Shown here piece by piece: positions 1 to 64,000 of a stretch of 64,000 nucleotides of DNA. Each line of letters begins with the position of its first letter. Positions within the stretch are counted from its first letter, which is position 1. Location: positions 1,736,001 through 1,800,000 of the forward strand of contig NZ_AP014879.1 of NCBI RefSeq assembly GCF_002355735.1, in the 5' to 3' direction. The notes beneath the pieces are model-generated. The model had not been told where the DNA came from. It worked only from the letters and a program-made list of their open reading frames with translations, and ran no database searches. Position numbers and translations under genes: made by a program. The DNA is from Sulfuricaulis limicola (GTDB taxonomy: Bacteria; Pseudomonadota; Gammaproteobacteria; Acidiferrobacterales; Sulfurifustaceae).

Positions 1-669
1 CATAACGGCGGGTTTCTGGACATGTCCATCGAAGAATTCCATGATTTATTGGGACTGCCCCAGAATGGCCGCACCGACCTGCCGCGCAACCGCATCGATT
101 ACCGTTATGCCCGTCAGGGCGTGAATCTGGTCGACCTCAACCATGCCGTCAGCGGCGTGGGCGACGTACGCCTGTCTGCCGCCATCCCGGTAACCATGGA
201 GGGAGCATCCAAGGGCTACACCGCTGCCTGGCGCGCGAGTCTCAAGCTTCCCACCGGCGATGCTGCCGAGCTGCTCGGCAGCGGAAGCACCGATCTGGCC
301 GGCTGGCTGAGTGCCGCCACGACACGCCCGCCGGACAAGTGGAACCTGTACGGTGGTGGCGGCTTGCTGCTGATGAACGAAGGCAATGTTATGCCGGCGC
401 AGCAGCGCCAGTTCGTCGCCTTCGGTACCCTGGGGTTGAGGTTAAAATTTCTGCCGCGGCTGTCCGTCAACGGCCAGCTCGACATGCATAGCCCGTTTTA
501 CAGTGACAGTGAACTGCGGCAATTGGGCAGATACGCCGTACAGGGATTGCTGGGTTTGGACTGGGAATTCGCACCGCGGACATTCCTGGCGATTTCGATC
601 TCGGAGGACATGGTGGTCGGCGCAGCACCCGACGTGGCGTTCAACCTGTCCCTGGCCATGCCCTTGTGA
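1..669 (+). CDS. DUF3187-like outer-membrane protein, 3' part
   Basis: The reading frame is already open at base 1, so the gene is cut by the window edge and the ATG at 22 is probably internal. The visible part is about 222 residues. It resembles the C-terminal half of DUF3187 proteins: an opening H-N-G-G-F-x-D motif, then alternating hydrophobic and polar strands (LRLKFLPRLSVNGQLDMHS) and a terminal strand ending in leucine, as in an outer-membrane beta-barrel. No function is established for this family. It is convergent with the epimerase gene, 12 bases away, and I see no T-run terminator between them. Family assignment is from memory of the motif, so moderately sure. Confidence 0.6.
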   Translation, partial: HNGGFLDMSIEEFHDLLGLPQNGRTDLPRNRIDYRYARQGVNLVDLNHAVSGVGDVRLSAAIPVTMEGASKGYTAAWRASLKLPTGDAAELLGSGSTDLAGWLSAATTRPPDKWNLYGGGGLLLMNEGNVMPAQQRQFVAFGTLGLRLKFLPRLSVNGQLDMHSPFYSDSELRQLGRYAVQGLLGLDWEFAPRTFLAISISEDMVVGAAPDVAFNLSLAMPL

Positions 670-681
670 CAAGGGCGCGCT

Positions 682-1605
682 TCAATCGCCGAGAGACTCG
701 AGCAGTTTTTTCAGGCCTTGCTGAAAGGGCGTCGCCGGCACGTTGCCGAAGCCTGCCATGAGGCGCGCGACATCGGCGCAGGAATCCCGGATATCGCCGG
801 CGCGCGCCGGTTCGTATCGCCGCTCGATTTTTTTCCCGGATATTTTTTCGAGAGAAGCCAGCAGGTCCAGCAGCGAATTCTGCCGGCCGGTGCCGACGTT
901 GAAAACACCGCCGTTGCCTTCCATGCCGCGCGCGGCGCGCGCCAGCAGATCGGCCAGATCGGCGACGTAAACGAAATCGCGTGTCTGTTTTCCGTCCCCG
1001 TACACTGTCACCGGCAGATTCCGCTTCAGGCGCTCGACGAAAATGCTGATGACGCCCGAATAAGGCGAGGACGGATCCTGGCGCGGGCCGTAGATGTTGA
1101 AAAACCGGAACGACGTGGCAGCGAGGCCGTGGACCCGGTGGTAGTGCAGCAGGTAATGCTCGCCGGCCAGCTTGTCCACGGCATACGGCGACAGTGGCCG
1201 GGTTGCCGCCTCCTCCGACACCGGAATGGCGGCGGCATCGCCATACACCGCGGCGGAGCAGGCATAGACAAACCGCTTGATGCCGTGCCGGCGTGAGGCC
1301 TCCAGCAGATTGAGCGTGCCATCGAAATTGACCTGGTGCGTGCGAACCGGATCATCCATGCTCGCCTGCACCGAGGCCACGGCGGCCAGATGCACCACGG
1401 CATCCATCCCCTGCGCGCTGCGGTCAACCAGTCCGGCATCGCGGATATCTCCCTCGATAAATTCCAGCGCCTCGTGGCGAGGAAGGTTCTCCCGCTTGCC
1501 GGTGGAGAGATCGTCCAGCACGCGCACGCGTTCGCCCGCGGCCAGCAGCCGTTCCGCCAGATGCGAACCGATAAACCCGGCGCCGCCGGTAACCAGTATT
1601 TTCAT
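682..1605 (-). CDS. NAD-dependent sugar-nucleotide epimerase/dehydratase (GalE-like)
   Basis: Extended short-chain dehydrogenase of 307 aa. The N-terminus carries the Rossmann motif GGAGFIGSHL (residues 7-16), followed by DDLSTG and a D-I-R region typical of NAD-binding UDP-sugar epimerases. The catalytic YAVDK (Y-x-x-x-K) lies near residue 140, and a C-terminal GTG-N-S substrate loop follows. The likely role is interconverting UDP-hexoses such as UDP-glucose/UDP-galactose or the GlcNAc pair for the neighbouring EPS locus; the exact substrate cannot be read. The ATG at 1605 is preceded by a GAGGGG ribosome site, so it is preferred over an ATG 39 bases upstream. It is divergent from the Fn3 lipoprotein gene. 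Confidence 0.88.
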   Translation of the reverse strand: MKILVTGGAGFIGSHLAERLLAAGERVRVLDDLSTGKRENLPRHEALEFIEGDIRDAGLVDRSAQGMDAVVHLAAVASVQASMDDPVRTHQVNFDGTLNLLEASRRHGIKRFVYACSAAVYGDAAAIPVSEEAATRPLSPYAVDKLAGEHYLLHYHRVHGLAATSFRFFNIYGPRQDPSSPYSGVISIFVERLKRNLPVTVYGDGKQTRDFVYVADLADLLARAARGMEGNGGVFNVGTGRQNSLLDLLASLEKISGKKIERRYEPARAGDIRDSCADVARLMAGFGNVPATPFQQGLKKLLESLGD

Positions 1606-1898
1606 ATCCCCTCGGTTTTTTGTTTGCGTTGCCCGGTGCCGCACATGCCTTGGCGGATCAAACAGTCGTCCAGGCTACCGTTGATCCGGTCACTGGCCCC
1701 GAATATCCCCAATGTTTTAAGTTTTACTCTAAAACTGCGTAGCATGTATGGATATAGACTCTAACTGACTCAAATATAAGGGAAGTCCGGTCCGGTTGGG
1801 CTCGATGAAAGACCCGATCAAGCGTCGGGAAAAACAGTATTCAAGCAGGTGGGCGGAAGCAGGGAAAGCAATAATGGAAAAAAGTTTACCACAGCTGC

Positions 1899-2255
1899 AT
1901 GCGAATCGTCAGTTCATTTAAAGCTGCGATTCTGTCCCTGGCGCTCCCCGCGCTGCTAACCGCCTGTGGTGGCGGCGCAGAAAGTCCTCCGTCCGCGACT
2001 TCCTTGCCAAACGCCGCCGCACTGACGTGGGACGCCGTCCCCGCCACCAATCTTTCGGGTTACCGTGTTTATTACGGCACAACGCCGGGAACCTACCAGC
2101 AGGCCCCCGGACAAGGGCTGAGCGTGGGTAATATCACCACCTATACGCTGATGGGCCTGAGCAACGGCACACGCTACTATTTCGCCGTGACCGCCTTCGA
2201 TACGGCGGGGAATGAAAGCGGTTATTCGAATGAAGTTTTCAAGGACATTCCCTGA
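1899..2255 (+). CDS. Small lipoprotein with one fibronectin type III domain
   Basis: 118 aa: a signal peptide with lipobox LTAC (Cys23), then GGG and a single Fn3-like domain (about residues 41-118) containing LTWDA, SGYRVYYGT and YYFAVTAFDTAGNES strands. It is probably anchored in the outer membrane or periplasm. The last 78 codons and stop are base-for-base identical to the end of the gene at 4089-5360, and the signal peptides are also related (RIVSSF against RIVNSL). There is no good ribosome site at ATG 1899. An upstream ATG at 1874 has AGGGA in front but is one base out of frame through an A6 run. Function is unknown; a role as surface adaptor for EPS-associated enzymes is only an inference. 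Confidence 0.75.
   Translation: MRIVSSFKAAILSLALPALLTACGGGAESPPSATSLPNAAALTWDAVPATNLSGYRVYYGTTPGTYQQAPGQGLSVGNITTYTLMGLSNGTRYYFAVTAFDTAGNESGYSNEVFKDIP
2022..2255 (+). repeat. 234-bp perfect direct repeat, copy 1 (Fn3 domain coding)
   Basis: This stretch, from the CTG before the LTWDA codons through the stop codon, is identical to 5127-5360. Similarity ends abruptly right after the TGA in both copies. It covers the whole Fn3 domain of two lipoprotein genes in the same orientation, 3.1 kb apart. Confidence 0.93.
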
Positions 2256-2425
2256 TTTAATCGAATGCCGGCGGTTGCTACAGAAAAACCCTTGCAGACT
2301 ATGACATCAGGATATTCAAGGCTCAGCCCACGGTCACGGTATTGGGTTTCCCGGGCAAGATAAACCGATTCCTGATGCCAAGCCCCCGTGACAAGGCCCG
2401 TGTGTTTTGCATGGAAATTTATTTC

Positions 2426-3850
2426 ATGAAACTTCTCTGGCTGTCCATACGCACACGAATCTTATCGCTGTTTTTTCTCGGGCTGTTTATTTCTGTCGCA
2501 CTAACTCCAGGCCAGGCAAATGCGGCGCCAAATTACCCGCTGAAACTGAGCCCTAATGGGCTGCACCTCGTGGATCAGACGAACCAGCCGTTCTTCATGA
2601 ATGGCGATTCCGCGTGGTCACTGATTTCCCAGCTCTCTCAGGCCGACGCTGACGCTTATTTATCGGACCGCGCGCAGAAGGGATTCAATCTTGTTCTCGT
2701 AAACCTGATTGAACACAAATTCGCCACGAATGCACCGGCCAACCTCGCCGGTCAGGTGCCATTTGCCGCCGCCGGCGACTTCAGCGCTCCCGTCGAAGCA
2801 TATTTTGCCCACGCCGATTGGGTCATCAAGAAGGCCGCGGAAAAAGGCATCGTTGTCCTGCTGGCGCCGATTTATCTGGGATACGACTGTGGCAGTGAAG
2901 GCTGGTGCTCCGATGTAAAGTCGAGCTCATTGGCCACCATGCGCAGTTACGGCCGGTACGTGGGCAATCGTTACAAGAACTTCCCGAATATCATCTGGCT
3001 CATCGGTGGCGATGCCGACCCTGTGGCCAACGGCGTGGCGGCAAAGCTGCGTGAATTTGTTGCCGGTGTGCGGGAGGTTGATACCGGCCATCTGATGACG
3101 GCGCATAACGCGCGCAATCAGGCGGCAATGGACGTATGGACGACGGATTCATGGCTCGATATCAACAACATCTACACATCCGGCAGCGAGTATCAGGCGG
3201 CGCTGACGCAGTACAACCGGACCGGCGCCAAGCCATTCTTTCTCCTGGAAAGCAATTACGAGAATCAGGCCGGCATTACCCCGCTCAATTTGCGGCAACA
3301 GGCATACTGGTCCGTGTTATCAGGCGGAATCGTGGGACACATATTCGGAAATTGCCCCATGTGGCATTTCAACGCGCCTTCCACATCAAGCTTTTGCACC
3401 GGTTCCACCTGGAAATCGCAACTCAATTCCACGGGATCAATCACGTTGGCTCATGTGGGCCGACTCTTTCTCTCGCGGGCTTTTTACCTGCTCGTGCCCG
3501 ATCAGGCGCATTCCGTGCTGACAGCGGGTTTTCAGTCCGGGACAAGCTATGCGGCAGCGGCACGGGCAAGCGACGGGTCGTCGGTCATTGCCTATATTCC
3601 CACAAATCGCACCGTCACCATTGACCTCACGAAAATTGCCGGCGCCTCCGTGCGCGCCTGGTGGTTTAACCCGCGCACGGCGGTGGCAACATTAATCAAC
3701 ACCTATCCCGCCTCGGGCACAAAAACCTTCACTCCACCCGACTCCAACGACTGGGTGCTTGTTCTGGACAATGCCTCGCTGAATCTGCCGGCTCCTGGAG
3801 CACTGTCGCAGGCACCCGCTGCGCCGACAAATCTGCGTGTAGTCTCCTGA
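2426..3850 (+). CDS. Secreted DUF4038 glycoside-hydrolase-like protein
   Basis: 474 aa from the ATG at 2426 (alternative ATG at 2411 adds MEIYF). A signal peptide of about 33 residues ends at QANA. The mature part begins with LKLSPNGLHLVDQ and FFMNGDSAW, the pattern of DUF4038 TIM-barrel proteins related to glycosidases. A central NFPNIIWLIGGDADP strand-loop follows, with a beta-sandwich-like C-terminal region around residues 380-460 (TVTIDLTKIAGASVRAWWFNP). The probable role is cleaving or binding polysaccharide outside the cell, perhaps the locus's own EPS. The protein ends in PAAPTNLRVVS, which looks like the first strand of an Fn3 domain whose remainder is missing; the beta-helix protein encoded at 5526-6998 ends in a similar way. 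Activity is inferred, not shown. Confidence 0.78.
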   Translation: MKLLWLSIRTRILSLFFLGLFISVALTPGQANAAPNYPLKLSPNGLHLVDQTNQPFFMNGDSAWSLISQLSQADADAYLSDRAQKGFNLVLVNLIEHKFATNAPANLAGQVPFAAAGDFSAPVEAYFAHADWVIKKAAEKGIVVLLAPIYLGYDCGSEGWCSDVKSSSLATMRSYGRYVGNRYKNFPNIIWLIGGDADPVANGVAAKLREFVAGVREVDTGHLMTAHNARNQAAMDVWTTDSWLDINNIYTSGSEYQAALTQYNRTGAKPFFLLESNYENQAGITPLNLRQQAYWSVLSGGIVGHIFGNCPMWHFNAPSTSSFCTGSTWKSQLNSTGSITLAHVGRLFLSRAFYLLVPDQAHSVLTAGFQSGTSYAAAARASDGSSVIAYIPTNRTVTIDLTKIAGASVRAWWFNPRTAVATLINTYPASGTKTFTPPDSNDWVLVLDNASLNLPAPGALSQAPAAPTNLRVVS

Positions 3851-4088
3851 TGATGCCTGATCGAACGATCGTTTCTGCCGGACGCACGGTCGCCTGAAGC
3901 AAAACGGAGAGCACCGTCAATCTGCGCTCACCCCCCGAAAGTCGGTTTTTCCTTAGTGATCCGGCAAAGATCGTTTATCTTTACATTCAACAAGATTCTG
4001 CGCTGCTGAAAAATAAAAACGGCGGCAGTTATTTTTTAATAATCGAGGGAGGCAGTATTCGGGCGGGGGACGGAAACAAGGAAGTAGA

Positions 4089-5360
4089 ATGGAAATGCTT
4101 CGCCCCGGTCGCACGCGAATCGTCAATTCGTTACAAGCTGTCGTTCTGATCCTGATGCTCCCGGTGATGCTTGCCGCCTGCGGCGGCGGCGCCGAAGCAG
4201 AAACTCAAGCGAATTCGCTCCCGGCCAACACCACGAGCCCGGATACCACCTCGCCCGTAGTTACGATTTCCGGCCCCACCAGCGCTTCGAGTTACAGCAC
4301 CAGCAGCGCCACGGTTGCACTGAGCGGCACTGCCAGTGATAGCGTCGGCGTGACGCAGGTGACCTGGTCGAACAGCCGGGGTGGCAGCGGCACCGCCAGC
4401 GGTACCGTCTCCTGGAACAGCGGCAACATCACCCTGCAGGGCGGCAGCAACACCCTCACGGTTACAGCGCGCGACGCGGCCGGTAATACCGCCACCGATA
4501 CCCTGGTGATCACCTATTCCACCAGCACGCCCGGCGACACCACCGCCCCCAGCGTCTCCATCACCTCGCCCACGAGCAGCGCGACCTATACCACTGCCAG
4601 CAGCACGCTGAGCCTGGGCGGTTCCGCCAGCGATAACGTGGGTGTCACGCAGGTAACCTGGTCGAACAGCCGGGGTGGCAGCGGCACCGCCAGCGGCACG
4701 ACGTCGTGGAGCGTCTCCGGCATCACCCTGCTGGGCGGCAGCAACACCCTAACGGTGACGGCGCGTGACGCGGCGGGGAACGTGAACACCGATACGCTGA
4801 CGGTGACGTATAACGCGCCGGACACCACCAGCCCGACAGTCTCCATCACCTCGCCCACCAGCAGCGCCGCCTACACCACAAGCAGCAGCACCCTGAGCCT
4901 GGGCGGCACAGCCTCGGATAATGTCGGCGTGACGCAGGTAACCTGGTCGAACAGCCGGGGTGGCAGCGGCACCGCCAGCGGCACGACGTCGTGGAGCGTC
5001 TCCGGCATCACCCTGCTGGGCGGCAGCAACACCCTAACGGTGACGGCGCGTGACGCGGCGGGGAACGTGAACACCGATACGCTGACGGTGACGTATAACG
5101 CGCCGGTGATATCCAATACCGCCATCCTGACGTGGGACGCCGTCCCCGCCACCAATCTTTCGGGTTACCGTGTTTATTACGGCACAACGCCGGGAACCTA
5201 CCAGCAGGCCCCCGGACAAGGGCTGAGCGTGGGTAATATCACCACCTATACGCTGATGGGCCTGAGCAACGGCACACGCTACTATTTCGCCGTGACCGCC
5301 TTCGATACGGCGGGGAATGAAAGCGGTTATTCGAATGAAGTTTTCAAGGACATTCCCTGA
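4089..5360 (+). CDS. Lipoprotein with three Ig-like repeats and an Fn3 domain
   Basis: 423 aa. Lipobox LAAC gives Cys31, followed by a Gly/Ala/Thr linker. Three tandem bacterial Ig-like repeats of about 92 residues follow (52-143, 150-241 and 245-337), each containing VTQVTWSNSRGGSGTASG and TLTVTARDAAGN. A C-terminal Fn3 domain (345-423) is identical at DNA level to that of the gene at 1899. Repeats 2 and 3 share 175 identical bases, a sign of recent tandem duplication. It is likely an extended surface or periplasmic stalk presenting the Fn3 head. A ribosome site (AAGGA) sits in front of ATG 4089; the ATG two codons later is also possible. Binding partner unknown. Confidence 0.8.
   Translation: MEMLRPGRTRIVNSLQAVVLILMLPVMLAACGGGAEAETQANSLPANTTSPDTTSPVVTISGPTSASSYSTSSATVALSGTASDSVGVTQVTWSNSRGGSGTASGTVSWNSGNITLQGGSNTLTVTARDAAGNTATDTLVITYSTSTPGDTTAPSVSITSPTSSATYTTASSTLSLGGSASDNVGVTQVTWSNSRGGSGTASGTTSWSVSGITLLGGSNTLTVTARDAAGNVNTDTLTVTYNAPDTTSPTVSITSPTSSAAYTTSSSTLSLGGTASDNVGVTQVTWSNSRGGSGTASGTTSWSVSGITLLGGSNTLTVTARDAAGNVNTDTLTVTYNAPVISNTAILTWDAVPATNLSGYRVYYGTTPGTYQQAPGQGLSVGNITTYTLMGLSNGTRYYFAVTAFDTAGNESGYSNEVFKDIP
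4647..5106 (+). repeat. Tandem 285-bp Ig-domain repeats with 175-bp identical core
   Basis: Bases 4647-4821 and 4932-5106 are identical at an offset of 285 bases, which is 95 codons. They encode most of Ig-like repeats 2 and 3. The first repeat (about 4240-4520) is a more diverged relative. Confidence 0.9.
5127..5360 (+). repeat. 234-bp perfect direct repeat, copy 2 (Fn3 domain coding)
   Basis: Identical to 2022-2255. Here it forms the 3' end of the long Ig/Fn3 lipoprotein gene. Recombination between the copies would delete the DUF4038 gene and the Ig repeats. Confidence 0.93.
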
Positions 5361-5525
5361 GATGGCGCAAACAACCGGGACAAGAAATGTCTTCTACTCT
5401 GCCGGTAAACTACCATACTATTACGCCAATGAAATCTGGATGATCGCAACGATATACAGCTTTTCTGTCACCGAAATCACCACATTGCCCGACCAGGGTA
5501 TGAAAGAGAAACCAGAGGTTCTTAT

Positions 5526-6998
5526 ATGACTATCAAACCTTCACTTTGGCGACTGCCCGTTTTCCAGGGGCTCATCATGGCGGTTGCCATCATGACGGGA
5601 CAAATCTTGATCGCATCGCCGGCATACGCCGCGACGTATTATGTCGCTACCAGCGGCAGCAATACCAATGCAGGAAGCTCCACGGCTCCGTTTCAGACCA
5701 TCCAGAAAGGTCTCTCGGCGCTCTCGGCGGGCGACACTCTTGTGATCCGCAATGGCACCTACAGCGGTTCCTCGAACAGTCTGGCGAATCTCCCGAACGG
5801 TTCCTCCGGGAATTACATTACGATCATGGCGGAAAATGAAGGCGGCGCGATCATCACGGCGGGGCTGGGAATGTCCAGCTCAAACCAGTATCTGGTCTTT
5901 CAGGGGCTTCGCCTGCAGGATACCACCCAAAAAGACATCCTCGGGAATCATATCAAGTGGCTCAGAACCGAATTCAAAGGGGGGCCATCAGGCGGTAACA
6001 CCATGGCAGTGGTGGTGGGAACGAATGACGTCGGTACAACTGCTGATATCCTGCTGGAAGACGTCTGGGTTCACGGATTTGGCGGCCGCTATAAAATCCT
6101 CGTCTATAACTCTTCGCGGGTAGTCATTCGCCGGGCCGTCACAAGATACGACGGCACGGTTACGGCGTCAGGTGAACCGCAAGCCAATATTACCGTTTAT
6201 GATTCTGACAGCGTGGAAGTCCAGAATTCCATCGCCATTGACGGTATTACCGGCACAGGCACAGAGGAGTTTGTCGCGGCCTATTACAACATTTGCAACG
6301 GAACCGGCTCTGTGCCCGTCAGGAATTACACTCATCGCGGCAACATCGCGCTCAAGCCGACCGGTTACACCATGGCGTCCGAGGGAAACTGCACCATCTC
6401 CAACGAAGTGATCATGGATGTTGCTGGCGCGGGCGGCACATATGGTATTTCCCAGCTCAAAGGCAGCGGTACCCAGTACACCCGCGTAACGCTCATCGGA
6501 TCCAGGGGCGATGGTTTTGGCATATTCGGTGGCAGCGCCAAGGTTCAGGATTCAATCGTGGCGAATCAGTCCGGCCAGGCATATAACGGGATCACCCCGT
6601 TAACCTCGATCGCCTACAACAATGGCGGGAACACCGGCGGAACCGTACTGAACCCTTTTACCAGCGGCCTGCTTTACCTGCCGAGAATCGAGTCGGGATC
6701 GATTCTTTCCCTTGGCGGCACCGCGGGTCAACGCGGCGCCCAGATCATCAAGCGTATCGGCACGCCCGGAACTCTTTACGGTGAATCAGGTTACTCAACC
6801 ACGACCGCCACGGATCTTTGGCCATGGCCCAATGAGGCCAGAATCAAGAAGGAAATGTGCGCCGATGCGGGCGTCACCCGGGGGTTTTGCGCGTCCGCGT
6901 CGCTGACGGATTACGTCTTCAGCTATCTCGGCAACCCGAATCCCTATGGCGGAGGGGTGATTTCACTCTCTCCGCCGCCCAACCTCAGGGTGCAATAG
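5526..6998 (+). CDS. Secreted right-handed parallel beta-helix protein
   Basis: 490 aa with a signal peptide ending at AYA (about residue 36). The mature start YYVATSGSNTNAGSSTAPFQTIQKGLSAL is the classic opening of secreted beta-helix (DUF1565/pectate-lyase-fold) proteins. Short repeating strands with V, I and N follow (ILLEDVWVHGFGG, VVIRRAVTRYDG, VEVQNSIAIDG). It is probably an extracellular polysaccharide-binding, lyase or epimerase-type protein acting on the EPS. The C-terminus is SPPPNLRVQ, echoing the PTNLRV end of the DUF4038 protein. ATG 5526 has AGAGG 8-12 bases upstream. It is convergent with the glycosyltransferase gene at 7100; the ~100-bp gap holds two small inverted repeats (7000-7006/7018-7024 and 7021-7026/7035-7040) without a T-run. 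Confidence 0.82.
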   Translation: MTIKPSLWRLPVFQGLIMAVAIMTGQILIASPAYAATYYVATSGSNTNAGSSTAPFQTIQKGLSALSAGDTLVIRNGTYSGSSNSLANLPNGSSGNYITIMAENEGGAIITAGLGMSSSNQYLVFQGLRLQDTTQKDILGNHIKWLRTEFKGGPSGGNTMAVVVGTNDVGTTADILLEDVWVHGFGGRYKILVYNSSRVVIRRAVTRYDGTVTASGEPQANITVYDSDSVEVQNSIAIDGITGTGTEEFVAAYYNICNGTGSVPVRNYTHRGNIALKPTGYTMASEGNCTISNEVIMDVAGAGGTYGISQLKGSGTQYTRVTLIGSRGDGFGIFGGSAKVQDSIVANQSGQAYNGITPLTSIAYNNGGNTGGTVLNPFTSGLLYLPRIESGSILSLGGTAGQRGAQIIKRIGTPGTLYGESGYSTTTATDLWPWPNEARIKKEMCADAGVTRGFCASASLTDYVFSYLGNPNPYGGGVISLSPPPNLRVQ

Positions 6999-7099
6999 TC
7001 TGCCAGAAATCGTCATGCTGGCAGGCTCTTCCGGGCCTGCGCCGGATGGTTGCGAAAAGCTGCCCTGCAGCACTTTCGTCCGGCGACGTCAGTCAGGCC

Positions 7100-8350
7100 T
7101 CATGCCGGGGGTTCAAGATCGAGGATTTTTTCCACAGTCCGAATCCACGAATGTTCCTCAAGCAACCTGGTTTTTGCGGCAGCGGCGATACGTTCCCGCA
7201 ATGACACGTTCGCAAACAACGACAGCACGCACTCGCTGCATTCCTCGACGTTAAGGGGCTCGAACAACAGAGCTGTTTGGCCGTGCTTGTGCACATCCTC
7301 GATGGGCGGCAGGCGCGGCAGCACCAATGGGATCCCCAGCCCCATCATCTCAAACATGATCATTGGCGATCCGAACATGTTGGAGTTCGGAAGCACGCCA
7401 ACATCCAGCATGCTGAGATAATCGTACACTTCCGCGCGGGCTACGGCGCCCGTGAAGATGATCTTATCCGCTATTCCCAGCTCGGCAGCGCGGGCGGCGG
7501 CAGCGGCGCGGCCACGCCCGTCACCTATCAGGCACAAACGGAAGTCGGGGCTGACTTTGAGAATTCGCGCCATGACCTCCACCAGGTTGGACAGTCGATC
7601 CCAGTCGTCGAACCAGCCGGCAAACCCGAGCACGAATGTACCGTCGAGGCCAAACCGCCGCCGCAGCTCTTCGCGCCGGGGAGTGGCCGGAATCCGGTTC
7701 ATGTCAAAACCGTTTGGGACGACCGCCAGCTGACCCGATGAAGCGCCCGCTTCGCGCGCCCGGTCCGCCAGATAAGACGAGACGGCATGAATTCTGGAGC
7801 AGCGGCGGAACAGCATTCTCTCGAATGCATTGCAGAGGCGCATGAACGACTGCTTCCTCGCACGCTCGGGGACCCCGGAAACCTCATTTACCTCCAGCAG
7901 GAACGGCACGCCATGCCGTGCCGCGGCAAACGCTCCGGCAACAAGGAAAAATGCGTAGCGCTCGTATACCAGATCGTAGCGCACCGCGCGCAATTCCCGG
8001 GAAACCCTGAAATAAGCGGGAATGTTGTAGGCCATCTCGGCGAGTTCAAACAGCCAGTTGGGAAAGTGCCGGCTGACGAACCGCCACACCCGGCTGATTC
8101 CTGTTACCTTCGTGCTGGCCTTGTCCACCGGCGCTGTATCTTTCGAGAACGGATCGACGCCACCGGGTGAGATCACCCTGACCTGGTGACCCAGTTGGCG
8201 AAGCGCGCTCACCACGCTGACAATATGGTTGCCTTCAGCGCCTCTCCCCTGGGTACGATGATGGTAGAGAACGTGCAACGGCCGACCTGGCAGATGAAAA
8301 TTCCTGACCGAAGCCGTATCTTCCGCGCGTGTTGTCGTCGACCGCCCCAT
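7100..8350 (-). CDS. Glycosyltransferase family 4
   Basis: 416 aa, two-domain GT-B enzyme. The N-terminal domain has an HHRTQGRGAEGNHI segment, the equivalent of the GG-x-x acceptor loop. The C-terminal domain has VPNGFD, FVLGFAGWFDDWD, and the donor-site region FGSPMIMFEMMGLGIPLVLP with its E-x-x-x-x-G/P pattern. It probably transfers a sugar from a nucleotide donor to a lipid-linked EPS intermediate in the cytoplasm. Its ATG directly follows the TAA of the upstream deacetylase-like gene. It is the last gene of the long minus-strand EPS series. Donor and linkage cannot be predicted. Confidence 0.85.
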   Translation of the reverse strand: MGRSTTTRAEDTASVRNFHLPGRPLHVLYHHRTQGRGAEGNHIVSVVSALRQLGHQVRVISPGGVDPFSKDTAPVDKASTKVTGISRVWRFVSRHFPNWLFELAEMAYNIPAYFRVSRELRAVRYDLVYERYAFFLVAGAFAAARHGVPFLLEVNEVSGVPERARKQSFMRLCNAFERMLFRRCSRIHAVSSYLADRAREAGASSGQLAVVPNGFDMNRIPATPRREELRRRFGLDGTFVLGFAGWFDDWDRLSNLVEVMARILKVSPDFRLCLIGDGRGRAAAAARAAELGIADKIIFTGAVARAEVYDYLSMLDVGVLPNSNMFGSPMIMFEMMGLGIPLVLPRLPPIEDVHKHGQTALLFEPLNVEECSECVLSLFANVSLRERIAAAAKTRLLEEHSWIRTVEKILDLEPPA

Positions 8351-9472
8351 TTACCGGGCACCTCGTGCGCTGGTAGCCAGATCGCGAATCTTGCAGAACA
8401 TCTCCCACGCGGAGACGTAGCGCAGCGATATCCCCGGGTGATCGCGAAACTCTGCCTCCAGGTCCGACCATAATGACTCAAAGCCTCCTTCCAGCAGCAT
8501 ATTCATGGTTTCGTCTTCCGCGCCATGCGTATGCAGCTTGATGAAAACATGCTGTTCAGCGCCGGCCACTCGCGGGGCATGCTCAAACCACAAGCGCAGG
8601 CGATCCTGTGATGGCGGCGCATCATGGGAAATCTCGCCATTTTCAATTTTCGGCAACAGCCCGGCCTTGCGGCGCCGCCAATTGAAAGCCAGCGGCCCCT
8701 GTATCAAGAGCAACTCACCGGGCTGCAGCCATTCACCGACGCGAATATCCCGGCCGGTATCATGGGATTTTCGCTTCCCGTCAACACCGCGGGCGGCGTA
8801 GATCGAGTTGATCTTGCGAGTCTGCGTGTCGCTGGGCGCCGATGGCATGGTAAGATCGGCACGGCAACCGGTTGCCACCAGCACCCCCAGCTCGTTATCC
8901 ACGCCGCACCACTGTCCATCCGGCCGCGAATTGTCCAGCGCCCAGTTGCCATGAATAAAACAATAGGCCGGATCAATGTCGCCGTCCGCGCGCAGGAGCC
9001 CGTGACGCTGCCGCAGCGTGTTGCAGAAACCAACAAGAGCCGCCTTCAGCTTCTCCGCGGTGTCGTTGTTATGGTGATAATGCACCTCGACACCCGCAAA
9101 ACCGCGACGCTCCAGATCGCCCAGTTGGTCGAGAATCTGTGCGTCGTATTCCTCGATCGGATAGAAGAAAGTGTGTTTCGGATGGCCGCCAAAACTGTCG
9201 ACATGGCGTGACGCCAGCGTCGGATACTTTTCCGCCCAGCGCGCCACTTTTTCGCGTGCGCGTGCCGTATCGTTGCCGCCGCCAAACGGCTCATAGTGGT
9301 CGGCGAAACAGACGTAGACCGTTATGTTGTCACCTGTATCGGCGCTCGGACGTGACATGCACTGCCGAAGATAGCTCGGCAACCAGTATTGCAGATTGCG
9401 CGCGCGTATAACGCCAATAACTCCCAGGACAACTGCGGCGAAAAATGCCAGAACAACCAGTATCCACATCAT
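8351..9472 (-). CDS. Membrane-anchored deacetylase-like EPS protein of unknown activity
   Basis: 373 aa from ATG 9472, which follows GGGTGAG; a longer frame upstream would overlap the preceding gene. One N-terminal membrane segment (residues 2-22) precedes a soluble domain. Spaced His/Asp motifs suggest a NodB-like or other metal-dependent hydrolase fold: FADHYEP, HTFFYPIEEY, VEVHYHHNND, FIHGNWAL and KLHTHGAEDE. The usual T-F-D-D motif of NodB enzymes is absent, so activity is uncertain. Proteins of this look sit in other EPS loci as hypothetical proteins. It lies 10 bases after the GT2 gene and immediately before the GT4 gene, so it is clearly part of the operon. Confidence 0.6.
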   Translation of the reverse strand: MMWILVVLAFFAAVVLGVIGVIRARNLQYWLPSYLRQCMSRPSADTGDNITVYVCFADHYEPFGGGNDTARAREKVARWAEKYPTLASRHVDSFGGHPKHTFFYPIEEYDAQILDQLGDLERRGFAGVEVHYHHNNDTAEKLKAALVGFCNTLRQRHGLLRADGDIDPAYCFIHGNWALDNSRPDGQWCGVDNELGVLVATGCRADLTMPSAPSDTQTRKINSIYAARGVDGKRKSHDTGRDIRVGEWLQPGELLLIQGPLAFNWRRRKAGLLPKIENGEISHDAPPSQDRLRLWFEHAPRVAGAEQHVFIKLHTHGAEDETMNMLLEGGFESLWSDLEAEFRDHPGISLRYVSAWEMFCKIRDLATSARGAR

Positions 9473-9482
9473 GCTCACCCGC

Positions 9483-10631
9483 CTAACGTGCCGCTTTGGA
9501 CCATAACACGCCCTGCCTGCCACGCAGGAACTTCACCAAGCCGGCGAATGCCGCCAGATTCATGGTCGTGAAATAAAATGGTACATAGACAAGCCTGGAG
9601 GCCTGACATGCCGCCGGGACCAGCCACCCCAGCGCCGCCAGGCCATAAAACAGGGCCTGGGCGATCAGCAGCGATGCATAAGGCAATTCACCGGAGCGCA
9701 GCACGCTGATCAGCAGCAAGACGATCAGGAATAACGGCATGAGCCAGCGCAGAATCTTGTGGCTCACAAACTTGAATGCGAACCATCCTGTCCCGGCCAG
9801 CGCCAGCCAGTGCATGGCGAGAAACTGATACCCTCCCGCAACCATGCGAACCTTGACCCTGAAATCCTCGGCAATCGAAATCGACGCCTCTTCCGTGGCC
9901 GTTGCGCGCGGTTCGTAGAAAACCCTGCACCCCTGCAAAACCACCGCCATGGTGAGGAATGCATCATCGTTGATCACTTCCGGCGGGATGGGGCGATAAA
10001 GCGCGCGACGGATGGCGAAAATCTCGCCATCGGCCGCCACCGTTCCGCCCAGCCTGCTTTCAGCGAGCTTGATCATCGACTCATAGCGCCAATAGAGACT
10101 GTCGCCCATGCTGGCCGCACGGTCCCGATTTTCAACAATGCGCTTGGCCCCGGACACCCCGCCGGCTGACGGCCGGGACAGGGCGCGCACCAGCCAGCGC
10201 AACGCATCCCGGGAGAACTCATTATTGGCGTCAGACAATACCACGACCTCCCCCCGCGAGGCGGCCACGGCCCGGTTGAGGGCATGCGACTTCCCGCGCC
10301 GCTCCGGATCGAAGAGGCAGATCACATTGCGATCGGCGAACTCCGCGACGATCGCGGGGGTCGCATCGGAAGAGCCGTCGGCGACGACGATGATTTCCAG
10401 CTTCTCGCGCGGGTAGTCCAGTGCCAGCGTATTCACGATCTTTTCCCGGATAACTTTCGCCTCGTTGTAGGCGGCGATCACGAACGTGATGCCCGGCTCC
10501 TCGTCCACAGGGCGCGCATTGATTGCCCTCAACCTTGAGATGATCATGACGGCGAGCGGATAAACGAAATAATGATAAGCCGCAACCGTGATACAGGCCA
10601 CGGCGAGTGCGTCAGAAATTGTTGCAATCAA
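9483..10631 (-). CDS. Membrane-bound glycosyltransferase family 2
   Basis: 382 aa. One N-terminal membrane helix, then a GT-A domain (about residues 45-270) with VIAAYNEAKVI, VVADGSSDAT, a D-x-N/D metal site in LSDANNEF, and NDDAF. Two or three C-terminal membrane helices follow (about 285-365: LMPLFLIVLLLISVL, ALFYGLAALGWLVPA). This is the processive or membrane-associated GT2 layout, related to poly-GlcNAc and hyaluronan-type enzymes, although the QxxRW box is replaced by a looser R-x-K-V-R-M motif. It probably adds a sugar to the EPS at the inner face of the cytoplasmic membrane. Confidence 0.82.
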   Translation of the reverse strand: MIATISDALAVACITVAAYHYFVYPLAVMIISRLRAINARPVDEEPGITFVIAAYNEAKVIREKIVNTLALDYPREKLEIIVVADGSSDATPAIVAEFADRNVICLFDPERRGKSHALNRAVAASRGEVVVLSDANNEFSRDALRWLVRALSRPSAGGVSGAKRIVENRDRAASMGDSLYWRYESMIKLAESRLGGTVAADGEIFAIRRALYRPIPPEVINDDAFLTMAVVLQGCRVFYEPRATATEEASISIAEDFRVKVRMVAGGYQFLAMHWLALAGTGWFAFKFVSHKILRWLMPLFLIVLLLISVLRSGELPYASLLIAQALFYGLAALGWLVPAACQASRLVYVPFYFTTMNLAAFAGLVKFLRGRQGVLWSKAAR

Positions 10632-10675
10632 AATTTTTCCCCAACAAGGTCATTGGTAGCACGACGCTGCGCCGC

Positions 10676-11935
10676 TCATGACAAGTAACTGATGACGAAG
10701 ATCTGCACGAACAACAGCCACGCCCCAATGACGACAAATATCATCATCACTTCGCGCTTTTCCAGGGTCTGCGCCGCCGGCTGATGACGAACCAATCCCA
10801 TGCACAGCGCCAACAGCAAATAGAATGTCTCATACTCCAATGTCACAAACATTGCGCTGACCAGATAACCCATCAATGCCAGCATCATCCCGAGCCCGGT
10901 GTTCGAATCCGCGCCATCCGTTTCATTCTTCCATGTGAGAAAAGCCGCTTTAAAACTGATGTAAATCAGCGTGCCCCAGAGAATAAAGCCGATAAGCCCG
11001 GTTTCGCCTCCAATCTCGATCGCGGAGTTATGGGCAATCAGACGGCCGGTATAAGTCTTGAAATTTCCCCGTCCGATGCCGAATGCCGGATTTTGCTTGA
11101 CCATCTCCAGACCCTCCGCCCACATCTCGACACGATGCTGGGCCGATCGGCTTTCGTCCTGCATCTCGGTCAGCGATTCCGGCGCCAGGGAAAACAGCAG
11201 CATCACAACCAGCCCGCCTGCCAATATGCTGCGCATGCGGATTTTCCGGCGCACCGCGATATACATGGCGAGAATGGCGAGGGTTGCGAGAAACCCGCCG
11301 CGTGATCCCGTCAGGTAAGTGGCCACACCCAGCAGCACGATCACTGCAAAAATCACCACGCGCACCGACAGGCGTGCCCCGCCACTGAGATATGGCATGC
11401 ATACAGCCAACGCGACCGTGAAAACGACGCAGAACACGCCGGGACCGTCAAATATTCCGACCCAACGCACTCGCCCCGTGCCACCGGCCTCCAGGACGGA
11501 AGGGTCAACCCAGCCCAGCTTTTGTCCCGCCCATCCGAGCAGGTCCGGGCTGTTCTTGTGGCTGATGGCTTCGATCGCCAGGACCACCGCCAGCAACACA
11601 AATATCCACAATGCGTTCCTGACCTCCGCGGTGGTTTCCACCGAGGCGGAAACGGCCTTGTACAAAACAAAAATCCTGAGGTAGATATAAATTTGTTCCC
11701 TGGAATCGGCGGTAAGTCCGTTGATGAGCGCGCTGAGGATTATCCACACGAAGAACGCAAGAAAAATCTTTTCGGCAAGCTCGAATTTGAACAGCAAATG
11801 GCCGCGGCCGCGGATTATCAGCGCCAGATACCATAGAGGGTAAATGATGAAATCGACCGGCAGGTCCAGGATTCCGGGCACCCAAAGCTGCGGGGCGATC
11901 ATCAGAAAGAACAGGTAACTGCCCAGCATGATCAT
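10676..11935 (-). CDS. O-antigen ligase / polymerase-like membrane protein
   Basis: 419 aa, with about ten to twelve hydrophobic segments spread over the length. The family hallmark is a periplasmic loop near residues 265-310: QHRVEMWAEGLEMVKQNPAFGIGRGNF followed by HNSAIEIGGETGLIGFILW, typical of Wzy_C/WaaL (PF04932) proteins, where H-N-x-x-x-x-x-x-E-x-G is conserved. It should polymerise or ligate undecaprenyl-linked EPS units in the periplasm. Its start overlaps the stop of the upstream GT4 gene by four bases (ATGA), so the two are translationally coupled. Confidence 0.85.
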   Translation of the reverse strand: MIMLGSYLFFLMIAPQLWVPGILDLPVDFIIYPLWYLALIIRGRGHLLFKFELAEKIFLAFFVWIILSALINGLTADSREQIYIYLRIFVLYKAVSASVETTAEVRNALWIFVLLAVVLAIEAISHKNSPDLLGWAGQKLGWVDPSVLEAGGTGRVRWVGIFDGPGVFCVVFTVALAVCMPYLSGGARLSVRVVIFAVIVLLGVATYLTGSRGGFLATLAILAMYIAVRRKIRMRSILAGGLVVMLLFSLAPESLTEMQDESRSAQHRVEMWAEGLEMVKQNPAFGIGRGNFKTYTGRLIAHNSAIEIGGETGLIGFILWGTLIYISFKAAFLTWKNETDGADSNTGLGMMLALMGYLVSAMFVTLEYETFYLLLALCMGLVRHQPAAQTLEKREVMMIFVVIGAWLLFVQIFVISYLS

Positions 11936-13140
11936 GGGTTACCGCCCCGTTTCTTCATGGCCGCTTCCAATGACAGCAAGTAATGCTGTCCTGCCCGCTC
12001 CCAGGACAAATGGGACACGGTGGCGAGGATGGCATTTGCGTCCCAGGTCTTTTCCAGGGCCTCGCCCAGCGCATCGGCCAGGGCCGCCGCATTGCCGGAT
12101 TCGACGAGATAGCCGTTGTTCGTGTTCACCATCTCGGGGATCCCCCCCACCCGGCTGGCCACCACCGGCCGGCCGGAGAACAACGCTTCGAGCACCACGT
12201 TCGGGAAGCCTTCCCGGATGCTTGGCAGGCAGAATACATCGCCCGCGCCCATCCACACCGCGATCTCGGAATGAGGACGATTGCCAACAAACTGTATGCG
12301 GCCGGACAGGCCGCGACGCGCCACCTCGGCTTCGTAGACAGGGCGGCCGGAACCTTCTCCCACCATGTATACGAAGACATCCTTGCCGCCGGCGACCAGG
12401 CGCTCCACCGCCTCGATCAAATAGATGATGCCCTTCACCTCGAGCAGTTGGCCGACGAACACCACGGTCTTGCCGCGGGATACGATGCCCAGTTGCCGGG
12501 CGCATTCTGCCTTGTCTCGCGGCCGAAACAGTTCCGCATCCACGCCGTTGGGAATTACGTCAATTGGCTTGTCCCCGAAGCCTTGCTCCACGAGGAACTG
12601 CCGCAACGCCTCGGACACCACGGTCACTCCCTCCGCCTTGCGAATGGCCCGCTCAATCTGAAACCGCTTATGGCCCTGGGTCATGAAAAGATTGGCGTCG
12701 CATCCCAAGGCCGTGACCACGTGGGGCAGCCCTAAAAGCTGGGCACACCAGGCCGCCGCCACACCATCCGGATAGAGCCAGTGGGTGTTCACCACGTCGA
12801 ATCTCCGTAAACGGTGCAAACGCTTCACCGTTCGATACAGGGAAGGGAACATGAGCGCGGCATGGGCCGCCTCCGACATCCGGGGGATCATCGGATACTT
12901 CGGGCTGTGAACGGTAAAACCCTGCCATTCATACAACCCGGGCACACGCGAGAATTCCGCCCATTTTTCGAACATTTTTCCCCTGGCCCAGGACGGAAAC
13001 CATGGCAAGGGGCAGACAACCGTGACGTCGCAAATGGCCTTGAGACGCTTGGCGAGCTGGCAGGTGAAAACCCCGCGAATCGGATCCACGGGCGTGGGAA
13101 ACAGGTTGGAAATGAGAAGAACGTTCAGCCGGGCTGCCAT
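11932..13140 (-). CDS. Glycosyltransferase family 4 (XrtA-locus type)
   Basis: 402 aa GT-B enzyme. The N-terminus MAARLNVLLISNLFPTPVDP has the usual start of EPS-locus GT4 proteins with the G-V-F acceptor loop. The donor domain contains VIPNGVDAELF, VVFVGQLLEVKGI, and FCLPSIREGFPNVVLEALFSGRPVVAS, with the E-x-x-x-x-x-x-x-E motif expected for retaining GT4 transferases. It resembles the sugar-transferase group found beside exosortase-A EPS genes. The gene overlaps the ligase by four bases and starts 4 bases after the amidotransferase stop codon. Confidence 0.86.
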   Translation of the reverse strand: MAARLNVLLISNLFPTPVDPIRGVFTCQLAKRLKAICDVTVVCPLPWFPSWARGKMFEKWAEFSRVPGLYEWQGFTVHSPKYPMIPRMSEAAHAALMFPSLYRTVKRLHRLRRFDVVNTHWLYPDGVAAAWCAQLLGLPHVVTALGCDANLFMTQGHKRFQIERAIRKAEGVTVVSEALRQFLVEQGFGDKPIDVIPNGVDAELFRPRDKAECARQLGIVSRGKTVVFVGQLLEVKGIIYLIEAVERLVAGGKDVFVYMVGEGSGRPVYEAEVARRGLSGRIQFVGNRPHSEIAVWMGAGDVFCLPSIREGFPNVVLEALFSGRPVVASRVGGIPEMVNTNNGYLVESGNAAALADALGEALEKTWDANAILATVSHLSWERAGQHYLLSLEAAMKKRGGNP

Positions 13141-13144
13141 GAGA

Positions 13145-15016
13145 TCACGTGTCGATATATTTCTGGTGCCAGAGCTCGAGGGTCAGCAGCGAGAAGATGC
13201 GCCGACTCAAGTCCTCGCTGCCGGTCGCGTGCTTGTCCAGCACGTTCTCGATGTAGGTTTTCCTGAAGTAGTGCCGTCCGACGCTCTTCGGGTCCAGAAG
13301 GATTTCCCGGGCCTTCTCGCGCAGGTCGGTGCGGAACCACTTGGCAATGGGCACCGGAAACCCCCGTTTCTTGCGATAGATGATCTCATGAGGAAGATAT
13401 TTTTCCATGACTTTCTTCATGAGGTACTTGCCCTGATGGCCGTTCAGCCGAAAGTCGTCGGGAAGCGCCACACAAAACTCCATAAGCTGGTAGTCGAGCA
13501 GCGGGACGCGCAACTCGACGGAGGTCGCCATGGTCATCTTGTCTGCCTTGAGCAGGAGATCCTCGGGCAGCCAGGAATTGATGTCGGCATAGGCCATGCG
13601 CGCCATGTCCGAATGCCCGGCGGGCAGGCGATCGAAAAGATCGACATAATAATCGCGCAGGGCGGTGCCGAGATGCGGCGCGAGCGCGTCGTGGTACATT
13701 TCCCGCTTGATGGAGCCGGTGACGTCGTTGGAAATGGACTGGTAGCGCTCTCTCAGGGGCTGGCAGGCCCAGTCCCAGTATTTCATCCGCTTCTCGTTGC
13801 CGGCGGCGAGAACCGGCCCGAGCCGATTCAGCAGGGAACGCGGAACCATGCGCAGAATCCCGTGGGCGCGGTTTACCGATCGCGTAAGGCGGTGCAGCGG
13901 GTAACCGGCCAGGATCTCGTCGCCGCCTTCGCCGGAAAGCAGCACAATCGCGTGTTCGCGCGCGAGCTTTGATATGCGGTAAAGCGCCACGGCCGCGCTC
14001 TCCACCACCGGTTCCTCCGCGTGCATCAGCAGCAGATCCAGCGACTCAAAGAAGTCGCCCGCACCCAGATTGAACTCGTGGTGCTCGGTCTTGAAATGCT
14101 TCGCGACAATTCGCGCATACTCGAACTCGCTCGAGTCCGGATCGTCCGAATAGCCGACGGTAAAGGTCTTCACCGGGTCGGGGCTGATCCGGCTCATGCA
14201 GGCGACGATGGCGCTGGAATCCAGCCCGCCGGAGAGAAATGCGCCCAGCGGCACGTCGCTCATGAGGCGCATGCGCACGCAATCGAGCAACATCTCCTCA
14301 AAACGCTGCCTGGCTTCGTCGAAGGAGATCTTCAGGGGCTTGATATTCGCCAGGTCCCAGTAACGGGCGATGCGCATCCCGCCGTTCTTCCACGTCAGGG
14401 TATGACCGGGCAGCAGCTTGCGGATGCCCGCGAAGAGTGTCTCGTCACCCGGCACGTAACCGAGCGATACATAGAAGTCCAGGCGCGACAGGTTGATGCC
14501 CGGTCTGCGCGCGAGGGCCGGCAGGATGGCCTTGATCTCCGAGGCGAAGAGCAGGCGGCCATCCTCCACGGCGAAGTAGAGGGGCTTTACGCCGACACGG
14601 TCGCGGCAGAGAAAGACATCGCCCGTATTCCGGTCGAAGATGGCAAAAGCGAACATGCCGCGGAACTTGTTCGGGCAGTCCGCTCCCCACTGCTCATAGG
14701 CATGGACGATGACCTCGGTGTCGCAATGGGTTCGGAAAACATGCCCGCGCGCCTCGAGTTCGGCCTTGAGTTCCCTGAAGTTGTAGATTTCGCCGTTATA
14801 AACCACGACCACCGTGCCGTCTTCGTTGAAGAGCGGCTGGTGACCGCTGGAGAGATCGATAATACTGAGCCGGCGGTGGCCAAGCCCCACGTTCTCATGG
14901 ACGAAAACCCCCTGGTCATCGGGGCCGCGATGCGCCATGGACCGCGTCATGCGCTCAAGCAGCGCTTTGTCGACGGAGAAACCCTTCGGGGCGACGATAC
15001 CGGCGATGCCGCACAT
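13145..15016 (-). CDS. Asparagine-synthase-like amidotransferase of XrtA-type EPS loci
   Basis: 623 aa. The N-terminal glutamine amidotransferase class-II domain starts MCGIAG with the catalytic Cys2, followed by HRGPDDQG, RLSIIDLS and YNGEIYNF. The C-terminal ATP-pyrophosphatase domain holds LSGGLDSSAIVACMS (PP-loop, about residue 262) and SGEGGDEILAGY. This is the AsnB architecture; in exosortase-A associated EPS clusters such proteins are annotated amidotransferase 1. It likely amidates a sugar carboxylate of the EPS with glutamine nitrogen rather than making free asparagine, which is an inference from context. It lies between two GT4 genes with gaps of only 2-4 bases. Confidence 0.88.
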   Translation of the reverse strand: MCGIAGIVAPKGFSVDKALLERMTRSMAHRGPDDQGVFVHENVGLGHRRLSIIDLSSGHQPLFNEDGTVVVVYNGEIYNFRELKAELEARGHVFRTHCDTEVIVHAYEQWGADCPNKFRGMFAFAIFDRNTGDVFLCRDRVGVKPLYFAVEDGRLLFASEIKAILPALARRPGINLSRLDFYVSLGYVPGDETLFAGIRKLLPGHTLTWKNGGMRIARYWDLANIKPLKISFDEARQRFEEMLLDCVRMRLMSDVPLGAFLSGGLDSSAIVACMSRISPDPVKTFTVGYSDDPDSSEFEYARIVAKHFKTEHHEFNLGAGDFFESLDLLLMHAEEPVVESAAVALYRISKLAREHAIVLLSGEGGDEILAGYPLHRLTRSVNRAHGILRMVPRSLLNRLGPVLAAGNEKRMKYWDWACQPLRERYQSISNDVTGSIKREMYHDALAPHLGTALRDYYVDLFDRLPAGHSDMARMAYADINSWLPEDLLLKADKMTMATSVELRVPLLDYQLMEFCVALPDDFRLNGHQGKYLMKKVMEKYLPHEIIYRKKRGFPVPIAKWFRTDLREKAREILLDPKSVGRHYFRKTYIENVLDKHATGSEDLSRRIFSLLTLELWHQKYIDT

Positions 15017-15018
15017 GC

Positions 15019-16176
15019 TTAGTCACCCGCCCTTCGGAGGCATTGCAAATAAATCTCCTCGTACTGTTTGACGGCCTTTTTCAGGTCGAACTCCGCTTCC
15101 ATGCGCGCGCGGGCAGCCCGCCCCATGCGCGCGCGCAACTCTCCTTCACGGGCCAGGGTGACCAGGGCCCGGGCGAAGCCATCCGCGTCGCCCGACTCGA
15201 CCAGCAAGCCGCACTCCCCGTCCGTTACCACCTCCGGGTTCCCCCCTACCCGCGTGACGACAGCCGGCAGTCCCGCCGCCATCGCCTCCAAAAGGGCGAG
15301 AGAAACCCCCTCGTACAATGACGACAGCACGAAAATATGGCCGAGAGCGAGCCAGTCACGGACGTCATCACGCGCTCCGAGGAAATGCACCCGGCCCGAA
15401 AGCCCAAGACGTGCGGCTCTCGCCTCCAGCCTTGAGCGCTCAGGGCCGTCTCCCACCATCACCAGCTTGAGCGTCGGCACCTCTGTTGCCGCGCGCGCCA
15501 GCGCGTCCAGCAACAGGCCGTAGTTCTTGATCTCGGCCAGGCGCCCGACAGAAACGAGCAGGACGTCGTCCGGCGACAGGCCCAGCTCCTTTCGCCTGGC
15601 CGCCAGGTCGCCCGGCGGGGCGGCCGACAGATCAATGCCGTTGTGGATCAGGGAAATCTTCCCTGCCGGTATTCCGACATCCTCCACCAGGCCTCGCCTC
15701 ACAATATCAGAGACAGCAATGACACGGGACAGCTTCAGGGACGCCAGTCGTTCCGCCTTTCGGCGGATACGTCGTTTCAGCGACGTCCGGCGATCAGCCG
15801 GCGAATACTGGTTCAGCGGTCCATGGGCCATGTGTATCGCAGTGGTCCCGGCAAGCGTGGCGGCCGCGACAGTCTCGAGCAGCGTTCCCCAGTCATGCGA
15901 CTGCACGATATCGATGTTTCTCGAACGCAGGACGCGCGCCAGGCGAAAAGGAAGGCGGTAATCATTCCCTTGCATGGCCTTCCCCATTTCGATGATTTCC
16001 ACGCCCGGACGGATGCGCGCGGCGATCGGGCCCGAACGCATCAAACAGCAAATATCCGCGCGGAAACCCGGTGAAGCCTGGTTCACCATGTTGGCCACGA
16101 CGGCTTCGGCACCGCCCACGTCCAGTGTTTCAATGACGTGAAGGATGCGAACTTCACTTCCCCTGGGCGCCGTCAT
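15019..16176 (-). CDS. Glycosyltransferase family 4
   Basis: 385 aa. N-terminus VRILHVIETLDVGGAEAVV is the GG-A-E acceptor signature of GT4. The C-terminal half shows IHNGIDLS, VLLVSVGRLAEIKNYGLL, and HIFVLSSLYEGVSLALLEAMAAGLPAVVT, with the conserved E-G-x-x-x-x-x-x-E. It resembles the PEP-CTERM/EpsH-associated sugar transferases. The first 23 bases overlap the 3' end of the NodB deacetylase gene in another frame, so expression is probably coupled. Linkage specificity unknown. Confidence 0.86.
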   Translation of the reverse strand: MTAPRGSEVRILHVIETLDVGGAEAVVANMVNQASPGFRADICCLMRSGPIAARIRPGVEIIEMGKAMQGNDYRLPFRLARVLRSRNIDIVQSHDWGTLLETVAAATLAGTTAIHMAHGPLNQYSPADRRTSLKRRIRRKAERLASLKLSRVIAVSDIVRRGLVEDVGIPAGKISLIHNGIDLSAAPPGDLAARRKELGLSPDDVLLVSVGRLAEIKNYGLLLDALARAATEVPTLKLVMVGDGPERSRLEARAARLGLSGRVHFLGARDDVRDWLALGHIFVLSSLYEGVSLALLEAMAAGLPAVVTRVGGNPEVVTDGECGLLVESGDADGFARALVTLAREGELRARMGRAARARMEAEFDLKKAVKQYEEIYLQCLRRAGD

Positions 16177-16792
16177 CGTCTCCCAGGGCGCAGGACTCGA
16201 GCCCGCGCGCGCGCCATTCGTTCAACAGCGCCGGCAGGGCCTCCCGAATGGCATCATTATCGTCATGGCAGAGAAAGATGTCACCGCCCTGAACCTGCCG
16301 GCCCCTGGTCAGGATCGCCGCCACGGAACGCGTCCTGTCGTCGTCCGAATCCACGGACCAGAGAATAAGCCTTGTCCGGCCCAGCGCCGCATGCACGAGC
16401 ATGGGCAGAGTGACCCAGCCGTAAGGTGGCCGGTACAGGATCGTTTCCACACCCGTGACCTTCCGGATAATCTCCCGGGTTCGATCAAACTCGATCCACG
16501 CGTCGCGAAACGCCCATTGCGGCAGTCGCCGGTGCGACCAGCTGTGGCCGGCAATGGTGTGCCCCTGTTCGGTAATTTTTCGCGCGACGTCAGGGTAACG
16601 GGCCACCTGTTCGCCCTGAACGAAAAACGTGGCCTTGACGCCGTGGGCTTTCAGGGCATCCAGCAGTCGCGGGGTGTTTTCGGGATGCGGGCCATCGTCG
16701 AACGTCATGTAGACGCGATTACCGGATTTTTTCCGGACGACGGCGCGGCGCGGAAACAGCGAAAGCACAAATGCCTTGAGAACGGACGCCAT
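16154..16792 (-). CDS. NodB-family polysaccharide deacetylase
   Basis: 212 aa from ATG 16792; an in-frame ATG at 16894 would add 34 residues that look non-homologous. The NodB motifs are clear: MTFDDGPHPENT (metal Asp and catalytic Asp), TIAGHSWSH (H-x-x-x-H metal ligands), RPPYG (R-P-P motif) and LWSVDSDD. The family removes N- or O-acetyl groups from polysaccharides with a divalent metal. No strong signal peptide is seen with this start, so it may act on lipid-linked precursors at the membrane. Its 3' end overlaps the following GT4 gene by 23 bases. Confidence 0.85.
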   Translation of the reverse strand: MASVLKAFVLSLFPRRAVVRKKSGNRVYMTFDDGPHPENTPRLLDALKAHGVKATFFVQGEQVARYPDVARKITEQGHTIAGHSWSHRRLPQWAFRDAWIEFDRTREIIRKVTGVETILYRPPYGWVTLPMLVHAALGRTRLILWSVDSDDDRTRSVAAILTRGRQVQGGDIFLCHDDNDAIREALPALLNEWRARGLESCALGDDDGAQGK

Positions 16793-16903
16793 GTCAACCG
16801 CCCGCTCGCGACATCCGGACGACAACGTCGCGTTGGCAGCGCCAATAACGATGATACGGCCGCACGGGAAACGACGCCCCTGCCTGCATGGCATCCTCCG
16901 GCC

Positions 16904-17854
16904 TCAACGTGTTGCCCCGGACCAGCGCCCAAAACCCCGGAGGGAACGATACAGGGAGCGCGCAAAAAGCAGGAGCGACGCGCGCGACAAGCCGGCATGG
17001 AACGGCGAGCTGTGTTTTAGCGCCCGCGTGAACTCGCCGCGCTCGAGATACACCGCCGCCGCCTCCCTGTTCATATGATGCTCCATCTCCCGTTTCTGGC
17101 TCGGCCAGTCTATGCCCGCGAACGAACTGTTTTCCCGAACAAGGCGCTCTGCCTTGGCAATGATTCTGCGGCGCGTGGCCAGCAGAAGATCCGTTTTTTT
17201 GGAGATATTTTGCGCATGGATACGATACTGGAAGACAACGTTGGGGTCATAATGAAATCTGGCCCCGGCGTTCAGCAAGCGCAGCCACAACTCCTTGTCG
17301 ACGAGGCAAGGGAAGGATTCGTCGAAGCAGCCAACCTGCTCCAGACTGCTTCGGCGCAGAACGACGCTCGATGTGGCGACAAAATTCTCTCTCAGCATGA
17401 CAGCGAAGAGCCGGGGAACGTCAAGGTCATTCAGTCCCTGGCGTGGCGGAACCGGCCCGCCACGGCGCCCGTCCGCATCGATTTGCTCATAATGCCCGTG
17501 CACCAGGACAATCCCGGCATCGGCTTCCAGGGCGGACACGTGCCGCGCCAGCAACTCCGGCATCCAGCAATCGTCGGAATCCAGGAAAGCCACGTACGGG
17601 GCCTTTCCTTCCACGATCCCGACATTGCGCGACCCGGCCGGCCCCTTGTGATCGCTGTACAGATAATGGAAACGCGGATCCGCATAAGCCTTCAGGGTTG
17701 CTTCGAGCTTCTCGGTATAGGCTGCGTCGGAGGCGTCGTTGATTATCCACGCGTTCCAGTCGGAAAAGGTCTGGGCGCGCAAACTGTCAAGCGCCACCGT
17801 CAGGAAACGGTGTGGCGTATTGAAGACGGGGATAATGACGTCAACCTGGGTCAT
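16904..17854 (-). CDS. Glycosyltransferase family 2
   Basis: 316 aa GT-A enzyme: VDVIIPVFNTPHRFL at the N-terminus, INDASD, the D-x-D motif in VAFLDSDDCW (about residue 95), and a C-terminal alpha-helical tail. No membrane segments are evident. It transfers a sugar from a nucleotide donor to a growing EPS unit in the cytoplasm. The gene lies 20 bases downstream of the methyltransferase-kinase fusion and belongs to the same operon. Confidence 0.87.
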   Translation of the reverse strand: MTQVDVIIPVFNTPHRFLTVALDSLRAQTFSDWNAWIINDASDAAYTEKLEATLKAYADPRFHYLYSDHKGPAGSRNVGIVEGKAPYVAFLDSDDCWMPELLARHVSALEADAGIVLVHGHYEQIDADGRRGGPVPPRQGLNDLDVPRLFAVMLRENFVATSSVVLRRSSLEQVGCFDESFPCLVDKELWLRLLNAGARFHYDPNVVFQYRIHAQNISKKTDLLLATRRRIIAKAERLVRENSSFAGIDWPSQKREMEHHMNREAAAVYLERGEFTRALKHSSPFHAGLSRASLLLFARSLYRSLRGFGRWSGATR

Positions 17855-17874
17855 GCGATCAATCTCGACGGAAC

Positions 17875-19626
17875 CTAACCATGTCTCGCTTCAAGCGACT
17901 TCCCGACAGCGTTCAGCACCCGGAACATGTTCTGCTTCTGTCCGCCTTCCCCGGATGCAACCTCGATCCGGAATGCGACGTGATATATCCAGAACATCAC
18001 CGTCAGGATATCCGCGAACCCGGCATCCATGCCGGTTTTTCTGATATATTCGTCACGGGCGGCCCGTTCGAACTCCGACAATTTTCCCGGCAGGATGCAG
18101 TCGAGAAAGATGATCTCTATTTCCCCTGCTTCGCGTATCACCCGATTATAGGCAATGAGATACAGGAGATCGAGCAGCGGGAGTCCGGTTTTCCGTGACA
18201 GATCCCAGTCGATGACACCCGTTACCTGAAGACTCTTCGGGTCAAACAGGAGATTCTCGATCTTGTAGTCGCCGTGCATCCAGACAGCCCTGAGGCGTTT
18301 GCCCAGCAGCAAGGACCGCAGGATGTCTTCGATGCGTTGCAGCGATAAGGCTGAAGCAGGACCCAGTTTTTGCGCTACACGATGCAATGGATTCGAGAAA
18401 AGCGTCCCGAAAAGATCTTCTTGCAAGACAACCTCCTGCGAGGTTTCGCGGTGAAAATCCACCAGGACTTGCAGCGCCCGCCATGTCATCTTGTCCAGGG
18501 ATGGAACCGCCGCATCGATGGATGTTCCCGGAATCTCCTGCTGGACAAGATATTTTTGTCCAAGGACTTCGCCTTCCAGGAAATACTCCGGGACAAGAGA
18601 CCGGATACGAAGATTCCCTTCGCGCAGGGCCATGAGGATGCCGGCTTCGTCGCGGAGCCGGGCCAGGACTGCCGTGGTGAGAGGAAAAATGACGATTTTT
18701 GCGCTGCCTGGCTTGCCCGCCACACCGATCGACAGGATTACCTTTCCCGGCAGGACAAGGTGCCGCTCCACGACGAGTTTCTCGTCATGATTTTTTGACA
18801 TGACGCGTCGCCCGATCAGGTCAGCCGCGAGCGCTTCGAGATAGCCCGGCAATGGTTCACCCTTTACGCACACCATTCCCATCGACGGGGCCAGCATCTC
18901 GGCCAGGGGTCCGCTCAGAAGGCTTTTCTTTATCCTTTGTTTGAGAACAAACGAGTTCTTCGAGGGACTGTATTCCCTGCCGGGAATGATTTCCTCGACA
19001 GCGCCATGGCTGGTGAGCAACTTGTAACTTTTTACAAGGCCAAAGCCGGACTTGCCGGCGGCACGCTTGAGCGACCCGAACGAAACCAGGTCATCAGCCT
19101 GCGCATGACGGGCCGCGGCATCTCCGCTTTTGAAGCATCCCGCTATCCTGTCGTAGCCAAATCTGTTCTGCTGGCTCGCGTAGACAAAACCGCCCGGCTT
19201 GAGGACACGATAAACTTCGGCAAACAACGCCTGCAAGGCGGATTCAATGTCTTGAGAATCCGCGAGGGCGTGAAGGACGCTTGCCCGATTGACGTCGGAC
19301 GTAATAAACCCGTCGAAATACCCGTCGGGGAAAGGCAGGCGATGTCCGTCTGCCCATGCCTGGGCACAGGCAACATTCGCGACGCCCTTAGCCGCGAGGG
19401 CCTGCTGAATCGTGCGCAGCGTGCCCGTGTCAGAGTGAACCACGGAAACCTCGCGAGCTATACCCGCCAGCGACAATGCCATGCTCCCGGCCGATTCATC
19501 CCAGCACAGCACGCGCCCGGTTATTCCTGGATTGAGAATGAACCGCCAGCCCGTGCCCTCACTCATCGCGTCTGATTCGCCGGCAAACTTCGCAGGTGTC
19601 CTGACGTCTTCCGGATGCTCGCCCAT
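17875..19626 (-). CDS. SAM methyltransferase fused to aminoglycoside-phosphotransferase-fold kinase
   Basis: 583 aa with two recognisable halves. Residues about 25-200 form a class-I methyltransferase domain: the SAM-binding region is degenerate, but YRVLKPGGFVYASQQNR, a hallmark post-motif loop, is present. Residues about 280-560 form a phosphotransferase/choline-kinase fold with the catalytic loop WMHGDYKIENLLFD (H-x-D-x-x-x-x-N) and the metal motif VIDWDLSRKTG. It could methylate and phosphorylate a sugar or the lipid-linked EPS. The N-terminal GxGxG motif is replaced by VLCWDESAG, so methyl transfer may be weakened. Neighbours are a GT2 gene and the flippase. Confidence 0.72.
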   Translation of the reverse strand: MGEHPEDVRTPAKFAGESDAMSEGTGWRFILNPGITGRVLCWDESAGSMALSLAGIAREVSVVHSDTGTLRTIQQALAAKGVANVACAQAWADGHRLPFPDGYFDGFITSDVNRASVLHALADSQDIESALQALFAEVYRVLKPGGFVYASQQNRFGYDRIAGCFKSGDAAARHAQADDLVSFGSLKRAAGKSGFGLVKSYKLLTSHGAVEEIIPGREYSPSKNSFVLKQRIKKSLLSGPLAEMLAPSMGMVCVKGEPLPGYLEALAADLIGRRVMSKNHDEKLVVERHLVLPGKVILSIGVAGKPGSAKIVIFPLTTAVLARLRDEAGILMALREGNLRIRSLVPEYFLEGEVLGQKYLVQQEIPGTSIDAAVPSLDKMTWRALQVLVDFHRETSQEVVLQEDLFGTLFSNPLHRVAQKLGPASALSLQRIEDILRSLLLGKRLRAVWMHGDYKIENLLFDPKSLQVTGVIDWDLSRKTGLPLLDLLYLIAYNRVIREAGEIEIIFLDCILPGKLSEFERAARDEYIRKTGMDAGFADILTVMFWIYHVAFRIEVASGEGGQKQNMFRVLNAVGKSLEARHG

Positions 19627-19638
19627 GCTGGTTTCGGC

Positions 19639-21195
19639 TCATCGGAGAGCGGAATAGGCCCGTTTCATCATTGAGCCGACCTGGGTCTTTTCCGCAGGGG
19701 TGAGACACGAAACTATTGCGCCAACCACCACCAGCGGTAACGTCAATATTATTTGCAGGAAGAAAAATGCCAGGTTCGAGGCGGGAAGAACACGCTCCAG
19801 GAAAATATTTACCAGCGCGAAAGGCAGGACCGCCAGCGTCGGCAACAACCACGCACGACGATAAAATACGCCTGCTGGAACTCCGGTCGCTCTCGAAAGA
19901 CAAAATGGAATGTACAACAAGGTCACCAGCACGCTCGGAATCAGCGTTCCGATGGCAACCCCCACTATCCCGAATGCTCCAACAAGCGCGATGCTCAGCG
20001 CCAGATTGACTATGGCCTCAAATACCAGGGCGGGAATCAGCGTGCGGTGTCTGTTCACCCCCATAATCGAGGCGCTGGCCACGAAACGCGCCCCTCCCAG
20101 CCAGACGACGAATGCGAGCACCCGGAGAACCTCGCCGGCGGCCGGACCGTAGTCGGTGCCCATCCAGAGATTGATGAATGATTCGCCGCGAAACCAGAAA
20201 GTGGCGGCGATGGGTGCTGTCGCCAGGGTCGCGATCCGGGCGGTGTTCACGATTTCATCACTCACGTTCCCGCTGCCCATCGACGTCATGGCGCTTACCC
20301 GGGGGGTCATCATCTTTGACAGCGACCCGGCCACCTTGTAGGCGTAATCGCACAAGTTGCCGGCAATGGCGTAATAGGTCACTGCACTGACCGGGAGGAA
20401 CGCGGCGATGACCAGGGCATCGCTGTAATAGGCCACGATACCCATGACATGAATCACGCTCAGAAACATGCTGTACGAGAAAATCGTCCGGATATGCGGT
20501 CGCAAGTCGCCATGGAATCGGAGCTTCAATTCCGGATACAACCTGTGGACGGCAATCCTGGCGGCCACGCCGTACAGCACCGATGACGCCAGATGAATGC
20601 AGCCCAGCGCGACAAGGCCGTATCCCGCATTCAGCGCAAGCACGATCGCGACGGACCGGATTGCCGTGACAACGATCTCGGTCCCGCTGCTGACGTCGAA
20701 TCTTTCAAGTCCCGTCACGATGCCGCCGAATACCGCGCCCACCAGCGTGGTGGCAACCGTCAGCCCGCCGACAACAAGGACAAGCCGGGAGTCGCCGACA
20801 AGCGTATCAGGAACATTGAACAGTACGGGCAAAAAGTAAGCGACAACACCCGACAGCAGTACCGCGATGAAACCCAGGAACAAAAACAGCACCATTCCGG
20901 CGGAGACGATCGATGAACTGCCCTCACTGTCCCCGACCGCATGATGGTGCGCGACGTAGCGGGTCACCGCCCCCCGGACCCCGAAGTCCAGGAGCCCGAG
21001 ATAACCGACCACGGATACGAGCAGCGACCAGACGCCGTAAGCGGAGTTTCCGAGATTACGGACGATGATCGGCGACAGGAAAAAACTGACAGCCGCGACA
21101 AAAAGAAATGCCAACCAGTTCGCGGCGGCATTCCTGGCTATTCCTGTGGGACGTTTTGGCTTGGTCACAAAGTGGGTATGTGTCTGATTCGGCAA
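19639..21195 (-). CDS. Oligosaccharide flippase (Wzx/MATE-like polysaccharide exporter)
   Basis: 518 aa with about fourteen hydrophobic helices. The N-terminus has ARNAAANWLAFLFVAAVSFFLSPIIVRNLGNSAYGVWSLLVSVVGYLGLLDFGVRGAVTRYVA, whose G-x-x-x-Y-G-x-W and LDFG pattern is typical of polysaccharide-synthesis flippases (PF01943/PF13440). It should flip undecaprenyl-linked repeat units from the cytoplasmic to the periplasmic face, before the polymerase/ligase encoded at 10676-11935 acts. It sits 12 bases upstream of the fusion kinase. A 97-bp gap separates it from the pyruvyltransferase. Confidence 0.86.
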   Translation of the reverse strand: MPNQTHTHFVTKPKRPTGIARNAAANWLAFLFVAAVSFFLSPIIVRNLGNSAYGVWSLLVSVVGYLGLLDFGVRGAVTRYVAHHHAVGDSEGSSSIVSAGMVLFLFLGFIAVLLSGVVAYFLPVLFNVPDTLVGDSRLVLVVGGLTVATTLVGAVFGGIVTGLERFDVSSGTEIVVTAIRSVAIVLALNAGYGLVALGCIHLASSVLYGVAARIAVHRLYPELKLRFHGDLRPHIRTIFSYSMFLSVIHVMGIVAYYSDALVIAAFLPVSAVTYYAIAGNLCDYAYKVAGSLSKMMTPRVSAMTSMGSGNVSDEIVNTARIATLATAPIAATFWFRGESFINLWMGTDYGPAAGEVLRVLAFVVWLGGARFVASASIMGVNRHRTLIPALVFEAIVNLALSIALVGAFGIVGVAIGTLIPSVLVTLLYIPFCLSRATGVPAGVFYRRAWLLPTLAVLPFALVNIFLERVLPASNLAFFFLQIILTLPLVVVGAIVSCLTPAEKTQVGSMMKRAYSALR

Positions 21196-21292
21196 AATCC
21201 GGTCCGGGCTGGCTCAAACTGCCTGGTCACATGTTACGCCCGGCGCACCCGTGTTTCCCTGTCGTCTCGCATGCGACGGGCATTGCGCTGCA

Positions 21293-22624
21293 CTAGCCGC
21301 CCGGCGCATCTGCCAGGACCCGCACGACCGCCTCGTACTCGCGTTCGAGCGCCGCCCTGAATTTCAGGTTGATCGCGCTGATGTGATCGCGCAGGGCTGC
21401 CTGATTGTCGAGCGCGGCATGGACCATGGCGGTCAGCCGCTGCGCCGAGCTGCCGTGCAGCTCCAGGCAGTGCCCGCTCAGATTCGCATCGGCCATGACC
21501 TGCGAGACTTTCCGTATGTACGCGATACCCACGACCGGCGTACCGGCCACCAGCGACAGGATGACGCCATGCAGCCGCGACGCCAGCACCACGTCGGCCT
21601 GGCTTGCCAGGGCAACGAATTCGTTGACCGTGCGTGTAGGCGTGACCTGTACCCGCTCGCACAGGGCCGGGTCCCCTGCCAGTCGCTGCCGCAGGCGTTC
21701 GGCGACTTTCTGCGCCACCGGGGTGTCCATCTTCACCTGTGAGTTGGAAAGTTGGACGATAATACCGTCCGCCATCAGCTGCGCACAGGTGTCGACGAAT
21801 TCGTCGAGATAGCTTTCGTAGGTGGCGTCGATGGTGCGCAACCACGCCGATTTGGAAATCGGACAGGCCAGCACCACCGGAACGCGCCTCGCCGGTGGCG
21901 GCGGTGCGAGCGGCGGCAGCGGCAAACTGAAGGCGGCATCCGGGCAGGCGTGACCCGGTTGTGACAGGCCCGCCGCGCGCGCCGCCTGCACGGTGTACTC
22001 GTCGCGATAGACCGTGTAATGCGACAGACGCATGGCGAGGAAGCACATGACGCGGCCGATGCGCGTCGTCAGGTTGTCGGCCGCCGTGGCAAACACGACC
22101 ACCCGTTTGCGACGCAACCGGCAAGCGGCGGTCCAGGCAAGCAGTTCGAACGGCCGCGCCCAGGGTCCGCCCCAGAAGTCGCATAGCTGGCCGCCGCCCG
22201 AGATCAGCAACGCATCAATTTTTCCGGCAAAGCACAGGATGTTCCAGCTCTGACGGAGGGGATTCACCAACCGGTAGACCTTGTACGGCAGCCAGCGCGG
22301 CAAGGATGATGCGTTGGCGCTCGCGCCGGCTTTGTCCGGTTCGAAGGCGACAGAGGGTGGCTCGTGGATGCGCCATTCGGTGCCCGACATCTGGAACGCG
22401 GAGATGCCGTGCGTCCGCGCCGCGTCCGGCGGATCGAAACAAATGCCGATGAATTCGATGCCGGTATGGCGCCGTTTGAGGTTTGCCATCACCGCCATCT
22501 GGGTGGCGGTGTCACCGAGGTTGTTGCTGTGGTAAGGCCCGAACAGCCCGACACGAATCACGCCCGCCTTGCTCACCGCGCCGTCTCCGGCGCGGTGTCC
22601 GTCGGCCGCATGGCGGGCACACAT
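21293..22624 (-). CDS. Polysaccharide pyruvyl transferase family protein
   Basis: 443 aa. Motifs of the PF04230 family: RVGLFGPYHSNNLGDTA near the start (the N-x-G-D nucleotide-sugar loop), ALLISGGGQLCDFWGG, and the C-terminal ASRLHGVILSLVAGTPVVGIAY, where R-L-H-G contributes to the phosphoenolpyruvate site. It would place a pyruvate ketal on an EPS sugar, giving an acidic polymer; some relatives act as glycosyltransferases instead. ATG 22624 has GGTGGTGAT in front. A GTG at 22576 with GGAG 8 bases upstream would remove a basic extension and is a real alternative. Confidence 0.83.
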   Translation of the reverse strand: MCARHAADGHRAGDGAVSKAGVIRVGLFGPYHSNNLGDTATQMAVMANLKRRHTGIEFIGICFDPPDAARTHGISAFQMSGTEWRIHEPPSVAFEPDKAGASANASSLPRWLPYKVYRLVNPLRQSWNILCFAGKIDALLISGGGQLCDFWGGPWARPFELLAWTAACRLRRKRVVVFATAADNLTTRIGRVMCFLAMRLSHYTVYRDEYTVQAARAAGLSQPGHACPDAAFSLPLPPLAPPPPARRVPVVLACPISKSAWLRTIDATYESYLDEFVDTCAQLMADGIIVQLSNSQVKMDTPVAQKVAERLRQRLAGDPALCERVQVTPTRTVNEFVALASQADVVLASRLHGVILSLVAGTPVVGIAYIRKVSQVMADANLSGHCLELHGSSAQRLTAMVHAALDNQAALRDHISAINLKFRAALEREYEAVVRVLADAPGG

Positions 22625-22638
22625 ATCACCACCGGCAT

Positions 22639-23508
22639 CTAGCGGCCGATTCCGAAGAGTTCGGCGAATTCCGCCAGCAGTGTCCGGCGTTCCCAGATCA
22701 TCCAGCGGGTGACCGCGAGCATGGCGCGCAACCTCTCGCGCATTCCGATCGGCGTGCGCACGAGCGACCGGTAATAGTCGCCATACTTGCGCCAGTTGGG
22801 CATGCCCATGCCGCCGCCTTTGGGCTTGATAAAATGCGCCAGCTTCTCTTTCGACAGAAACTTCGCGGTGGAAGCCTGGTCAACGCGCCTGAAGAACAGG
22901 TACTCCGGAACCAGCTTGAACCCGCCGTGCAGCGCCAGTTCCGCCATCATAACCATGTCCCCCGCGGGATAAGCGCGTTCGCCGCGTGTTTTCCGCAGTA
23001 CCTCCAGCCGGATCAATCCGCACATGGCGTTGTTAAGCGCCATGCCGGTCGCCACGCGGCCGAATCGCTCGCTGGGGGTCGGCTCGAGAATTTCCAGGTC
23101 TTTTTCATACTTTCCCTGCTGCACGCCGTTATCGTCCATGAGAATGGTCCGGGGATACGCCAGCACGGCACTGGCATCGGCCTGCAAGGCGGCCACACAC
23201 TTCTCGATCAGCGTGGGATCGCACAGATCATTGGAGGATGACCATTTGAGAAACCGGCCGGTCGCCATTTGAGCGACATAATTCCAGTTGAACGTGGCGC
23301 CCATGTTCTCGGGCTGGCGAATATACCGGATGCGCCTGTCCTTCTCGGCATAGGCCCGGCAGATCGTTTCGGTCTCGTCCGTGGAGGCGTTATCCGAGAT
23401 GATGAGTTCAAAGTCGGAAAATGTCTGGGCCAGCAGGTTGTCCAGCGTCGCCCGCAGGAAACGCGCGCCGTTGTAGACCGGCATGCCGATGCTGACTTCA
23501 GGCGGCAT
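22639..23508 (-). CDS. Glycosyltransferase family 2
   Basis: 289 aa. PEVSIGMPVYNGARFL start, ISDNASTDET, a W-S-S-S-N-D substituted metal site (KWSSSNDLCDP) where most GT2 enzymes have D-x-D, and a helical C-terminus. The S-x-N-D replacement is common in this EPS subgroup and need not abolish activity. Fourteen bases separate it from the pyruvyltransferase. It likely adds a deoxy- or amino-sugar produced by the nearby CDP-sugar genes, an inference from position only. Confidence 0.84.
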   Translation of the reverse strand: MPPEVSIGMPVYNGARFLRATLDNLLAQTFSDFELIISDNASTDETETICRAYAEKDRRIRYIRQPENMGATFNWNYVAQMATGRFLKWSSSNDLCDPTLIEKCVAALQADASAVLAYPRTILMDDNGVQQGKYEKDLEILEPTPSERFGRVATGMALNNAMCGLIRLEVLRKTRGERAYPAGDMVMMAELALHGGFKLVPEYLFFRRVDQASTAKFLSKEKLAHFIKPKGGGMGMPNWRKYGDYYRSLVRTPIGMRERLRAMLAVTRWMIWERRTLLAEFAELFGIGR

Positions 23509-23591
23509 GGGTCAGAAGCAACACGTCCGAGCTCCGCGACGGCGCGGTGTCAACCCGAAAACGGGACGGCATATACGGGAACGGCGCATGA

Positions 23592-24125
23592 TCAGGCCCA
23601 TGGAACCAGCGGCCACTGGCGGTCCCGGTCCGCCACATCGCGCGGCGGCAAGGGCCAGGCGATCGCGAGCGAGGGATCGTCGAAGCGCACGCCCTTTTCC
23701 ACGCCGGGCGCGTAAAACTGGTCGGTCATGTACATGAACTCGGTATGATCGGCCAAAGTCTGGTAGCCATGCGCCACGCCGCCCGGGATGAACAGGGCCC
23801 GGCGGCTTTCCGGATCGAGGCGCACCGAGTACACGGTTTTATAGGTAGGCGAGTCCGGCCGCATGTCCACCAGGGCATCGAACACCGCGCCGTTGATGCA
23901 GCGCACCAGCTTTTGTTCGTTATGCGGTTTTTCCTGATAGTGCAGTCCACGCACCACGCCGGCATGCGTCGTGCGCGCGAGATTGCACTGCGCCAGGGGG
24001 AAGGCGATCTGGCGGGCGGCAAACTCGCGCAGACAGAACGCCCGGGCAAACGAGCCGCGGTTGTCGACGTGCGGCTCGAGGTCGATCAGGAATGCGCCGG
24101 CAATGGATATGGGATGAAAAATCAC
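23592..24125 (-). CDS. RfbC-like 3,5-epimerase of NDP-4-keto-6-deoxyhexose
   Basis: 177 aa cupin of the dTDP-4-dehydrorhamnose 3,5-epimerase family. Seen motifs: VDNRGSFARAF, RGLHYQ (catalytic His), KLVRCINGAVFDALVDMR, and FIPGGVAHGYQTL. RfbA and RfbD are absent here and the gene directly follows rfbG (16-base gap). The substrate is therefore more likely a CDP-4-keto-6-deoxyglucose than the dTDP form; this is an inference from context. Usual family length is 180-185 residues, so it is intact. Confidence 0.87.
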   Translation of the reverse strand: MIFHPISIAGAFLIDLEPHVDNRGSFARAFCLREFAARQIAFPLAQCNLARTTHAGVVRGLHYQEKPHNEQKLVRCINGAVFDALVDMRPDSPTYKTVYSVRLDPESRRALFIPGGVAHGYQTLADHTEFMYMTDQFYAPGVEKGVRFDDPSLAIAWPLPPRDVADRDRQWPLVPWA

Positions 24126-24141
24126 GTCGCGGGTGATGCCG

Positions 24142-25221
24142 TTAATTATTCGGGACGATCGTCATGAAGTTTTCGATCTCGGCGACGCTCACCTTGCGCA
24201 TGTCGTCGCCCGCCTCGAAGCGGCGTGACCATTTGACGATCGAATCGAGCGTGGTGATCAGGTCGAGCTTCGGGCGCCAACCCAGATAGGCGCGCGCCTT
24301 GGAGGCATCGAGCTTGAGGAAGGTGCACTCGGGAGGACCGGGGTTGGGATCTTTTTTCCAGTCGAAGGTCACGCCCCACAGCCGGTATAGCTGTTCGATG
24401 ATCCAGCCCACCGTCTTTTCGCTCTGCTCGGGGGGGCCGAAGTTCCACGCGCTCGCAAACGCGTGGCCATCCGTAAAGAGCCGTTCGGCGAGCATCAAAT
24501 AACCATGCAACGGTTCGAGTACGTGCTGCCACGGACGCGTTGCCTGCGGACTGCGAATGATCGTGGGCTGGTTTTTCAGCAGCGAGCGGATGATGTCCGG
24601 CACCAGCCGGTCGGCCGCCCAGTCTCCGCCGCCGATGACGTTTCCCGCACGGCTGCTGCCGACCGCGGCGCAGCCCGGGTTCGCTTTGGGATCGAAAAAC
24701 GAGCGCTGGTAGCCGGCGACCACCAGTTCTGCGCAGCCTTTGCTGGCGCTGTAGGGGTCGGCGCCGCCCAGTCGCGACGTTTCACGATAGCCCCACACCC
24801 ATTCCTCGTTGTGATAGCACTTGTCGGACGTTACGATTACCACGGCACGCACCGAAGGCACGCGCCGGACCGCGTCCAGCACGTGGACCGTGCCCAATAC
24901 GTTCGTGGTAAACGTCTCTACCGGGTTGTCGTATGAATAGCGCACCAGCGATTGCGCGGCCATGTGGATCACGATATCCGGCTTCGCCGCGGCCATGGCC
25001 GCCTGCAAGGCCGGCAGGTTCGTCACATCGGCGATAATCGAGTGCATGGTCTCCGCCACGCGCGCCAGCTCGAACAGGCTCGGGTTGGTTGGCGGCGGCA
25101 ACGCATAGCCGGTGACCTTGGCGCCCAGCCGATCCAGCCACAGACACAACCAGCTTCCCTTGAAGCCGGTATGGCCCGTGACAAACACGCTCTTACCCTT
25201 CCAAAACTCGGGATTCATCAT
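24142..25221 (-). CDS. rfbG: CDP-glucose 4,6-dehydratase
   Basis: 359 aa extended SDR. The start FWKGKSVFVTGHTGFKGSWLCLWLDRLGAKVTGYAL is almost diagnostic of RfbG, with the Rossmann T-G-H-T-G-F-K-G motif at residues 15-22. A YSASKGCAELV catalytic Y-x-x-x-K lies near residue 162, and AGNVIGGGDWA with RPWQHVLEPL follows. The enzyme turns CDP-glucose into CDP-4-keto-6-deoxyglucose with NAD as internal cofactor, the common precursor of CDP-dideoxy- and branched sugars. It works after rfbF, encoded four genes upstream in the same minus-strand series. Confidence 0.95.
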   Translation of the reverse strand: MMNPEFWKGKSVFVTGHTGFKGSWLCLWLDRLGAKVTGYALPPPTNPSLFELARVAETMHSIIADVTNLPALQAAMAAAKPDIVIHMAAQSLVRYSYDNPVETFTTNVLGTVHVLDAVRRVPSVRAVVIVTSDKCYHNEEWVWGYRETSRLGGADPYSASKGCAELVVAGYQRSFFDPKANPGCAAVGSSRAGNVIGGGDWAADRLVPDIIRSLLKNQPTIIRSPQATRPWQHVLEPLHGYLMLAERLFTDGHAFASAWNFGPPEQSEKTVGWIIEQLYRLWGVTFDWKKDPNPGPPECTFLKLDASKARAYLGWRPKLDLITTLDSIVKWSRRFEAGDDMRKVSVAEIENFMTIVPNN

Positions 25222-25260
25222 ATGGCTTGACCATTACTCCAGTATAGAAATCGGGAACTG

Positions 25261-26568
25261 TTATGCGTACGGACGAATGGCGAGTTTGACGGGCCGCCCG
25301 CGGAGATATTTTTCAATACCCTGATCGAGGGCCCGGCGATAAATCGAAAACGCTTCTGCAAAGGCCACAACGGTCCGGTCAACATCATCTTCCGTATGCG
25401 AATAATTTACCACGAGCGAGCTGGCGAGGGTGCCACGCTGAATAATCTCCTGCAACAACAAGGTGCGAAACGGTTGCGATGGACTCCCTTTCTCATCGCG
25501 GCTGCCGAACACCAGGCAGCAGGGTTGTCCGAGAATGGGGATATGCTCAGAGACGCCTGCATCGGCGGCCGCCTTGCGCAGTCTCTCCGCCAGTTGCCGG
25601 CCACGCTGCCACAGCGTTTCAATCACGGGTTGCGACTGGTACACGCGCATTGTCGCCATGGCCGCCGCCAGCCCATGCGTCTCCGCGCCGTGCGTGGTGG
25701 ACATCAGGAACACACGCTCACGGTCGTGATCGGAACCGCCCAGACGCATGAGGTCGCGCCTGCCGGCCAGCGCCGACACGGAAAAACCGTTCCCCAGGCC
25801 CTTGCCAAACGTCGACAGGTCGGGCCGGATGCCGTAAAGCGTCTGCGCGCCGTTCTTGTGCCAGCGAAAACCGGTGATCATCTCATCGAGAATCAGCACC
25901 GTGCCGTGGCGGTCGCAGCGCTCGCGCAGCCCGGCGAAAAAACCCGGCGCCGGCGGTGTTTCCTTTTCCGCCTCCAGGATCACGGCGGCAATCTTGCCGG
26001 GGTATTGATCGAACAGTGCATCGAGACTGGCGAGATCGTTGTAGTTGAACTTTAGCGTCAGCGCGCGCGTGGCGGCGGGAATACCGCCCGGCATGGCCGA
26101 GGAACCGATAAACCAGTCATCCACGGAAAAAAACGGCTGGTTCGCACACACGGCAACCAGATCGCGCCCGGTATAGGCGCGCGCCAGCTTGAGCGCGCCG
26201 GAGGTGGCATCGGACCCGTTCTTGCAGAACTTGACCATTTCAGCCGACGGAATCAGCTCGCGAAACAGCTCCGCGCACTCAAGCTCGATAGCCGCCGGAC
26301 GGATAAAGTTGGTGCCGTACTCGAGCTGGCGGCGCACCGCCTCCACTACCGGAGCGAATGCATGCCCCAGCGTGACCGCGCGCAATCCCGAGCCGTATTC
26401 GATGAATTCGTTGCCGTCCACGTCCCAGACATGCGAGCCCCGGCCGCGCACGATATAGGGCGCCATGCCTTCCGGAAACTGGTCATCGCCCTTCGCGTAG
26501 GTGTGCGCACCGCCGGGTATCAGGGCGTTGGCCCGTTCGCGCAGGCGGTTGGAGTTGTCGAATTTCAT
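25261..26568 (-). CDS. Class III PLP transaminase, glutamate-semialdehyde-aminomutase-like
   Basis: 435 aa from ATG 26568. Features: PGGAHTYAKGDDQFPEG, FIEYGSGLRAVTLGHA, KFCKNGSDATSGALKLARAYTGRD (phosphate cup), VLILDEMITGFRW (D-E-M-I-T-G-F), and STFGKGLGNGF with the PLP lysine near residue 270. Its sequence is close to HemL, but the genomic setting is a CDP-sugar cluster, so it probably aminates a keto-sugar rather than serving tetrapyrrole synthesis. A 56-base gap separates it from the PIG-L gene. A housekeeping hemL would be expected elsewhere in the genome. Confidence 0.85.
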   Translation of the reverse strand: MKFDNSNRLRERANALIPGGAHTYAKGDDQFPEGMAPYIVRGRGSHVWDVDGNEFIEYGSGLRAVTLGHAFAPVVEAVRRQLEYGTNFIRPAAIELECAELFRELIPSAEMVKFCKNGSDATSGALKLARAYTGRDLVAVCANQPFFSVDDWFIGSSAMPGGIPAATRALTLKFNYNDLASLDALFDQYPGKIAAVILEAEKETPPAPGFFAGLRERCDRHGTVLILDEMITGFRWHKNGAQTLYGIRPDLSTFGKGLGNGFSVSALAGRRDLMRLGGSDHDRERVFLMSTTHGAETHGLAAAMATMRVYQSQPVIETLWQRGRQLAERLRKAAADAGVSEHIPILGQPCCLVFGSRDEKGSPSQPFRTLLLQEIIQRGTLASSLVVNYSHTEDDVDRTVVAFAEAFSIYRRALDQGIEKYLRGRPVKLAIRPYA

Positions 26569-26624
26569 CGGCGTATTATTGCTTTTTTCTCGTTCGCGGT
26601 ATCGCCTGCGGATTCCGGGCGGTG

Positions 26625-27305
26625 CTACCGGCTGCGCGACCTGGCCGCGCCGCCCAGAACCAGCTTGCGCGAATAAAACGCCTCGGCATAGCCGCTCGGC
26701 GCATTGCATTCGATCCCGCGCAGCCGCATCAGCCCCTGGAAGGTGTCCGGCGTGAACCACGTTTTGCCGTGCTGACTGCGAAACACCTTCATCAGCAACG
26801 CAATCTTGCGCTTCATCGCGGCCCGTGACACCGGCACAAACACGGACGGTGAACCGAGACCCCCGTCGAATTTGGGGATTTCATATTCCAGAATGACATG
26901 ATCGCGAAACGTGTTCCACACCAGCTCGCCCACCACGCGATGATCCTGGTGCAAATCCTCGCGGTAATGCGCGAACACCACGTCCGGCGACATCGTCCGC
27001 TTCATTTCCTCGAAGAACTGCTTGATTTCCAGCATCTGTGACGGGAACACGGACTCGCGAAAATCCTTGATGGACACGTGAGCGTCGCGCACGCCGCGCA
27101 ACAGCGCCTGCGAGGCCTGGCGCGCCTCGCGCGCGCGCGCCGCCCCGGAACTCAAAACCACCCAATTCACCCCGGCATCGGGATACGCCCTGAGCAGCTC
27201 AATCGCCGTGCCGCCGCAGCCGATCTCGATATCGTCACAATGGGCCCCGATGAACAGGAAGCGCGGCGCGCGTCCTTTCGGCAGGTTGAGCAGAAAGTCG
27301 AGCAT
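26625..27305 (-). CDS. PIG-L/LmbE-family deacetylase
   Basis: 226 aa from the ATG at 27305, which shares its A with the TGA of rfbF (TGATG), so the two are coupled. The zinc motif AHCDDIEIGCGG (variant of A-H-P-D-D) is near residue 20, and the second ligand region HYREDLHQDHRVVGE (H-x-x-H) near residue 105. PIG-L enzymes remove N-acetyl groups from sugars or sugar conjugates. Placed between a cytidylyltransferase and a transaminase it may act on an N-acetylated CDP-sugar or glycan, which is inference. The Pro-to-Cys change in AHPDD is unusual but seen in related carbohydrate-cluster proteins. Confidence 0.83.
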   Translation of the reverse strand: MLDFLLNLPKGRAPRFLFIGAHCDDIEIGCGGTAIELLRAYPDAGVNWVVLSSGAARAREARQASQALLRGVRDAHVSIKDFRESVFPSQMLEIKQFFEEMKRTMSPDVVFAHYREDLHQDHRVVGELVWNTFRDHVILEYEIPKFDGGLGSPSVFVPVSRAAMKRKIALLMKVFRSQHGKTWFTPDTFQGLMRLRGIECNAPSGYAEAFYSRKLVLGGAARSRSR

Positions 27306-28084
27306 CAGCCCTTGTTCCAGACCATCCACGGACAATTGCCGCGTGCTTCCATGCGATCGTAGGCAATTTTTTCCCTGAAAGTGTCCATTTGCTGCCAGAA
27401 TCCCTTGTAACGATAGACTGCCAGCAATTTGCGTTCGATGAGGCGCTGAAACGGTTTTTCCACCAGTTCATCGCCGTCTTCGAGATAATCGAAGATGTCA
27501 TTGCGCAAACAGAAGAATCCGGCGTTTATCCAGAACTCCGATTCGGCCAGCTGGCCGAAACTCGTCACCACCCCACCGTTGTCGGAATGCACGCAGTGGA
27601 AGCTCTGCGAGGTGCGCACGGCAATAAAGCTGGCGGCGGCTTTCTTGGCCTGGAAATCGGCGATGTGCTTGTCGAGTGGCAGATCGGTCAGGCCGTCAGC
27701 ATAGTTGGCCAGAAAGGCTTCTTCGCCCTTCAGGTATTCACGCACGCGCAGCAGCCGCTGGCCGATGTTGGCGTGCAAGCCGGTGTCCACGAACGTGATG
27801 CGCCAGTCCTGAATATCGCTCTTTTCGAGTTCGATCTTGCGACCGCCTTCCGACATCACGAAATTATTGGTCAGCCATTCATTGTAATTCAGGAAGTACT
27901 CGCGAATCATGTCGCCGCGATACCCGAGGCACAGAATGAAATCCTTGTGGCCAAAGTGCGCGTAGTAGCGCATCAGGTGCCACATGATGGGCCGATTGCC
28001 GATGTTCACCAACGGCTTCGGGATCGTATCGGAGTGCTCGCGCAGGCGCGTGCCCAGACCACCGCAAAACAAGACCACTTTCAT
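27305..28084 (-). CDS. rfbF: Glucose-1-phosphate cytidylyltransferase
   Basis: 259 aa, the normal RfbF length, using the ATG at 28084. The nucleotidyltransferase signature VVLFCGGLGTRLREHSD is at residues 3-19, followed by KPLVNIGNRPIMWHLMRYYAHFGHKDFILCLGYRG, both characteristic of RfbF. C-terminal EKPFQRLIERKLLAVYRYKGFWQQMDT closes the domain. It makes CDP-glucose from CTP and glucose-1-phosphate in the cytoplasm, feeding rfbG. A 118-base leader separates it from the SAF-domain oxidoreductase upstream. Confidence 0.95.
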   Translation of the reverse strand: MKVVLFCGGLGTRLREHSDTIPKPLVNIGNRPIMWHLMRYYAHFGHKDFILCLGYRGDMIREYFLNYNEWLTNNFVMSEGGRKIELEKSDIQDWRITFVDTGLHANIGQRLLRVREYLKGEEAFLANYADGLTDLPLDKHIADFQAKKAAASFIAVRTSQSFHCVHSDNGGVVTSFGQLAESEFWINAGFFCLRNDIFDYLEDGDELVEKPFQRLIERKLLAVYRYKGFWQQMDTFREKIAYDRMEARGNCPWMVWNKG

Positions 28085-28202
28085 GAACGACTCCTTGGAA
28101 TTATTTGTTCGTATAACGCGATTCGCAACAGTTGCATTCTTTTTTCCTCCCGTTCGGCATACGCTTGCGCGGCACGCGCAATGCCGGTTGTTCGCGGCGT
28201 AT

Positions 28203-29498
28203 CTAGCCGGTAACGGGAAAGCGCTGCGCCTGTTCGGCGCGCAAACGGTCGCAGATTCTCCCGGCCGGCAATTCGACGTCTGCATAGGCAAGAGGCTGGT
28301 CCTTGGATACGTCGCGTTTCAGACGGCAGTCCAGTGAAATGGCCATCGGCAGGTAATTCTCGCGGCTGCAGATCGCGTAGCGCTCGACCAGTCCATAGCA
28401 CGTGAACCCGCCCATGCCATCCAGGCGTTCACCGGTCTTCAGATCGCGCTTGGCATAGGCGATCGTGTCGCACACAGGCGCGCCACGCGGCGTGATCGTG
28501 GCATCGTTGAACAATACGGCGCGTGCCACCGAATGCGCGATCTGCCATGGCGGCAAATGGTATGGCGTATAAAACATGTACAGCGGCCCGTCACCCATCT
28601 TGAGATAGGCCATCAGCCGGCGCTTCTCCGGATGGTCGTTCAGGCACATGACGAATGCGCCCGTGTGCGGAGCGGCGCCGAGGGCATACTCCACCTGTCC
28701 TTCCTGGGCGAAGTCACTGGCCGTGAATTTTGCCAGCATGTCGTTGACGTGCGCGCACGGATACCCCTGCATGCCGCGCACTTTGGGGACGAAACCCGTG
28801 GCGTTGCCCATGATCGCCGCTTCCAGCGCCAGCTTGGAGCCATCGGCAAACGAAGCCATGACGTACGGGTTTTGCCCGTGCCTGGCGGCGAAGTCGCGCT
28901 GCGTGTCGGGATTGCGGTAACGGTCCAGCATCCCCTTGAGCTGTCCCATGAGCACCGGCTTGTAGCCCATGCTGTCCAGGAACCGGTAGAGATTCATGCC
29001 GACGCCCGGCTCGTCACCGTCGGTGTAACTGAATACGACGCCCGACCGGTCGGCGTATGTTTTCAGAATCGGACCGACGGAGGCATCGACCTCCGCGCTC
29101 ATGAGCACGACATGCTTGCCGTTGCGCAACGCTTCAAACGACACCTGCGTGCCAAACTCGACATGCCCCGTTGCCTCGATGATCGCATCCACACCGCCCG
29201 CACGGCAGACGTGCATGGCGTCGTCCGTGACCGCATACTGATTGCGCGCGATGGCCTGCTCCAGGGCCGCCACCGAATCGATGCGCCTGACCTCGCTGAC
29301 ACCCGCGTCGCGGTAGGCGGTTTCGGCCTTGCTCACGGTACGATTGGCGATTGCCACCAGGCGCATTCCGCGCACGGCGGTCACGATCTGCAGGGCGACG
29401 CATCGCGCCATGTAGCCGCCGCCAATGACGGCGACGCGCACGGGATTACCGGCGTCATGCCGTTTAGCCAGAACCGAGTCGACAATAATCATCCCCAC
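28203..29498 (-). CDS. NAD(P)-dependent oxidoreductase with C-terminal SAF-like domain
   Basis: 431 aa. An N-terminal Rossmann fold starts VRVAVIGGGYMARCVALQI (homoserine-dehydrogenase/Gfo-Idh type), with DAIIEATGHVEFG and VVLMSAEVDASVG following. The C-terminal 90 residues (YGLVERYAICSRENYLPMAISLDCRLKRDVSKDQPLAYADVEL) have the look of an SAF/AFP-like domain. Such proteins are often found beside rfbF/rfbG in O-antigen and EPS loci but have no firmly assigned reaction that I know. It may be a reductase or dehydrogenase for the CDP-sugar product. It is preceded by a candidate promoter at 29594-29606. Confidence 0.75.
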   Translation of the reverse strand: MGMIIVDSVLAKRHDAGNPVRVAVIGGGYMARCVALQIVTAVRGMRLVAIANRTVSKAETAYRDAGVSEVRRIDSVAALEQAIARNQYAVTDDAMHVCRAGGVDAIIEATGHVEFGTQVSFEALRNGKHVVLMSAEVDASVGPILKTYADRSGVVFSYTDGDEPGVGMNLYRFLDSMGYKPVLMGQLKGMLDRYRNPDTQRDFAARHGQNPYVMASFADGSKLALEAAIMGNATGFVPKVRGMQGYPCAHVNDMLAKFTASDFAQEGQVEYALGAAPHTGAFVMCLNDHPEKRRLMAYLKMGDGPLYMFYTPYHLPPWQIAHSVARAVLFNDATITPRGAPVCDTIAYAKRDLKTGERLDGMGGFTCYGLVERYAICSRENYLPMAISLDCRLKRDVSKDQPLAYADVELPAGRICDRLRAEQAQRFPVTG

Positions 29499-29575
29499 TC
29501 CGTTTTTTGCTGCGTTTTCGGCAAAACCGCCTTGCCGGGGCCAGGAGCACGATCGCTCCCGGCTGACATCAAACG

Positions 29576-29606
29576 CAATTAATAATTGTCAGGCGTTGCA
29601 ATTATA
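29576..29606 (-). promoter_or_regulatory. Candidate promoter with TATAAT and small palindrome
   Basis: On the minus strand a perfect TATAAT lies at 29606-29601. Downstream is a 13-base palindrome CAATTA-A-TAATTG (29576-29588), placed about where transcription would start or just after. The -35 region is poor. It sits in the 292-bp gap upstream of the oxidoreductase gene, so the CDP-sugar series may have its own start. The rest of the gap (29607-29790) shows no gene. Confidence 0.35.
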
Positions 29607-29790
29607 GCTTAATGCCCGGCCTGCTCTCGCGCACGCTCCGTGCTTCCGCCGGTGGCCGCAGCGTGAGCACCTGCCCGGCCACTGACGACATTGCGGCACC
29701 GGCAAATCCGGAGCCCGCAAAAGGGCAAGGCAGGCGATCCACTGAAACCGCCGTGCTCCAACATGGTGCATGTCAGCATTTTGCGCATGC

Positions 29791-30642
29791 TCAGGAAAGC
29801 AGGCCGAGTTGCGCAAGACCGTCTCGCGCGGTACCAAACCGGAACTCGCCGAGCAAACGCTGCAAGCGCTCCTCGCATTTTTCCAGGTTTGTATAATGGC
29901 GAAAGCGCGACAACCAGCTGGCGGAGACGCGCGGTTGCTCCGGATCGATTTCCCACGGGTGCAGGTAAAAAATGAACGGCCTCTGCTCGTTACGGTTAAT
30001 GGATGCCAATCCCCAGTGCGTCAACCAATACGGCAGCAACCTGAAATAGCCGCCCCCTGCCACGGGAAGCCTGTAACCGAAAACGTTTGCCGTGGACAGC
30101 GGCCACTCCACGATGTCTTTCTTGTTTGGCGTCAGCAGGCGATGCGGGATTCGCGCCGCATCCGGAATGCCATAGCGGTCATGGCGCACGGGGAAAATAC
30201 TCGAGTCATAGGCGAATCCCAGCTCCACCAGTATGTCCAGCGCCCACAAGGTTTCGCGAACAATGGAATAACTCGCCGCGCGATAACCAATCACGGCAGA
30301 CCCGGTGATTTCCTCGAGCAGGATCTTCGAGCGCCGAGTCTCCTCATAAAACACTTCCGGGGTCTGTTCGTATACAAGGCTGTGCGAATATCCGTGACAG
30401 GCGATTTCATGACCGGAGGCGGCGATATCCTTGACCAGCTGCGGGTAACGTTCGGCCACCCATCCCAGGACGAAGAACGTGGCACGAATATCGAACTGTC
30501 CGAAGATGTCCAGCAATCGCCGGGTATTGCGGACCACCCTGGATTCACGGGAGTCCCAGCTGTCCCGATGGATGCTGGGAGCCAGCGCGGCAACGTGAAA
30601 GTAATCTTCCACGTCAACAGTTAATGCGTTGGGTGTCAGCAT
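29791..30642 (-). CDS. XrtA-type polysaccharide deacetylase (DUF3473 family)
   Basis: 283 aa. NALTVDVEDYFHV (metal Asp), IRATFFVLGWVAERYP, IACHGYSHSLVY (H-x-x-x-H), GYRAASYSI, and the C-terminal FYLHPWEIDPEQPR are the signature of the deacetylase found with the exosortase-A EPS system. It probably trims acetyl groups from the EPS or its precursor; no signal peptide is visible. It usually lies next to the ExeA-like ATPase gene, as here, but a 450-bp gap separates them and no exosortase gene follows. Confidence 0.9.
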   Translation of the reverse strand: MLTPNALTVDVEDYFHVAALAPSIHRDSWDSRESRVVRNTRRLLDIFGQFDIRATFFVLGWVAERYPQLVKDIAASGHEIACHGYSHSLVYEQTPEVFYEETRRSKILLEEITGSAVIGYRAASYSIVRETLWALDILVELGFAYDSSIFPVRHDRYGIPDAARIPHRLLTPNKKDIVEWPLSTANVFGYRLPVAGGGYFRLLPYWLTHWGLASINRNEQRPFIFYLHPWEIDPEQPRVSASWLSRFRHYTNLEKCEERLQRLLGEFRFGTARDGLAQLGLLS

Positions 30643-31092
30643 TGGTGAATCTTGGTTGCTGCAATCAATGACATTGGTGTTATAGCCTCCCCAAGATACG
30701 CTTATCAGGCGGCGCCGGAGGAGCTTACCGTTTTGATATTAAATTACTGGCCACGATTGCCGGCGATTCGGAATTTGAAGGCATGAAAGCACGCTACCGC
30801 CATGCAAAGCATGGCTTCGCACATCATGGCCTTATGCCTGTCCCGACACGACGAGATCCCCGGCCACGGACCGATACCAGCCTGCTATCAACGTCGCCAT
30901 CGGACTGAAGCCCGGCCTGGAGGTGCATGCTGTGTCCCTTGCTGGTCCTGTGACAATTCATCCTTCATCTGTCGCTATGATCACCGCGATCATGACCTGC
31001 TGATCGGGGCGGCCAGAAACAGTGGTGGCCATCAAACATTCCGTTACGTCCCTTCGCGGTACTTTTCTCCCTTATACCCGGAGCGTATAAGT
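30643..31092. other. 450-bp non-coding gap inside the EPS series
   Basis: No convincing gene. The only structures I see are an inverted repeat at 31071-31077/31085-31091 (CTTATAC/GTATAAG) directly after the ATPase stop codon, without a T-run, and a small palindrome ATGATC-ACCGC-GATCAT. Short open frames exist on the plus strand but resemble nothing I know. This could be a decayed gene or a leader for the deacetylase. Confidence 0.5.
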
Positions 31093-32169
31093 TTATTTCT
31101 CTTGTTTAATATATTTTTTTCTGACGGCCTCGGCATCGAATTGCGTGGAGTCGAGAAAATCCGCGATACGCTTCAGATGCGATTCGATATTGGACAGCCT
31201 GCTCGTGAGCGAAGTCAGCGCCGGCGCCATGGAATCCATTCGATGGAACTGTCTGTCGAGGTTTACCAGCGCCTGGGTGTTTTCGTGTAGCAACGCCTCC
31301 ATCTCGGCTCTGCCGGGTGCACCGATTCCGGCGCGCCGCTTGTTCACACGCTTGGCATACGGGAGCCACTGCAGTTCCTCGATGGCCGAGTTCAAAACGC
31401 TCAATGAGATGCTGCGGACGTTGTCGGCGAAGGCTACGGTCATGGCCGTGTCACACAGGGTGTTGATGAGACGGGGCAGGCCGCCGGTGTATTTATACAT
31501 TACCGGGAACGTGTCCTGCGAAAAAAGTCCTTCGGGGTCCGCCGCGCCGGCGATACGCAGGCGGTGATGAATATAATCGCGCATGTCGGTCTCGGACAGG
31601 GACTTGATGTGATACCGCAACCTCACACGCTGCACCAGCTGTTCCATTTCCGGGGTGTCGAGCATTTCGCTGAGCGCGGGCTGCCCCACGAGGATGACGT
31701 GCAACACCTTTTCCTTGCGCGTCTCCAGACCCGAGAGCATGCGGATCTCCTCGAGCACCTTCAGGCTCAGGTTGTGCGCATCGTCCACAATCAGCACCAG
31801 CTGCTTGAGCTGGAGATAGTTGTCGATCAGGAAGGTGTTGAGCATGTCGATCAGCTCCACCTTCTTGGCATTGAACGGATTGAGGCCAAACTCGACCAGC
31901 ACGGCCTGCAGGAACTCGACCTCGTCCAGCTGGGTCTGGAAGATCTTCGCCACCAGCACGTTCTCATCCAGCTCCGACAGCAGTTTCTGGATCAGCGTGG
32001 TCTTGCCGCAACCGATCTCTCCCGTGATCACCACGAAACCCTCGCGGTTCCACACGGAATAATCCATGTAAGCCTTGGCGCGAGAATGCGCACCGCTCAT
32101 ATAGAGAAATTCCGAATCGGGCGTGAGCCGGAAAGGCAGCTCCTTCAGCTTGAAATACTCGAGATACAT
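31093..32169 (-). CDS. XrtA/PEP-CTERM-associated ExeA-like ATPase
   Basis: 358 aa. The start MYLEYFKLKELPFRLTPDSEFLYMSGAH and Walker A GEIGCGKTT (about residue 50), Walker B LVLIVDDAHN, and an arginine-rich LPRLINTLCDTAMTVAF sensor region match the AAA ATPase of exosortase-A EPS loci, related to ExeA of type II secretion. A C-terminal coiled-coil-like tail (about 290-350) follows. It is cytoplasmic and probably regulates or powers EPS assembly or export; its precise job is not known. Eight bases downstream of the TIGR03016-like gene. Confidence 0.92.
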   Translation of the reverse strand: MYLEYFKLKELPFRLTPDSEFLYMSGAHSRAKAYMDYSVWNREGFVVITGEIGCGKTTLIQKLLSELDENVLVAKIFQTQLDEVEFLQAVLVEFGLNPFNAKKVELIDMLNTFLIDNYLQLKQLVLIVDDAHNLSLKVLEEIRMLSGLETRKEKVLHVILVGQPALSEMLDTPEMEQLVQRVRLRYHIKSLSETDMRDYIHHRLRIAGAADPEGLFSQDTFPVMYKYTGGLPRLINTLCDTAMTVAFADNVRSISLSVLNSAIEELQWLPYAKRVNKRRAGIGAPGRAEMEALLHENTQALVNLDRQFHRMDSMAPALTSLTSRLSNIESHLKRIADFLDSTQFDAEAVRKKYIKQEK

Positions 32170-32176
32170 CGCCGCA

Positions 32177-33523
32177 TCACCTCGTGGAGACAGGAGTAAA
32201 CAGCGGGCTGCTCCTGTACAGAATTGAAATATACGCGCGATTGTCGACGTATTCCGCGTCCGGGATGGTGCTGGACCGTTCCTCGCGACGCCCCTCCAGC
32301 GCCAGCGTGACGCTCCGGGTCATGCGGTAATCCAGGCGGATGCCCGAATCCCGCTCGGTGTCGCGCCGGACAAAATCCCGGTATTCGGTGCGGATCTGGT
32401 CGGTTGACAGCGTCACCGTCGTGGTACCGGACAGAAAAAACAACAGGTTGAGGACGCCGCCGTTTTCCTTGCGGTCCTGCAGGGTGGTTTCGTAATCGAG
32501 ATCCTGTGTATACAGGGAGAGATCCAGCCCGAACCTGGCGCTGCGGCGGTTGTAGAAGAGACTGCCACGCTTGACGTAATAGACGTCGCTCGTGATCTCG
32601 CCTGATGTCAGGGCTGCCGTGGGCGTGGTTGCCGATGACGCCGTCAGAATGTCAGCGCCGGCGTCACGGAATTCCCCGCTGGCTGCCATCCCGAAATTGG
32701 AATCCGTTGTCAGCTGACGCAGCCACGAAAACCTGGCCAGCGTGCCATCCAGATCCTGGCCGCGGTCGGTATTGATCTTGGTCACGCCGAGATCGAGCGT
32801 ATATAGCGAGCGCGAGGGACGGTAATCGGCGCGGAGAAATACGTTGTGACTCGAGTAATCGGTGTTGAGCGCGGCATCGTCGTATTGGACATCCAGGATC
32901 TCGTAATTCAGCGAGTAGATATTGCTGGATGTCGCCTGATACAGCCAGCGGGCCGATCCGCTGAAACGATCACTGTCGGCGTTGGCCCGGCCCGTATAGA
33001 CATTGCCGGCGCGCGCGCCGAGGGCAAGCGTCTGCACCGGACTGAACCGGAAGTAGACGTCGGGACCGGTGCTGAAAACGTTTACATTGGCGCGGTTATC
33101 CGGCGTATCCGCCGCGGCGGCGCTTATCCGCGTCTGCTCATAGGTATCGTCCAGGGTCCAGGTGAAGCGTTGCGGCGACAACGTCCAGACCAGATTGGAT
33201 TTCAGGTTGTAGAGACTTTCGTCGCCGTAGGTATCGTCCTGATAATCGCGAAACTCGGCCTGGGCCAGCACGCGGCCGAAAAAATTGGTGGAATTTTCGG
33301 CGAACGCAAAACCGGCAAGGTAGCTGTGGATGATTTCGCTGCGCGCGGCGGCGGCGTCGGGCGTGCGCGTAATGTTGTCGCTGTGCGTCGCGGAGTAGCC
33401 GATTCCGTAGGCAAACTCCGCCGCCCGGACGGGAAAAATCGCCGCATAAAAAACCATCGTCAGCGCGGCCCGCTTGAATCCGCTCCCCCTGCCTGTCGTT
33501 TTGTTCATTTCTTGTTTCGCCAT
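32177..33523 (-). CDS. TIGR03016-like outer-membrane beta-barrel of PEP-CTERM/EPS systems
   Basis: 448 aa with a signal peptide (cleavage near VRA-AEF, residue 34). The rest is alternating strands rich in aromatic residues and Y/R/D turns (FAYGIGYSATHSDNITRTPD, LDYRMTRSVTLALEGRREER, YVDNRAYISILYR), as in outer-membrane barrels. The opening G-x-x-x-S-D-N-I-x-R motif is typical of TIGR03016. It is probably the outer-membrane element for EPS export or anchoring. Lies between the CpsD-like gene and the ATPase gene with gaps under 20 bases. Confidence 0.87.
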   Translation of the reverse strand: MAKQEMNKTTGRGSGFKRAALTMVFYAAIFPVRAAEFAYGIGYSATHSDNITRTPDAAAARSEIIHSYLAGFAFAENSTNFFGRVLAQAEFRDYQDDTYGDESLYNLKSNLVWTLSPQRFTWTLDDTYEQTRISAAAADTPDNRANVNVFSTGPDVYFRFSPVQTLALGARAGNVYTGRANADSDRFSGSARWLYQATSSNIYSLNYEILDVQYDDAALNTDYSSHNVFLRADYRPSRSLYTLDLGVTKINTDRGQDLDGTLARFSWLRQLTTDSNFGMAASGEFRDAGADILTASSATTPTAALTSGEITSDVYYVKRGSLFYNRRSARFGLDLSLYTQDLDYETTLQDRKENGGVLNLLFFLSGTTTVTLSTDQIRTEYRDFVRRDTERDSGIRLDYRMTRSVTLALEGRREERSSTIPDAEYVDNRAYISILYRSSPLFTPVSTR

Positions 33524-33540
33524 TTGATGCCTGCTGCGGT

Positions 33541-34446
33541 CTAGCGTGAAAAAAGGCTCCGGATGGCCGTAAGCGGATTCAGCTGCATCCGCAGCCAGCG
33601 AAGATCCGGTGGCGCCGGTTCATCATTGAATACGACTCCGACCAGCTTCTTGTCTCCGATCGCCTTGATGCAGCTGTCAACCTGGGCATGCGTCACGCGT
33701 CCGTATGGCACCACCAGCACGACGAAATCGCACAAGTCCGCGAGAATCTGGGTATCGGCCGATGCCGTCATGGGAGGCGCGTCAATGAGGATGTATCGTT
33801 CCCGGTAACGCTGCTTGATGCTTTCGAGCAGCCGCTTCATTTTCAATGAGGTGAAATATTCTGAGGGTATTTCGCGCCTGCCCCCCGAGGGGATGACACG
33901 CAACCGCTCGATGCCCACCGGGTGTATGACATCACCGACGTCGATGTCCGGGTTTTCCATGAAGTCCGTCAGGCCATGCGCGTCGTCACGTCCCATCAAA
34001 CGGTGCAGCGAGGGATTTTTGAGATTGCAATCCAGCAGGAGCGCAGTCTTGCCGGCATCGAAGGCAAACGCCACGCCCAGATTAAGCGCCACAAAGCTGG
34101 ACCCGCCGCCGCTGACCACCGAAGTCACCATGATGATGGCGTTGTTGCCCTGGGATTTCTGGATGATCTTGGTCCGGATTTCGCGGAAGGCGCGCACGGT
34201 CCCGTTTTCACCGAGTTCGGGATAGATGACGCGATTATGGGCCAGTGCCAGCCTGCTGAGCGGCGTCTTCTCCTGCATGCGGGCGATCGCCTCGCTGGAA
34301 CTTGAGCGCTGCTCGATCATCGCCGTAGCGTTGCTCACGGCAGACAGGTCCTTGGAGGTATTTTCGGAAGACGACTGCTGGGGTGACACTATTCTCAGGC
34401 TGCCCGAGGTGCGCGCCTTGTTCAGGGCTTTTTCGATCTTGCTCAT
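33541..34446 (-). CDS. CpsD/CapB-like EPS ATPase (BY-kinase homologue, atypical P-loop)
   Basis: 301 aa. The fold and order match bacterial tyrosine autokinases that partner with Wzz proteins: VTSVVSGGGSSFVALNLG at the P-loop position (about residue 106), Walker A' LLLDCNLKNPSLHRL, and Walker B YILIDAPPM. The P-loop reads G-G-G-S-S where kinases have G-E-G-K-S/T, so the ATP-binding lysine is missing, and no tyrosine cluster is present at the C-terminus. It may be a structural regulator rather than a kinase. Its start follows the chain-length gene by one base, so the pair is coupled. Confidence 0.85.
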   Translation of the reverse strand: MSKIEKALNKARTSGSLRIVSPQQSSSENTSKDLSAVSNATAMIEQRSSSSEAIARMQEKTPLSRLALAHNRVIYPELGENGTVRAFREIRTKIIQKSQGNNAIIMVTSVVSGGGSSFVALNLGVAFAFDAGKTALLLDCNLKNPSLHRLMGRDDAHGLTDFMENPDIDVGDVIHPVGIERLRVIPSGGRREIPSEYFTSLKMKRLLESIKQRYRERYILIDAPPMTASADTQILADLCDFVVLVVPYGRVTHAQVDSCIKAIGDKKLVGVVFNDEPAPPDLRWLRMQLNPLTAIRSLFSR

Positions 34447-34447
34447 G

Positions 34448-35986
34448 TCATATCACCTGCACCAAACGCAACACACCGGTTATCACTACGACGAGCAGCG
34501 TGCCGTTCACCACGAGCGAGAGCCAGGCCAGCTCACGACGCACGGCCTGTGTTTCGGCGGGCACCCATAAATGCGGGACCGCGGCCAATAACGGCACCTT
34601 GTGCTTGTCTGAAATCAACGCCCCCAGGCGCAGCCGGGGGTCGAGCTGGACTTTGGCGTAAAGCAGGCCCACGGGCATCAACACGCCCAGCAGCAATCCA
34701 CCGATCACGAAATGCAGGAATCGCAGGCCGCTTGGCGTCAACGGCAACGTGGCCGGCTCCTGGATCTTGATGGTGAGTCCCTGCTTCTCCTTGTCGAGGC
34801 TCATCGAAACGCGGGCGTTTTCCCTGCGTCGCAGGAGATCCTGGTAGATATCGCGATTGACCTGATAGTCGCGCGTCAGCTCGGATAACGTCGCTTCGCC
34901 GCCGTGCACGCGCCTGCCCCGCTCCAGTTCCTGCTGCAGTTGTCGCTTGGCTTCGCCGATGCGCGCGCTGAGCATCTCGATATTGACGCGCGTCTGGGAG
35001 AGCTCCTGCTTGAGCTGCTGGTACATCGGGTTGTTGATGACGCCCTCGTCGATAACGACCTTGCCGCTGGCCTTGGCGGCTTCGCGACGCTTGCGCTCGT
35101 CCACAATGGCCTGACTCAGGTCCGCGATCTGGTGCTTGAGCTGGACGATATCAGGATAATCGTCGTGATAATTCAGCCTCAGGGTCTCGAGCTGTGACTG
35201 CAAGTCCGCGATACGGGAACGGAACTGTCCTTCCCGGGAGAGGGCCGTGGCAACCTCGGCTTCGCCGGAGAGCTGCTTTTCCAGGGACTGCTTCTTGACC
35301 TCGGCCTCTTTCAGATCCTGGCTCGCCTGTTCGATGCGCGTCTGCAGAAGATTCAGGCGCGCGCTGATATCCGCGTCAGTGCCCGGCCGCGCGTCCAGGT
35401 TGGCGGAACGGAACTCCTTCAGCTGCTCTTCCGCTTTCACCAATTTTTCGTGATATTCCTTCGTCTGCTTGTCGATGAAGTCGAACGCGTCCTGGCTTTC
35501 CTCGGATTTCACCCCCAGACTTTCGGAAATAAACAGCTCAGCGGCTTTCTGGGTGACCTTGAAGGTCCTCTCCGGCTCGATGTCCCGGTACTCGATCTTG
35601 ATAAGGTCCTTGCCGACGTTGGTGATAGCCATACGCTTGGTAAGTCCCTTGATGATGTCTTCTTGCTGCGTGGGCGTGGGATTTTTTTTCATCCAGCCCC
35701 CCTGCTCCAGCAGCTGGCTCATGATTTTGCGGCCGAAGATGACTTCACGGGCCAGTCTCGAGCGATCCGCAACTTCCGTGGATACCGCAGCGCCCTGCAT
35801 CAGGGGCTGAATGATCTTTTTGTCGTCAACAAGGATGGTGGATGAAGACGTGTAACCCTTCGGCCAGAGCAGGCCAAGCACCAGCATGAAAAGATTTATA
35901 AGCAGGAAAGAAACCACCATTGCCTTTCGGTAATGAAAGGACTCATGGATGAGCAGCTTGATTAGTTGATCCGGACGCAGGCTCAT
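34448..35986 (-). CDS. XrtA-type Wzz chain-length determinant
   Basis: 512 aa. The N-terminal Wzz domain has the first membrane helix at about residues 22-40 (VVSFLLINLFMLVLGLLW). A long periplasmic coiled-coil (about 170-400: EEQLKEFRSANLDARPG, QSQLETLRLNYHDDYPDIVQLKHQIADL) follows. The second helix is near 425-445 (GLRFLHFVIGGLLLGVLMPVGLLYA) and another hydrophobic stretch ends the protein. It matches the TIGR03007 group. It sets the EPS chain length with the polymerase and the CpsD-like partner. Fourteen bases separate it from the export gene. Confidence 0.92.
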   Translation of the reverse strand: MSLRPDQLIKLLIHESFHYRKAMVVSFLLINLFMLVLGLLWPKGYTSSSTILVDDKKIIQPLMQGAAVSTEVADRSRLAREVIFGRKIMSQLLEQGGWMKKNPTPTQQEDIIKGLTKRMAITNVGKDLIKIEYRDIEPERTFKVTQKAAELFISESLGVKSEESQDAFDFIDKQTKEYHEKLVKAEEQLKEFRSANLDARPGTDADISARLNLLQTRIEQASQDLKEAEVKKQSLEKQLSGEAEVATALSREGQFRSRIADLQSQLETLRLNYHDDYPDIVQLKHQIADLSQAIVDERKRREAAKASGKVVIDEGVINNPMYQQLKQELSQTRVNIEMLSARIGEAKRQLQQELERGRRVHGGEATLSELTRDYQVNRDIYQDLLRRRENARVSMSLDKEKQGLTIKIQEPATLPLTPSGLRFLHFVIGGLLLGVLMPVGLLYAKVQLDPRLRLGALISDKHKVPLLAAVPHLWVPAETQAVRRELAWLSLVVNGTLLVVVITGVLRLVQVI

Positions 35987-35999
35987 GTTCGCCCCTGCG

Positions 36000-36650
36000 T
36001 CAGAAAATTCTCTCAGGCACGGTCACGACATCGCCGGGCTTGAGATCAAAATTGGATTCGAGCTTTCCCTTGGTAAGGATATCGGCGAGATCGACGTCGA
36101 ATATGTCGGTTTTTGTTTTTCCCTTGCGGTAGAGCTTGGTCCGGTTCGGCGAGGCGAAGTCATTGACGCCCCCCGCCTCCAGCACCGCGTCGAGCACCGT
36201 CATGCCCGGACGATAAGGCATGGAACGCGGGGTGCGCACGGCCCCCGTTACCCGCACGCGTGAAAGAAACTCATGGCTGCGCAACTCCGTCAGAATGACC
36301 GCGACATTCGGTTCACGGATATACGCCGACAGCTTTTCCTTGATGATCGCCGCGACCTGTGTGGGTGTGTTGCCGCCCGCCTGCACATCGCCGATCAGCG
36401 GCACCGATATTTTACCGTCCGGGCGTACCGGTACCGTCGTTGACAGTTCCGGATTGCGCCATACCGTAATCTGTATGCGATCATCGACTCCGATGCGATA
36501 ATCGCCTTCCAAAAGCGAGGCAAAGCGGTTCGACTCCTCGCCCCCCTCGGCAGCATCCGGTACGGACTTGCAGCCTGAAACCAGAACAACCGTCACTGCC
36601 AACAACACGGAAAGAACGCGAAACAAATTCATTGTTACCTGCTTATTCAT
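36000..36650 (-). CDS. XrtA-type outer-membrane polysaccharide export protein (Wza-like)
   Basis: 216 aa from ATG 36650, which has TTGGGG in front; ATG 36632 is an alternative. Signal peptide with lipobox VSGC (about residue 27). Polysaccharide-export domain YRIGVDDRIQITVWRNPELSTTVPVRPDGKISVPLIGDV (about 46-84), then a soluble-ligand-binding beta-grasp region SRVRVTGAVRTPRSMPYRPGMTVLDAVLEAGGVNDFA. It forms the outer-membrane channel for the EPS with Wzz. First gene of the export-to-ATPase operon. Confidence 0.92.
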   Translation of the reverse strand: MNKQVTMNLFRVLSVLLAVTVVLVSGCKSVPDAAEGGEESNRFASLLEGDYRIGVDDRIQITVWRNPELSTTVPVRPDGKISVPLIGDVQAGGNTPTQVAAIIKEKLSAYIREPNVAVILTELRSHEFLSRVRVTGAVRTPRSMPYRPGMTVLDAVLEAGGVNDFASPNRTKLYRKGKTKTDIFDVDLADILTKGKLESNFDLKPGDVVTVPERIF

Positions 36651-37094
36651 TATGCCCCAACAAAATACGCCACGAACCGGCCTGAATCCCCCGATAGGTT
36701 CAGCTTTGGCGCAATTGTTATTGGTATTGCGAGGACGGTTATATTGTCGGTTTGTTTTGCCGGCCAGCACAAACCGGTAGATCAATCACCGATAAAACGG
36801 TGATGCAGCATCCTGTCCTACCGTTCCACAAACGACGCGGGGGATTATACAGTTAATCCCGATAAATGTGATCTGCCGCAAACCGTCAGTCAAATTTCAT
36901 AACGAAACATGGAGTTATCTTGCAGCCCCGGCAAACCAGTGGCTTGGGCCACGAGTAAAAATTGCTTTTCGCCCTTATAATCAGGGGCCTTGGCAATGCC
37001 GTCAACGGACGCCCCGGAATCCTGCGTACGACCACCTATCCATGACATTCGTTTGAAAATCCGCGAAATGATGTTCCGGCGCTGGATGTAACTC
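36651..37094. promoter_or_regulatory. 444-bp divergent intergenic region, export gene / J-domain gene
   Basis: AT-richer than its neighbours. A 7-bp inverted repeat ATCACCG/CGGTGAT lies at 36785-36791/36798-36804. Immediately beyond it a weak minus-strand sigma-54-like motif (GG at 36818-36817 and GC at 36806-36805, ten bases between; boxes AGGACA and CTGCA instead of TGGCAC and TTGCA) could serve the export operon. The hairpin would overlap the start site. I see no gene in this stretch. Confidence 0.35.
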
Positions 37095-37988
37095 ATGACC
37101 GAAAACTTCCTCAAAAACTATCGCACGCTCGGGGTTCAGCCCGGGGTCAGCTGGAAACAGTTGCGCCAGGCCTATAAAAAAATGGTCAATGCCTGGCACC
37201 CGGACCGGTTCCAGCAGGATGTCCGCCAGAAAAGGCTGGCCGAGGAGAAAACCAAGGAAATCACCCAGTCGTACAAGGAACTTGCCAATTACTACATGAA
37301 GTTTGGCGTCCTGCCTCTGCCCGTCGAGCAAGAGACGTCACCCGTTACCGGTGAGAGTACCGTCCCTGCCGGCCCCACAAAGGACCCGGCTGCCGAGGCC
37401 GGAATACCGGAACCCGCAGCGGCGGCGTCCGCCGGCGAATCCAGGCCCTGGATATCCAGACAGCGCGCCCGCATCATCGCCTCCCTGGCGCTGATCGGAT
37501 CCGTCTATTACCTCTGGCAGTACACCCCCTGGGAACCAGGCAACCACGCCCTTGTGGAGGCGGGGCCCGTCATTCAGGCACCGACCGCCGCACCGGAACA
37601 GGAGGATGTCACGCCACCGGCCAAACATTTTACGACCGGGTCCTCGCTCGGCGAGGTCTATGCGATCCAGGGAGTTCCCACCCGCACCGAAAACAATGTC
37701 TGGCACTATGGCAATTCGAAAATCTACTTCGCCGCCGGCAAGGTCATTGGCTGGGAAGAAAGCATGGACAGTCCCTTGCGAGTCAGCCTGGTCCCCGGAC
37801 AAACAGCGGACGACAACCGTTACTTCGGGAAAGGTTCAACGAAAGCGGAGGTCCTGGCGGCGCAAGGTGCGCCCGATCGCGATGCCGGAAACGTCTGGGA
37901 ATACGGCGCTTCGCAGATTTACTTCGAGGGTGATCGCGTGAGGGAATGGCAGGAGGCGCCGCTGTATCCACTCAGGGTAAGACCGTAA
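37095..37988 (+). CDS. Membrane-anchored J-domain protein with repeated C-terminal module
   Basis: 297 aa. The N-terminal J domain (residues 1-65) has LKNYRTLGVQPGVSWKQLRQAYKKMVNAWHPDR, including the H-P-D triplet that activates DnaK. A Pro/Ala linker, one membrane helix (about 132-148, IIASLALIGSVYYLW), and two copies of a 50-residue module follow. Each copy reads S-x-x-E-V-x-A-x-Q-G-x-P-x-R, N-V-W-x-Y-G-x-S-x-I-Y-F, and P-L-R-V (about 176-227 and 243-294). It is the only plus-strand gene between 7.1 and 39.4 kb, so it was probably inserted or is independently regulated. It may recruit DnaK to EPS assembly at the membrane; this is inference. Confidence 0.78.
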   Translation: MTENFLKNYRTLGVQPGVSWKQLRQAYKKMVNAWHPDRFQQDVRQKRLAEEKTKEITQSYKELANYYMKFGVLPLPVEQETSPVTGESTVPAGPTKDPAAEAGIPEPAAAASAGESRPWISRQRARIIASLALIGSVYYLWQYTPWEPGNHALVEAGPVIQAPTAAPEQEDVTPPAKHFTTGSSLGEVYAIQGVPTRTENNVWHYGNSKIYFAAGKVIGWEESMDSPLRVSLVPGQTADDNRYFGKGSTKAEVLAAQGAPDRDAGNVWEYGASQIYFEGDRVREWQEAPLYPLRVRP

Positions 37989-38010
37989 TCTCACCCTCGC
38001 GCCCCACGAT

Positions 38011-39411
38011 TCAGCGCGCGCCCTTGCCGAAGAGGATCACCTGCGCGGTCTGAAAAAGAATAATCAGGTCCAGAAACAGGGTGTGGTTTTTCACGTAATA
38101 AAGGTCGTACTGCAATTTCTGCACGGCGTCCTCCACGGTCGCGCCGTAGGGATAACGTATCTGGGCCCATCCGGTAATGCCCGGCTTGACCGTGTGCCGT
38201 GACGGGTAGTAGGAAATTTTCTTGGTCAGATCCTCCACGAAAAACGGCCTTTCCGGACGCGGGCCGACGAAGCTCATGTCGCCCTTGAACACGTTGAAAA
38301 CCTGCGGCAGCTCATCGATGCGCAACAGGCGGATAACCCGGCCCACGCGCGTCACCCGACTGTCCTGCTTTTTCGCCCACTGCGGGACACCGTCACGTTC
38401 GGCATCTTGGCGCATGCTGCGAAACTTCAGCACCCTGAAAACACGTCCATTCTCGCCAACGCGCTCCTGGCGGTAAAAAATCGGGCCGCCGCTTTCCAGC
38501 CAGATCAGCAACGCCGTTATCAGCATCACCGGCAAAGTCAGCAACAGCAATGCGCCGCTGGCGGCGACATCGAACATGCGCTTGGAGACGTCCTTCAGCG
38601 GGCTGCGGCCGAAACCGTCGGAGAATATCATCCAGCTTGGGTTCAGCGATTCGACCTGGATCTGGCCGGTCTCGCGCTCGAAGAAGGAAGACAGATCGAC
38701 AACCTCGATGCCCGCCAGTTTGCACTCCAGCAACTGGTCTGCCGGCAGGCCGCCGCCGCGCCGCTCGCGCACGCCGACGACGATTTCATCGATCTTGTAT
38801 TTTCTGGCGATGGAAAGAATGGGTCCCTTGTCGTGCAGTATCCGGGTGCGATCCAGGCAACAATCCGAATTGTTGAGAGGCAAGCAGCCCACCAGATTGA
38901 ATTTGCGCTCTCCCTGTTCATCCCGCTCCAGCCCCTCGATCTTGGCGGTGCGGCTGCCGGCCCCCAGAAGCAACACGCGCCGGCGCATGGCATCCAGCTT
39001 GAACAGCCTGACAAAAACCAGCCGGGTCAGCGCCGTTCCCGCAAACGCAAGCAGGAACACAAGACCGAACGCGCCGCGACCGAGATGCAGATGCGGGAAA
39101 ACATAGAAAACCAGCAGCATCACCACCAAACCGGCGACGAAGCTGGCCACGAAGCGGACAAGATGTCCCCATTCACCTTCCTGCTTGACGTCGCGTTGAT
39201 GCAAGCCGAACGCCGTCATGATGCTGAGCATGACGAGGGTAAAAATCAGGGCTCGGGGGAATATGGGACCGAGGGATTCAATGTCGCTGGGATCTTCCCA
39301 GGAGAAACGCACCACCGCGCCGATATACATGGAGGCAAACAGCACCACCGCCTCGGTAACAGCCATGAGGAAAAGTGGTAACGGCACATAGTGCTTGAAC
39401 AGTCGAATCAT
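38011..39411 (-). CDS. Undecaprenyl-phosphate sugar phosphotransferase, PEP-CTERM/EPS type (TIGR03013-like)
   Basis: 466 aa. Five N-terminal membrane helices, a CoA-binding-like middle region, and the C-terminal bacterial sugar-transferase domain (about 265-460). The last contains KRMFDVAASGALLLLTLPVMLITALLIW, FRVLKFRSMRQDAERDG, LRIDELPQVFNVFKGDMSFVGPRPERPFF, and PGITGWAQIRYPYGA. The C-terminal half transfers a hexose-1-phosphate to undecaprenyl phosphate, starting EPS synthesis at the cytoplasmic membrane. It is the first gene of the minus-strand series and has a strong sigma-54 promoter motif about 150 bases upstream. Confidence 0.93.
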   Translation of the reverse strand: MIRLFKHYVPLPLFLMAVTEAVVLFASMYIGAVVRFSWEDPSDIESLGPIFPRALIFTLVMLSIMTAFGLHQRDVKQEGEWGHLVRFVASFVAGLVVMLLVFYVFPHLHLGRGAFGLVFLLAFAGTALTRLVFVRLFKLDAMRRRVLLLGAGSRTAKIEGLERDEQGERKFNLVGCLPLNNSDCCLDRTRILHDKGPILSIARKYKIDEIVVGVRERRGGGLPADQLLECKLAGIEVVDLSSFFERETGQIQVESLNPSWMIFSDGFGRSPLKDVSKRMFDVAASGALLLLTLPVMLITALLIWLESGGPIFYRQERVGENGRVFRVLKFRSMRQDAERDGVPQWAKKQDSRVTRVGRVIRLLRIDELPQVFNVFKGDMSFVGPRPERPFFVEDLTKKISYYPSRHTVKPGITGWAQIRYPYGATVEDAVQKLQYDLYYVKNHTLFLDLIILFQTAQVILFGKGAR

Positions 39412-39562
39412 AGAGCAACTCTGTCGATCCTTTACAAAGGCCCCGTTACATCGCTCAATCGCCCGGACTCGAAATCGCAGTCTGCCGTGACAGACCGGAT
39501 CCGGGTTTTCGAAGCCGCCCTCTTGGACAGCCTCGAAATTGAACGGTTACCTTGCAGGATGC

Positions 39563-39578
39563 AGCAATTACTGTGCCA
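39563..39578 (-). promoter_or_regulatory. Sigma-54 (-24/-12) promoter for the EPS sugar-transferase gene
   Basis: Minus strand reads TGGCAC (39578-39573), five bases AGTAA, then TTGCT (39567-39563). GG and GC are separated by exactly ten bases, matching the consensus TGGCAC-N5-TTGCW without a mismatch. Transcription would start near 39552 and give a leader of about 140 bases before the ATG at 39411. XrtA-type EPS loci are known to be controlled by RpoN through regulators such as PrsR, which fits; no such regulator is in this part of the window. Confidence 0.75.
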
Positions 39579-39670
39579 GACGTACAAAATCGTTCTTATT
39601 TTCCACAAAACCCCCAAAGCTTAAGCCGCCCCGGGATTAATGCTTTTATTGAGACTCAACGGCAAAAAAC

Positions 39671-39700
39671 AAAAAAGAGGGCTTGCCGCCCCCTTTTTTT
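39671..39700. terminator. Bidirectional intrinsic terminator downstream of the tRNA genes
   Basis: Stem AAAAAAGAGGGC pairs with GCCCCCTTTTTT with one mismatch and a TTGCC loop at 39683-39687. On the minus strand this gives a G/C stem followed by TCTTTTTTG, just after the tRNA-Arg, ending the tRNA transcript before the EPS promoter. Confidence 0.8.
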
Positions 39701-39710
39701 TATATTTATA

Positions 39711-39787
39711 TGGCGCGCCCGGAGAGATTCGAACTCCCGACCCTCAGGTTCGTAGCCTGATACTCTATCCAGCTGAGCTACGGGCGC
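39711..39787 (-). tRNA. tRNA-Arg (anticodon ACG)
   Basis: Seven-base acceptor stem GCGCCCG/CGGGCGC. D-arm GTAGCTCAGCTGG, anticodon stem TCAGG/CCTGA around loop CTACGAA (anticodon ACG, reads CGU by inosine), and T-loop GTTCGAATC. The 3' CCA is encoded at 39713-39711. It follows tRNA-Ser and csrA on the same strand, a common gammaproteobacterial arrangement. Confidence 0.97.
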
Positions 39788-39888
39788 TAAAAATCTGAAC
39801 TAAAGAAGCCGCGCATTATACTGGACAGTGAATGGAATGAAAAAGGCCGGATTCAGCCTCAGGGGGAACAAAAATATCGGCGGAAAGC

Positions 39889-39979
39889 TGGCGGAGAGAG
39901 AGGGATTTGAACCCTCGATACGCTTTTGGCGTATACACCCTTAGCAGGGGTGCGCCTTCGACCACTCGGCCATCTCTCC
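39889..39979 (-). tRNA. tRNA-Ser (anticodon GCT)
   Basis: 91 nt with encoded CCA (39891-39889). Acceptor GGAGAGA/TCTCTCC, anticodon stem CACCC/GGGTG around CTGCTAA (anticodon GCT, reads AGC/AGU). A long class-II variable arm (TATACGCCAAAAGCGTATC) and T-loop GTTCAAATC are present. Confidence 0.97.
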
Positions 39980-40047
39980 TTGCAAGCGCAAATGCGCCTG
40001 CAAGGATACCTGCGCGCTCACGGCGCGTAAAGCAAAACCCCGGCGGT

Positions 40048-40269
40048 TCAGCCTTTGCCGCTGCCGTGCGCCAGACCCGGCATGGGATGGACCTGGCCCG
40101 ATTCTTTCTCTTTCTTGATGCGCTCGTAGATTTCCTCGCGATGCACGGGGACCTCTTTGGGCGCATTTACGCCGATTCGCACCTGGTTACCCTTGATACC
40201 AAGCACGGTGACCTGAACATCGTCGCCAATGTTGAGGGTTTCGCCAATGCGTCGAGTAAGTATCAGCAT
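40048..40269 (-). CDS. csrA: Carbon storage regulator CsrA
   Basis: 73 aa RNA-binding translational regulator. [51 protein letters not shown] is the conserved CsrA dimer fold, with the L4/R44 RNA-contact regions intact. A 17-residue Gly/Pro/His tail is extra but common. The ribosome site AAGGAG lies 8 bases before the ATG. CsrA often represses EPS and biofilm genes by binding GGA motifs in leaders, so proximity to the EPS locus is worth noting, but the csrA-tRNA linkage is simply ancestral. Confidence 0.97.
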
Positions 40270-40589
40270 TGTTCTGCACTCCTTTCGGTATTACCTGATT
40301 CCATAACGTTCCCTTTCCTTTTACCCGATCGCCCACCCCTGGCCGAACCGGCTCCTCAACAGGTTTGCCGCGCGTCTCCCTGACGAATTTCCGGCAAAGT
40401 TTCCCCTTGGCGGCAGGCGATACGACATATTCGGCGTCTCCCGCACACCGCCCACGGCCATCCCGGCCGCTCGGCTGAGTGCTAACTTACGGATATCGCA
40501 GGAAAATCCTGCCTATCCGTCCGTCTTCGCCTGCCTGTCTGTATCTATGCAGCTTCTGTGCCAGCTTTGGAGGGGGTCAAACCGGGGAT
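40270..40589. other. 320-bp gap between lysC and csrA
   Basis: It contains the csrA ribosome site at its left end and the presumed csrA promoter. I see no gene, no clear hairpin and no clear T-run terminator for lysC here. Confidence 0.5.
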
Positions 40590-41810
40590 TTATGGCTTTT
40601 GTTCGAGACCGAAGGCCTTGTGCAGGGAGCGTACCCCCAATTCCAGGTACTTTTCGTCGACCACCACGGAAATCTTGATCTCCGAGGTGGAGATCATCTG
40701 GATGTTGATACCTTCGTCCGCCAGGGTCCGGAACATCTGGCTGGCGATGCCGGCATGCGAGCGCATGCCCACGCCGACCACGGAGATTTTCACGATCTTG
40801 TCGTCGCCGCTGACCTCGCGCGCCTTCAGCTCCAGGGAAACCCGCTTCAGGATGTCCAGAGCCTTCTTGTAGTCGCCGCGATGAACCGTGAAGGTGAAGT
40901 CGGTGGTGCCGTCGGCGCCCACGTTCTGCACGATCATGTCCACGTTGATGTTGGCCTTGCCGATCTCGTTCAGGATATGGGCGGCGATGCCGGGCTTGTC
41001 CGGCACGCCGCGCACGGTGAGCTTGGCCTCGTCACGGTTGAACGCGATGCCTGATATGACTGGCGCTTCCATATTGTTTTCCTCATAGGTAATGAGCGTG
41101 CCCGGCCCTTCCGCGAAGGAGGACAGCACGCGCAACGGAACCCGGTACTTGCCGGCGAACTCGACCGAGCGGATCTGCAGCACCTTGGATCCGAGGCTCG
41201 CCAGCTCCAGCATCTCCTCGAAGGTGATGCGGTCCAGCCGCCGCGCCTCGGGCACGATACGCGGATCGGTGGTGTACACGCCGTCCACGTCGGTGTAGAT
41301 CTGGCATTCATCGGCCTTGAGCGCCGCGGCCATGGCCACGCCCGTGGTATCCGAACCGCCGCGCCCCAGCGTGGTGATATTGCCATCTTCATCCACGCCC
41401 TGAAAACCGGCGACCACGACCACGCGTCCTTTGTTCAAATCATCGCGCACGCGCGACTCGTCGATATCGAGAATGCGCGCCTTTCCATAGACGTTGTCGG
41501 TGCGAATGTGGACCTGATGACCGGTATAGGAACGCGCCGGGCAACCTATTTTCTCGAGCGCCATGGCCAGCAAGGCGATCGTGGTTTGCTCGCCGGTCGC
41601 CAGCAATACATCGAGCTCGCGTGGCGACGGATCGGTGTTGATGGATCTGGCGAGCTTCAACAGCCGGTCGGTCTCGCCGCTCATGGCGGAAACCACCACG
41701 ACCAGATCGTCGCCGTTCTTGCGCATGCGCGCGACCTTCTCGGCCACGGCATTGATGCGCTCGGGGCTGCCGACGGAGGTGCCGCCGTATTTCTGGACGA
41801 TCAATGCCAT
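40590..41810 (-). CDS. lysC: Aspartate kinase
   Basis: 406 aa. KYGGTSVGSPERI (residues 7-19, kinase signature), VVVVSAMSGETD, and GRGGSDTTGVAMAAAL define the amino-acid-kinase domain. The last 140 residues hold two ACT domains (VRGVPDKPGIAAHILNEIGKANINVDMI, VGMRSHAGIASQMFRTLADEGINIQMIS) for lysine/threonine feedback. It catalyses the first step of the lysine, threonine and methionine pathways in the cytoplasm. It is a stand-alone kinase; no homoserine-dehydrogenase domain follows. A hairpin-rich spacer separates it from alaS. Confidence 0.96.
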   Translation of the reverse strand: MALIVQKYGGTSVGSPERINAVAEKVARMRKNGDDLVVVVSAMSGETDRLLKLARSINTDPSPRELDVLLATGEQTTIALLAMALEKIGCPARSYTGHQVHIRTDNVYGKARILDIDESRVRDDLNKGRVVVVAGFQGVDEDGNITTLGRGGSDTTGVAMAAALKADECQIYTDVDGVYTTDPRIVPEARRLDRITFEEMLELASLGSKVLQIRSVEFAGKYRVPLRVLSSFAEGPGTLITYEENNMEAPVISGIAFNRDEAKLTVRGVPDKPGIAAHILNEIGKANINVDMIVQNVGADGTTDFTFTVHRGDYKKALDILKRVSLELKAREVSGDDKIVKISVVGVGMRSHAGIASQMFRTLADEGINIQMISTSEIKISVVVDEKYLELGVRSLHKAFGLEQKP

Positions 41811-41835
41811 GGATACCGGTTTCGCTTGTTGCTGG

Positions 41836-41879
41836 CTCCCCCTCTCCCCTTACCCTCTCCCGCAAGGGGAGAGGGGGAG
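41836..41879. repeat. 16-bp perfect inverted repeat, C/T-rich intergenic element
   Basis: Arms 41836-41851 and 41864-41879 are exact reverse complements (CTCCCCCTCTCCCCTT / AAGGGGAGAGGGGGAG) around a 12-base loop that carries a further partial CCCTCTCCC copy. It lies between alaS and lysC. Elements of this composition recur between genes in many proteobacteria; here it may also end the alaS transcript, although no T-run follows. Confidence 0.8.
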
Positions 41880-41979
41880 TCGGGTACGCCTGCGGCGCGC
41901 TCTGAATTTTTGGGGCGCAAATTAAACCCGCTTTTGGAACGCGAGTAAACAGCCCGTAAGAGACAAAAACGGGCTGGAA

Positions 41980-44580
<2,601 letters not shown>

Positions 44581-44614
44581 GACGGGGACGAACTGAATTT
44601 ATTTAAAAAGAATT

Positions 44615-44694
44615 AACCGCCAAGACGCCAAGAACGCCAAGGATTCGAATTCCCAATAATTGCTTTTCTTGGCGGCCTTGGCGCCTTGGCGGTT
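44615..44694. repeat. Large inverted repeat built of CGCCAAG units
   Basis: Arms 44615-44641 and 44668-44694 pair at 24 of 27 positions. Each arm has three tandem CGCCAAG units (or CTTGGCG on the other side). It lies in the 147-bp spacer between recX and alaS and could fold into a long hairpin in either RNA strand. It belongs to a type of dispersed intergenic repeat seen in several genomes; transcription or mRNA-end roles are possible. Confidence 0.85.
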
Positions 44695-44727
44695 CAGAAT
44701 CATATTAATTTCATATAGTCAGGGCTT

Positions 44728-45194
44728 CTAGTCCGACCCGCGAGGATCGAGTAATTGCTGTATTTGATCATAAGTGAAGCCGCGATATTGCAGGAAGCGC
44801 GCCTGGCGCGCGCGCTCGGTGTAATTCCTGGGTAAACGTGCCCCGAATTTCTTGCGTTGTACGCGCCGGATATCGTCGATCCAGTCCCGGCTCGTGGCAT
44901 CGAGCCAGTTGGCGATCGCCTCCGGCGCCACCCCTTTTTCCTGTAACTCTTTTTGAATCCGCAACGGGCCGTAACCGCGATTGCGTCGCGCCTGGATCAG
45001 GCTTTCCATGAAGCGGTCATCGGACAACAGCCGCTCCGTTTCGAGCTGCCTGACCACCTCGGCGGCTATCGCCTCGGCGCACCCCTTTTTGAGCAACTTA
45101 TTATATATCTCCCGCCGGCTGTGTTCGCGTCTGGCGAGCCAGCCAAGCGCCAGCTGGCGCGCCCGCGGGAGATCGACTTCCGGCGTTTCCTGCC

Positions 45195-45198
<4 letters not shown>
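44728..45198 (-). CDS. recX: RecX, regulator of RecA (probable CTG start)
   Basis: 156 aa if read from the CTG at 45198-45196. The frame shows the expected RecX N-terminus [30 protein letters not shown], then [39 protein letters not shown] and [20 protein letters not shown]. It inhibits RecA filament growth. There is no in-frame ATG or GTG upstream to the stop at 45273. The first TTG (45096) would delete the first third of the domain. The CTG overlaps the recA TGA (CTGA) and has GGAGGA six bases upstream, so translation is probably coupled to recA. Confidence 0.88.
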
Positions 45199-46244
<1,046 letters not shown>

Positions 46245-46427
46245 GCTGTTCTCCTGCGGCAATCCGCCGAAACGGTGTTCAGTTTATGAAAAGCTGTATG
46301 TGAAAACGATTATTCCACAGTTCCCATCAAATGGCCTAGCCCCGCGCGGACTCCGCCTGCCACGGCACTAAAACCCGACCTTACAAACCAGGGGTTGATG
46401 TCGCGCCGCGCACCTCTGATTCACAGG

Positions 46428-46517
46428 GCGGGTTAGGCGGTTTTTGCCGTAACCCGCGAATGATTCTTGCAGGCGTGCACGCTTCTCATCCGGCGCAATA
46501 CGCTTCGCTATTGCGCC
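46428..46517. repeat. Pair of intergenic hairpins between recA and cinA
   Basis: First hairpin: GCGGGTTA (46428-46435) pairs with TAACCCGC (46450-46457). Second: GGCGCAATA (46492-46500) pairs exactly with TATTGCGCC (46509-46517) around CGCTTCGC. Both resemble REP-like intergenic elements of proteobacteria (the GGCGCAATA-type hairpin is widespread). They occupy part of the 300-base spacer between recA and cinA; no gene is seen there. Confidence 0.75.
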
Positions 46518-46544
46518 CTACGCATGCCGGCTAAGCTTGTTGAT

Positions 46545-47024
46545 TCAGCGAATAAAATCCAGCACGCCCTGTAGCGCCGCCGCCACCGCCTGCCGGCGCA
46601 CGCTCTCGCGGTCCCCGGAAAACACCTGCTTGATGCTATTGGTGTCGCGCTTCTTGCCGGCCCAGGCGAAACACACGGTGCCGACCGGTTTCTCCGGCGT
46701 GCCGCCGCTCGGGCCGGCGATGCCGGTGATCGCGAGCGCGACCTGCGCGTGGGAATGGGTCAGGGCGCCCTCGGCCATGGCACGCGCGGTCTGCTCGCTC
46801 ACGGCACCGTAGCGCGACAGGATGGTCGTTTTCACGCCCAGCATCTCGCGTTTGGCCAGGTTGGTGTAAGCAACGAAACCGCGCTCGAACCATTCGGAGC
46901 TACCGGACACCGAGGTGATCATCTGCGCCACCCAGCCGCCAGTGCAGGATTCGGCCGTGACCAGCATCAAACCCTGGCGTTTCAGTTCATGGCTGACGGC
47001 ACGTGCCAGTGTTTCGATTTCCAT
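46545..47024 (-). CDS. pncC: CinA C-terminal-type nicotinamide-nucleotide amidohydrolase
   Basis: 159 aa. LVTAESCTGGWVAQMITSVSGSSEWFERGFVAYTNLAKREMLGV and AVSEQTARAMAEGAL, plus VALAITGIAGPSGGTPEKPVGTVCFAW, are the conserved CinA/PncC core. It deamidates nicotinamide mononucleotide to nicotinate mononucleotide, recycling NMN made by DNA ligase. This is the stand-alone C-terminal form, without the competence-associated N-terminal domain. It lies next to recA, as in many bacteria. Confidence 0.93.
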   Translation of the reverse strand: MEIETLARAVSHELKRQGLMLVTAESCTGGWVAQMITSVSGSSEWFERGFVAYTNLAKREMLGVKTTILSRYGAVSEQTARAMAEGALTHSHAQVALAITGIAGPSGGTPEKPVGTVCFAWAGKKRDTNSIKQVFSGDRESVRRQAVAAALQGVLDFIR

Positions 47025-47066
47025 GCGCGCAAGGATAACGCGACAGCCGCTTCGGCGACAGGCCGC

Positions 47067-47855
47067 TTATCCAATTAACATGCGCACGCCCAGCACCGCC
47101 AGGAACACGGCGAAGAAGCGCCGCAGCACGGTGACCGGCAGGGTGTGCGTGAGCTTCGCGCCGAGCGGGGCGAACAACAGGCTGGATACCACAATCCCGG
47201 CAAACGCCGGCCAATAAAGATAGCCGCTGCTCCATTCAGGAAGACCGCTGTTATTCCAGCCGGTGGCGACAAAACCGGCGGCGCCGGCCAGGGCGATGGG
47301 CAGACCGCAGGCGCTGGACGTGGCCACCGCCTGCCGCAGGGAAAAGTTGCACCACACCAGGAACGGGGTGGTCAGTGTGCCGCCGCCGATGCCGAGCGCC
47401 GCTGAAATCGCGCCGATCACGCCGCCGGCGATGTTCGTGCCCACGCTGCCTGGCAAGTGGCCGCGCGGCGCCACCATGAGGTTGAAGCCGATCTGCGCCG
47501 CCACCAGCAATTCGAAAACACCGAACCACAGGCGCATCGCCTTGGTCGGCAGGAAATCGGCGATCACCGCGCCCAACAGTGCCCCGACCACAATGCCGGG
47601 CGTGAGCCGGCGGAACACGTCCCACTGCACCGCGCCATGCCGGTGATGCGCGCGCATGGAGGAAATCGAGGTGATGGCGATGGTCGCGAGCGAGGTGCCG
47701 ATGGCCAGATGCACGATCACCTCCGGGGAAACGCCCTGCCCCTGAAAAACGAACACCAGCACCGGAACGATGATGAGCCCGCCACCGACGCCGAGCAGGC
47801 CGGCGATCAGGCCGACGAAGGCGCCGACCACCAGATAGATGAGCAGGGTTTCCAT
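47067..47855 (-). CDS. TauE/SafE (TSUP) family membrane permease
   Basis: 262 aa with about eight membrane helices. The N-terminal GAFVGLIAGLLGVGGGLIIVPVLV and the repeated GVIGAISAALGIGGGTLTTPFLVW are the duplicated G-x-G-G-G signature of the TSUP family, which exports sulfite, sulfonates or sulfur intermediates and similar anions. The substrate cannot be predicted. It starts 3 bases after the permease stop codon, so the two are probably co-transcribed. Confidence 0.88.
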   Translation of the reverse strand: METLLIYLVVGAFVGLIAGLLGVGGGLIIVPVLVFVFQGQGVSPEVIVHLAIGTSLATIAITSISSMRAHHRHGAVQWDVFRRLTPGIVVGALLGAVIADFLPTKAMRLWFGVFELLVAAQIGFNLMVAPRGHLPGSVGTNIAGGVIGAISAALGIGGGTLTTPFLVWCNFSLRQAVATSSACGLPIALAGAAGFVATGWNNSGLPEWSSGYLYWPAFAGIVVSSLLFAPLGAKLTHTLPVTVLRRFFAVFLAVLGVRMLIG

Positions 47856-47858
47856 GCG

Positions 47859-49082
47859 TCAGTTTCCGGCCAGCTGATAGAGCTGAAACAGCACGAAACC
47901 CGTCGCCGAGAGGAAACCGGCGAGCGGAATCCAGGCCGGATAAATTGTTATCCCTTCCGGGCGCGGATGCTTGCGCTTGATGCGCACCAGCGACAGATTG
48001 ACCAGGGCGAACACTATCAGGATGACAAAACTCGTCGCCTTCGCCAGCGTCACCAGCGGCAGCCACAGGGCCAGGGCCAGGACAATCGCGGTGGCCACGG
48101 CCGTGGCCAGCAGCGGTGTCCGCGTGCGCGCATGGACTTTCCCCAGCGCGCGATGCAGCCAGCCCTCGCGGCTCATGCCGTACAAAACGCGCGCAGCCAT
48201 GATGATCTGGATCAACGCGCCGTTCACCACGGCGAAGATGCTGATCAGACTGATGAGCGTCGGCGCGGAACCGGTGGCCCGCTCGTAAATCAGCGCCAAC
48301 GGCGCGCGGCTCTGCGCCAGTTCAGCCGGCGGCAAGGCCAGCACCGCCACCAGCGCCACCAGCAGGTACAGGACGGTTGAAATCACGATCGTGATGACAA
48401 TGGCGAGCGGCAGGATGCGCCCCGGGTCCTTGACCTCCTCGGCCACGTTCACCATGTCCTCGAAACCGATGAAGGCATAGAACGCGAGAAATGCCCCCAG
48501 CATGATTCCCAGCCACACCCCGGTGTCGGGCGGCGGAATCAACTCCGGCAGGCGCGCCGGCAATGTACCCAGGCTGTCGCCCGCCACCAGGATAACCAGA
48601 ATCAGCCCGCCGACTTCGAACAGCGTGATCAGCGACGCCGCCATCACCGACTCGCTGATGCCCCAGGCCGCCAGCGCACCCAGCAGCAGCACCAGCAGCG
48701 TGACGGCGAGCCAGTCGGGCACCGGCACGAACACATGCAGATAACCGACGAAGCCGTTCGCGATCGTGGCCGCCGAGACCACGCCCGTCAGGATGATCAG
48801 AAATCCCACCAGCACCGACAGCACGCGCCGCTGCAGCCCTTCCTGCACATACACCGCCTCGCCCGCGCTGCGCGGATAACGCGCCGACAGTTCGGCATAG
48901 GACAGGCCCGTCAAACCCGCCAGCACCGCCGCCACGATGAACGAGACCGGCGCGTACAGGCCGGCCAGGCCCGCCACCTTGCCGACCAGCACGTAAATGC
49001 CGGCGCCGAGGATGGTGCCGAGGCCATACAGGACCAGCTGCGCCAGGGACAGCGTGCGTTTGAGTTCCGCAACGGGTGTCAT
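47859..49082 (-). CDS. APC-superfamily amino acid permease
   Basis: 407 aa from the ATG at 49082 (AGGAT eight bases before); a TTG at 49100 would add six residues. About twelve membrane helices. SLAQLVLYGLGTILGAGIYVLVGKVAGLAG is the first-helix G-x-G motif of the amino acid-polyamine-organocation family. AFIGFEDMVNVAEEVKDPGRILPLAI is the conserved loop after helix 6. Likely an amino-acid proton symporter or exchanger of the basic or small neutral type; substrate unknown. Confidence 0.88.
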   Translation of the reverse strand: MTPVAELKRTLSLAQLVLYGLGTILGAGIYVLVGKVAGLAGLYAPVSFIVAAVLAGLTGLSYAELSARYPRSAGEAVYVQEGLQRRVLSVLVGFLIILTGVVSAATIANGFVGYLHVFVPVPDWLAVTLLVLLLGALAAWGISESVMAASLITLFEVGGLILVILVAGDSLGTLPARLPELIPPPDTGVWLGIMLGAFLAFYAFIGFEDMVNVAEEVKDPGRILPLAIVITIVISTVLYLLVALVAVLALPPAELAQSRAPLALIYERATGSAPTLISLISIFAVVNGALIQIIMAARVLYGMSREGWLHRALGKVHARTRTPLLATAVATAIVLALALWLPLVTLAKATSFVILIVFALVNLSLVRIKRKHPRPEGITIYPAWIPLAGFLSATGFVLFQLYQLAGN

Positions 49083-49122
49083 GTGATTATCCTGTCTCAA
49101 ATATCCATTTATAAGATTTCAG

Positions 49123-49204
49123 AACCACAGATGAACACAGATAAACACGGATAACACATCTCGTTGATTTTTTTATCTGTGTCCATCCGTGTTCATCTGT
49201 GGTT
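49123..49204. repeat. Large inverted repeat (AACCACAGATGAACAC type)
   Basis: Arms 49123-49153 and 49174-49204 pair at 27 of 31 positions around a 20-base centre that is AT-rich with T7. It occupies the spacer between pgpA and the permease gene. Hairpins beginning AACCACAGATGAACACAGAT are a known type of dispersed intergenic repeat; it could act as a transcript end. Confidence 0.85.
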
Positions 49205-49234
49205 ACAAAAACTTATTTTGAGATAGCTTCTGGC

Positions 49235-49708
49235 TCATTTCGCCAGAAACACAATCCCCTGCAGCACCGCCAGAGAGTACAAACCGGCCAGGGCATCGTC
49301 CAGCATGTTGCCGAATCCACCCCGGATCCGGCGCTCGAGCTGGCGGATGGGAAACGGCTTCCAGATGTCGAACAGCCGGAAAAGGAGAAATCCCGCCACG
49401 ATCCATACCCATCCTGCGGGGGCCATGTACATGGTAATAAGGTATCCGACGATCTCGTCCCACACGATGCCGGGATGGTCATGCACGCCCAGGTCACGTT
49501 CCGTCACCTGACACAACCACACGCCCAGCCCGAACAACGCCAGCACGGTAACGGCGTAGCTCAATGCCGACAGGGGTTGCAGCAACAGATAGGCCGCGAT
49601 GCCAACCAGCGTGCCGAAGGTGCCCGGCGCCACCGGCGCCTTGCCGGCGCCGAATCCGAAGGCGAGGAAATGTGCGAGCCTGCGCAACGCGATCATGGGC
49701 GGAGACAC
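49235..49708 (-). CDS. pgpA: Phosphatidylglycerophosphatase A
   Basis: 157 aa with four hydrophobic segments. LAHFLAFGFGAGKAPVAPGTFGTLVGIAAYLLL, DLGVHDHPGIVWDEIVGYLITM, and FRLFDIWKPFPIRQLERRIRGGFGNMLDDALAGLYS are the conserved PgpA blocks. It removes phosphate from phosphatidylglycerophosphate in the inner membrane, the last step of phosphatidylglycerol synthesis. The GTG at 49708 is used; an ATG four codons later is equally possible, and neither has a good ribosome site. The helicase gene ends five bases upstream. Confidence 0.95.
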   Translation of the reverse strand: MSPPMIALRRLAHFLAFGFGAGKAPVAPGTFGTLVGIAAYLLLQPLSALSYAVTVLALFGLGVWLCQVTERDLGVHDHPGIVWDEIVGYLITMYMAPAGWVWIVAGFLLFRLFDIWKPFPIRQLERRIRGGFGNMLDDALAGLYSLAVLQGIVFLAK

Positions 49709-49712
49709 AATG

Positions 49713-51725
49713 TCATGCGGGCGAGGCCTCGCGCGCCTCCTGGCGGGTGGAATTATCGCGCGCGAAGAAGGCTACGACGTCCTGCAAGGTCCGGGTCAGC
49801 GGCATGGGCGGCAGGCTGGCGAGGAAGGTCTTGCCGTAGCCCTTGCTCAACAGGCGCGGGTCGCACAGCATCAGCACGCCATGATCGCTTTCGTCGCGAA
49901 TCAGGCGGCCGACACCCTGCTTCAGGGTGATCACGGCTTCCGGCAGCTGGTAGTCGGCGAACGGGCTGCGCCCGGCCTGTTCCATCGCCGCCGCGCGCGC
50001 CTGCAGCACCGGGTCGTCGGGTGAGGCGAACGGGAGTTTGTCGATGATCACGCAGGACAGCGCTTCGCCGCGCACGTCCACGCCTTCCCAGAAACTGCTG
50101 GTGCCGAGCAGCACGGCGTTGCCCAGGTCGCGAAAACGCCGCAACAATTCCGAGCGCGGGGCATCGCCCTGCACCAGCAGGGGAAAATCCAGTGCATCAC
50201 GCAGACGCGCAGCGGCAGCCTTGAGGGCGCGATGACTGGTGAACAGGATGAACGCACGTCCGCGGCTGGCCTGCAGTACCGGCAGCGCGGCGTCGATCAC
50301 GCGGTCCGTGTAATCCGGCGCCGACGGGACGGGCAGACCGGGCGGAATATATAAAAGCGTCTGTTGCGCATAATCAAAAGGGCTGTCCCACTGCCCGGTT
50401 TCGGCATCTTCGAGCCCCAACCGCGCCTGAAAGTGGACAAAGCTTTTTTTGACCGCGAGCGTGGCGGAGGTGAATATCCAGGCCTTCTTGCCGTTGCCGG
50501 TGTGGCTCCGGAAGGAAGCAGCAATATCGAGCGGCGTGAGATACAGCATGAAGCTGCGCGCCGTGGTCTCGAACCAGGCGACATAATCCGCCGGCGTGCT
50601 CTCGCTGATCATCAGCAGCCGGTCCAGCAGGTCCGAGGCACGGCGGGCGCCATTGGCCAACCCCTGTCCCTTGCCCGCGGCCTGGTCCAGCGCCGCGGAC
50701 AAGTTCGTCAGGCGCGTTTTCACTTCGGCCAGCGCCGCGTGCACCGCCTTGGCGTTTTCCAGTTTGTCCCAGGCATCGCGGCGCGGCTCCACGCCGAACG
50801 CCAGGCGGAAATCGGCCACCGCCTTTTCCAGCGCTTGCGCCGCCGCTGGCAGCCCGGCAACGCCGCTGTGCTCCTTAAGATCTTCGGCGATGCTGTCACG
50901 GCACAGGCTGACGAGCTGATGGCTGCTGAGCGAAATGCCGAGAAAATTCGACGCCACCTCCGGCAGCTGATGCGCCTCGTCGAAAATGACCGCCTCCACG
51001 CCCGGCAGCAGCTGGCCGAAGCCTTCCTCGCGCAGGGCCAGATCGGCGAAGAACAGATGATGATTGACCACCACCACGTCCGCGGCCAGTGCCTCGCGCC
51101 GCGCGCGGTTGACGAAACATTCGTCGTAATGCGCGCAGGAACTTCCGAGGCAGTTATCGGCGGTGGAGGTCACCCGCGGCCATAAATCGGAATCCTCGGG
51201 AATCGCGTTCATCTCGGCGATGTCGCCGCGCCGGGTGTGTCCGCCCCACTCGCGGATGCGCACCAGATTCGACTGGTCGCGCCGGCCGGCGAGACGTCCG
51301 TCCGTTTCCAGGCTGTCGAGACGGTAGCGGCAGAGATAATTGGAGCGGCCCTTGAGCAGGGCCGTGCTGACCGGCACCGCCAGCGCGTCTCGTACCAGCG
51401 GCAGGTCACGGTGATACAGCTGGTCCTGCAGGTGACGGGTGCCGGTCGAGATCAGGATTTTCCGGCCGGACAACAGCGCCGGCACCAGGTAGGCAAAGGT
51501 CTTGCCGGTGCCGGTTCCCGACTCGGCGATGAAAGCGGAATAATCCGCCAGCGCCTGCTCGATGCGTTCCGCCATTTCCTGTTGCGCGCGGCGCGGCGTG
51601 AAGCCTTCCAGCCGCGCGGCGAGCGGCCCGTCGGCACCGAGGATGTCCTTGCTGGAAATGACGGTTGAAATGGCTTGCTGCTCCTTGCGCCCGGAAAGTA
51701 CCGGCGATAAGCTGGCGCGAAGCAT
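49713..51725 (-). CDS. yoaA: DinG/YoaA-family Fe-S DNA helicase
   Basis: 670 aa, superfamily 2 XPD-like. FTPRRAQQEMAERIEQAL, Walker A ESGTGTGKT (about residue 66), four cysteines around CRYRLD and CLGSSCAHYDEC for a 4Fe-4S cluster (about 130-206), DEAH box VIFDEAHQLPEV, and C-terminal VLLGTSSFWEGVDVRGEALSCVIIDKLPFASPDDP with QGVGRLIRDESDHGV. It unwinds damaged or stalled DNA; YoaA acts with the HolC subunit in E. coli. Divergent from the TRAP operon. Confidence 0.92.
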   Translation of the reverse strand: MLRASLSPVLSGRKEQQAISTVISSKDILGADGPLAARLEGFTPRRAQQEMAERIEQALADYSAFIAESGTGTGKTFAYLVPALLSGRKILISTGTRHLQDQLYHRDLPLVRDALAVPVSTALLKGRSNYLCRYRLDSLETDGRLAGRRDQSNLVRIREWGGHTRRGDIAEMNAIPEDSDLWPRVTSTADNCLGSSCAHYDECFVNRARREALAADVVVVNHHLFFADLALREEGFGQLLPGVEAVIFDEAHQLPEVASNFLGISLSSHQLVSLCRDSIAEDLKEHSGVAGLPAAAQALEKAVADFRLAFGVEPRRDAWDKLENAKAVHAALAEVKTRLTNLSAALDQAAGKGQGLANGARRASDLLDRLLMISESTPADYVAWFETTARSFMLYLTPLDIAASFRSHTGNGKKAWIFTSATLAVKKSFVHFQARLGLEDAETGQWDSPFDYAQQTLLYIPPGLPVPSAPDYTDRVIDAALPVLQASRGRAFILFTSHRALKAAAARLRDALDFPLLVQGDAPRSELLRRFRDLGNAVLLGTSSFWEGVDVRGEALSCVIIDKLPFASPDDPVLQARAAAMEQAGRSPFADYQLPEAVITLKQGVGRLIRDESDHGVLMLCDPRLLSKGYGKTFLASLPPMPLTRTLQDVVAFFARDNSTRQEAREASPA

Positions 51726-51802
51726 ACATTATATAGAGCTCATTCATAACCATGCGGGTCGAATCCAGGCACTTGTCCGCACATGCGCCAACACGGCCTG
51801 CC

Positions 51803-52678
51803 ATGCTCCCTCATCTAATAATAAGAGGCACAGCGATCATCCTTTGTGGCCTGGTCCTGAATGCCTGCTCCATGGGCCAGATGGTGGCGCGCTCGTCGCT
51901 GTCCATCCTCGACAGCGGCAATGTCGCCATGAACCGCGAGACCGATCTGGAACTCGCGCGCGCCGCAATCCCGGCCAACCTCAAACTGATCGAAGGGCTG
52001 ATCCTGGAACTCCCGGACAACGCCGAACTGCGGCTGCAGGCGGCCCAGGGGTTTTACGGTTACGCCTACGGCTTCATCGAGGATGACGACAGCCAGCGCG
52101 CCTCCGCGCTGTACCGCCGCGGCCTGGAACACGCCCTGCGGGCGCTGGCGGTCGCGGGGGTTTCCGGCGACGTCGCCGCCCAGCCCCAGGAGGAGCTGGA
52201 GCGTCAACTCGCCACGCTCGACAACAGCGCCGTGCCGGCGCTGTTCTGGTCCGCCACCTGCTGGGGCAAGTGGATCGACATGAACCGCGACGAACCGGCG
52301 CGCATCGCCGAGATGGGCAAGGCGGCGGCGCTGATGGCGCGCGTGCTCGAACTTGACGAAAACTATTACCACGGCGGCGCGCACCTGTTCTTCGGCGTCT
52401 ATTACGGCGCCAAACCGCCGATGCTGGGCGGCGACTTCGAGCTCTCCGCCCGCCACTTCGACAAGGCCCGCGCCGTTACCGGCGGGAAGCTGCTGCTGGC
52501 CGACCTGCTGCGGGCCCAGTATCTCGCGCGCCAGCAACTCGACCGCCGGCAGTTCCACGAACGTCTGACCGCGATCGTCAATGCCCCGTCCGATGTATTT
52601 CCGGAAATGGCGCTGGTCAATGCCATTGCCAAGCAAAAAGCCGGACAATTACTCGCCAAAGAAAAAGAATGGTTTTGA
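51803..52678 (+). CDS. TRAP-associated lipoprotein TatT
   Basis: 291 aa from ATG 51803; an upstream ATG at 51752 would add 17 residues. Lipobox LNAC (about residue 22) and a helical repeat protein follow (NRETDLELARAAIPANLKLIEGLILELPDN, LLAQGFYGYAYGF-like TPR turns, YHGGAHLFFGVYYGAKPPMLGGDFELSARHFDKA). It matches TatT (TRAP-associated T component), which forms a trimer that binds the DctP-type binding protein and may feed it hydrophobic ligands. It overlaps dctP by ten bases. Confidence 0.88.
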   Translation: MLPHLIIRGTAIILCGLVLNACSMGQMVARSSLSILDSGNVAMNRETDLELARAAIPANLKLIEGLILELPDNAELRLQAAQGFYGYAYGFIEDDDSQRASALYRRGLEHALRALAVAGVSGDVAAQPQEELERQLATLDNSAVPALFWSATCWGKWIDMNRDEPARIAEMGKAAALMARVLELDENYYHGGAHLFFGVYYGAKPPMLGGDFELSARHFDKARAVTGGKLLLADLLRAQYLARQQLDRRQFHERLTAIVNAPSDVFPEMALVNAIAKQKAGQLLAKEKEWF

Positions 52679-53682
52679 GAAAATTTTGCGCGCTGTTGCT
52701 GTTGATGCTCTGGCTTCCCGTGACGCAGGCGCAGGACACCTATGTCCTCAAATTCGCCACGCTGGCGCCGCAAGGCTCCACCTGGATGAACATCATCGCC
52801 GACTGGGCCAAGGCCGTGGAGCAGGAAAGCCGGGGGCGGCTCACATTCAAGCTCTATTCCGGCGGCGTCTCGGGCGACGAGCCCGATGTGCTGCGCAAGA
52901 TCCGTTTCGGCCAGTTGCACGGTGGCGCCATGACCGGGCACGGCATCGGCTACATCTATTCGCCGGTGCGCGTGCTGGAAATCCCGTTCCTGTTCCGCAG
53001 CTACGACGAGATCGATCATGTGCGCGCGCAACTCATGCCGGACATCCGCAAGGGATTCCGTGACAACGGCTTCGAGCTGCTCGGCTGGATGGAAGTCGGC
53101 TTCATCCAGCTTTTCTCCAAACACCCCATCTACTCCCTCGAAGACCTGAGGAAGCGGCGCATCTGGCTGTGGCAGGGAGATCCCCTGGGCACCGCCTTCT
53201 TCACCGCCAGCGGCATCTCGCCGGTGCCGCTGCCGATCACCGAGGTTTTCACCAGCCTCTCCACCGGCCTGATCGACACCACCATCGCGCCGCCGCTCGG
53301 CGCCATCGCGCTGCAATGGTTTTCCAAAACACCCTACATGACCGAGATCCCGGTGATGGACGGCATCGGCGGGCTGCTGGTGTCGCGCCAGTTCTTCGAC
53401 AAGCTGCCGGCGGACCTGCAGGAGCTGCTGCGCCGCACCGGTGACGAAGCCGGGAAGCGCCTGCTCGTGGAAACCCGGCGCGACAACGCGAAAAGCCTGC
53501 AAGTGCTGAAGCAGCACGGCATTACCTTTACCAACGAATGGAAGGACAGCGACGCCGTGCTTTACGACCTGCGCGATCGCGCCGCCGCGGCGCTTGCCAA
53601 GGACAATTACATCCCGGCCGCGCTGTACACGCGCGCGCGCCGGGAACTGGACGCCTACCGCGCGCGCAAAGGCAAGCAGTGA
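52669..53682 (+). CDS. dctP: TRAP transporter substrate-binding protein (DctP family)
   Basis: 337 aa with a signal peptide ending near TQAQ (residue 22). YVLKFATLAPQGSTWMNIIADWAKAVEQES, GGVSGDEPDVLRKIRFGQLHGGAMTGHGIGYI, LRKRRIWLWQGDPLGTAFFTASGISPVPLPITEVFTSLSTGLIDTTIAPP are DctP-domain blocks. R-I-W is at the position of the ligand-clamping arginine motif, and a conserved G-L-I-D follows. It is the periplasmic solute receptor. Its partner TatT suggests a TatPT-type system, whose ligands may be lipophilic rather than C4-dicarboxylates. Confidence 0.92.
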   Translation: MVLRKFCALLLLMLWLPVTQAQDTYVLKFATLAPQGSTWMNIIADWAKAVEQESRGRLTFKLYSGGVSGDEPDVLRKIRFGQLHGGAMTGHGIGYIYSPVRVLEIPFLFRSYDEIDHVRAQLMPDIRKGFRDNGFELLGWMEVGFIQLFSKHPIYSLEDLRKRRIWLWQGDPLGTAFFTASGISPVPLPITEVFTSLSTGLIDTTIAPPLGAIALQWFSKTPYMTEIPVMDGIGGLLVSRQFFDKLPADLQELLRRTGDEAGKRLLVETRRDNAKSLQVLKQHGITFTNEWKDSDAVLYDLRDRAAAALAKDNYIPAALYTRARRELDAYRARKGKQ

Positions 53683-54191
53683 CCGGACAGGACTCGCACT
53701 CCGCCCGCAACCGCACCTGGACCGCCAGGCTCGAGTATTATTTCACCGGCATCGAAAGCGCCTTCGCCATTTTCGGGCTGGCCCTGATGCTCGCCCTGTC
53801 GCTGGTCGAAATCGTCCTGCGCAATTTCCTGCACTACTCGATTCCCGGCGCCGACGTCCTGATCCGCCACCTGGTCCTGTGGGTGAGTTTTCTCGGCGCC
53901 GTGATGGCGGTGCGTGAACGTCACATCAAGGTGGAAATCATCGCCGCCTGGCTGCCCGAGATCTGGCACCGCCGCCTCGAGCGGCCGATTTTCCTGTTCT
54001 CCGCGCTGGTCTGCGGCGTCATCGGCTGGGCGGCGGCGCGATTCTGGTACCAGGAGTGGCTCAACGCTCCCGCCGGCGAGCAATGGATCGCCCTGCTCAG
54101 CATCGTCATCCCGATGGGTTTCGTGCTGCTGACGCTGCACTTCGCAATGCGCTTCGTGATCGGTCCGCGCGCACGCGCGCGCACCCCATGA
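53679..54191 (+). CDS. dctQ: TRAP transporter small membrane subunit (DctQ family)
   Basis: 170 aa from a GTG (53679) that overlaps the dctP TGA by four bases (GTGA); no ATG gives the right length. Four membrane helices: FAIFGLALMLALSLVEIVLRNFL, VLIRHLVLWVSFLGAVMAVRE, FLFSALVCGVIGWAAARFW, and WIALLSIVIPMGFVLLTLHFAMRF. It partners DctM in the sodium-driven importer. Coupled to both neighbours by stop/start overlap. Confidence 0.92.
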   Translation: MTGQDSHSARNRTWTARLEYYFTGIESAFAIFGLALMLALSLVEIVLRNFLHYSIPGADVLIRHLVLWVSFLGAVMAVRERHIKVEIIAAWLPEIWHRRLERPIFLFSALVCGVIGWAAARFWYQEWLNAPAGEQWIALLSIVIPMGFVLLTLHFAMRFVIGPRARARTP

Positions 54192-55453
54192 CGCTCGCCA
54201 TCGTTGCCTTGCTGGTCCTGATTGCCGCCCTCGGCGTGCCCTTGTTCGTGGTGCTGGGGGCCGGCAGCCTGATCGCCACGCACGCGGCCGGTCTCGATCC
54301 GGCCGTCATGCTGGTGGAAATGCTGCGGCTCACGTCCTCGCCCAACCTCATGGCGATTCCGCTGTTCACGCTCGCGGGGGTCACGCTCGCGCGCGGTGGC
54401 GCGCCGCAACGGCTGGTGCAACTGTTCAATGCCGGCTTCGGCTGGATGCCGGGCGGACTGGCGGTCGTGGCGCTCACGGTCTGCGCCTTCTTCACCGCGT
54501 TCTCCGGCGCTTCCGGCGTCACCATCCTGGCGCTCGGCGGCCTGCTGTATCCGATGCTGACGGGCGAAAACTATTCGAAGCGCTTCTCGCTCGGACTGCT
54601 GACGGCTTCCGGATCGCTCGGCCTGCTGTTCCCGCCCAGCCTGGCGGTACTGCTGTACGGCATCGTCGCGGGCGTCAGCATCGAACATCTCTTCACCGCC
54701 GGCATCGTGCCCGGAACGATCCTGCTGGTCATGCTGGCGCTCTACGCCATGGTCACCTCCCACCGCATCGGCATTCCCCGGCACACGTTTTCCTTCGCGG
54801 CACTGGTCGCCGCCGCGCGCGCCGGATTCTGGGACATCCTGCTGCCCGTTGGCATCATCGGCGGGCTGCTGGGCGGCTACGTGACCGTGACTGAGGCGGC
54901 GTCCTGCGCCGCGGCCTGGGCGCTGCTGCTGGAAACCGTGATCCACCGGCGCCTGAATACGCGCGCCGTGTATTACGGGGTATTCCGTGAAACCTGCGTG
55001 CTGGTGGGCAGCCTGCTGATCATCCTCGGCATCGCGCTCGGCCTGACCAACCTCCTGATCGACGCCCAGGTACCCATGAAGATGCTGTCCCTGCTCGAGC
55101 AGGACGTGCACAGCCAGCTGCAATTCCTGCTGCTACTCAATATTTTCCTGCTGGCCGTCGGCTGCGTCATGGATATTTTTTCCGCCACCATGGTGATCGT
55201 GCCGCTGATCCTGCCGCTGGCGCAGCATTTCGGGGTCGATCCGGTGCACCTCGGTATCATCTTCCTGGCCAACCTGGAGATCGGCTATCTCACCCCGCCG
55301 GTCGGCATCAACCTGTTCCTCGCCAGCCAGCGCTTCCGCGAGCCCATCCTGGGCCTGTTCCGCGCCGCCCTGCCGTTTCTCCTTATTATGCTGGTCTGGC
55401 TGGCGCTGGTGACCTACCTCCCGCCGCTTTCGCTGTGGTGGAAGAAAATATAG
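54188..55453 (+). CDS. dctM: TRAP transporter large membrane subunit (DctM family)
   Basis: 421 aa with about twelve helices; ATG 54188 overlaps the dctQ stop (ATGA). PLFVVLGAGSLIATHAAG, FFTAFSGASGVTILALGGLLYPML, and SGSLGLLFPPSLAVLLYGIVAGVSIEHLFTAGIVPG are typical DctM/ion-transporter-superfamily blocks. LILPLAQHFGVDPVHLGIIFLANLEIGYLTPPVGINLFLASQ contains the conserved L-T-P-P-V-G. It carries the transport path for the substrate delivered by DctP. No terminator is obvious in the following 150 bases. Confidence 0.93.
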   Translation: MTLAIVALLVLIAALGVPLFVVLGAGSLIATHAAGLDPAVMLVEMLRLTSSPNLMAIPLFTLAGVTLARGGAPQRLVQLFNAGFGWMPGGLAVVALTVCAFFTAFSGASGVTILALGGLLYPMLTGENYSKRFSLGLLTASGSLGLLFPPSLAVLLYGIVAGVSIEHLFTAGIVPGTILLVMLALYAMVTSHRIGIPRHTFSFAALVAAARAGFWDILLPVGIIGGLLGGYVTVTEAASCAAAWALLLETVIHRRLNTRAVYYGVFRETCVLVGSLLIILGIALGLTNLLIDAQVPMKMLSLLEQDVHSQLQFLLLLNIFLLAVGCVMDIFSATMVIVPLILPLAQHFGVDPVHLGIIFLANLEIGYLTPPVGINLFLASQRFREPILGLFRAALPFLLIMLVWLALVTYLPPLSLWWKKI

Positions 55454-55573
55454 GGCTGTCGCGTCTATCTCCGCATCGGCTGAAATTATAAATTGGATGC
55501 GGAGGACTAGCGGTGACCTGTTCCAGCCTGCTTTTCAAAATCTTCGGTCGTTCGCGCGGTTAACGGGACCTTG

Positions 55574-55590
55574 CCGTAAGCCTTTTACGG
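55574..55590 (+). promoter_or_regulatory. Small inverted repeat in the leader of the PhnD-like gene
   Basis: CCGTAA (55574-55579) and TTACGG (55585-55590) flank GCCTT, seventeen bases before the ATG at 55607. It could be an operator or a leader hairpin. The rest of the 153-bp gap from dctM shows no clear promoter. Confidence 0.35.
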
Positions 55591-55606
55591 TATCGTCACG
55601 ACAACC

Positions 55607-56464
55607 ATGCAGCGTGCAATAACCCGGGCCTGGATCGGCCTGATCGCCTTGTGCGCCATCGCGCCGCGGATCGCTGTCGCCGGATCCGATCCCGTCATTT
55701 TCGGAGTATTCCCCCGCTGGAACGCGCAGATCACGGTGCGCCACTTCACGCCGCTGGCGGCGCAGCTGGCGCGCGAGCTGGGCCGTCCCGTGCGTATCGA
55801 AACCGACAAGGATTTCGACTCCTTCATGCGCCGGGTCTATGCCGGGGAATTCGACGTGGTGCACCTGAACCAGATGCAATACGTACAGGCCCACAAGACA
55901 GCGGGCTACCGGGCCATCGCCAAGCTGTGCGACAACCCCGACTGCACGATCAGGGCGATCATCGTCACGCGCCGGGACTCGAAACTCGCAAAAGTCCGCG
56001 ATCTGAAAGGCAAGACCATCGCCTTCGGCGATCCCGGCGCGATGGTGAGCCACGTGCTGGCGAAATCGCTGCTGCTGGAATCGGCGCTGGGGCCGGAACA
56101 GTACCGGACGATATTCACCAAAAATCCACCCAATGCCCTGCTGGCCGTGTACAACGGCGAGGCGGATGCCGCGGGTGTGGGTCCGCCTGTGTTTCAGCAA
56201 CCCGAAATTCGCCAGCGGCTCGACCTCCGCGAGCTGCGGATACTGGCGGAGAGCCGGCCGATTCCGCATCTGCCGATCGCCGTGCGCCGCGACATGGATG
56301 CGAAACTGGCGCAGCGCATCCAGCAGATACTGACCGGACTCCTGCGCCGGCCCGAAGGACGGGAAATTCTCAAAAAGCTCGGCATCGAACGGTTCGAGGC
56401 GGCCGACGACGATCAATATGCGCTCGTCAGGCATCTGATGGAGGAGGAAGCCGGTGCACAGTGA
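55607..56464 (+). CDS. PhnD/AioX-like periplasmic binding protein
   Basis: 285 aa. Signal peptide to about residue 25 (IAVAGSDP). The PF12974-type phosphonate/phosphite-binding fold is shown by IFGVFPRWNAQITVRHFTPLAAQLARELGRPV, FDVVHLNQMQYVQAHK, LKGKTIAFGDPGAMVSHVLAKSLLLESAL, and NALLAVYNGEADAAGVGPPVF. Two cysteines, C108 and C113 (L-C-D-N-P-D-C), sit in one loop and could bind a thiophilic ligand. There are no ABC permease genes beside it. The kinase gene overlaps its end by 11 bases, so it is probably a sensor input, as AioX is for AioS/AioR arsenite sensing. The ligand here is unknown. Confidence 0.85.
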   Translation: MQRAITRAWIGLIALCAIAPRIAVAGSDPVIFGVFPRWNAQITVRHFTPLAAQLARELGRPVRIETDKDFDSFMRRVYAGEFDVVHLNQMQYVQAHKTAGYRAIAKLCDNPDCTIRAIIVTRRDSKLAKVRDLKGKTIAFGDPGAMVSHVLAKSLLLESALGPEQYRTIFTKNPPNALLAVYNGEADAAGVGPPVFQQPEIRQRLDLRELRILAESRPIPHLPIAVRRDMDAKLAQRIQQILTGLLRRPEGREILKKLGIERFEAADDDQYALVRHLMEEEAGAQ

Positions 56465-58339
56465 CCGGTGGATCCCCCGGTGGCACGGCATCCAGGCGCG
56501 CTTCCTGCCGGTGCTGGCAACATTCGTCATCGTCTCCATGGCGGCGCTGGGCATCACCCTGTATTTCAACCAGCGCCATATCACCCTGAACCGCTTCGAG
56601 CAGGACACGCAAAACCTCCGGCAGGTGTTGCAGGACAAGGGGAATGCCTATTCCACTTTTCTCGCGCGCATCGCGCCCCAGGGCATCCTCGCGCACGATT
56701 ATCTCCTGCTCGAAGGCTACACCGAGGAACTTTCCGCCGATGCCGATGTGGTCTATGCCGTGATCCTCAACCGCGGCCACCGGCCCATCACGCATTTCCT
56801 CAAGCGTTCCGATGCACCGGACGGCGTCGTCAACCGCGCCGGCGTGAAACCGGAACAATTCATGGAATCCCTGGCGCAAGCACGCGCCGACACCAGCCTG
56901 CTCATCGTCAGGCGCGACATCGATTACAACGGCACGATCCTGGGCAGCGTCGAAGTCGGTCTTTCCCGGGAAAAAATCGCCAGCACCCTCGCTGAGCTCA
57001 AGGTCAGCCTGGAACAGGAATTGCGCCGCATTGCCATGCTGACCGGGGGCGAGATACTGATCGCCCTCGTCATCCTGATTCTCATGAGCGAGATGGCGTT
57101 TCATCGGCTGGTGATGCGGCCGATCCGGGCCCTGGGCACGGACATGGCGCGCGTGCAGGCGGGCAACCTCGGCGCGCGCACCCGCGTGGACCGCGAGGAC
57201 GAGATTGGCTGGCTGGCGCGCGGTTTCAACAAAATGGCGGCCGATCTCCAGGATCACGTGCATAAAATCGAGGAACAACGCCTGGCCTACAAGGACATGC
57301 ACGACTACCTGGCGAACATTCTCGACAACTCGGCGGACATGATCGCCACCACGGCGCTCGACGGCTCCATCGTGGAGTTCAATGCCGCGGCGGAACGCAT
57401 TCTCGGCTACCGGCGCGACGAAGTGGTGAACCGGGCCTCGTCCTCGCTGTACTGCGATCCGCAGGAACGCGACCGCCTGTACGACAGCGCGCAAAACGGC
57501 CAGGTGGTACAGAACGCCGAAATCCGCCTGCGGTGCAAAAACGGCGAAATGATCGACGCGGAACTGACGCTGTCGCCGTTGCGCGACAACGCCGGGAACC
57601 TCATCGGCACGGTGTGCATCGGGCGGGACATCACGCGTGCCAAGGCCATGCGACGCGACTTGATCCAGGCGGAGAAGATGGCCTCGGTGGGCCAGGTTTC
57701 AGCATGGATCGCGCACCAGATCCGCAATTCGCTCGGCAGAATCCTGATGGTCGCCTCGGCGATGCAACCGGGGCGCGACGGCACCGAGGAGCAGCAGCAG
57801 ACCTGTCGCAACCTGAAGTCTTCGATTGCCGGAATGGACAACATCGTTTCCGATCTGCTCGATTACAGTCGCACGCTTTCGCTGCATCCGACGCCAGCCG
57901 ATCTCAACAGCGTGCTTGACGATCTGCTTGCCTCCCACGCTGACGGCGGCCTCAACGGCCACCACCGCATCGAGCGCGTATTCGGCCCGGATCTGCCGCT
58001 GGTACGGATAGACGTGTTCAAGATGGAACAGGCCCTGGGCAACGTGCTCAAGAACGCCATGCAGGCCATGCCGGGCGAGGGAACACTGCGGGTGGAGACA
58101 CGCCGCGGTCCCGGCGCGCGGCAGGTGACCGTGATGGTGCAGGACAGCGGTCCGGGCATTCCGCCGGAAAACCTGCAAAAGGTATTTCGCCCCTTTTTCA
58201 CAACCAAACCCGGTGGCACCGGGCTGGGCCTGGCGATCGCCTCGCGTATTGTCGAGGCGCACGGGGGCCGCGTGGCGGTCGAAAGCGCCGAAGGGCGGGG
58301 AGCCGCGTTCATTTTCATCCTGCCGGAGGTACCGCCGCG

Positions 58340-58343
<4 letters not shown>
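56454..58343 (+). CDS. Membrane sensor histidine kinase (HAMP-PAS-HisKA-HATPase)
   Basis: 629 aa from a GTG at 56454 with GGAGGA upstream; it overlaps the PhnD-like gene by 11 bases. Helix 1 (about 16-38), a periplasmic sensory region (40-195), helix 2 (197-216), HAMP (215-268, RPIRALGTDMARVQAGNLGARTRV), and PAS (about 285-400, ANILDNSADMIATTALDGSIVEFNAAAERILGYRRDEV). HisKA with the phospho-His in WIAHQIRNSLGRI (about residue 420) and an HATPase domain (IDVFKMEQALGNVLKNAMQAMPG, DSGPGIPPEN, GGTGLGLAIASRIVEAHGG) follow. The H-box H-Q-I-R-N-S-L-G is a variant of H-E-I-R-N-P-L. It probably phosphorylates the regulator encoded next. Confidence 0.93.
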
Positions 58344-59755
<1,412 letters not shown>

Positions 59756-59802
59756 CGGCGCCCCGGATTCCGCATCACCCCCTTCCTGCACGACATTCAA
59801 AT

Positions 59803-59853
59803 CGGGCATGGCCGGTGCAATCGGGCGATCATGCCCGCCCTGTCGTGCCCGAT
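59803..59853. repeat. Inverted repeats in the regulator-nucleotidase gap
   Basis: CGGGCATG (59803-59810) is the reverse complement of CATGCCCG (59830-59837). ATCGGGCA (59801-59808) also pairs with TGCCCGAT (59846-59853). They lie 100-150 bases upstream of the candidate sigma-54 promoter, the distance typical of activator-binding sites, but could equally form a terminator stem for the regulator gene. No T-run follows. Confidence 0.45.
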
Positions 59854-59925
59854 TCTCACCGCACCTCCGTCCGAACACGGATGTGCTCACACCAACATCC
59901 TAATTTCACGGGAAATATTTTTCCG

Positions 59926-59947
59926 GCGGCACGACGCGCCGTGCCGC
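59926..59947. promoter_or_regulatory. 8-bp inverted repeat next to the -24 box
   Basis: GCGGCACG (59926-59933) pairs with CGTGCCGC (59940-59947) around ACGCGC. A third GCGGCAC half lies inside the -24 region (59953-59959). It could be an operator or hairpin associated with the promoter at 59954-59969. Confidence 0.45.
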
Positions 59948-59953
59948 AACAAG

Positions 59954-59969
59954 CGGCACAACTCTTGCT
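59954..59969 (+). promoter_or_regulatory. Candidate sigma-54 (-24/-12) promoter for the nucleotidase-like gene
   Basis: CGGCAC, five bases AACTC, TTGCT; GG and GC are ten bases apart, and only the first base differs from TGGCAC-N5-TTGCW. Transcription would start near 59980, about 70 bases before the ATG at 60052, and the gene just upstream encodes a sigma-54 activator. Confidence 0.6.
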
Positions 59970-60051
59970 CCCGATAGCACGGCGTTCGCGCACCCGTTAC
60001 GGGAACGCGGATGAACCAGAACTATTCACACAACCTGGAGGAGCATTTCCC

Positions 60052-62142
60052 ATGAAAATTTCCCGTTTTCAAAAAACGGTGCTGGCGCTGGGCCTTTCCG
60101 CGCTCGCCACCACCGTGTCGCTGCCACCGGCATTCGCCGGTTCCGGCAAGGTGACACTGATTCAGACCGGCGACATCCACGGCCACCTGGTGCCGCGGCC
60201 AAACCTGCGCAGCGATGCCATCGACAGCAAGATGGAAGGCGGCGTGGCGCGCATGTACACGGTCATCAAGCAGATGCGCAACGACGCCACCAAGTGCGCA
60301 TACGTCAGCGGGAAAAAGGTATGCACCGACTATTCCCTGCTGCTCAACACCGGCGATACCTTGCAGGGCTCGGGAGAGGCGCTGTTTTCCCGCGGCCAGG
60401 CCATGATCGACGTGCTCAATAACTTCGGCTTCGTGGCCCACGCCCCCGGCAACTGGGACTTCCTCTACGGGCCGGCCCGTTTCGAGGAAACCTTCAAGGG
60501 CACCGCGACCACCCCGCCCCTGGCCAACTGGAACGCGATGGCGTCGAATCTTTATTACACCAACCAGTTTGACGATGCGGCCGTGTGCGGCGTGACGGCG
60601 ACGGATCCGGCGACCGGAACGGTCCGTCCGCGCAAGCGCGTGCTGCCAACCTACATGATCAAGCAGGTCGGCAACGTCAAGGTCGGCATCCTGGGCATGA
60701 CCACGGCACGCGCCATTGCCGCGGTCGGCACCAGCGTGACCAGGAACTACATGTTCACCGACGGCAAGACCGAGGTTCCCTGTTTCGTCGACCGGCTGCG
60801 TAACGTCGAGGGCGTCGACGTGGTGGTCATGATCTCGGAACTGGAAATGTCCCGCGACATCCAGGTCGCCGAGACCCTCGCCCCGGCCCCGGACGTGATC
60901 CTCAACTCCGACATGCACGAGCGCACCACCGCTCCCATCGTCGCGGTGAATCCCGACGGACACAAGACTCTCATCGTCGAGGAAGGCCAGGACGGCACCG
61001 TAATCGGCAAGCTGGAGCTGGCGGTGAAGAACGGCGTGATCACCAGCTGGGAATTCAAGCAGCGCGTGATTACGCAGGACATCAAGGAAGACAAGGCCAT
61101 CGCCGCCGCAGTCAAAAAGGCGCGTGCGCCCTTCCTGGCCGGCACTTTCGTGCCCGGCCAGACGGTAACGGTGGGCGGCAACACCACCATGTTGATGCGC
61201 CCGGTGGACGAGATCATCGCCTATACCCAGGTGGGCCTGCACCGTTCCAACTTCGTGGATGAGGACATGCCCGGCGTGGTCGAAGGCACCTCGCACGACC
61301 TGATCGCCGACGCCATGGCTGCCATCGGCCAGGCCGGGTCGTCGTCCATCCGCGGCTTCCGTTATGGCACCCACGTGTCGCCCGGCGGAGGCATCACCAT
61401 GGAGGACATCTACCACTACATCCCCATCGCCGCCAAGCTGGGTCGCACCGACAAGGCCTGTGGCGCCGACCTGAAGTTCGCGATCGAGAATTCGATCGGT
61501 GGCACTTTCCATCCCGATCCGGGCCAGTGGACCGGCGGCTGGATGTTCGGCTACAGCGGACTGGCCTATGATGTGGACGGCTGCGACGGCTTCATGGGCG
61601 CCACCCCGGTGAATCCGTCGCCCCTGACCTTCGCCGATCGTTACCGCCCCTGGCCCACCAATCGCGGCAGCAACATCAAGGTCAATGGCGTCGCCATCGA
61701 CGAGCTCGACATTTATGACAACCGCACCACCATCAACGGCGTCGCCAACCCGACTTATCAGAAGTGCCTGTCGGGCGACGGCAGCAACACGCCCCACGAT
61801 GGCTACACGGTCACCGGCTACTGGTATGCGGATGATCCGACCACCATCAACAACTGCAACCCCTGCCGGGGTCGCGTGGTGCAGGTCGTGAAGACCGATG
61901 GCAGCATCGTCCAGGTCGCCGGCCCGGGCGCGTCCGGTGCGCTGCCGGACAGTCTTGACGTGATGGACATCACCGAGGCCATGGTCAAGTATCTGCAGGT
62001 CAACCTGGGCGGGATGGTGACGGCCAACAACCTTCCGATCCATCGCCTGACGGTGAAGCGTCTGCCCACCATCAATCCGTACAGCTTCCCGCAGATCCAG
62101 CCGCTCAAGGGCGCTTCGACCGCGACCTGTCCGGCTCTGTAA
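60052..62142 (+). CDS. Exported 5'-nucleotidase/SoxB-fold metallophosphatase-like protein
   Basis: 696 aa with a signal peptide (cleavage near residue 29, AFA-GS). GGAGGAG lies upstream of ATG 60052. The fold is shown by LIQTGDIHGHL (D41, H43), LLLNTGDTLQGSG (D102), FVAHAPGNWDFLYGPARFE (N134-W-D, where 5'-nucleotidases have N-H-D/E), and a long C-terminal region with FAIENSIGG. Two more usual metal-ligand motifs are changed: S-E at 262-263 for S-H, and S-D-M-H at 286-289 for G-H-x-H. It may act on nucleotides or another anionic substrate with a different metal site, or be a non-catalytic binder. At least ten cysteines suggest disulfides or metal binding. Confidence 0.78.
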   Translation: MKISRFQKTVLALGLSALATTVSLPPAFAGSGKVTLIQTGDIHGHLVPRPNLRSDAIDSKMEGGVARMYTVIKQMRNDATKCAYVSGKKVCTDYSLLLNTGDTLQGSGEALFSRGQAMIDVLNNFGFVAHAPGNWDFLYGPARFEETFKGTATTPPLANWNAMASNLYYTNQFDDAAVCGVTATDPATGTVRPRKRVLPTYMIKQVGNVKVGILGMTTARAIAAVGTSVTRNYMFTDGKTEVPCFVDRLRNVEGVDVVVMISELEMSRDIQVAETLAPAPDVILNSDMHERTTAPIVAVNPDGHKTLIVEEGQDGTVIGKLELAVKNGVITSWEFKQRVITQDIKEDKAIAAAVKKARAPFLAGTFVPGQTVTVGGNTTMLMRPVDEIIAYTQVGLHRSNFVDEDMPGVVEGTSHDLIADAMAAIGQAGSSSIRGFRYGTHVSPGGGITMEDIYHYIPIAAKLGRTDKACGADLKFAIENSIGGTFHPDPGQWTGGWMFGYSGLAYDVDGCDGFMGATPVNPSPLTFADRYRPWPTNRGSNIKVNGVAIDELDIYDNRTTINGVANPTYQKCLSGDGSNTPHDGYTVTGYWYADDPTTINNCNPCRGRVVQVVKTDGSIVQVAGPGASGALPDSLDVMDITEAMVKYLQVNLGGMVTANNLPIHRLTVKRLPTINPYSFPQIQPLKGASTATCPAL

Positions 62143-62168
62143 TTTTGTAAACTGGATTCATCCAGTGA

Positions 62169-62197
62169 CGGCCCGGCAAATACCGGGCCGTTTTTTT
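62169..62197 (+). terminator. Rho-independent terminator after the nucleotidase-like gene
   Basis: CGGCCCGG (62169-62176) pairs perfectly with CCGGGCCG (62183-62190) around CAAATA and is followed by T7. It lies 27 bases after the stop codon. Confidence 0.93.
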
Positions 62198-62208
62198 GTA
62201 TTCAACGC

Positions 62209-62252
62209 GGCTAAACAAATCAGGCTGCCTGTGCACCCTGATTTGTTTAGCC
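62209..62252. repeat. Perfect 16-bp inverted repeat in the intergenic region
   Basis: GGCTAAACAAATCAGG (62209-62224) and CCTGATTTGTTTAGCC (62237-62252) are exact reverse complements around a 12-base loop. It sits between the terminator and the sensor gene, with no T-run, so it is more than a terminator stem. Candidates are a regulatory hairpin, a protein-binding site or a miniature element end; function unknown. Confidence 0.85.
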
Positions 62253-62381
62253 ATCCCAAGGGGTTTGCGCCTCTTGCCAATAAATAATGGAGTCGCATGA
62301 ATCGTAAGGCCATTAACTGGCCGCTTTTATGGTGCTATCTATAATTAGTGGTAATTACTCTAAATAAAAGTATTTTCGCCC

Positions 62382-64000
62382 ATGCTGCTGTCTGGATATC
62401 AACATCGTACAGCAGGTCATGTTTGCCACCTGGCGATGGCGATATTGTCCTGTTTCATCCTCGCCCATCCGGCCACCGCCGAAGAGACACGCGACAAACA
62501 GCTGACACTGATCGCCGTATTCCCCTCCCACTTCCCGCCGATCTTTGACACCACCAAAAACGACGTCCCGACCGGCTTCGGCATCGAAGTCATGGAAGAG
62601 ATCGCCGCGCGCGCCGGGCTGCGCATCAGCTATCGCAGTATGCCGAATTGGTCGGCGGTGGCGGCGGCGCTGGAGGCTGGACAAGCCGACCTTATTCCCA
62701 ACATGGGTATCACACCGGAGCGACAGGAGAAATTTTATTTCAGCCAGCCCCTCATGCGCATGTCTGTATCTCTGTATGTACGTGCCGGGCTGCCGGAGAT
62801 TCGTGGACTGCGGGATTTGGTCGACCAGAATCGAGTCGTAGCAACTGTCAAGATCAATGTTGGTGAAGACCTGCTCAAGGATTACACAAAGATATCTGAA
62901 AAATCCTATAACTCTGTCAATGAGGCATTTCACGCTCTGCAGGCTGGCGAGGTCGATGCCCTGATCTATCCGACACCCGTGGTAGATCGACTAATAAAAA
63001 AACTTGATCAGGAAAACCGTATCAGACGGATCGGAGAACCGCTGACCGTGATCGAACGCGCCATTGCAGTCCGCAAGGACAATCAGGCATTGCTCGACCG
63101 GCTCAACCCGGTCATCACCGAATTCGTGGGCACACCGAGATATCGTGATATTTATGATCGTTGGTATGGGGCTCCCCCGCCCTTCTGGAATACTGCGCGT
63201 GTCGCGTATCTGATTGCCGGAATACTGGGCATCACACTTCTCCTTGGTTTCTACGCCCGTTTTCGCATACTCGACCGTGCCAACGCGCGCCTGCGCGCGG
63301 CCAATGAACTCAATGCCGCCGTGCTCGCCACCGCGGTCGAGGGAATTCTCACGCTGGATGAACAAGGCGTGGTGCGTTCCGCCAACAAGGCCGCGGAAAA
63401 AATATTCGGTGTCAAAATGGTGGCGGGCGGCGGCATCACAATCAATTCCCTGCTGACAAGCGCAGAAGCCGCACAATTACTGACACACCTGGGCCACCTC
63501 GGCTGGAGCACGGTGGAAAATTCCTGGCGCGGCACCGCCAATAATGTCTGGGAATCGTTGGGTATGCGGCCGGGTAATGAGATCTTTCCCATACGCCTGG
63601 GCATTGCACCGACGATCGTGGGAACCGAACGCCTGTTCGTCTGCACCATTCACGACATGACCGAACAGCGCCGCGCCGAAAACCAGGTGGAATACCTGGC
63701 CGACCATGATCCCGTTACCGGATTTCTCAACCAGCGCGGCATCACACTGGTTTTGGGGAACCTGCTGGACCTGTTGCGCCGTCAGCACAAACCGCTTGCC
63801 TGTCTGCATATAGGCCTGTCCCGTTTCGCACAAATCAACGACACCTATGGGCGCCAGACGGGCGACGCCGTCATGGTGCAGATCGGCAATTTTCTCAGTC
63901 AGCGCCTGCGCGAGATCAATGACTCGGGCCAGGAAACCTCCCTGCCGATCGCACGCCTGGGTGGCAGTCGTTTCCTGCTGGTGCTGCCGGAATACGACCT
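62382..64000 (+). CDS. Periplasmic-sensor PAS-GGDEF protein, 5' part
   Basis: At least 539 aa; the frame runs past the window end. Signal peptide (AHPATAEE), then a bacterial extracellular solute-binding family-3 domain (about 40-260: FPPIFDTTKNDVPTGFGIEVMEEIAARAG, AALEAGQADLIPNMGITPERQEKFYFSQP). A membrane helix (273-289) and a PAS domain (about 300-430, VLATAVEGILTLDEQGVVRSANKAAEKIFG) follow. The GGDEF domain begins at DHDPVTGFLNQRG; the active-site signature reads G-G-S-R-F (residues 527-531) instead of GGDEF, so cyclic-di-GMP synthesis is unlikely from this domain. An EAL domain may follow outside the window. ATG 62382 has no clear ribosome site. Confidence 0.87.
   Translation, partial: MLLSGYQHRTAGHVCHLAMAILSCFILAHPATAEETRDKQLTLIAVFPSHFPPIFDTTKNDVPTGFGIEVMEEIAARAGLRISYRSMPNWSAVAAALEAGQADLIPNMGITPERQEKFYFSQPLMRMSVSLYVRAGLPEIRGLRDLVDQNRVVATVKINVGEDLLKDYTKISEKSYNSVNEAFHALQAGEVDALIYPTPVVDRLIKKLDQENRIRRIGEPLTVIERAIAVRKDNQALLDRLNPVITEFVGTPRYRDIYDRWYGAPPPFWNTARVAYLIAGILGITLLLGFYARFRILDRANARLRAANELNAAVLATAVEGILTLDEQGVVRSANKAAEKIFGVKMVAGGGITINSLLTSAEAAQLLTHLGHLGWSTVENSWRGTANNVWESLGMRPGNEIFPIRLGIAPTIVGTERLFVCTIHDMTEQRRAENQVEYLADHDPVTGFLNQRGITLVLGNLLDLLRRQHKPLACLHIGLSRFAQINDTYGRQTGDAVMVQIGNFLSQRLREINDSGQETSLPIARLGGSRFLLVLPEYD

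Follow-up and report, generated by a model that had tools for sequence, protein, structure and literature searches.

P0001, a protein encoded in the window (the whole stretch of DNA analysed, 64,000 nt), belongs on sequence evidence to a conserved, SoxB-related family that is without a name and is termed the ED type here; no published account of it was found in a search confined to the open-access literature. Two histidines expected at the metal centre are replaced by E263 and D287, and the comparisons described below support a switched site, not decay. The function we propose, with a little under an even chance of being correct, is that of a periplasmic dimetal sulfohydrolase that would act on polythionates or protein-bound thiosulfonates independently of SoxYZ. 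A ribosome-site-like ggagga stands a short way 5′ of the ATG at 60052, from which residue numbers are counted, and the first ∼29 residues resemble a Sec signal peptide (judged by eye). The features are listed in Table 1.

Table 1. Features of the P0001 gene and of the genes upstream of it, in window coordinates.
Feature	Position	Strand	Basis or remark
PhnD/PtxB/AioX-like periplasmic binding protein, possible kinase input	55607..56464	+	TIGR01098 above cutoff; weak TtrS match
PAS/HAMP sensor histidine kinase	56454..58343	+	Pfam; 67% identical over 495 aa to L037 kinase
NtrC-type sigma-54 response regulator	58340..59755	+	Pfam; 79% identical to L037 regulator
Candidate sigma-54 promoter, CGGCAC-N5-TTGCT	59954..59969	+	Upstream of P0001 gene
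P0001, ED-type SoxB-like, probably secreted hydrolase	60052..62142	+	Open frame, SoxB/5′-NT homology; 696 aa plus stop
D41-I-H43, metal site 1 ligands, retained	60172..60180	+	Alignment
D102, bridging aspartate of G101-D102-T103, retained	60355..60357	+	Alignment
N134-W135-D136	60451..60459	+	N134 = UshA N116 (His in SoxB); W135 = UshA catalytic H117 (Trp in SoxB)
S262-E263	60835..60840	+	E263 in place of UshA H217 / SoxB His
S286-D287-M288-H289-E290	60907..60921	+	D287 in place of UshA H252 / SoxB first His; H289 retained
E310-x-G-x-D314, extra conserved acids 3′ of the metal motifs	60979..60993	+	Column counts
H415, C-domain histidine	61294..61296	+	Nearly invariant in ED clade; replaced by Asn in EH and mainly by Asp in others
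H455, second C-domain histidine	61414..61416	+	Invariant in ED clade; absent from EH and others

The sequence-only reading of this DNA had described a protein that retains D-x-H and G-D-T while three metal-site histidines are rewritten, the motifs reading N-W-D (134–136), S-E (262–263), and S-D-M-H (286–289); D41-I-H43 and G101-D102-T103 are present, the other three motifs lie at the stated residues, and independent alignments agree. In alignment with E. coli UshA, the residues D41, H43, D84, N116, H117, H217, H252, and Q254 correspond to P0001 D41, H43, D102, N134, W135, E263, D287, and H289, respectively. Profile-profile alignments (hhalign) to SoxB and UshA-type sequences pair the identical motif columns, and a HMMER alignment to Thermus SoxB 2wdc agrees for GD, N-W, S-E, and D-x-H289, the D41-x-H43 piece not being significant in it. 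Because the columns come out alike with MAFFT, hhalign, and HMMER, the histidines of P0001 are not shifted, and the possibility raised in that reading, that the canonical ones lie at displaced positions, is ruled out. Taking the UshA positions to be metal ligands, predicted site 1 of P0001 is intact (D41, H43, D102, and H289), and site 2 is probably all-oxygen (D102, N134, E263, and D287).

Among named NCBIfam families, SoxB is the closest to P0001: the SoxB model TIGR04486 scores 168.2 bits, below its curated cutoff of 550, versus at most 41 bits for UshA-type models (the UshA equivalog NF007109 gives 32.9 bits against a cutoff of 600). Among proteins of solved structure, those closest to P0001 in sequence are SoxB and 5′-nucleotidases. 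The comparison with SoxB that had been called for was thus warranted, though P0001 is not SoxB. A canonical SoxB is encoded separately in the genome, with soxX and soxA at ∼2.29 Mb, whereas the P0001 gene lies outside the sox cluster at 1.796 Mb, ∼0.5 Mb away. P0001 has in common with SoxB (TIGR04486; PDB 2wdc–2wdf, 4uwq) the two-domain fold, D-x-H, G-D, the Trp at the position of the nucleotidase catalytic His, the last His of G-H-x-H, and sulfur-oxidizing hosts, but it falls in a separate clade, differs at the C-domain residues H415, H455, and W493, and departs from the SoxB ligand pattern (H-W-[ED], S-H, G-H-T-H), in which His stands where P0001 has N134, E263, and D287. One part of the earlier claim does not stand: N-W-D is rejected as an unusual element because its Trp is shared by SoxB (4/4 checked) and by a Sporosarcina UshA-like protein, which keeps S-H and G-H-S-H nevertheless. 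On these alignments the Trp is a SoxB trait, and it is the Glu and Asp that are new.

UshA and CD73 resemble P0001 in fold, D-x-H, and GD, and the Asn at 134 is like UshA N116; in P0001, however, Trp takes the place of the catalytic His, Glu and Asp stand in for two His of the metal site, and the nucleotide-pocket positions are mostly unmatched. The nucleotidase Asp-His dyad is absent in the alignment, where H117 is replaced by W135, and D120, which we take to be its dyad partner, by L138. In a gappy region, UshA R375, R379, R410, and F429 are paired with non-matching residues and F498 with a Tyr, the base-stacking Phe and presumably phosphate-binding Arg positions falling on I459, Y592, N400, G408, and G439. 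Only one Pfam model, 5_nucleotid_C (PF02872), passes its cutoff on P0001 (27.3 vs. 23.6 bits), and Metallophos (PF00149) gives no match to it at E ≤ 1. An AlphaFold2 model of full-length P0001 from a 12-sequence alignment was poor (pLDDT 50.8, pTM 0.51); the N-domain alone, also from a shallow alignment, gave a mean pLDDT of 66.6 and a pTM of 0.74, with pLDDT < 50 at residues 43–61, 102–114, and 131–150, which include H43, D102, and N134-W135. This N-domain model superimposes on Thermus SoxB 2wdd with Z 22.5 and an rmsd of 3.1 Å over 268 residues, and CD73 ties. The two-domain 5′-nucleotidase fold is assigned to P0001 from the N-domain model, which reaches Z ∼22 with solved CD73 and SoxB, and from the PF02872 match of the C-domain.

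The tree proposed in the sequence-only reading was built from 60 sequences, after 12 fragment or duplicate rows had been left out, with nine motif columns masked, such that the ED clade was delimited by something other than E263/D287 themselves (one locus, L030, is split into two frames, and its pieces were entered separately, unjoined). P0001 falls apart from SoxB in an ED clade of 37 sequences with support of 100. N134, W135, E263, D287, and H289 have zero exceptions in this clade, whereas across 583 columns the majority residue has a mean frequency of 0.60. A second set that overlaps the first (41 ED genes in 35 loci) agrees at every ligand position at which a residue is present. Position 263 is Glu in 37/37 ED sequences and in all 11 of an EH sister clade, and His in 12/12 others; position 287 is Asp in 37/37 ED and His in 11/11 EH, while of the 12 others 11 have His and one has Asp. 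The EH-type relatives (L066–L075, L021) therefore carry the Glu change alone, which fits stepwise change. They share N-W-[DE], S-E, and the conserved acids with the ED type (E310 in 36/37 ED, 11/11 EH, and 1/12 others; D314 in 37/37, 11/11, and 0/12), but they keep the His in A-H-T-H and are without H415 and H455. H415 occurs in 35/35 ED sequences of the tree set and 37/38 of the wider set (one Ser), and H455 in 35/35 and 37/37, respectively, versus 0/11 EH and 0/12 others.

Since the metal-capable new residues are exceptionless in a clade defined with its motifs masked, and the EH sister has the Glu only, the view that these proteins have a switched site is supported, as the sequence-only reading had supposed. 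Decay is ruled out by the exceptionless clade, by closest relatives that are full length, and by tandem ED pairs in 5/36 loci (L037, L040, L042, L043, and L088). Nor are the homologs all fragments, the other objection that reading had foreseen, although some relatives are short, either stopping at contig ends (L064, L065) or lying inside contigs (L061/L099, ∼455 aa, on a 4-Mb contig; the second L040 gene, at 377 aa). At E ≤ 1e-60, matches were obtained in 36/369 genomes of the class draw and 1/398 of the phylum draw, the latter being the source genome of P0001. By motif inspection, 19 of the 36 are ED and 10 others EH, while the remaining 7 (G071, G101, G154, G176, G319, G375, and G379) carry lower-scoring relatives, of which the sole one read, L076 of G101, is not ED. 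A plasmid search returned 37 records, every one below 60% identity (top 29.0%), with no ED type among the 9 examined, and a viral scan for further alignment rows yielded no relative.

Neighbouring genes were taken from a simple predictor, with which genes may be missed or mis-started. A TsdA-like gene occurs near the ED gene in 7/36 loci and a DsrE-like gene in 5/36; the 29 loci without a TsdA-like gene within about six genes include some in which the contig ends. The order at L093 is a Sulf_transp half, a second similar-looking small membrane protein, a diheme cytochrome c, TsdA-like, SulP-like, DsrE, and ED; at L095 it is DsrE-like (by clustering only), TsdA-like, ED, a 187-aa protein, and an MBL protein nearest Blh; and at L037 a kinase/regulator pair comes first, followed by two ED genes together with genes for a 5-heme cytochrome and a TsdA-like protein. 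With the 369 genomes counted as independent, TsdA-like genes are found in 11/19 ED genomes vs. 31/350 others, and SoxB in 16/19 vs. 129/350. The TsdA association is weaker without the five genomes that supplied the TsdA query (6/14 vs. 31/350, p = 0.001) and marginal when also limited to SoxB genomes (5/11 vs. 23/129, p = 0.04); among EH genomes tested, 1/10 has a TsdA-like gene. The source genome of P0001 lacks a clear TsdA (best match at E 1e-4), and neither the multiheme nor the PQQ protein had a relative there in single-sequence searches, a weak negative. Taken together, some of the neighbourhoods (TsdA-like, DsrE, sulfur transporters), the shared regulator pair, and the co-occurrence with SoxB point to periplasmic sulfur oxidation.

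Within the window, the genes upstream of P0001 follow an AioXSR-type order (PhnD-like binding protein, kinase, sigma-54 regulator), and in place of sulfur genes the remaining neighbourhood holds a TRAP transporter. The related regulator at L037 stands directly 5′ of its two ED genes, both of which have similar sigma-54 sites, 112 and 133 bases 5′ of their predicted starts. Sites of the quality of the one in Table 1 number 3 in the window vs. 2.4 expected by chance, and the site is therefore weak evidence alone. Looser sites (≤2 mismatches) precede 6/41 predicted ED genes, two of the six in L037; the window's own site falls outside the scanned stretch because the predictor starts the P0001 gene at 59815.

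Under the proposed function, P0001 would still be a two-metal protein, site 2 holding a harder ion (Mg, Ca, or Mn), and would hydrolyse the sulfonate (S-S bond) off a polythionate, for instance tetrathionate; the alternative substrate may be a Cys-S-thiosulfonate carried by a periplasmic protein of the DsrE type. Sulfate would be released and the sulfane chain left, and H415/H455 may provide acid/base chemistry. The enzyme would act beside SoxB-SoxYZ, not in their stead, and the binding protein, kinase, and sigma-54 regulator would probably induce it in response to their ligand, which may be a sulfur oxyanion. The proposed reaction is similar to that of the tetrathionate hydrolase TetH, which is a PQQ-type beta-propeller of a fold unrelated to P0001. 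TetH differs also in its hosts, being described from acidophiles (PMC10859504). Trithionate is named as a SoxB substrate in part of PMC5336275, and tetrathionate with DsrE3A or TusA is described as giving Cys-S-thiosulfonates (excerpts of PMC4175335). In Erythrobacter flavus, according to sections of PMC7608252, TsdA and a SoxB-like “5′-nucleotidase” convert thiosulfate to sulfur without most typical Sox genes, tetrathionate being the proposed substrate. The likeness to ED loci is that strain 21-3 has its SoxB-like “5′-nucleotidases” in a cluster that thiosulfate induces and that also includes TsdA and an MBL sulfur dioxygenase; the difference is that its two extra SoxB-like proteins have typical-SoxB ligands per the same sections, all three proteins being compared by description only (PMC7608252).

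It is unlikely that P0001 is instead a binding or sensing pseudoenzyme, with the second metal site lost and site 1 binding a sulfur oxyanion or a partner for the kinase/regulator or for transport. The loss of the nucleotidase catalytic His would suit such a role, as CpdB His117Ala is essentially inactive on 3′-AMP (in the relevant part of PMC7922932), and so would a gene placed behind a binding protein, kinase, and regulator; yet SoxB, with the same Trp, is an active hydrolase (portions of PMC5336275), the lost histidines are replaced by acidic, metal-capable residues across the whole ED clade, almost no variation is seen at the extra acids and the C-domain histidines, and relatives of the window's kinase or regulator (the only regulators sought) are near only a few of the 36 loci. 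Somewhat less probable is a phosphoesterase or nucleotidase with an altered metal preference, e.g., Ca- or Mg-dependent, for phosphorylated or phosphonate compounds. The fold is the same, CD73 chains scoring equal to SoxB in structure comparisons, and the adjoining binding protein is of the phosphonate/phosphite type, but the catalytic His is Trp, the UshA pocket residues are mostly unmatched in the gappy alignment, SoxB is the nearest family by score, and sulfur genes surround the ED gene at some loci.

We give no greater probability to a SoxB paralogue still working on SoxYZ conjugates in the Sox cycle, a task that SoxB performs with two Mn, the metal alone having changed: SoxB is the closest named family and 16 of the 19 ED genomes also carry it, but in those 16 the role is already filled by the separate SoxB, the P0001 gene lies far from its own sox cluster, three ED genomes (G092, G183, and G191) have no SoxB match even at E ≤ 1e-60, and the C-domain residues differ. 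Highly improbable is an arsenic-linked enzyme, e.g., for thioarsenates, a reading that arises because the upstream genes resemble the AioX-AioS-AioR order, described in the literature as sensor, kinase, and regulator. PDB matches of the binding protein include PtxB, ArrX, and AioX, but the best are PhnD and PtxB, with the weak TtrS match besides, and the related kinase/regulator pair of L037 sits with TsdA-like and other cytochrome genes.

Extension of the sulfohydrolase proposal to the family is doubtful: the ED clade may comprise SoxYZ-independent periplasmic polythionate/thiosulfonate hydrolases with an unequal metal pair (a transition metal in site 1, a hard ion in site 2) and C-domain histidines engaged in the chemistry, providing sulfur oxidizers other than the TetH-using acidophiles with a step that cleaves tetrathionate or trithionate. 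If so, one fold would have given rise to two sulfur hydrolases with differently built dimetal centres, and some of the genes of sulfur bacteria that probably carry a “5′-nucleotidase” annotation would point to an overlooked pathway for tetrathionate or protein-bound thiosulfonates. The E263/D287 pair and the EH clade, which has E263 only, form a ready set of proteins in which to follow the stepwise rebuilding of a metal site.

P0001, the SoxB-like protein under study, comprises 696 residues, has an N-terminus that on visual inspection resembles a Sec signal sequence, and is closest by sequence to the SoxB and 5'-nucleotidase families. Its top PDB phmmer matches are Thermus SoxB, and its score against the NCBIfam SoxB model (168 bits) falls below the 550-bit cutoff. 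A sequence-only reading had claimed that the metal-ligand motifs are rewritten, with three histidines altered; its motif positions proved exact, and the alterations relative to UshA were borne out. In the family alignment, E. coli UshA residues D41, H43, D84, and N116 are retained in P0001 as D41, H43, D102, and N134, while H117, H217, H252, and Q254 correspond to W135, E263, D287, and H289. The same columns are paired by profile-profile alignment with four SoxB (E 3e-56) and with three UshA/5'-nucleotidase-like proteins (E 6e-56), as well as by HMMER alignment with 2wdc, apart from the D41-x-H43 segment, for which that alignment lacks significance. Given this concordance, the three UshA histidines are replaced by Trp, Glu, and Asp. 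Compared with SoxB, the Trp is common to both, and three SoxB histidines differ (N134, E263, and D287). The full-length structural model was poor; the predicted N-domain (pLDDT 66.6, pTM 0.74; confidence low near H43, D102, and N134-W135) resembles Thermus SoxB 2wdd (Z 22.5, rmsd 3.1 Å, 268 residues) and, with an equal Z, CD73.

Relatives carrying both E263 and D287 are here termed ED, and those with E263 but His at 287, EH. The best NCBIfam and Pfam matches of P0001 leave the ED family unnamed, and no description of it was found in the open-access literature searched. A protein search gave matches (E<=1e-30) in 8 of 96 genomes, the window's own counted, and scanning genome contigs yielded 11 loci; a profile search (E<=1e-60) gave matches in 36 of 369 genomes of the class, which by motif inspection comprise 19 with ED, 10 with EH alone, and 7 with lower-scoring relatives. 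The tree alignment (n=60) contains 37 ED sequences, 11 EH, and 12 that are neither. Because ED is named after E263 and D287 themselves, the real test is the tree built after nine motif columns were deleted: exactly the 37 ED sequences form a single clade (support 100), exactly the 11 EH sequences a separate one (98), the two are joined (100), and the four SoxB form their own clade (100). The Glu change is common to both groups, and the Asp change is the mark of ED. The EH clade (loci L066-L075) reads N-W-[DE], S-E, A-H-T-H. A Runella protein has Asp at the 287-equivalent place with S-H retained, apparently an independent His-to-Asp change; its gene adjoins DsrE and a c-type cytochrome.

Across the 37 ED sequences N134, W135, H289, and E290 are invariant, as are D41, H43, and D102 in the 36 that cover them; S262 is replaced by Ala in one of the 37. 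In a wider, overlapping set (41 ED genes, 35 loci), D41, H43, D102, N134, W135, and H289 are kept wherever present. An E-x-G-x-D motif also marks both groups, with E310 in 36/37 ED, 11/11 EH, and 1/12 others, and D314 in 37/37, 11/11, and 0/12; W493 occurs in 34/34 ED. In the C-domain, His is found at 415 in 35/35 ED (37/38 in the wider set, one L088 paralogue having Ser) and at 455 in 35/35 (37/37), and at neither position in EH or the others. In ED, histidines have thus been lost from the N-domain site, and two have become fixed within the C-domain.

The window's genome, a single contig of 2.86 Mb, carries a canonical SoxB at 2.293 Mb; its neighbors include soxX and soxA, both scoring over their cutoffs, and a TsuA/YeeE-like gene that does not reach its own. 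From its gene content we infer a sulfur oxidizer. The binding protein upstream of P0001 is PhnD/PtxB/AioX-like, and the order binding protein, kinase, regulator is that of AioX-AioS-AioR. This binding protein is also a weak match to the tetrathionate kinase TtrS. A sigma-54-like site ends 83 bases 5' of the P0001 start codon. In the same genus, locus L037 has a kinase (67% identical to the window's) and a regulator (79%) directly ahead of two ED genes, a cytochrome with 5 hemes, and another of TsdA-like type; each of these ED genes also has a sigma-54-like site upstream. An EH gene (L103) is preceded by a kinase and by a binding protein that shares 32% identity with that of the window, and in G008 (L044) a TRAP permease DctM, 84% identical to the window's, lies directly 5' of a relative truncated where the contig ends.

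Coordinates of features in the window and at related loci
Feature	Location	Remark
Perfect sigma-54 consensus match	39563-39578 (-)	~150 bases 5' of gene 38011-39411 (-)
TRAP transporter (T component TAtT; DctP/Q/M)	51752-55453	co-directional, upstream of regulator genes
Binding protein, PAS sensor kinase, NtrC-type sigma-54 regulator	55607-59755	co-directional, directly upstream of P0001
P0001	60052-62142 (+)	
SBP_bac_3-PAS-GGDEF protein	62382-63998	closely 3' of P0001 gene
PQQ/BamB-type propeller protein	L042 13115-16153; L043 13253-16303; L037 12426-15359	
purM/purN-like genes, possible anti-sigma gene, DsrE	L038 7708-13188 (G004); L110 8516-12258 (window's genome)	same order
Runella plasmid SoxB-like protein	L083 884-2557	N-W-E, S-H, A-D-T-H

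The neighborhood survey covered 36 ED loci, among them L044, cut before Glu and Asp. A TsdA-like gene lies within ~6 genes at 7/36 (L037, L042, L043, L093-L096; 6 genomes), and a DsrE-like cluster gene 1-2 genes upstream at 5/36 (L024, L038, L093, L095, L097); Pfam identifies DsrE in 3 of 4 tested, that of L095, assigned from clustering alone, having no Pfam match. L093 also encodes a Sulf_transp protein, a diheme cytochrome c, a second small membrane protein (no NCBIfam match), and a SulP-type permease (316.6 bits, under the 380 cutoff, which its L040 relative exceeds); L093 and L094 have an EH gene further downstream, and L095 an MBL protein whose best match, Blh, scores below cutoff. A ~1000-aa PQQ/BamB-type propeller protein is kept beside or near the tandem ED genes of L042, L043, and L037. 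In the window's genome a DsrE gene adjoins purM/purN-like genes in the L038 order; of these two arrangements, only that of L038 continues from DsrE into an ED gene. At L029 an ED gene, and at L104 an EH gene, has neighbors that cluster with the sigma/anti-sigma pair, the sigma gene being confirmed by Pfam only at L104.

Within the same 369 genomes, TsdA-like genes (E<=1e-40) occur in 11/19 ED genomes vs. 31/350 others (Fisher 4e-7), or 6/14 vs. 31/350 (p 0.001) without the five genomes that contributed TsdA sequences to the query, and in 1/10 EH genomes. SoxB (E<=1e-120) occurs in 16/19 ED genomes vs. 129/350 others (p 5e-5) and in 10/10 EH genomes (p 7e-5). Among SoxB genomes only, TsdA accompanies ED in 10/16 vs. 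23/129 (p 3e-4), and dropping the query genomes leaves a marginal association (5/11 vs. 23/129, p 0.04); since genomes are not independent, all these p values are guides only. A sulfur role for the ED family is therefore likely, with a substrate that co-occurrence does not fix.

Ordinary nucleotidase chemistry, to which the CD73 resemblance might point, is unlikely for the Trp-bearing P0001, since CpdB requires His at the W135-equivalent place for 3'-AMP (PMC7922932). In the SoxB sequences compared here, Trp likewise stands at the nucleotidase His place, and SoxB acts on trithionate (PMC5336275). Erythrobacter flavus is without most typical Sox genes and converts thiosulfate to sulfur via TsdA and a SoxB-like protein, with tetrathionate as proposed intermediate (PMC7608252); thiosulfonate from tetrathionate is taken up by DsrE3A and TusA (PMC4175335). 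A tetrathionate role for the window copy is opposed by its host genome, in which no clear TsdA was found, so the substrate of P0001 would have an external origin or be some other sulfur compound. The fold, ligand columns, and clade of P0001 are established, and for a sulfur substrate we propose that a second, oxygen-ligated metal would activate water or hold the sulfonate, such that a polythionate or DsrE-bound thiosulfonate would be cleaved with release of sulfate.
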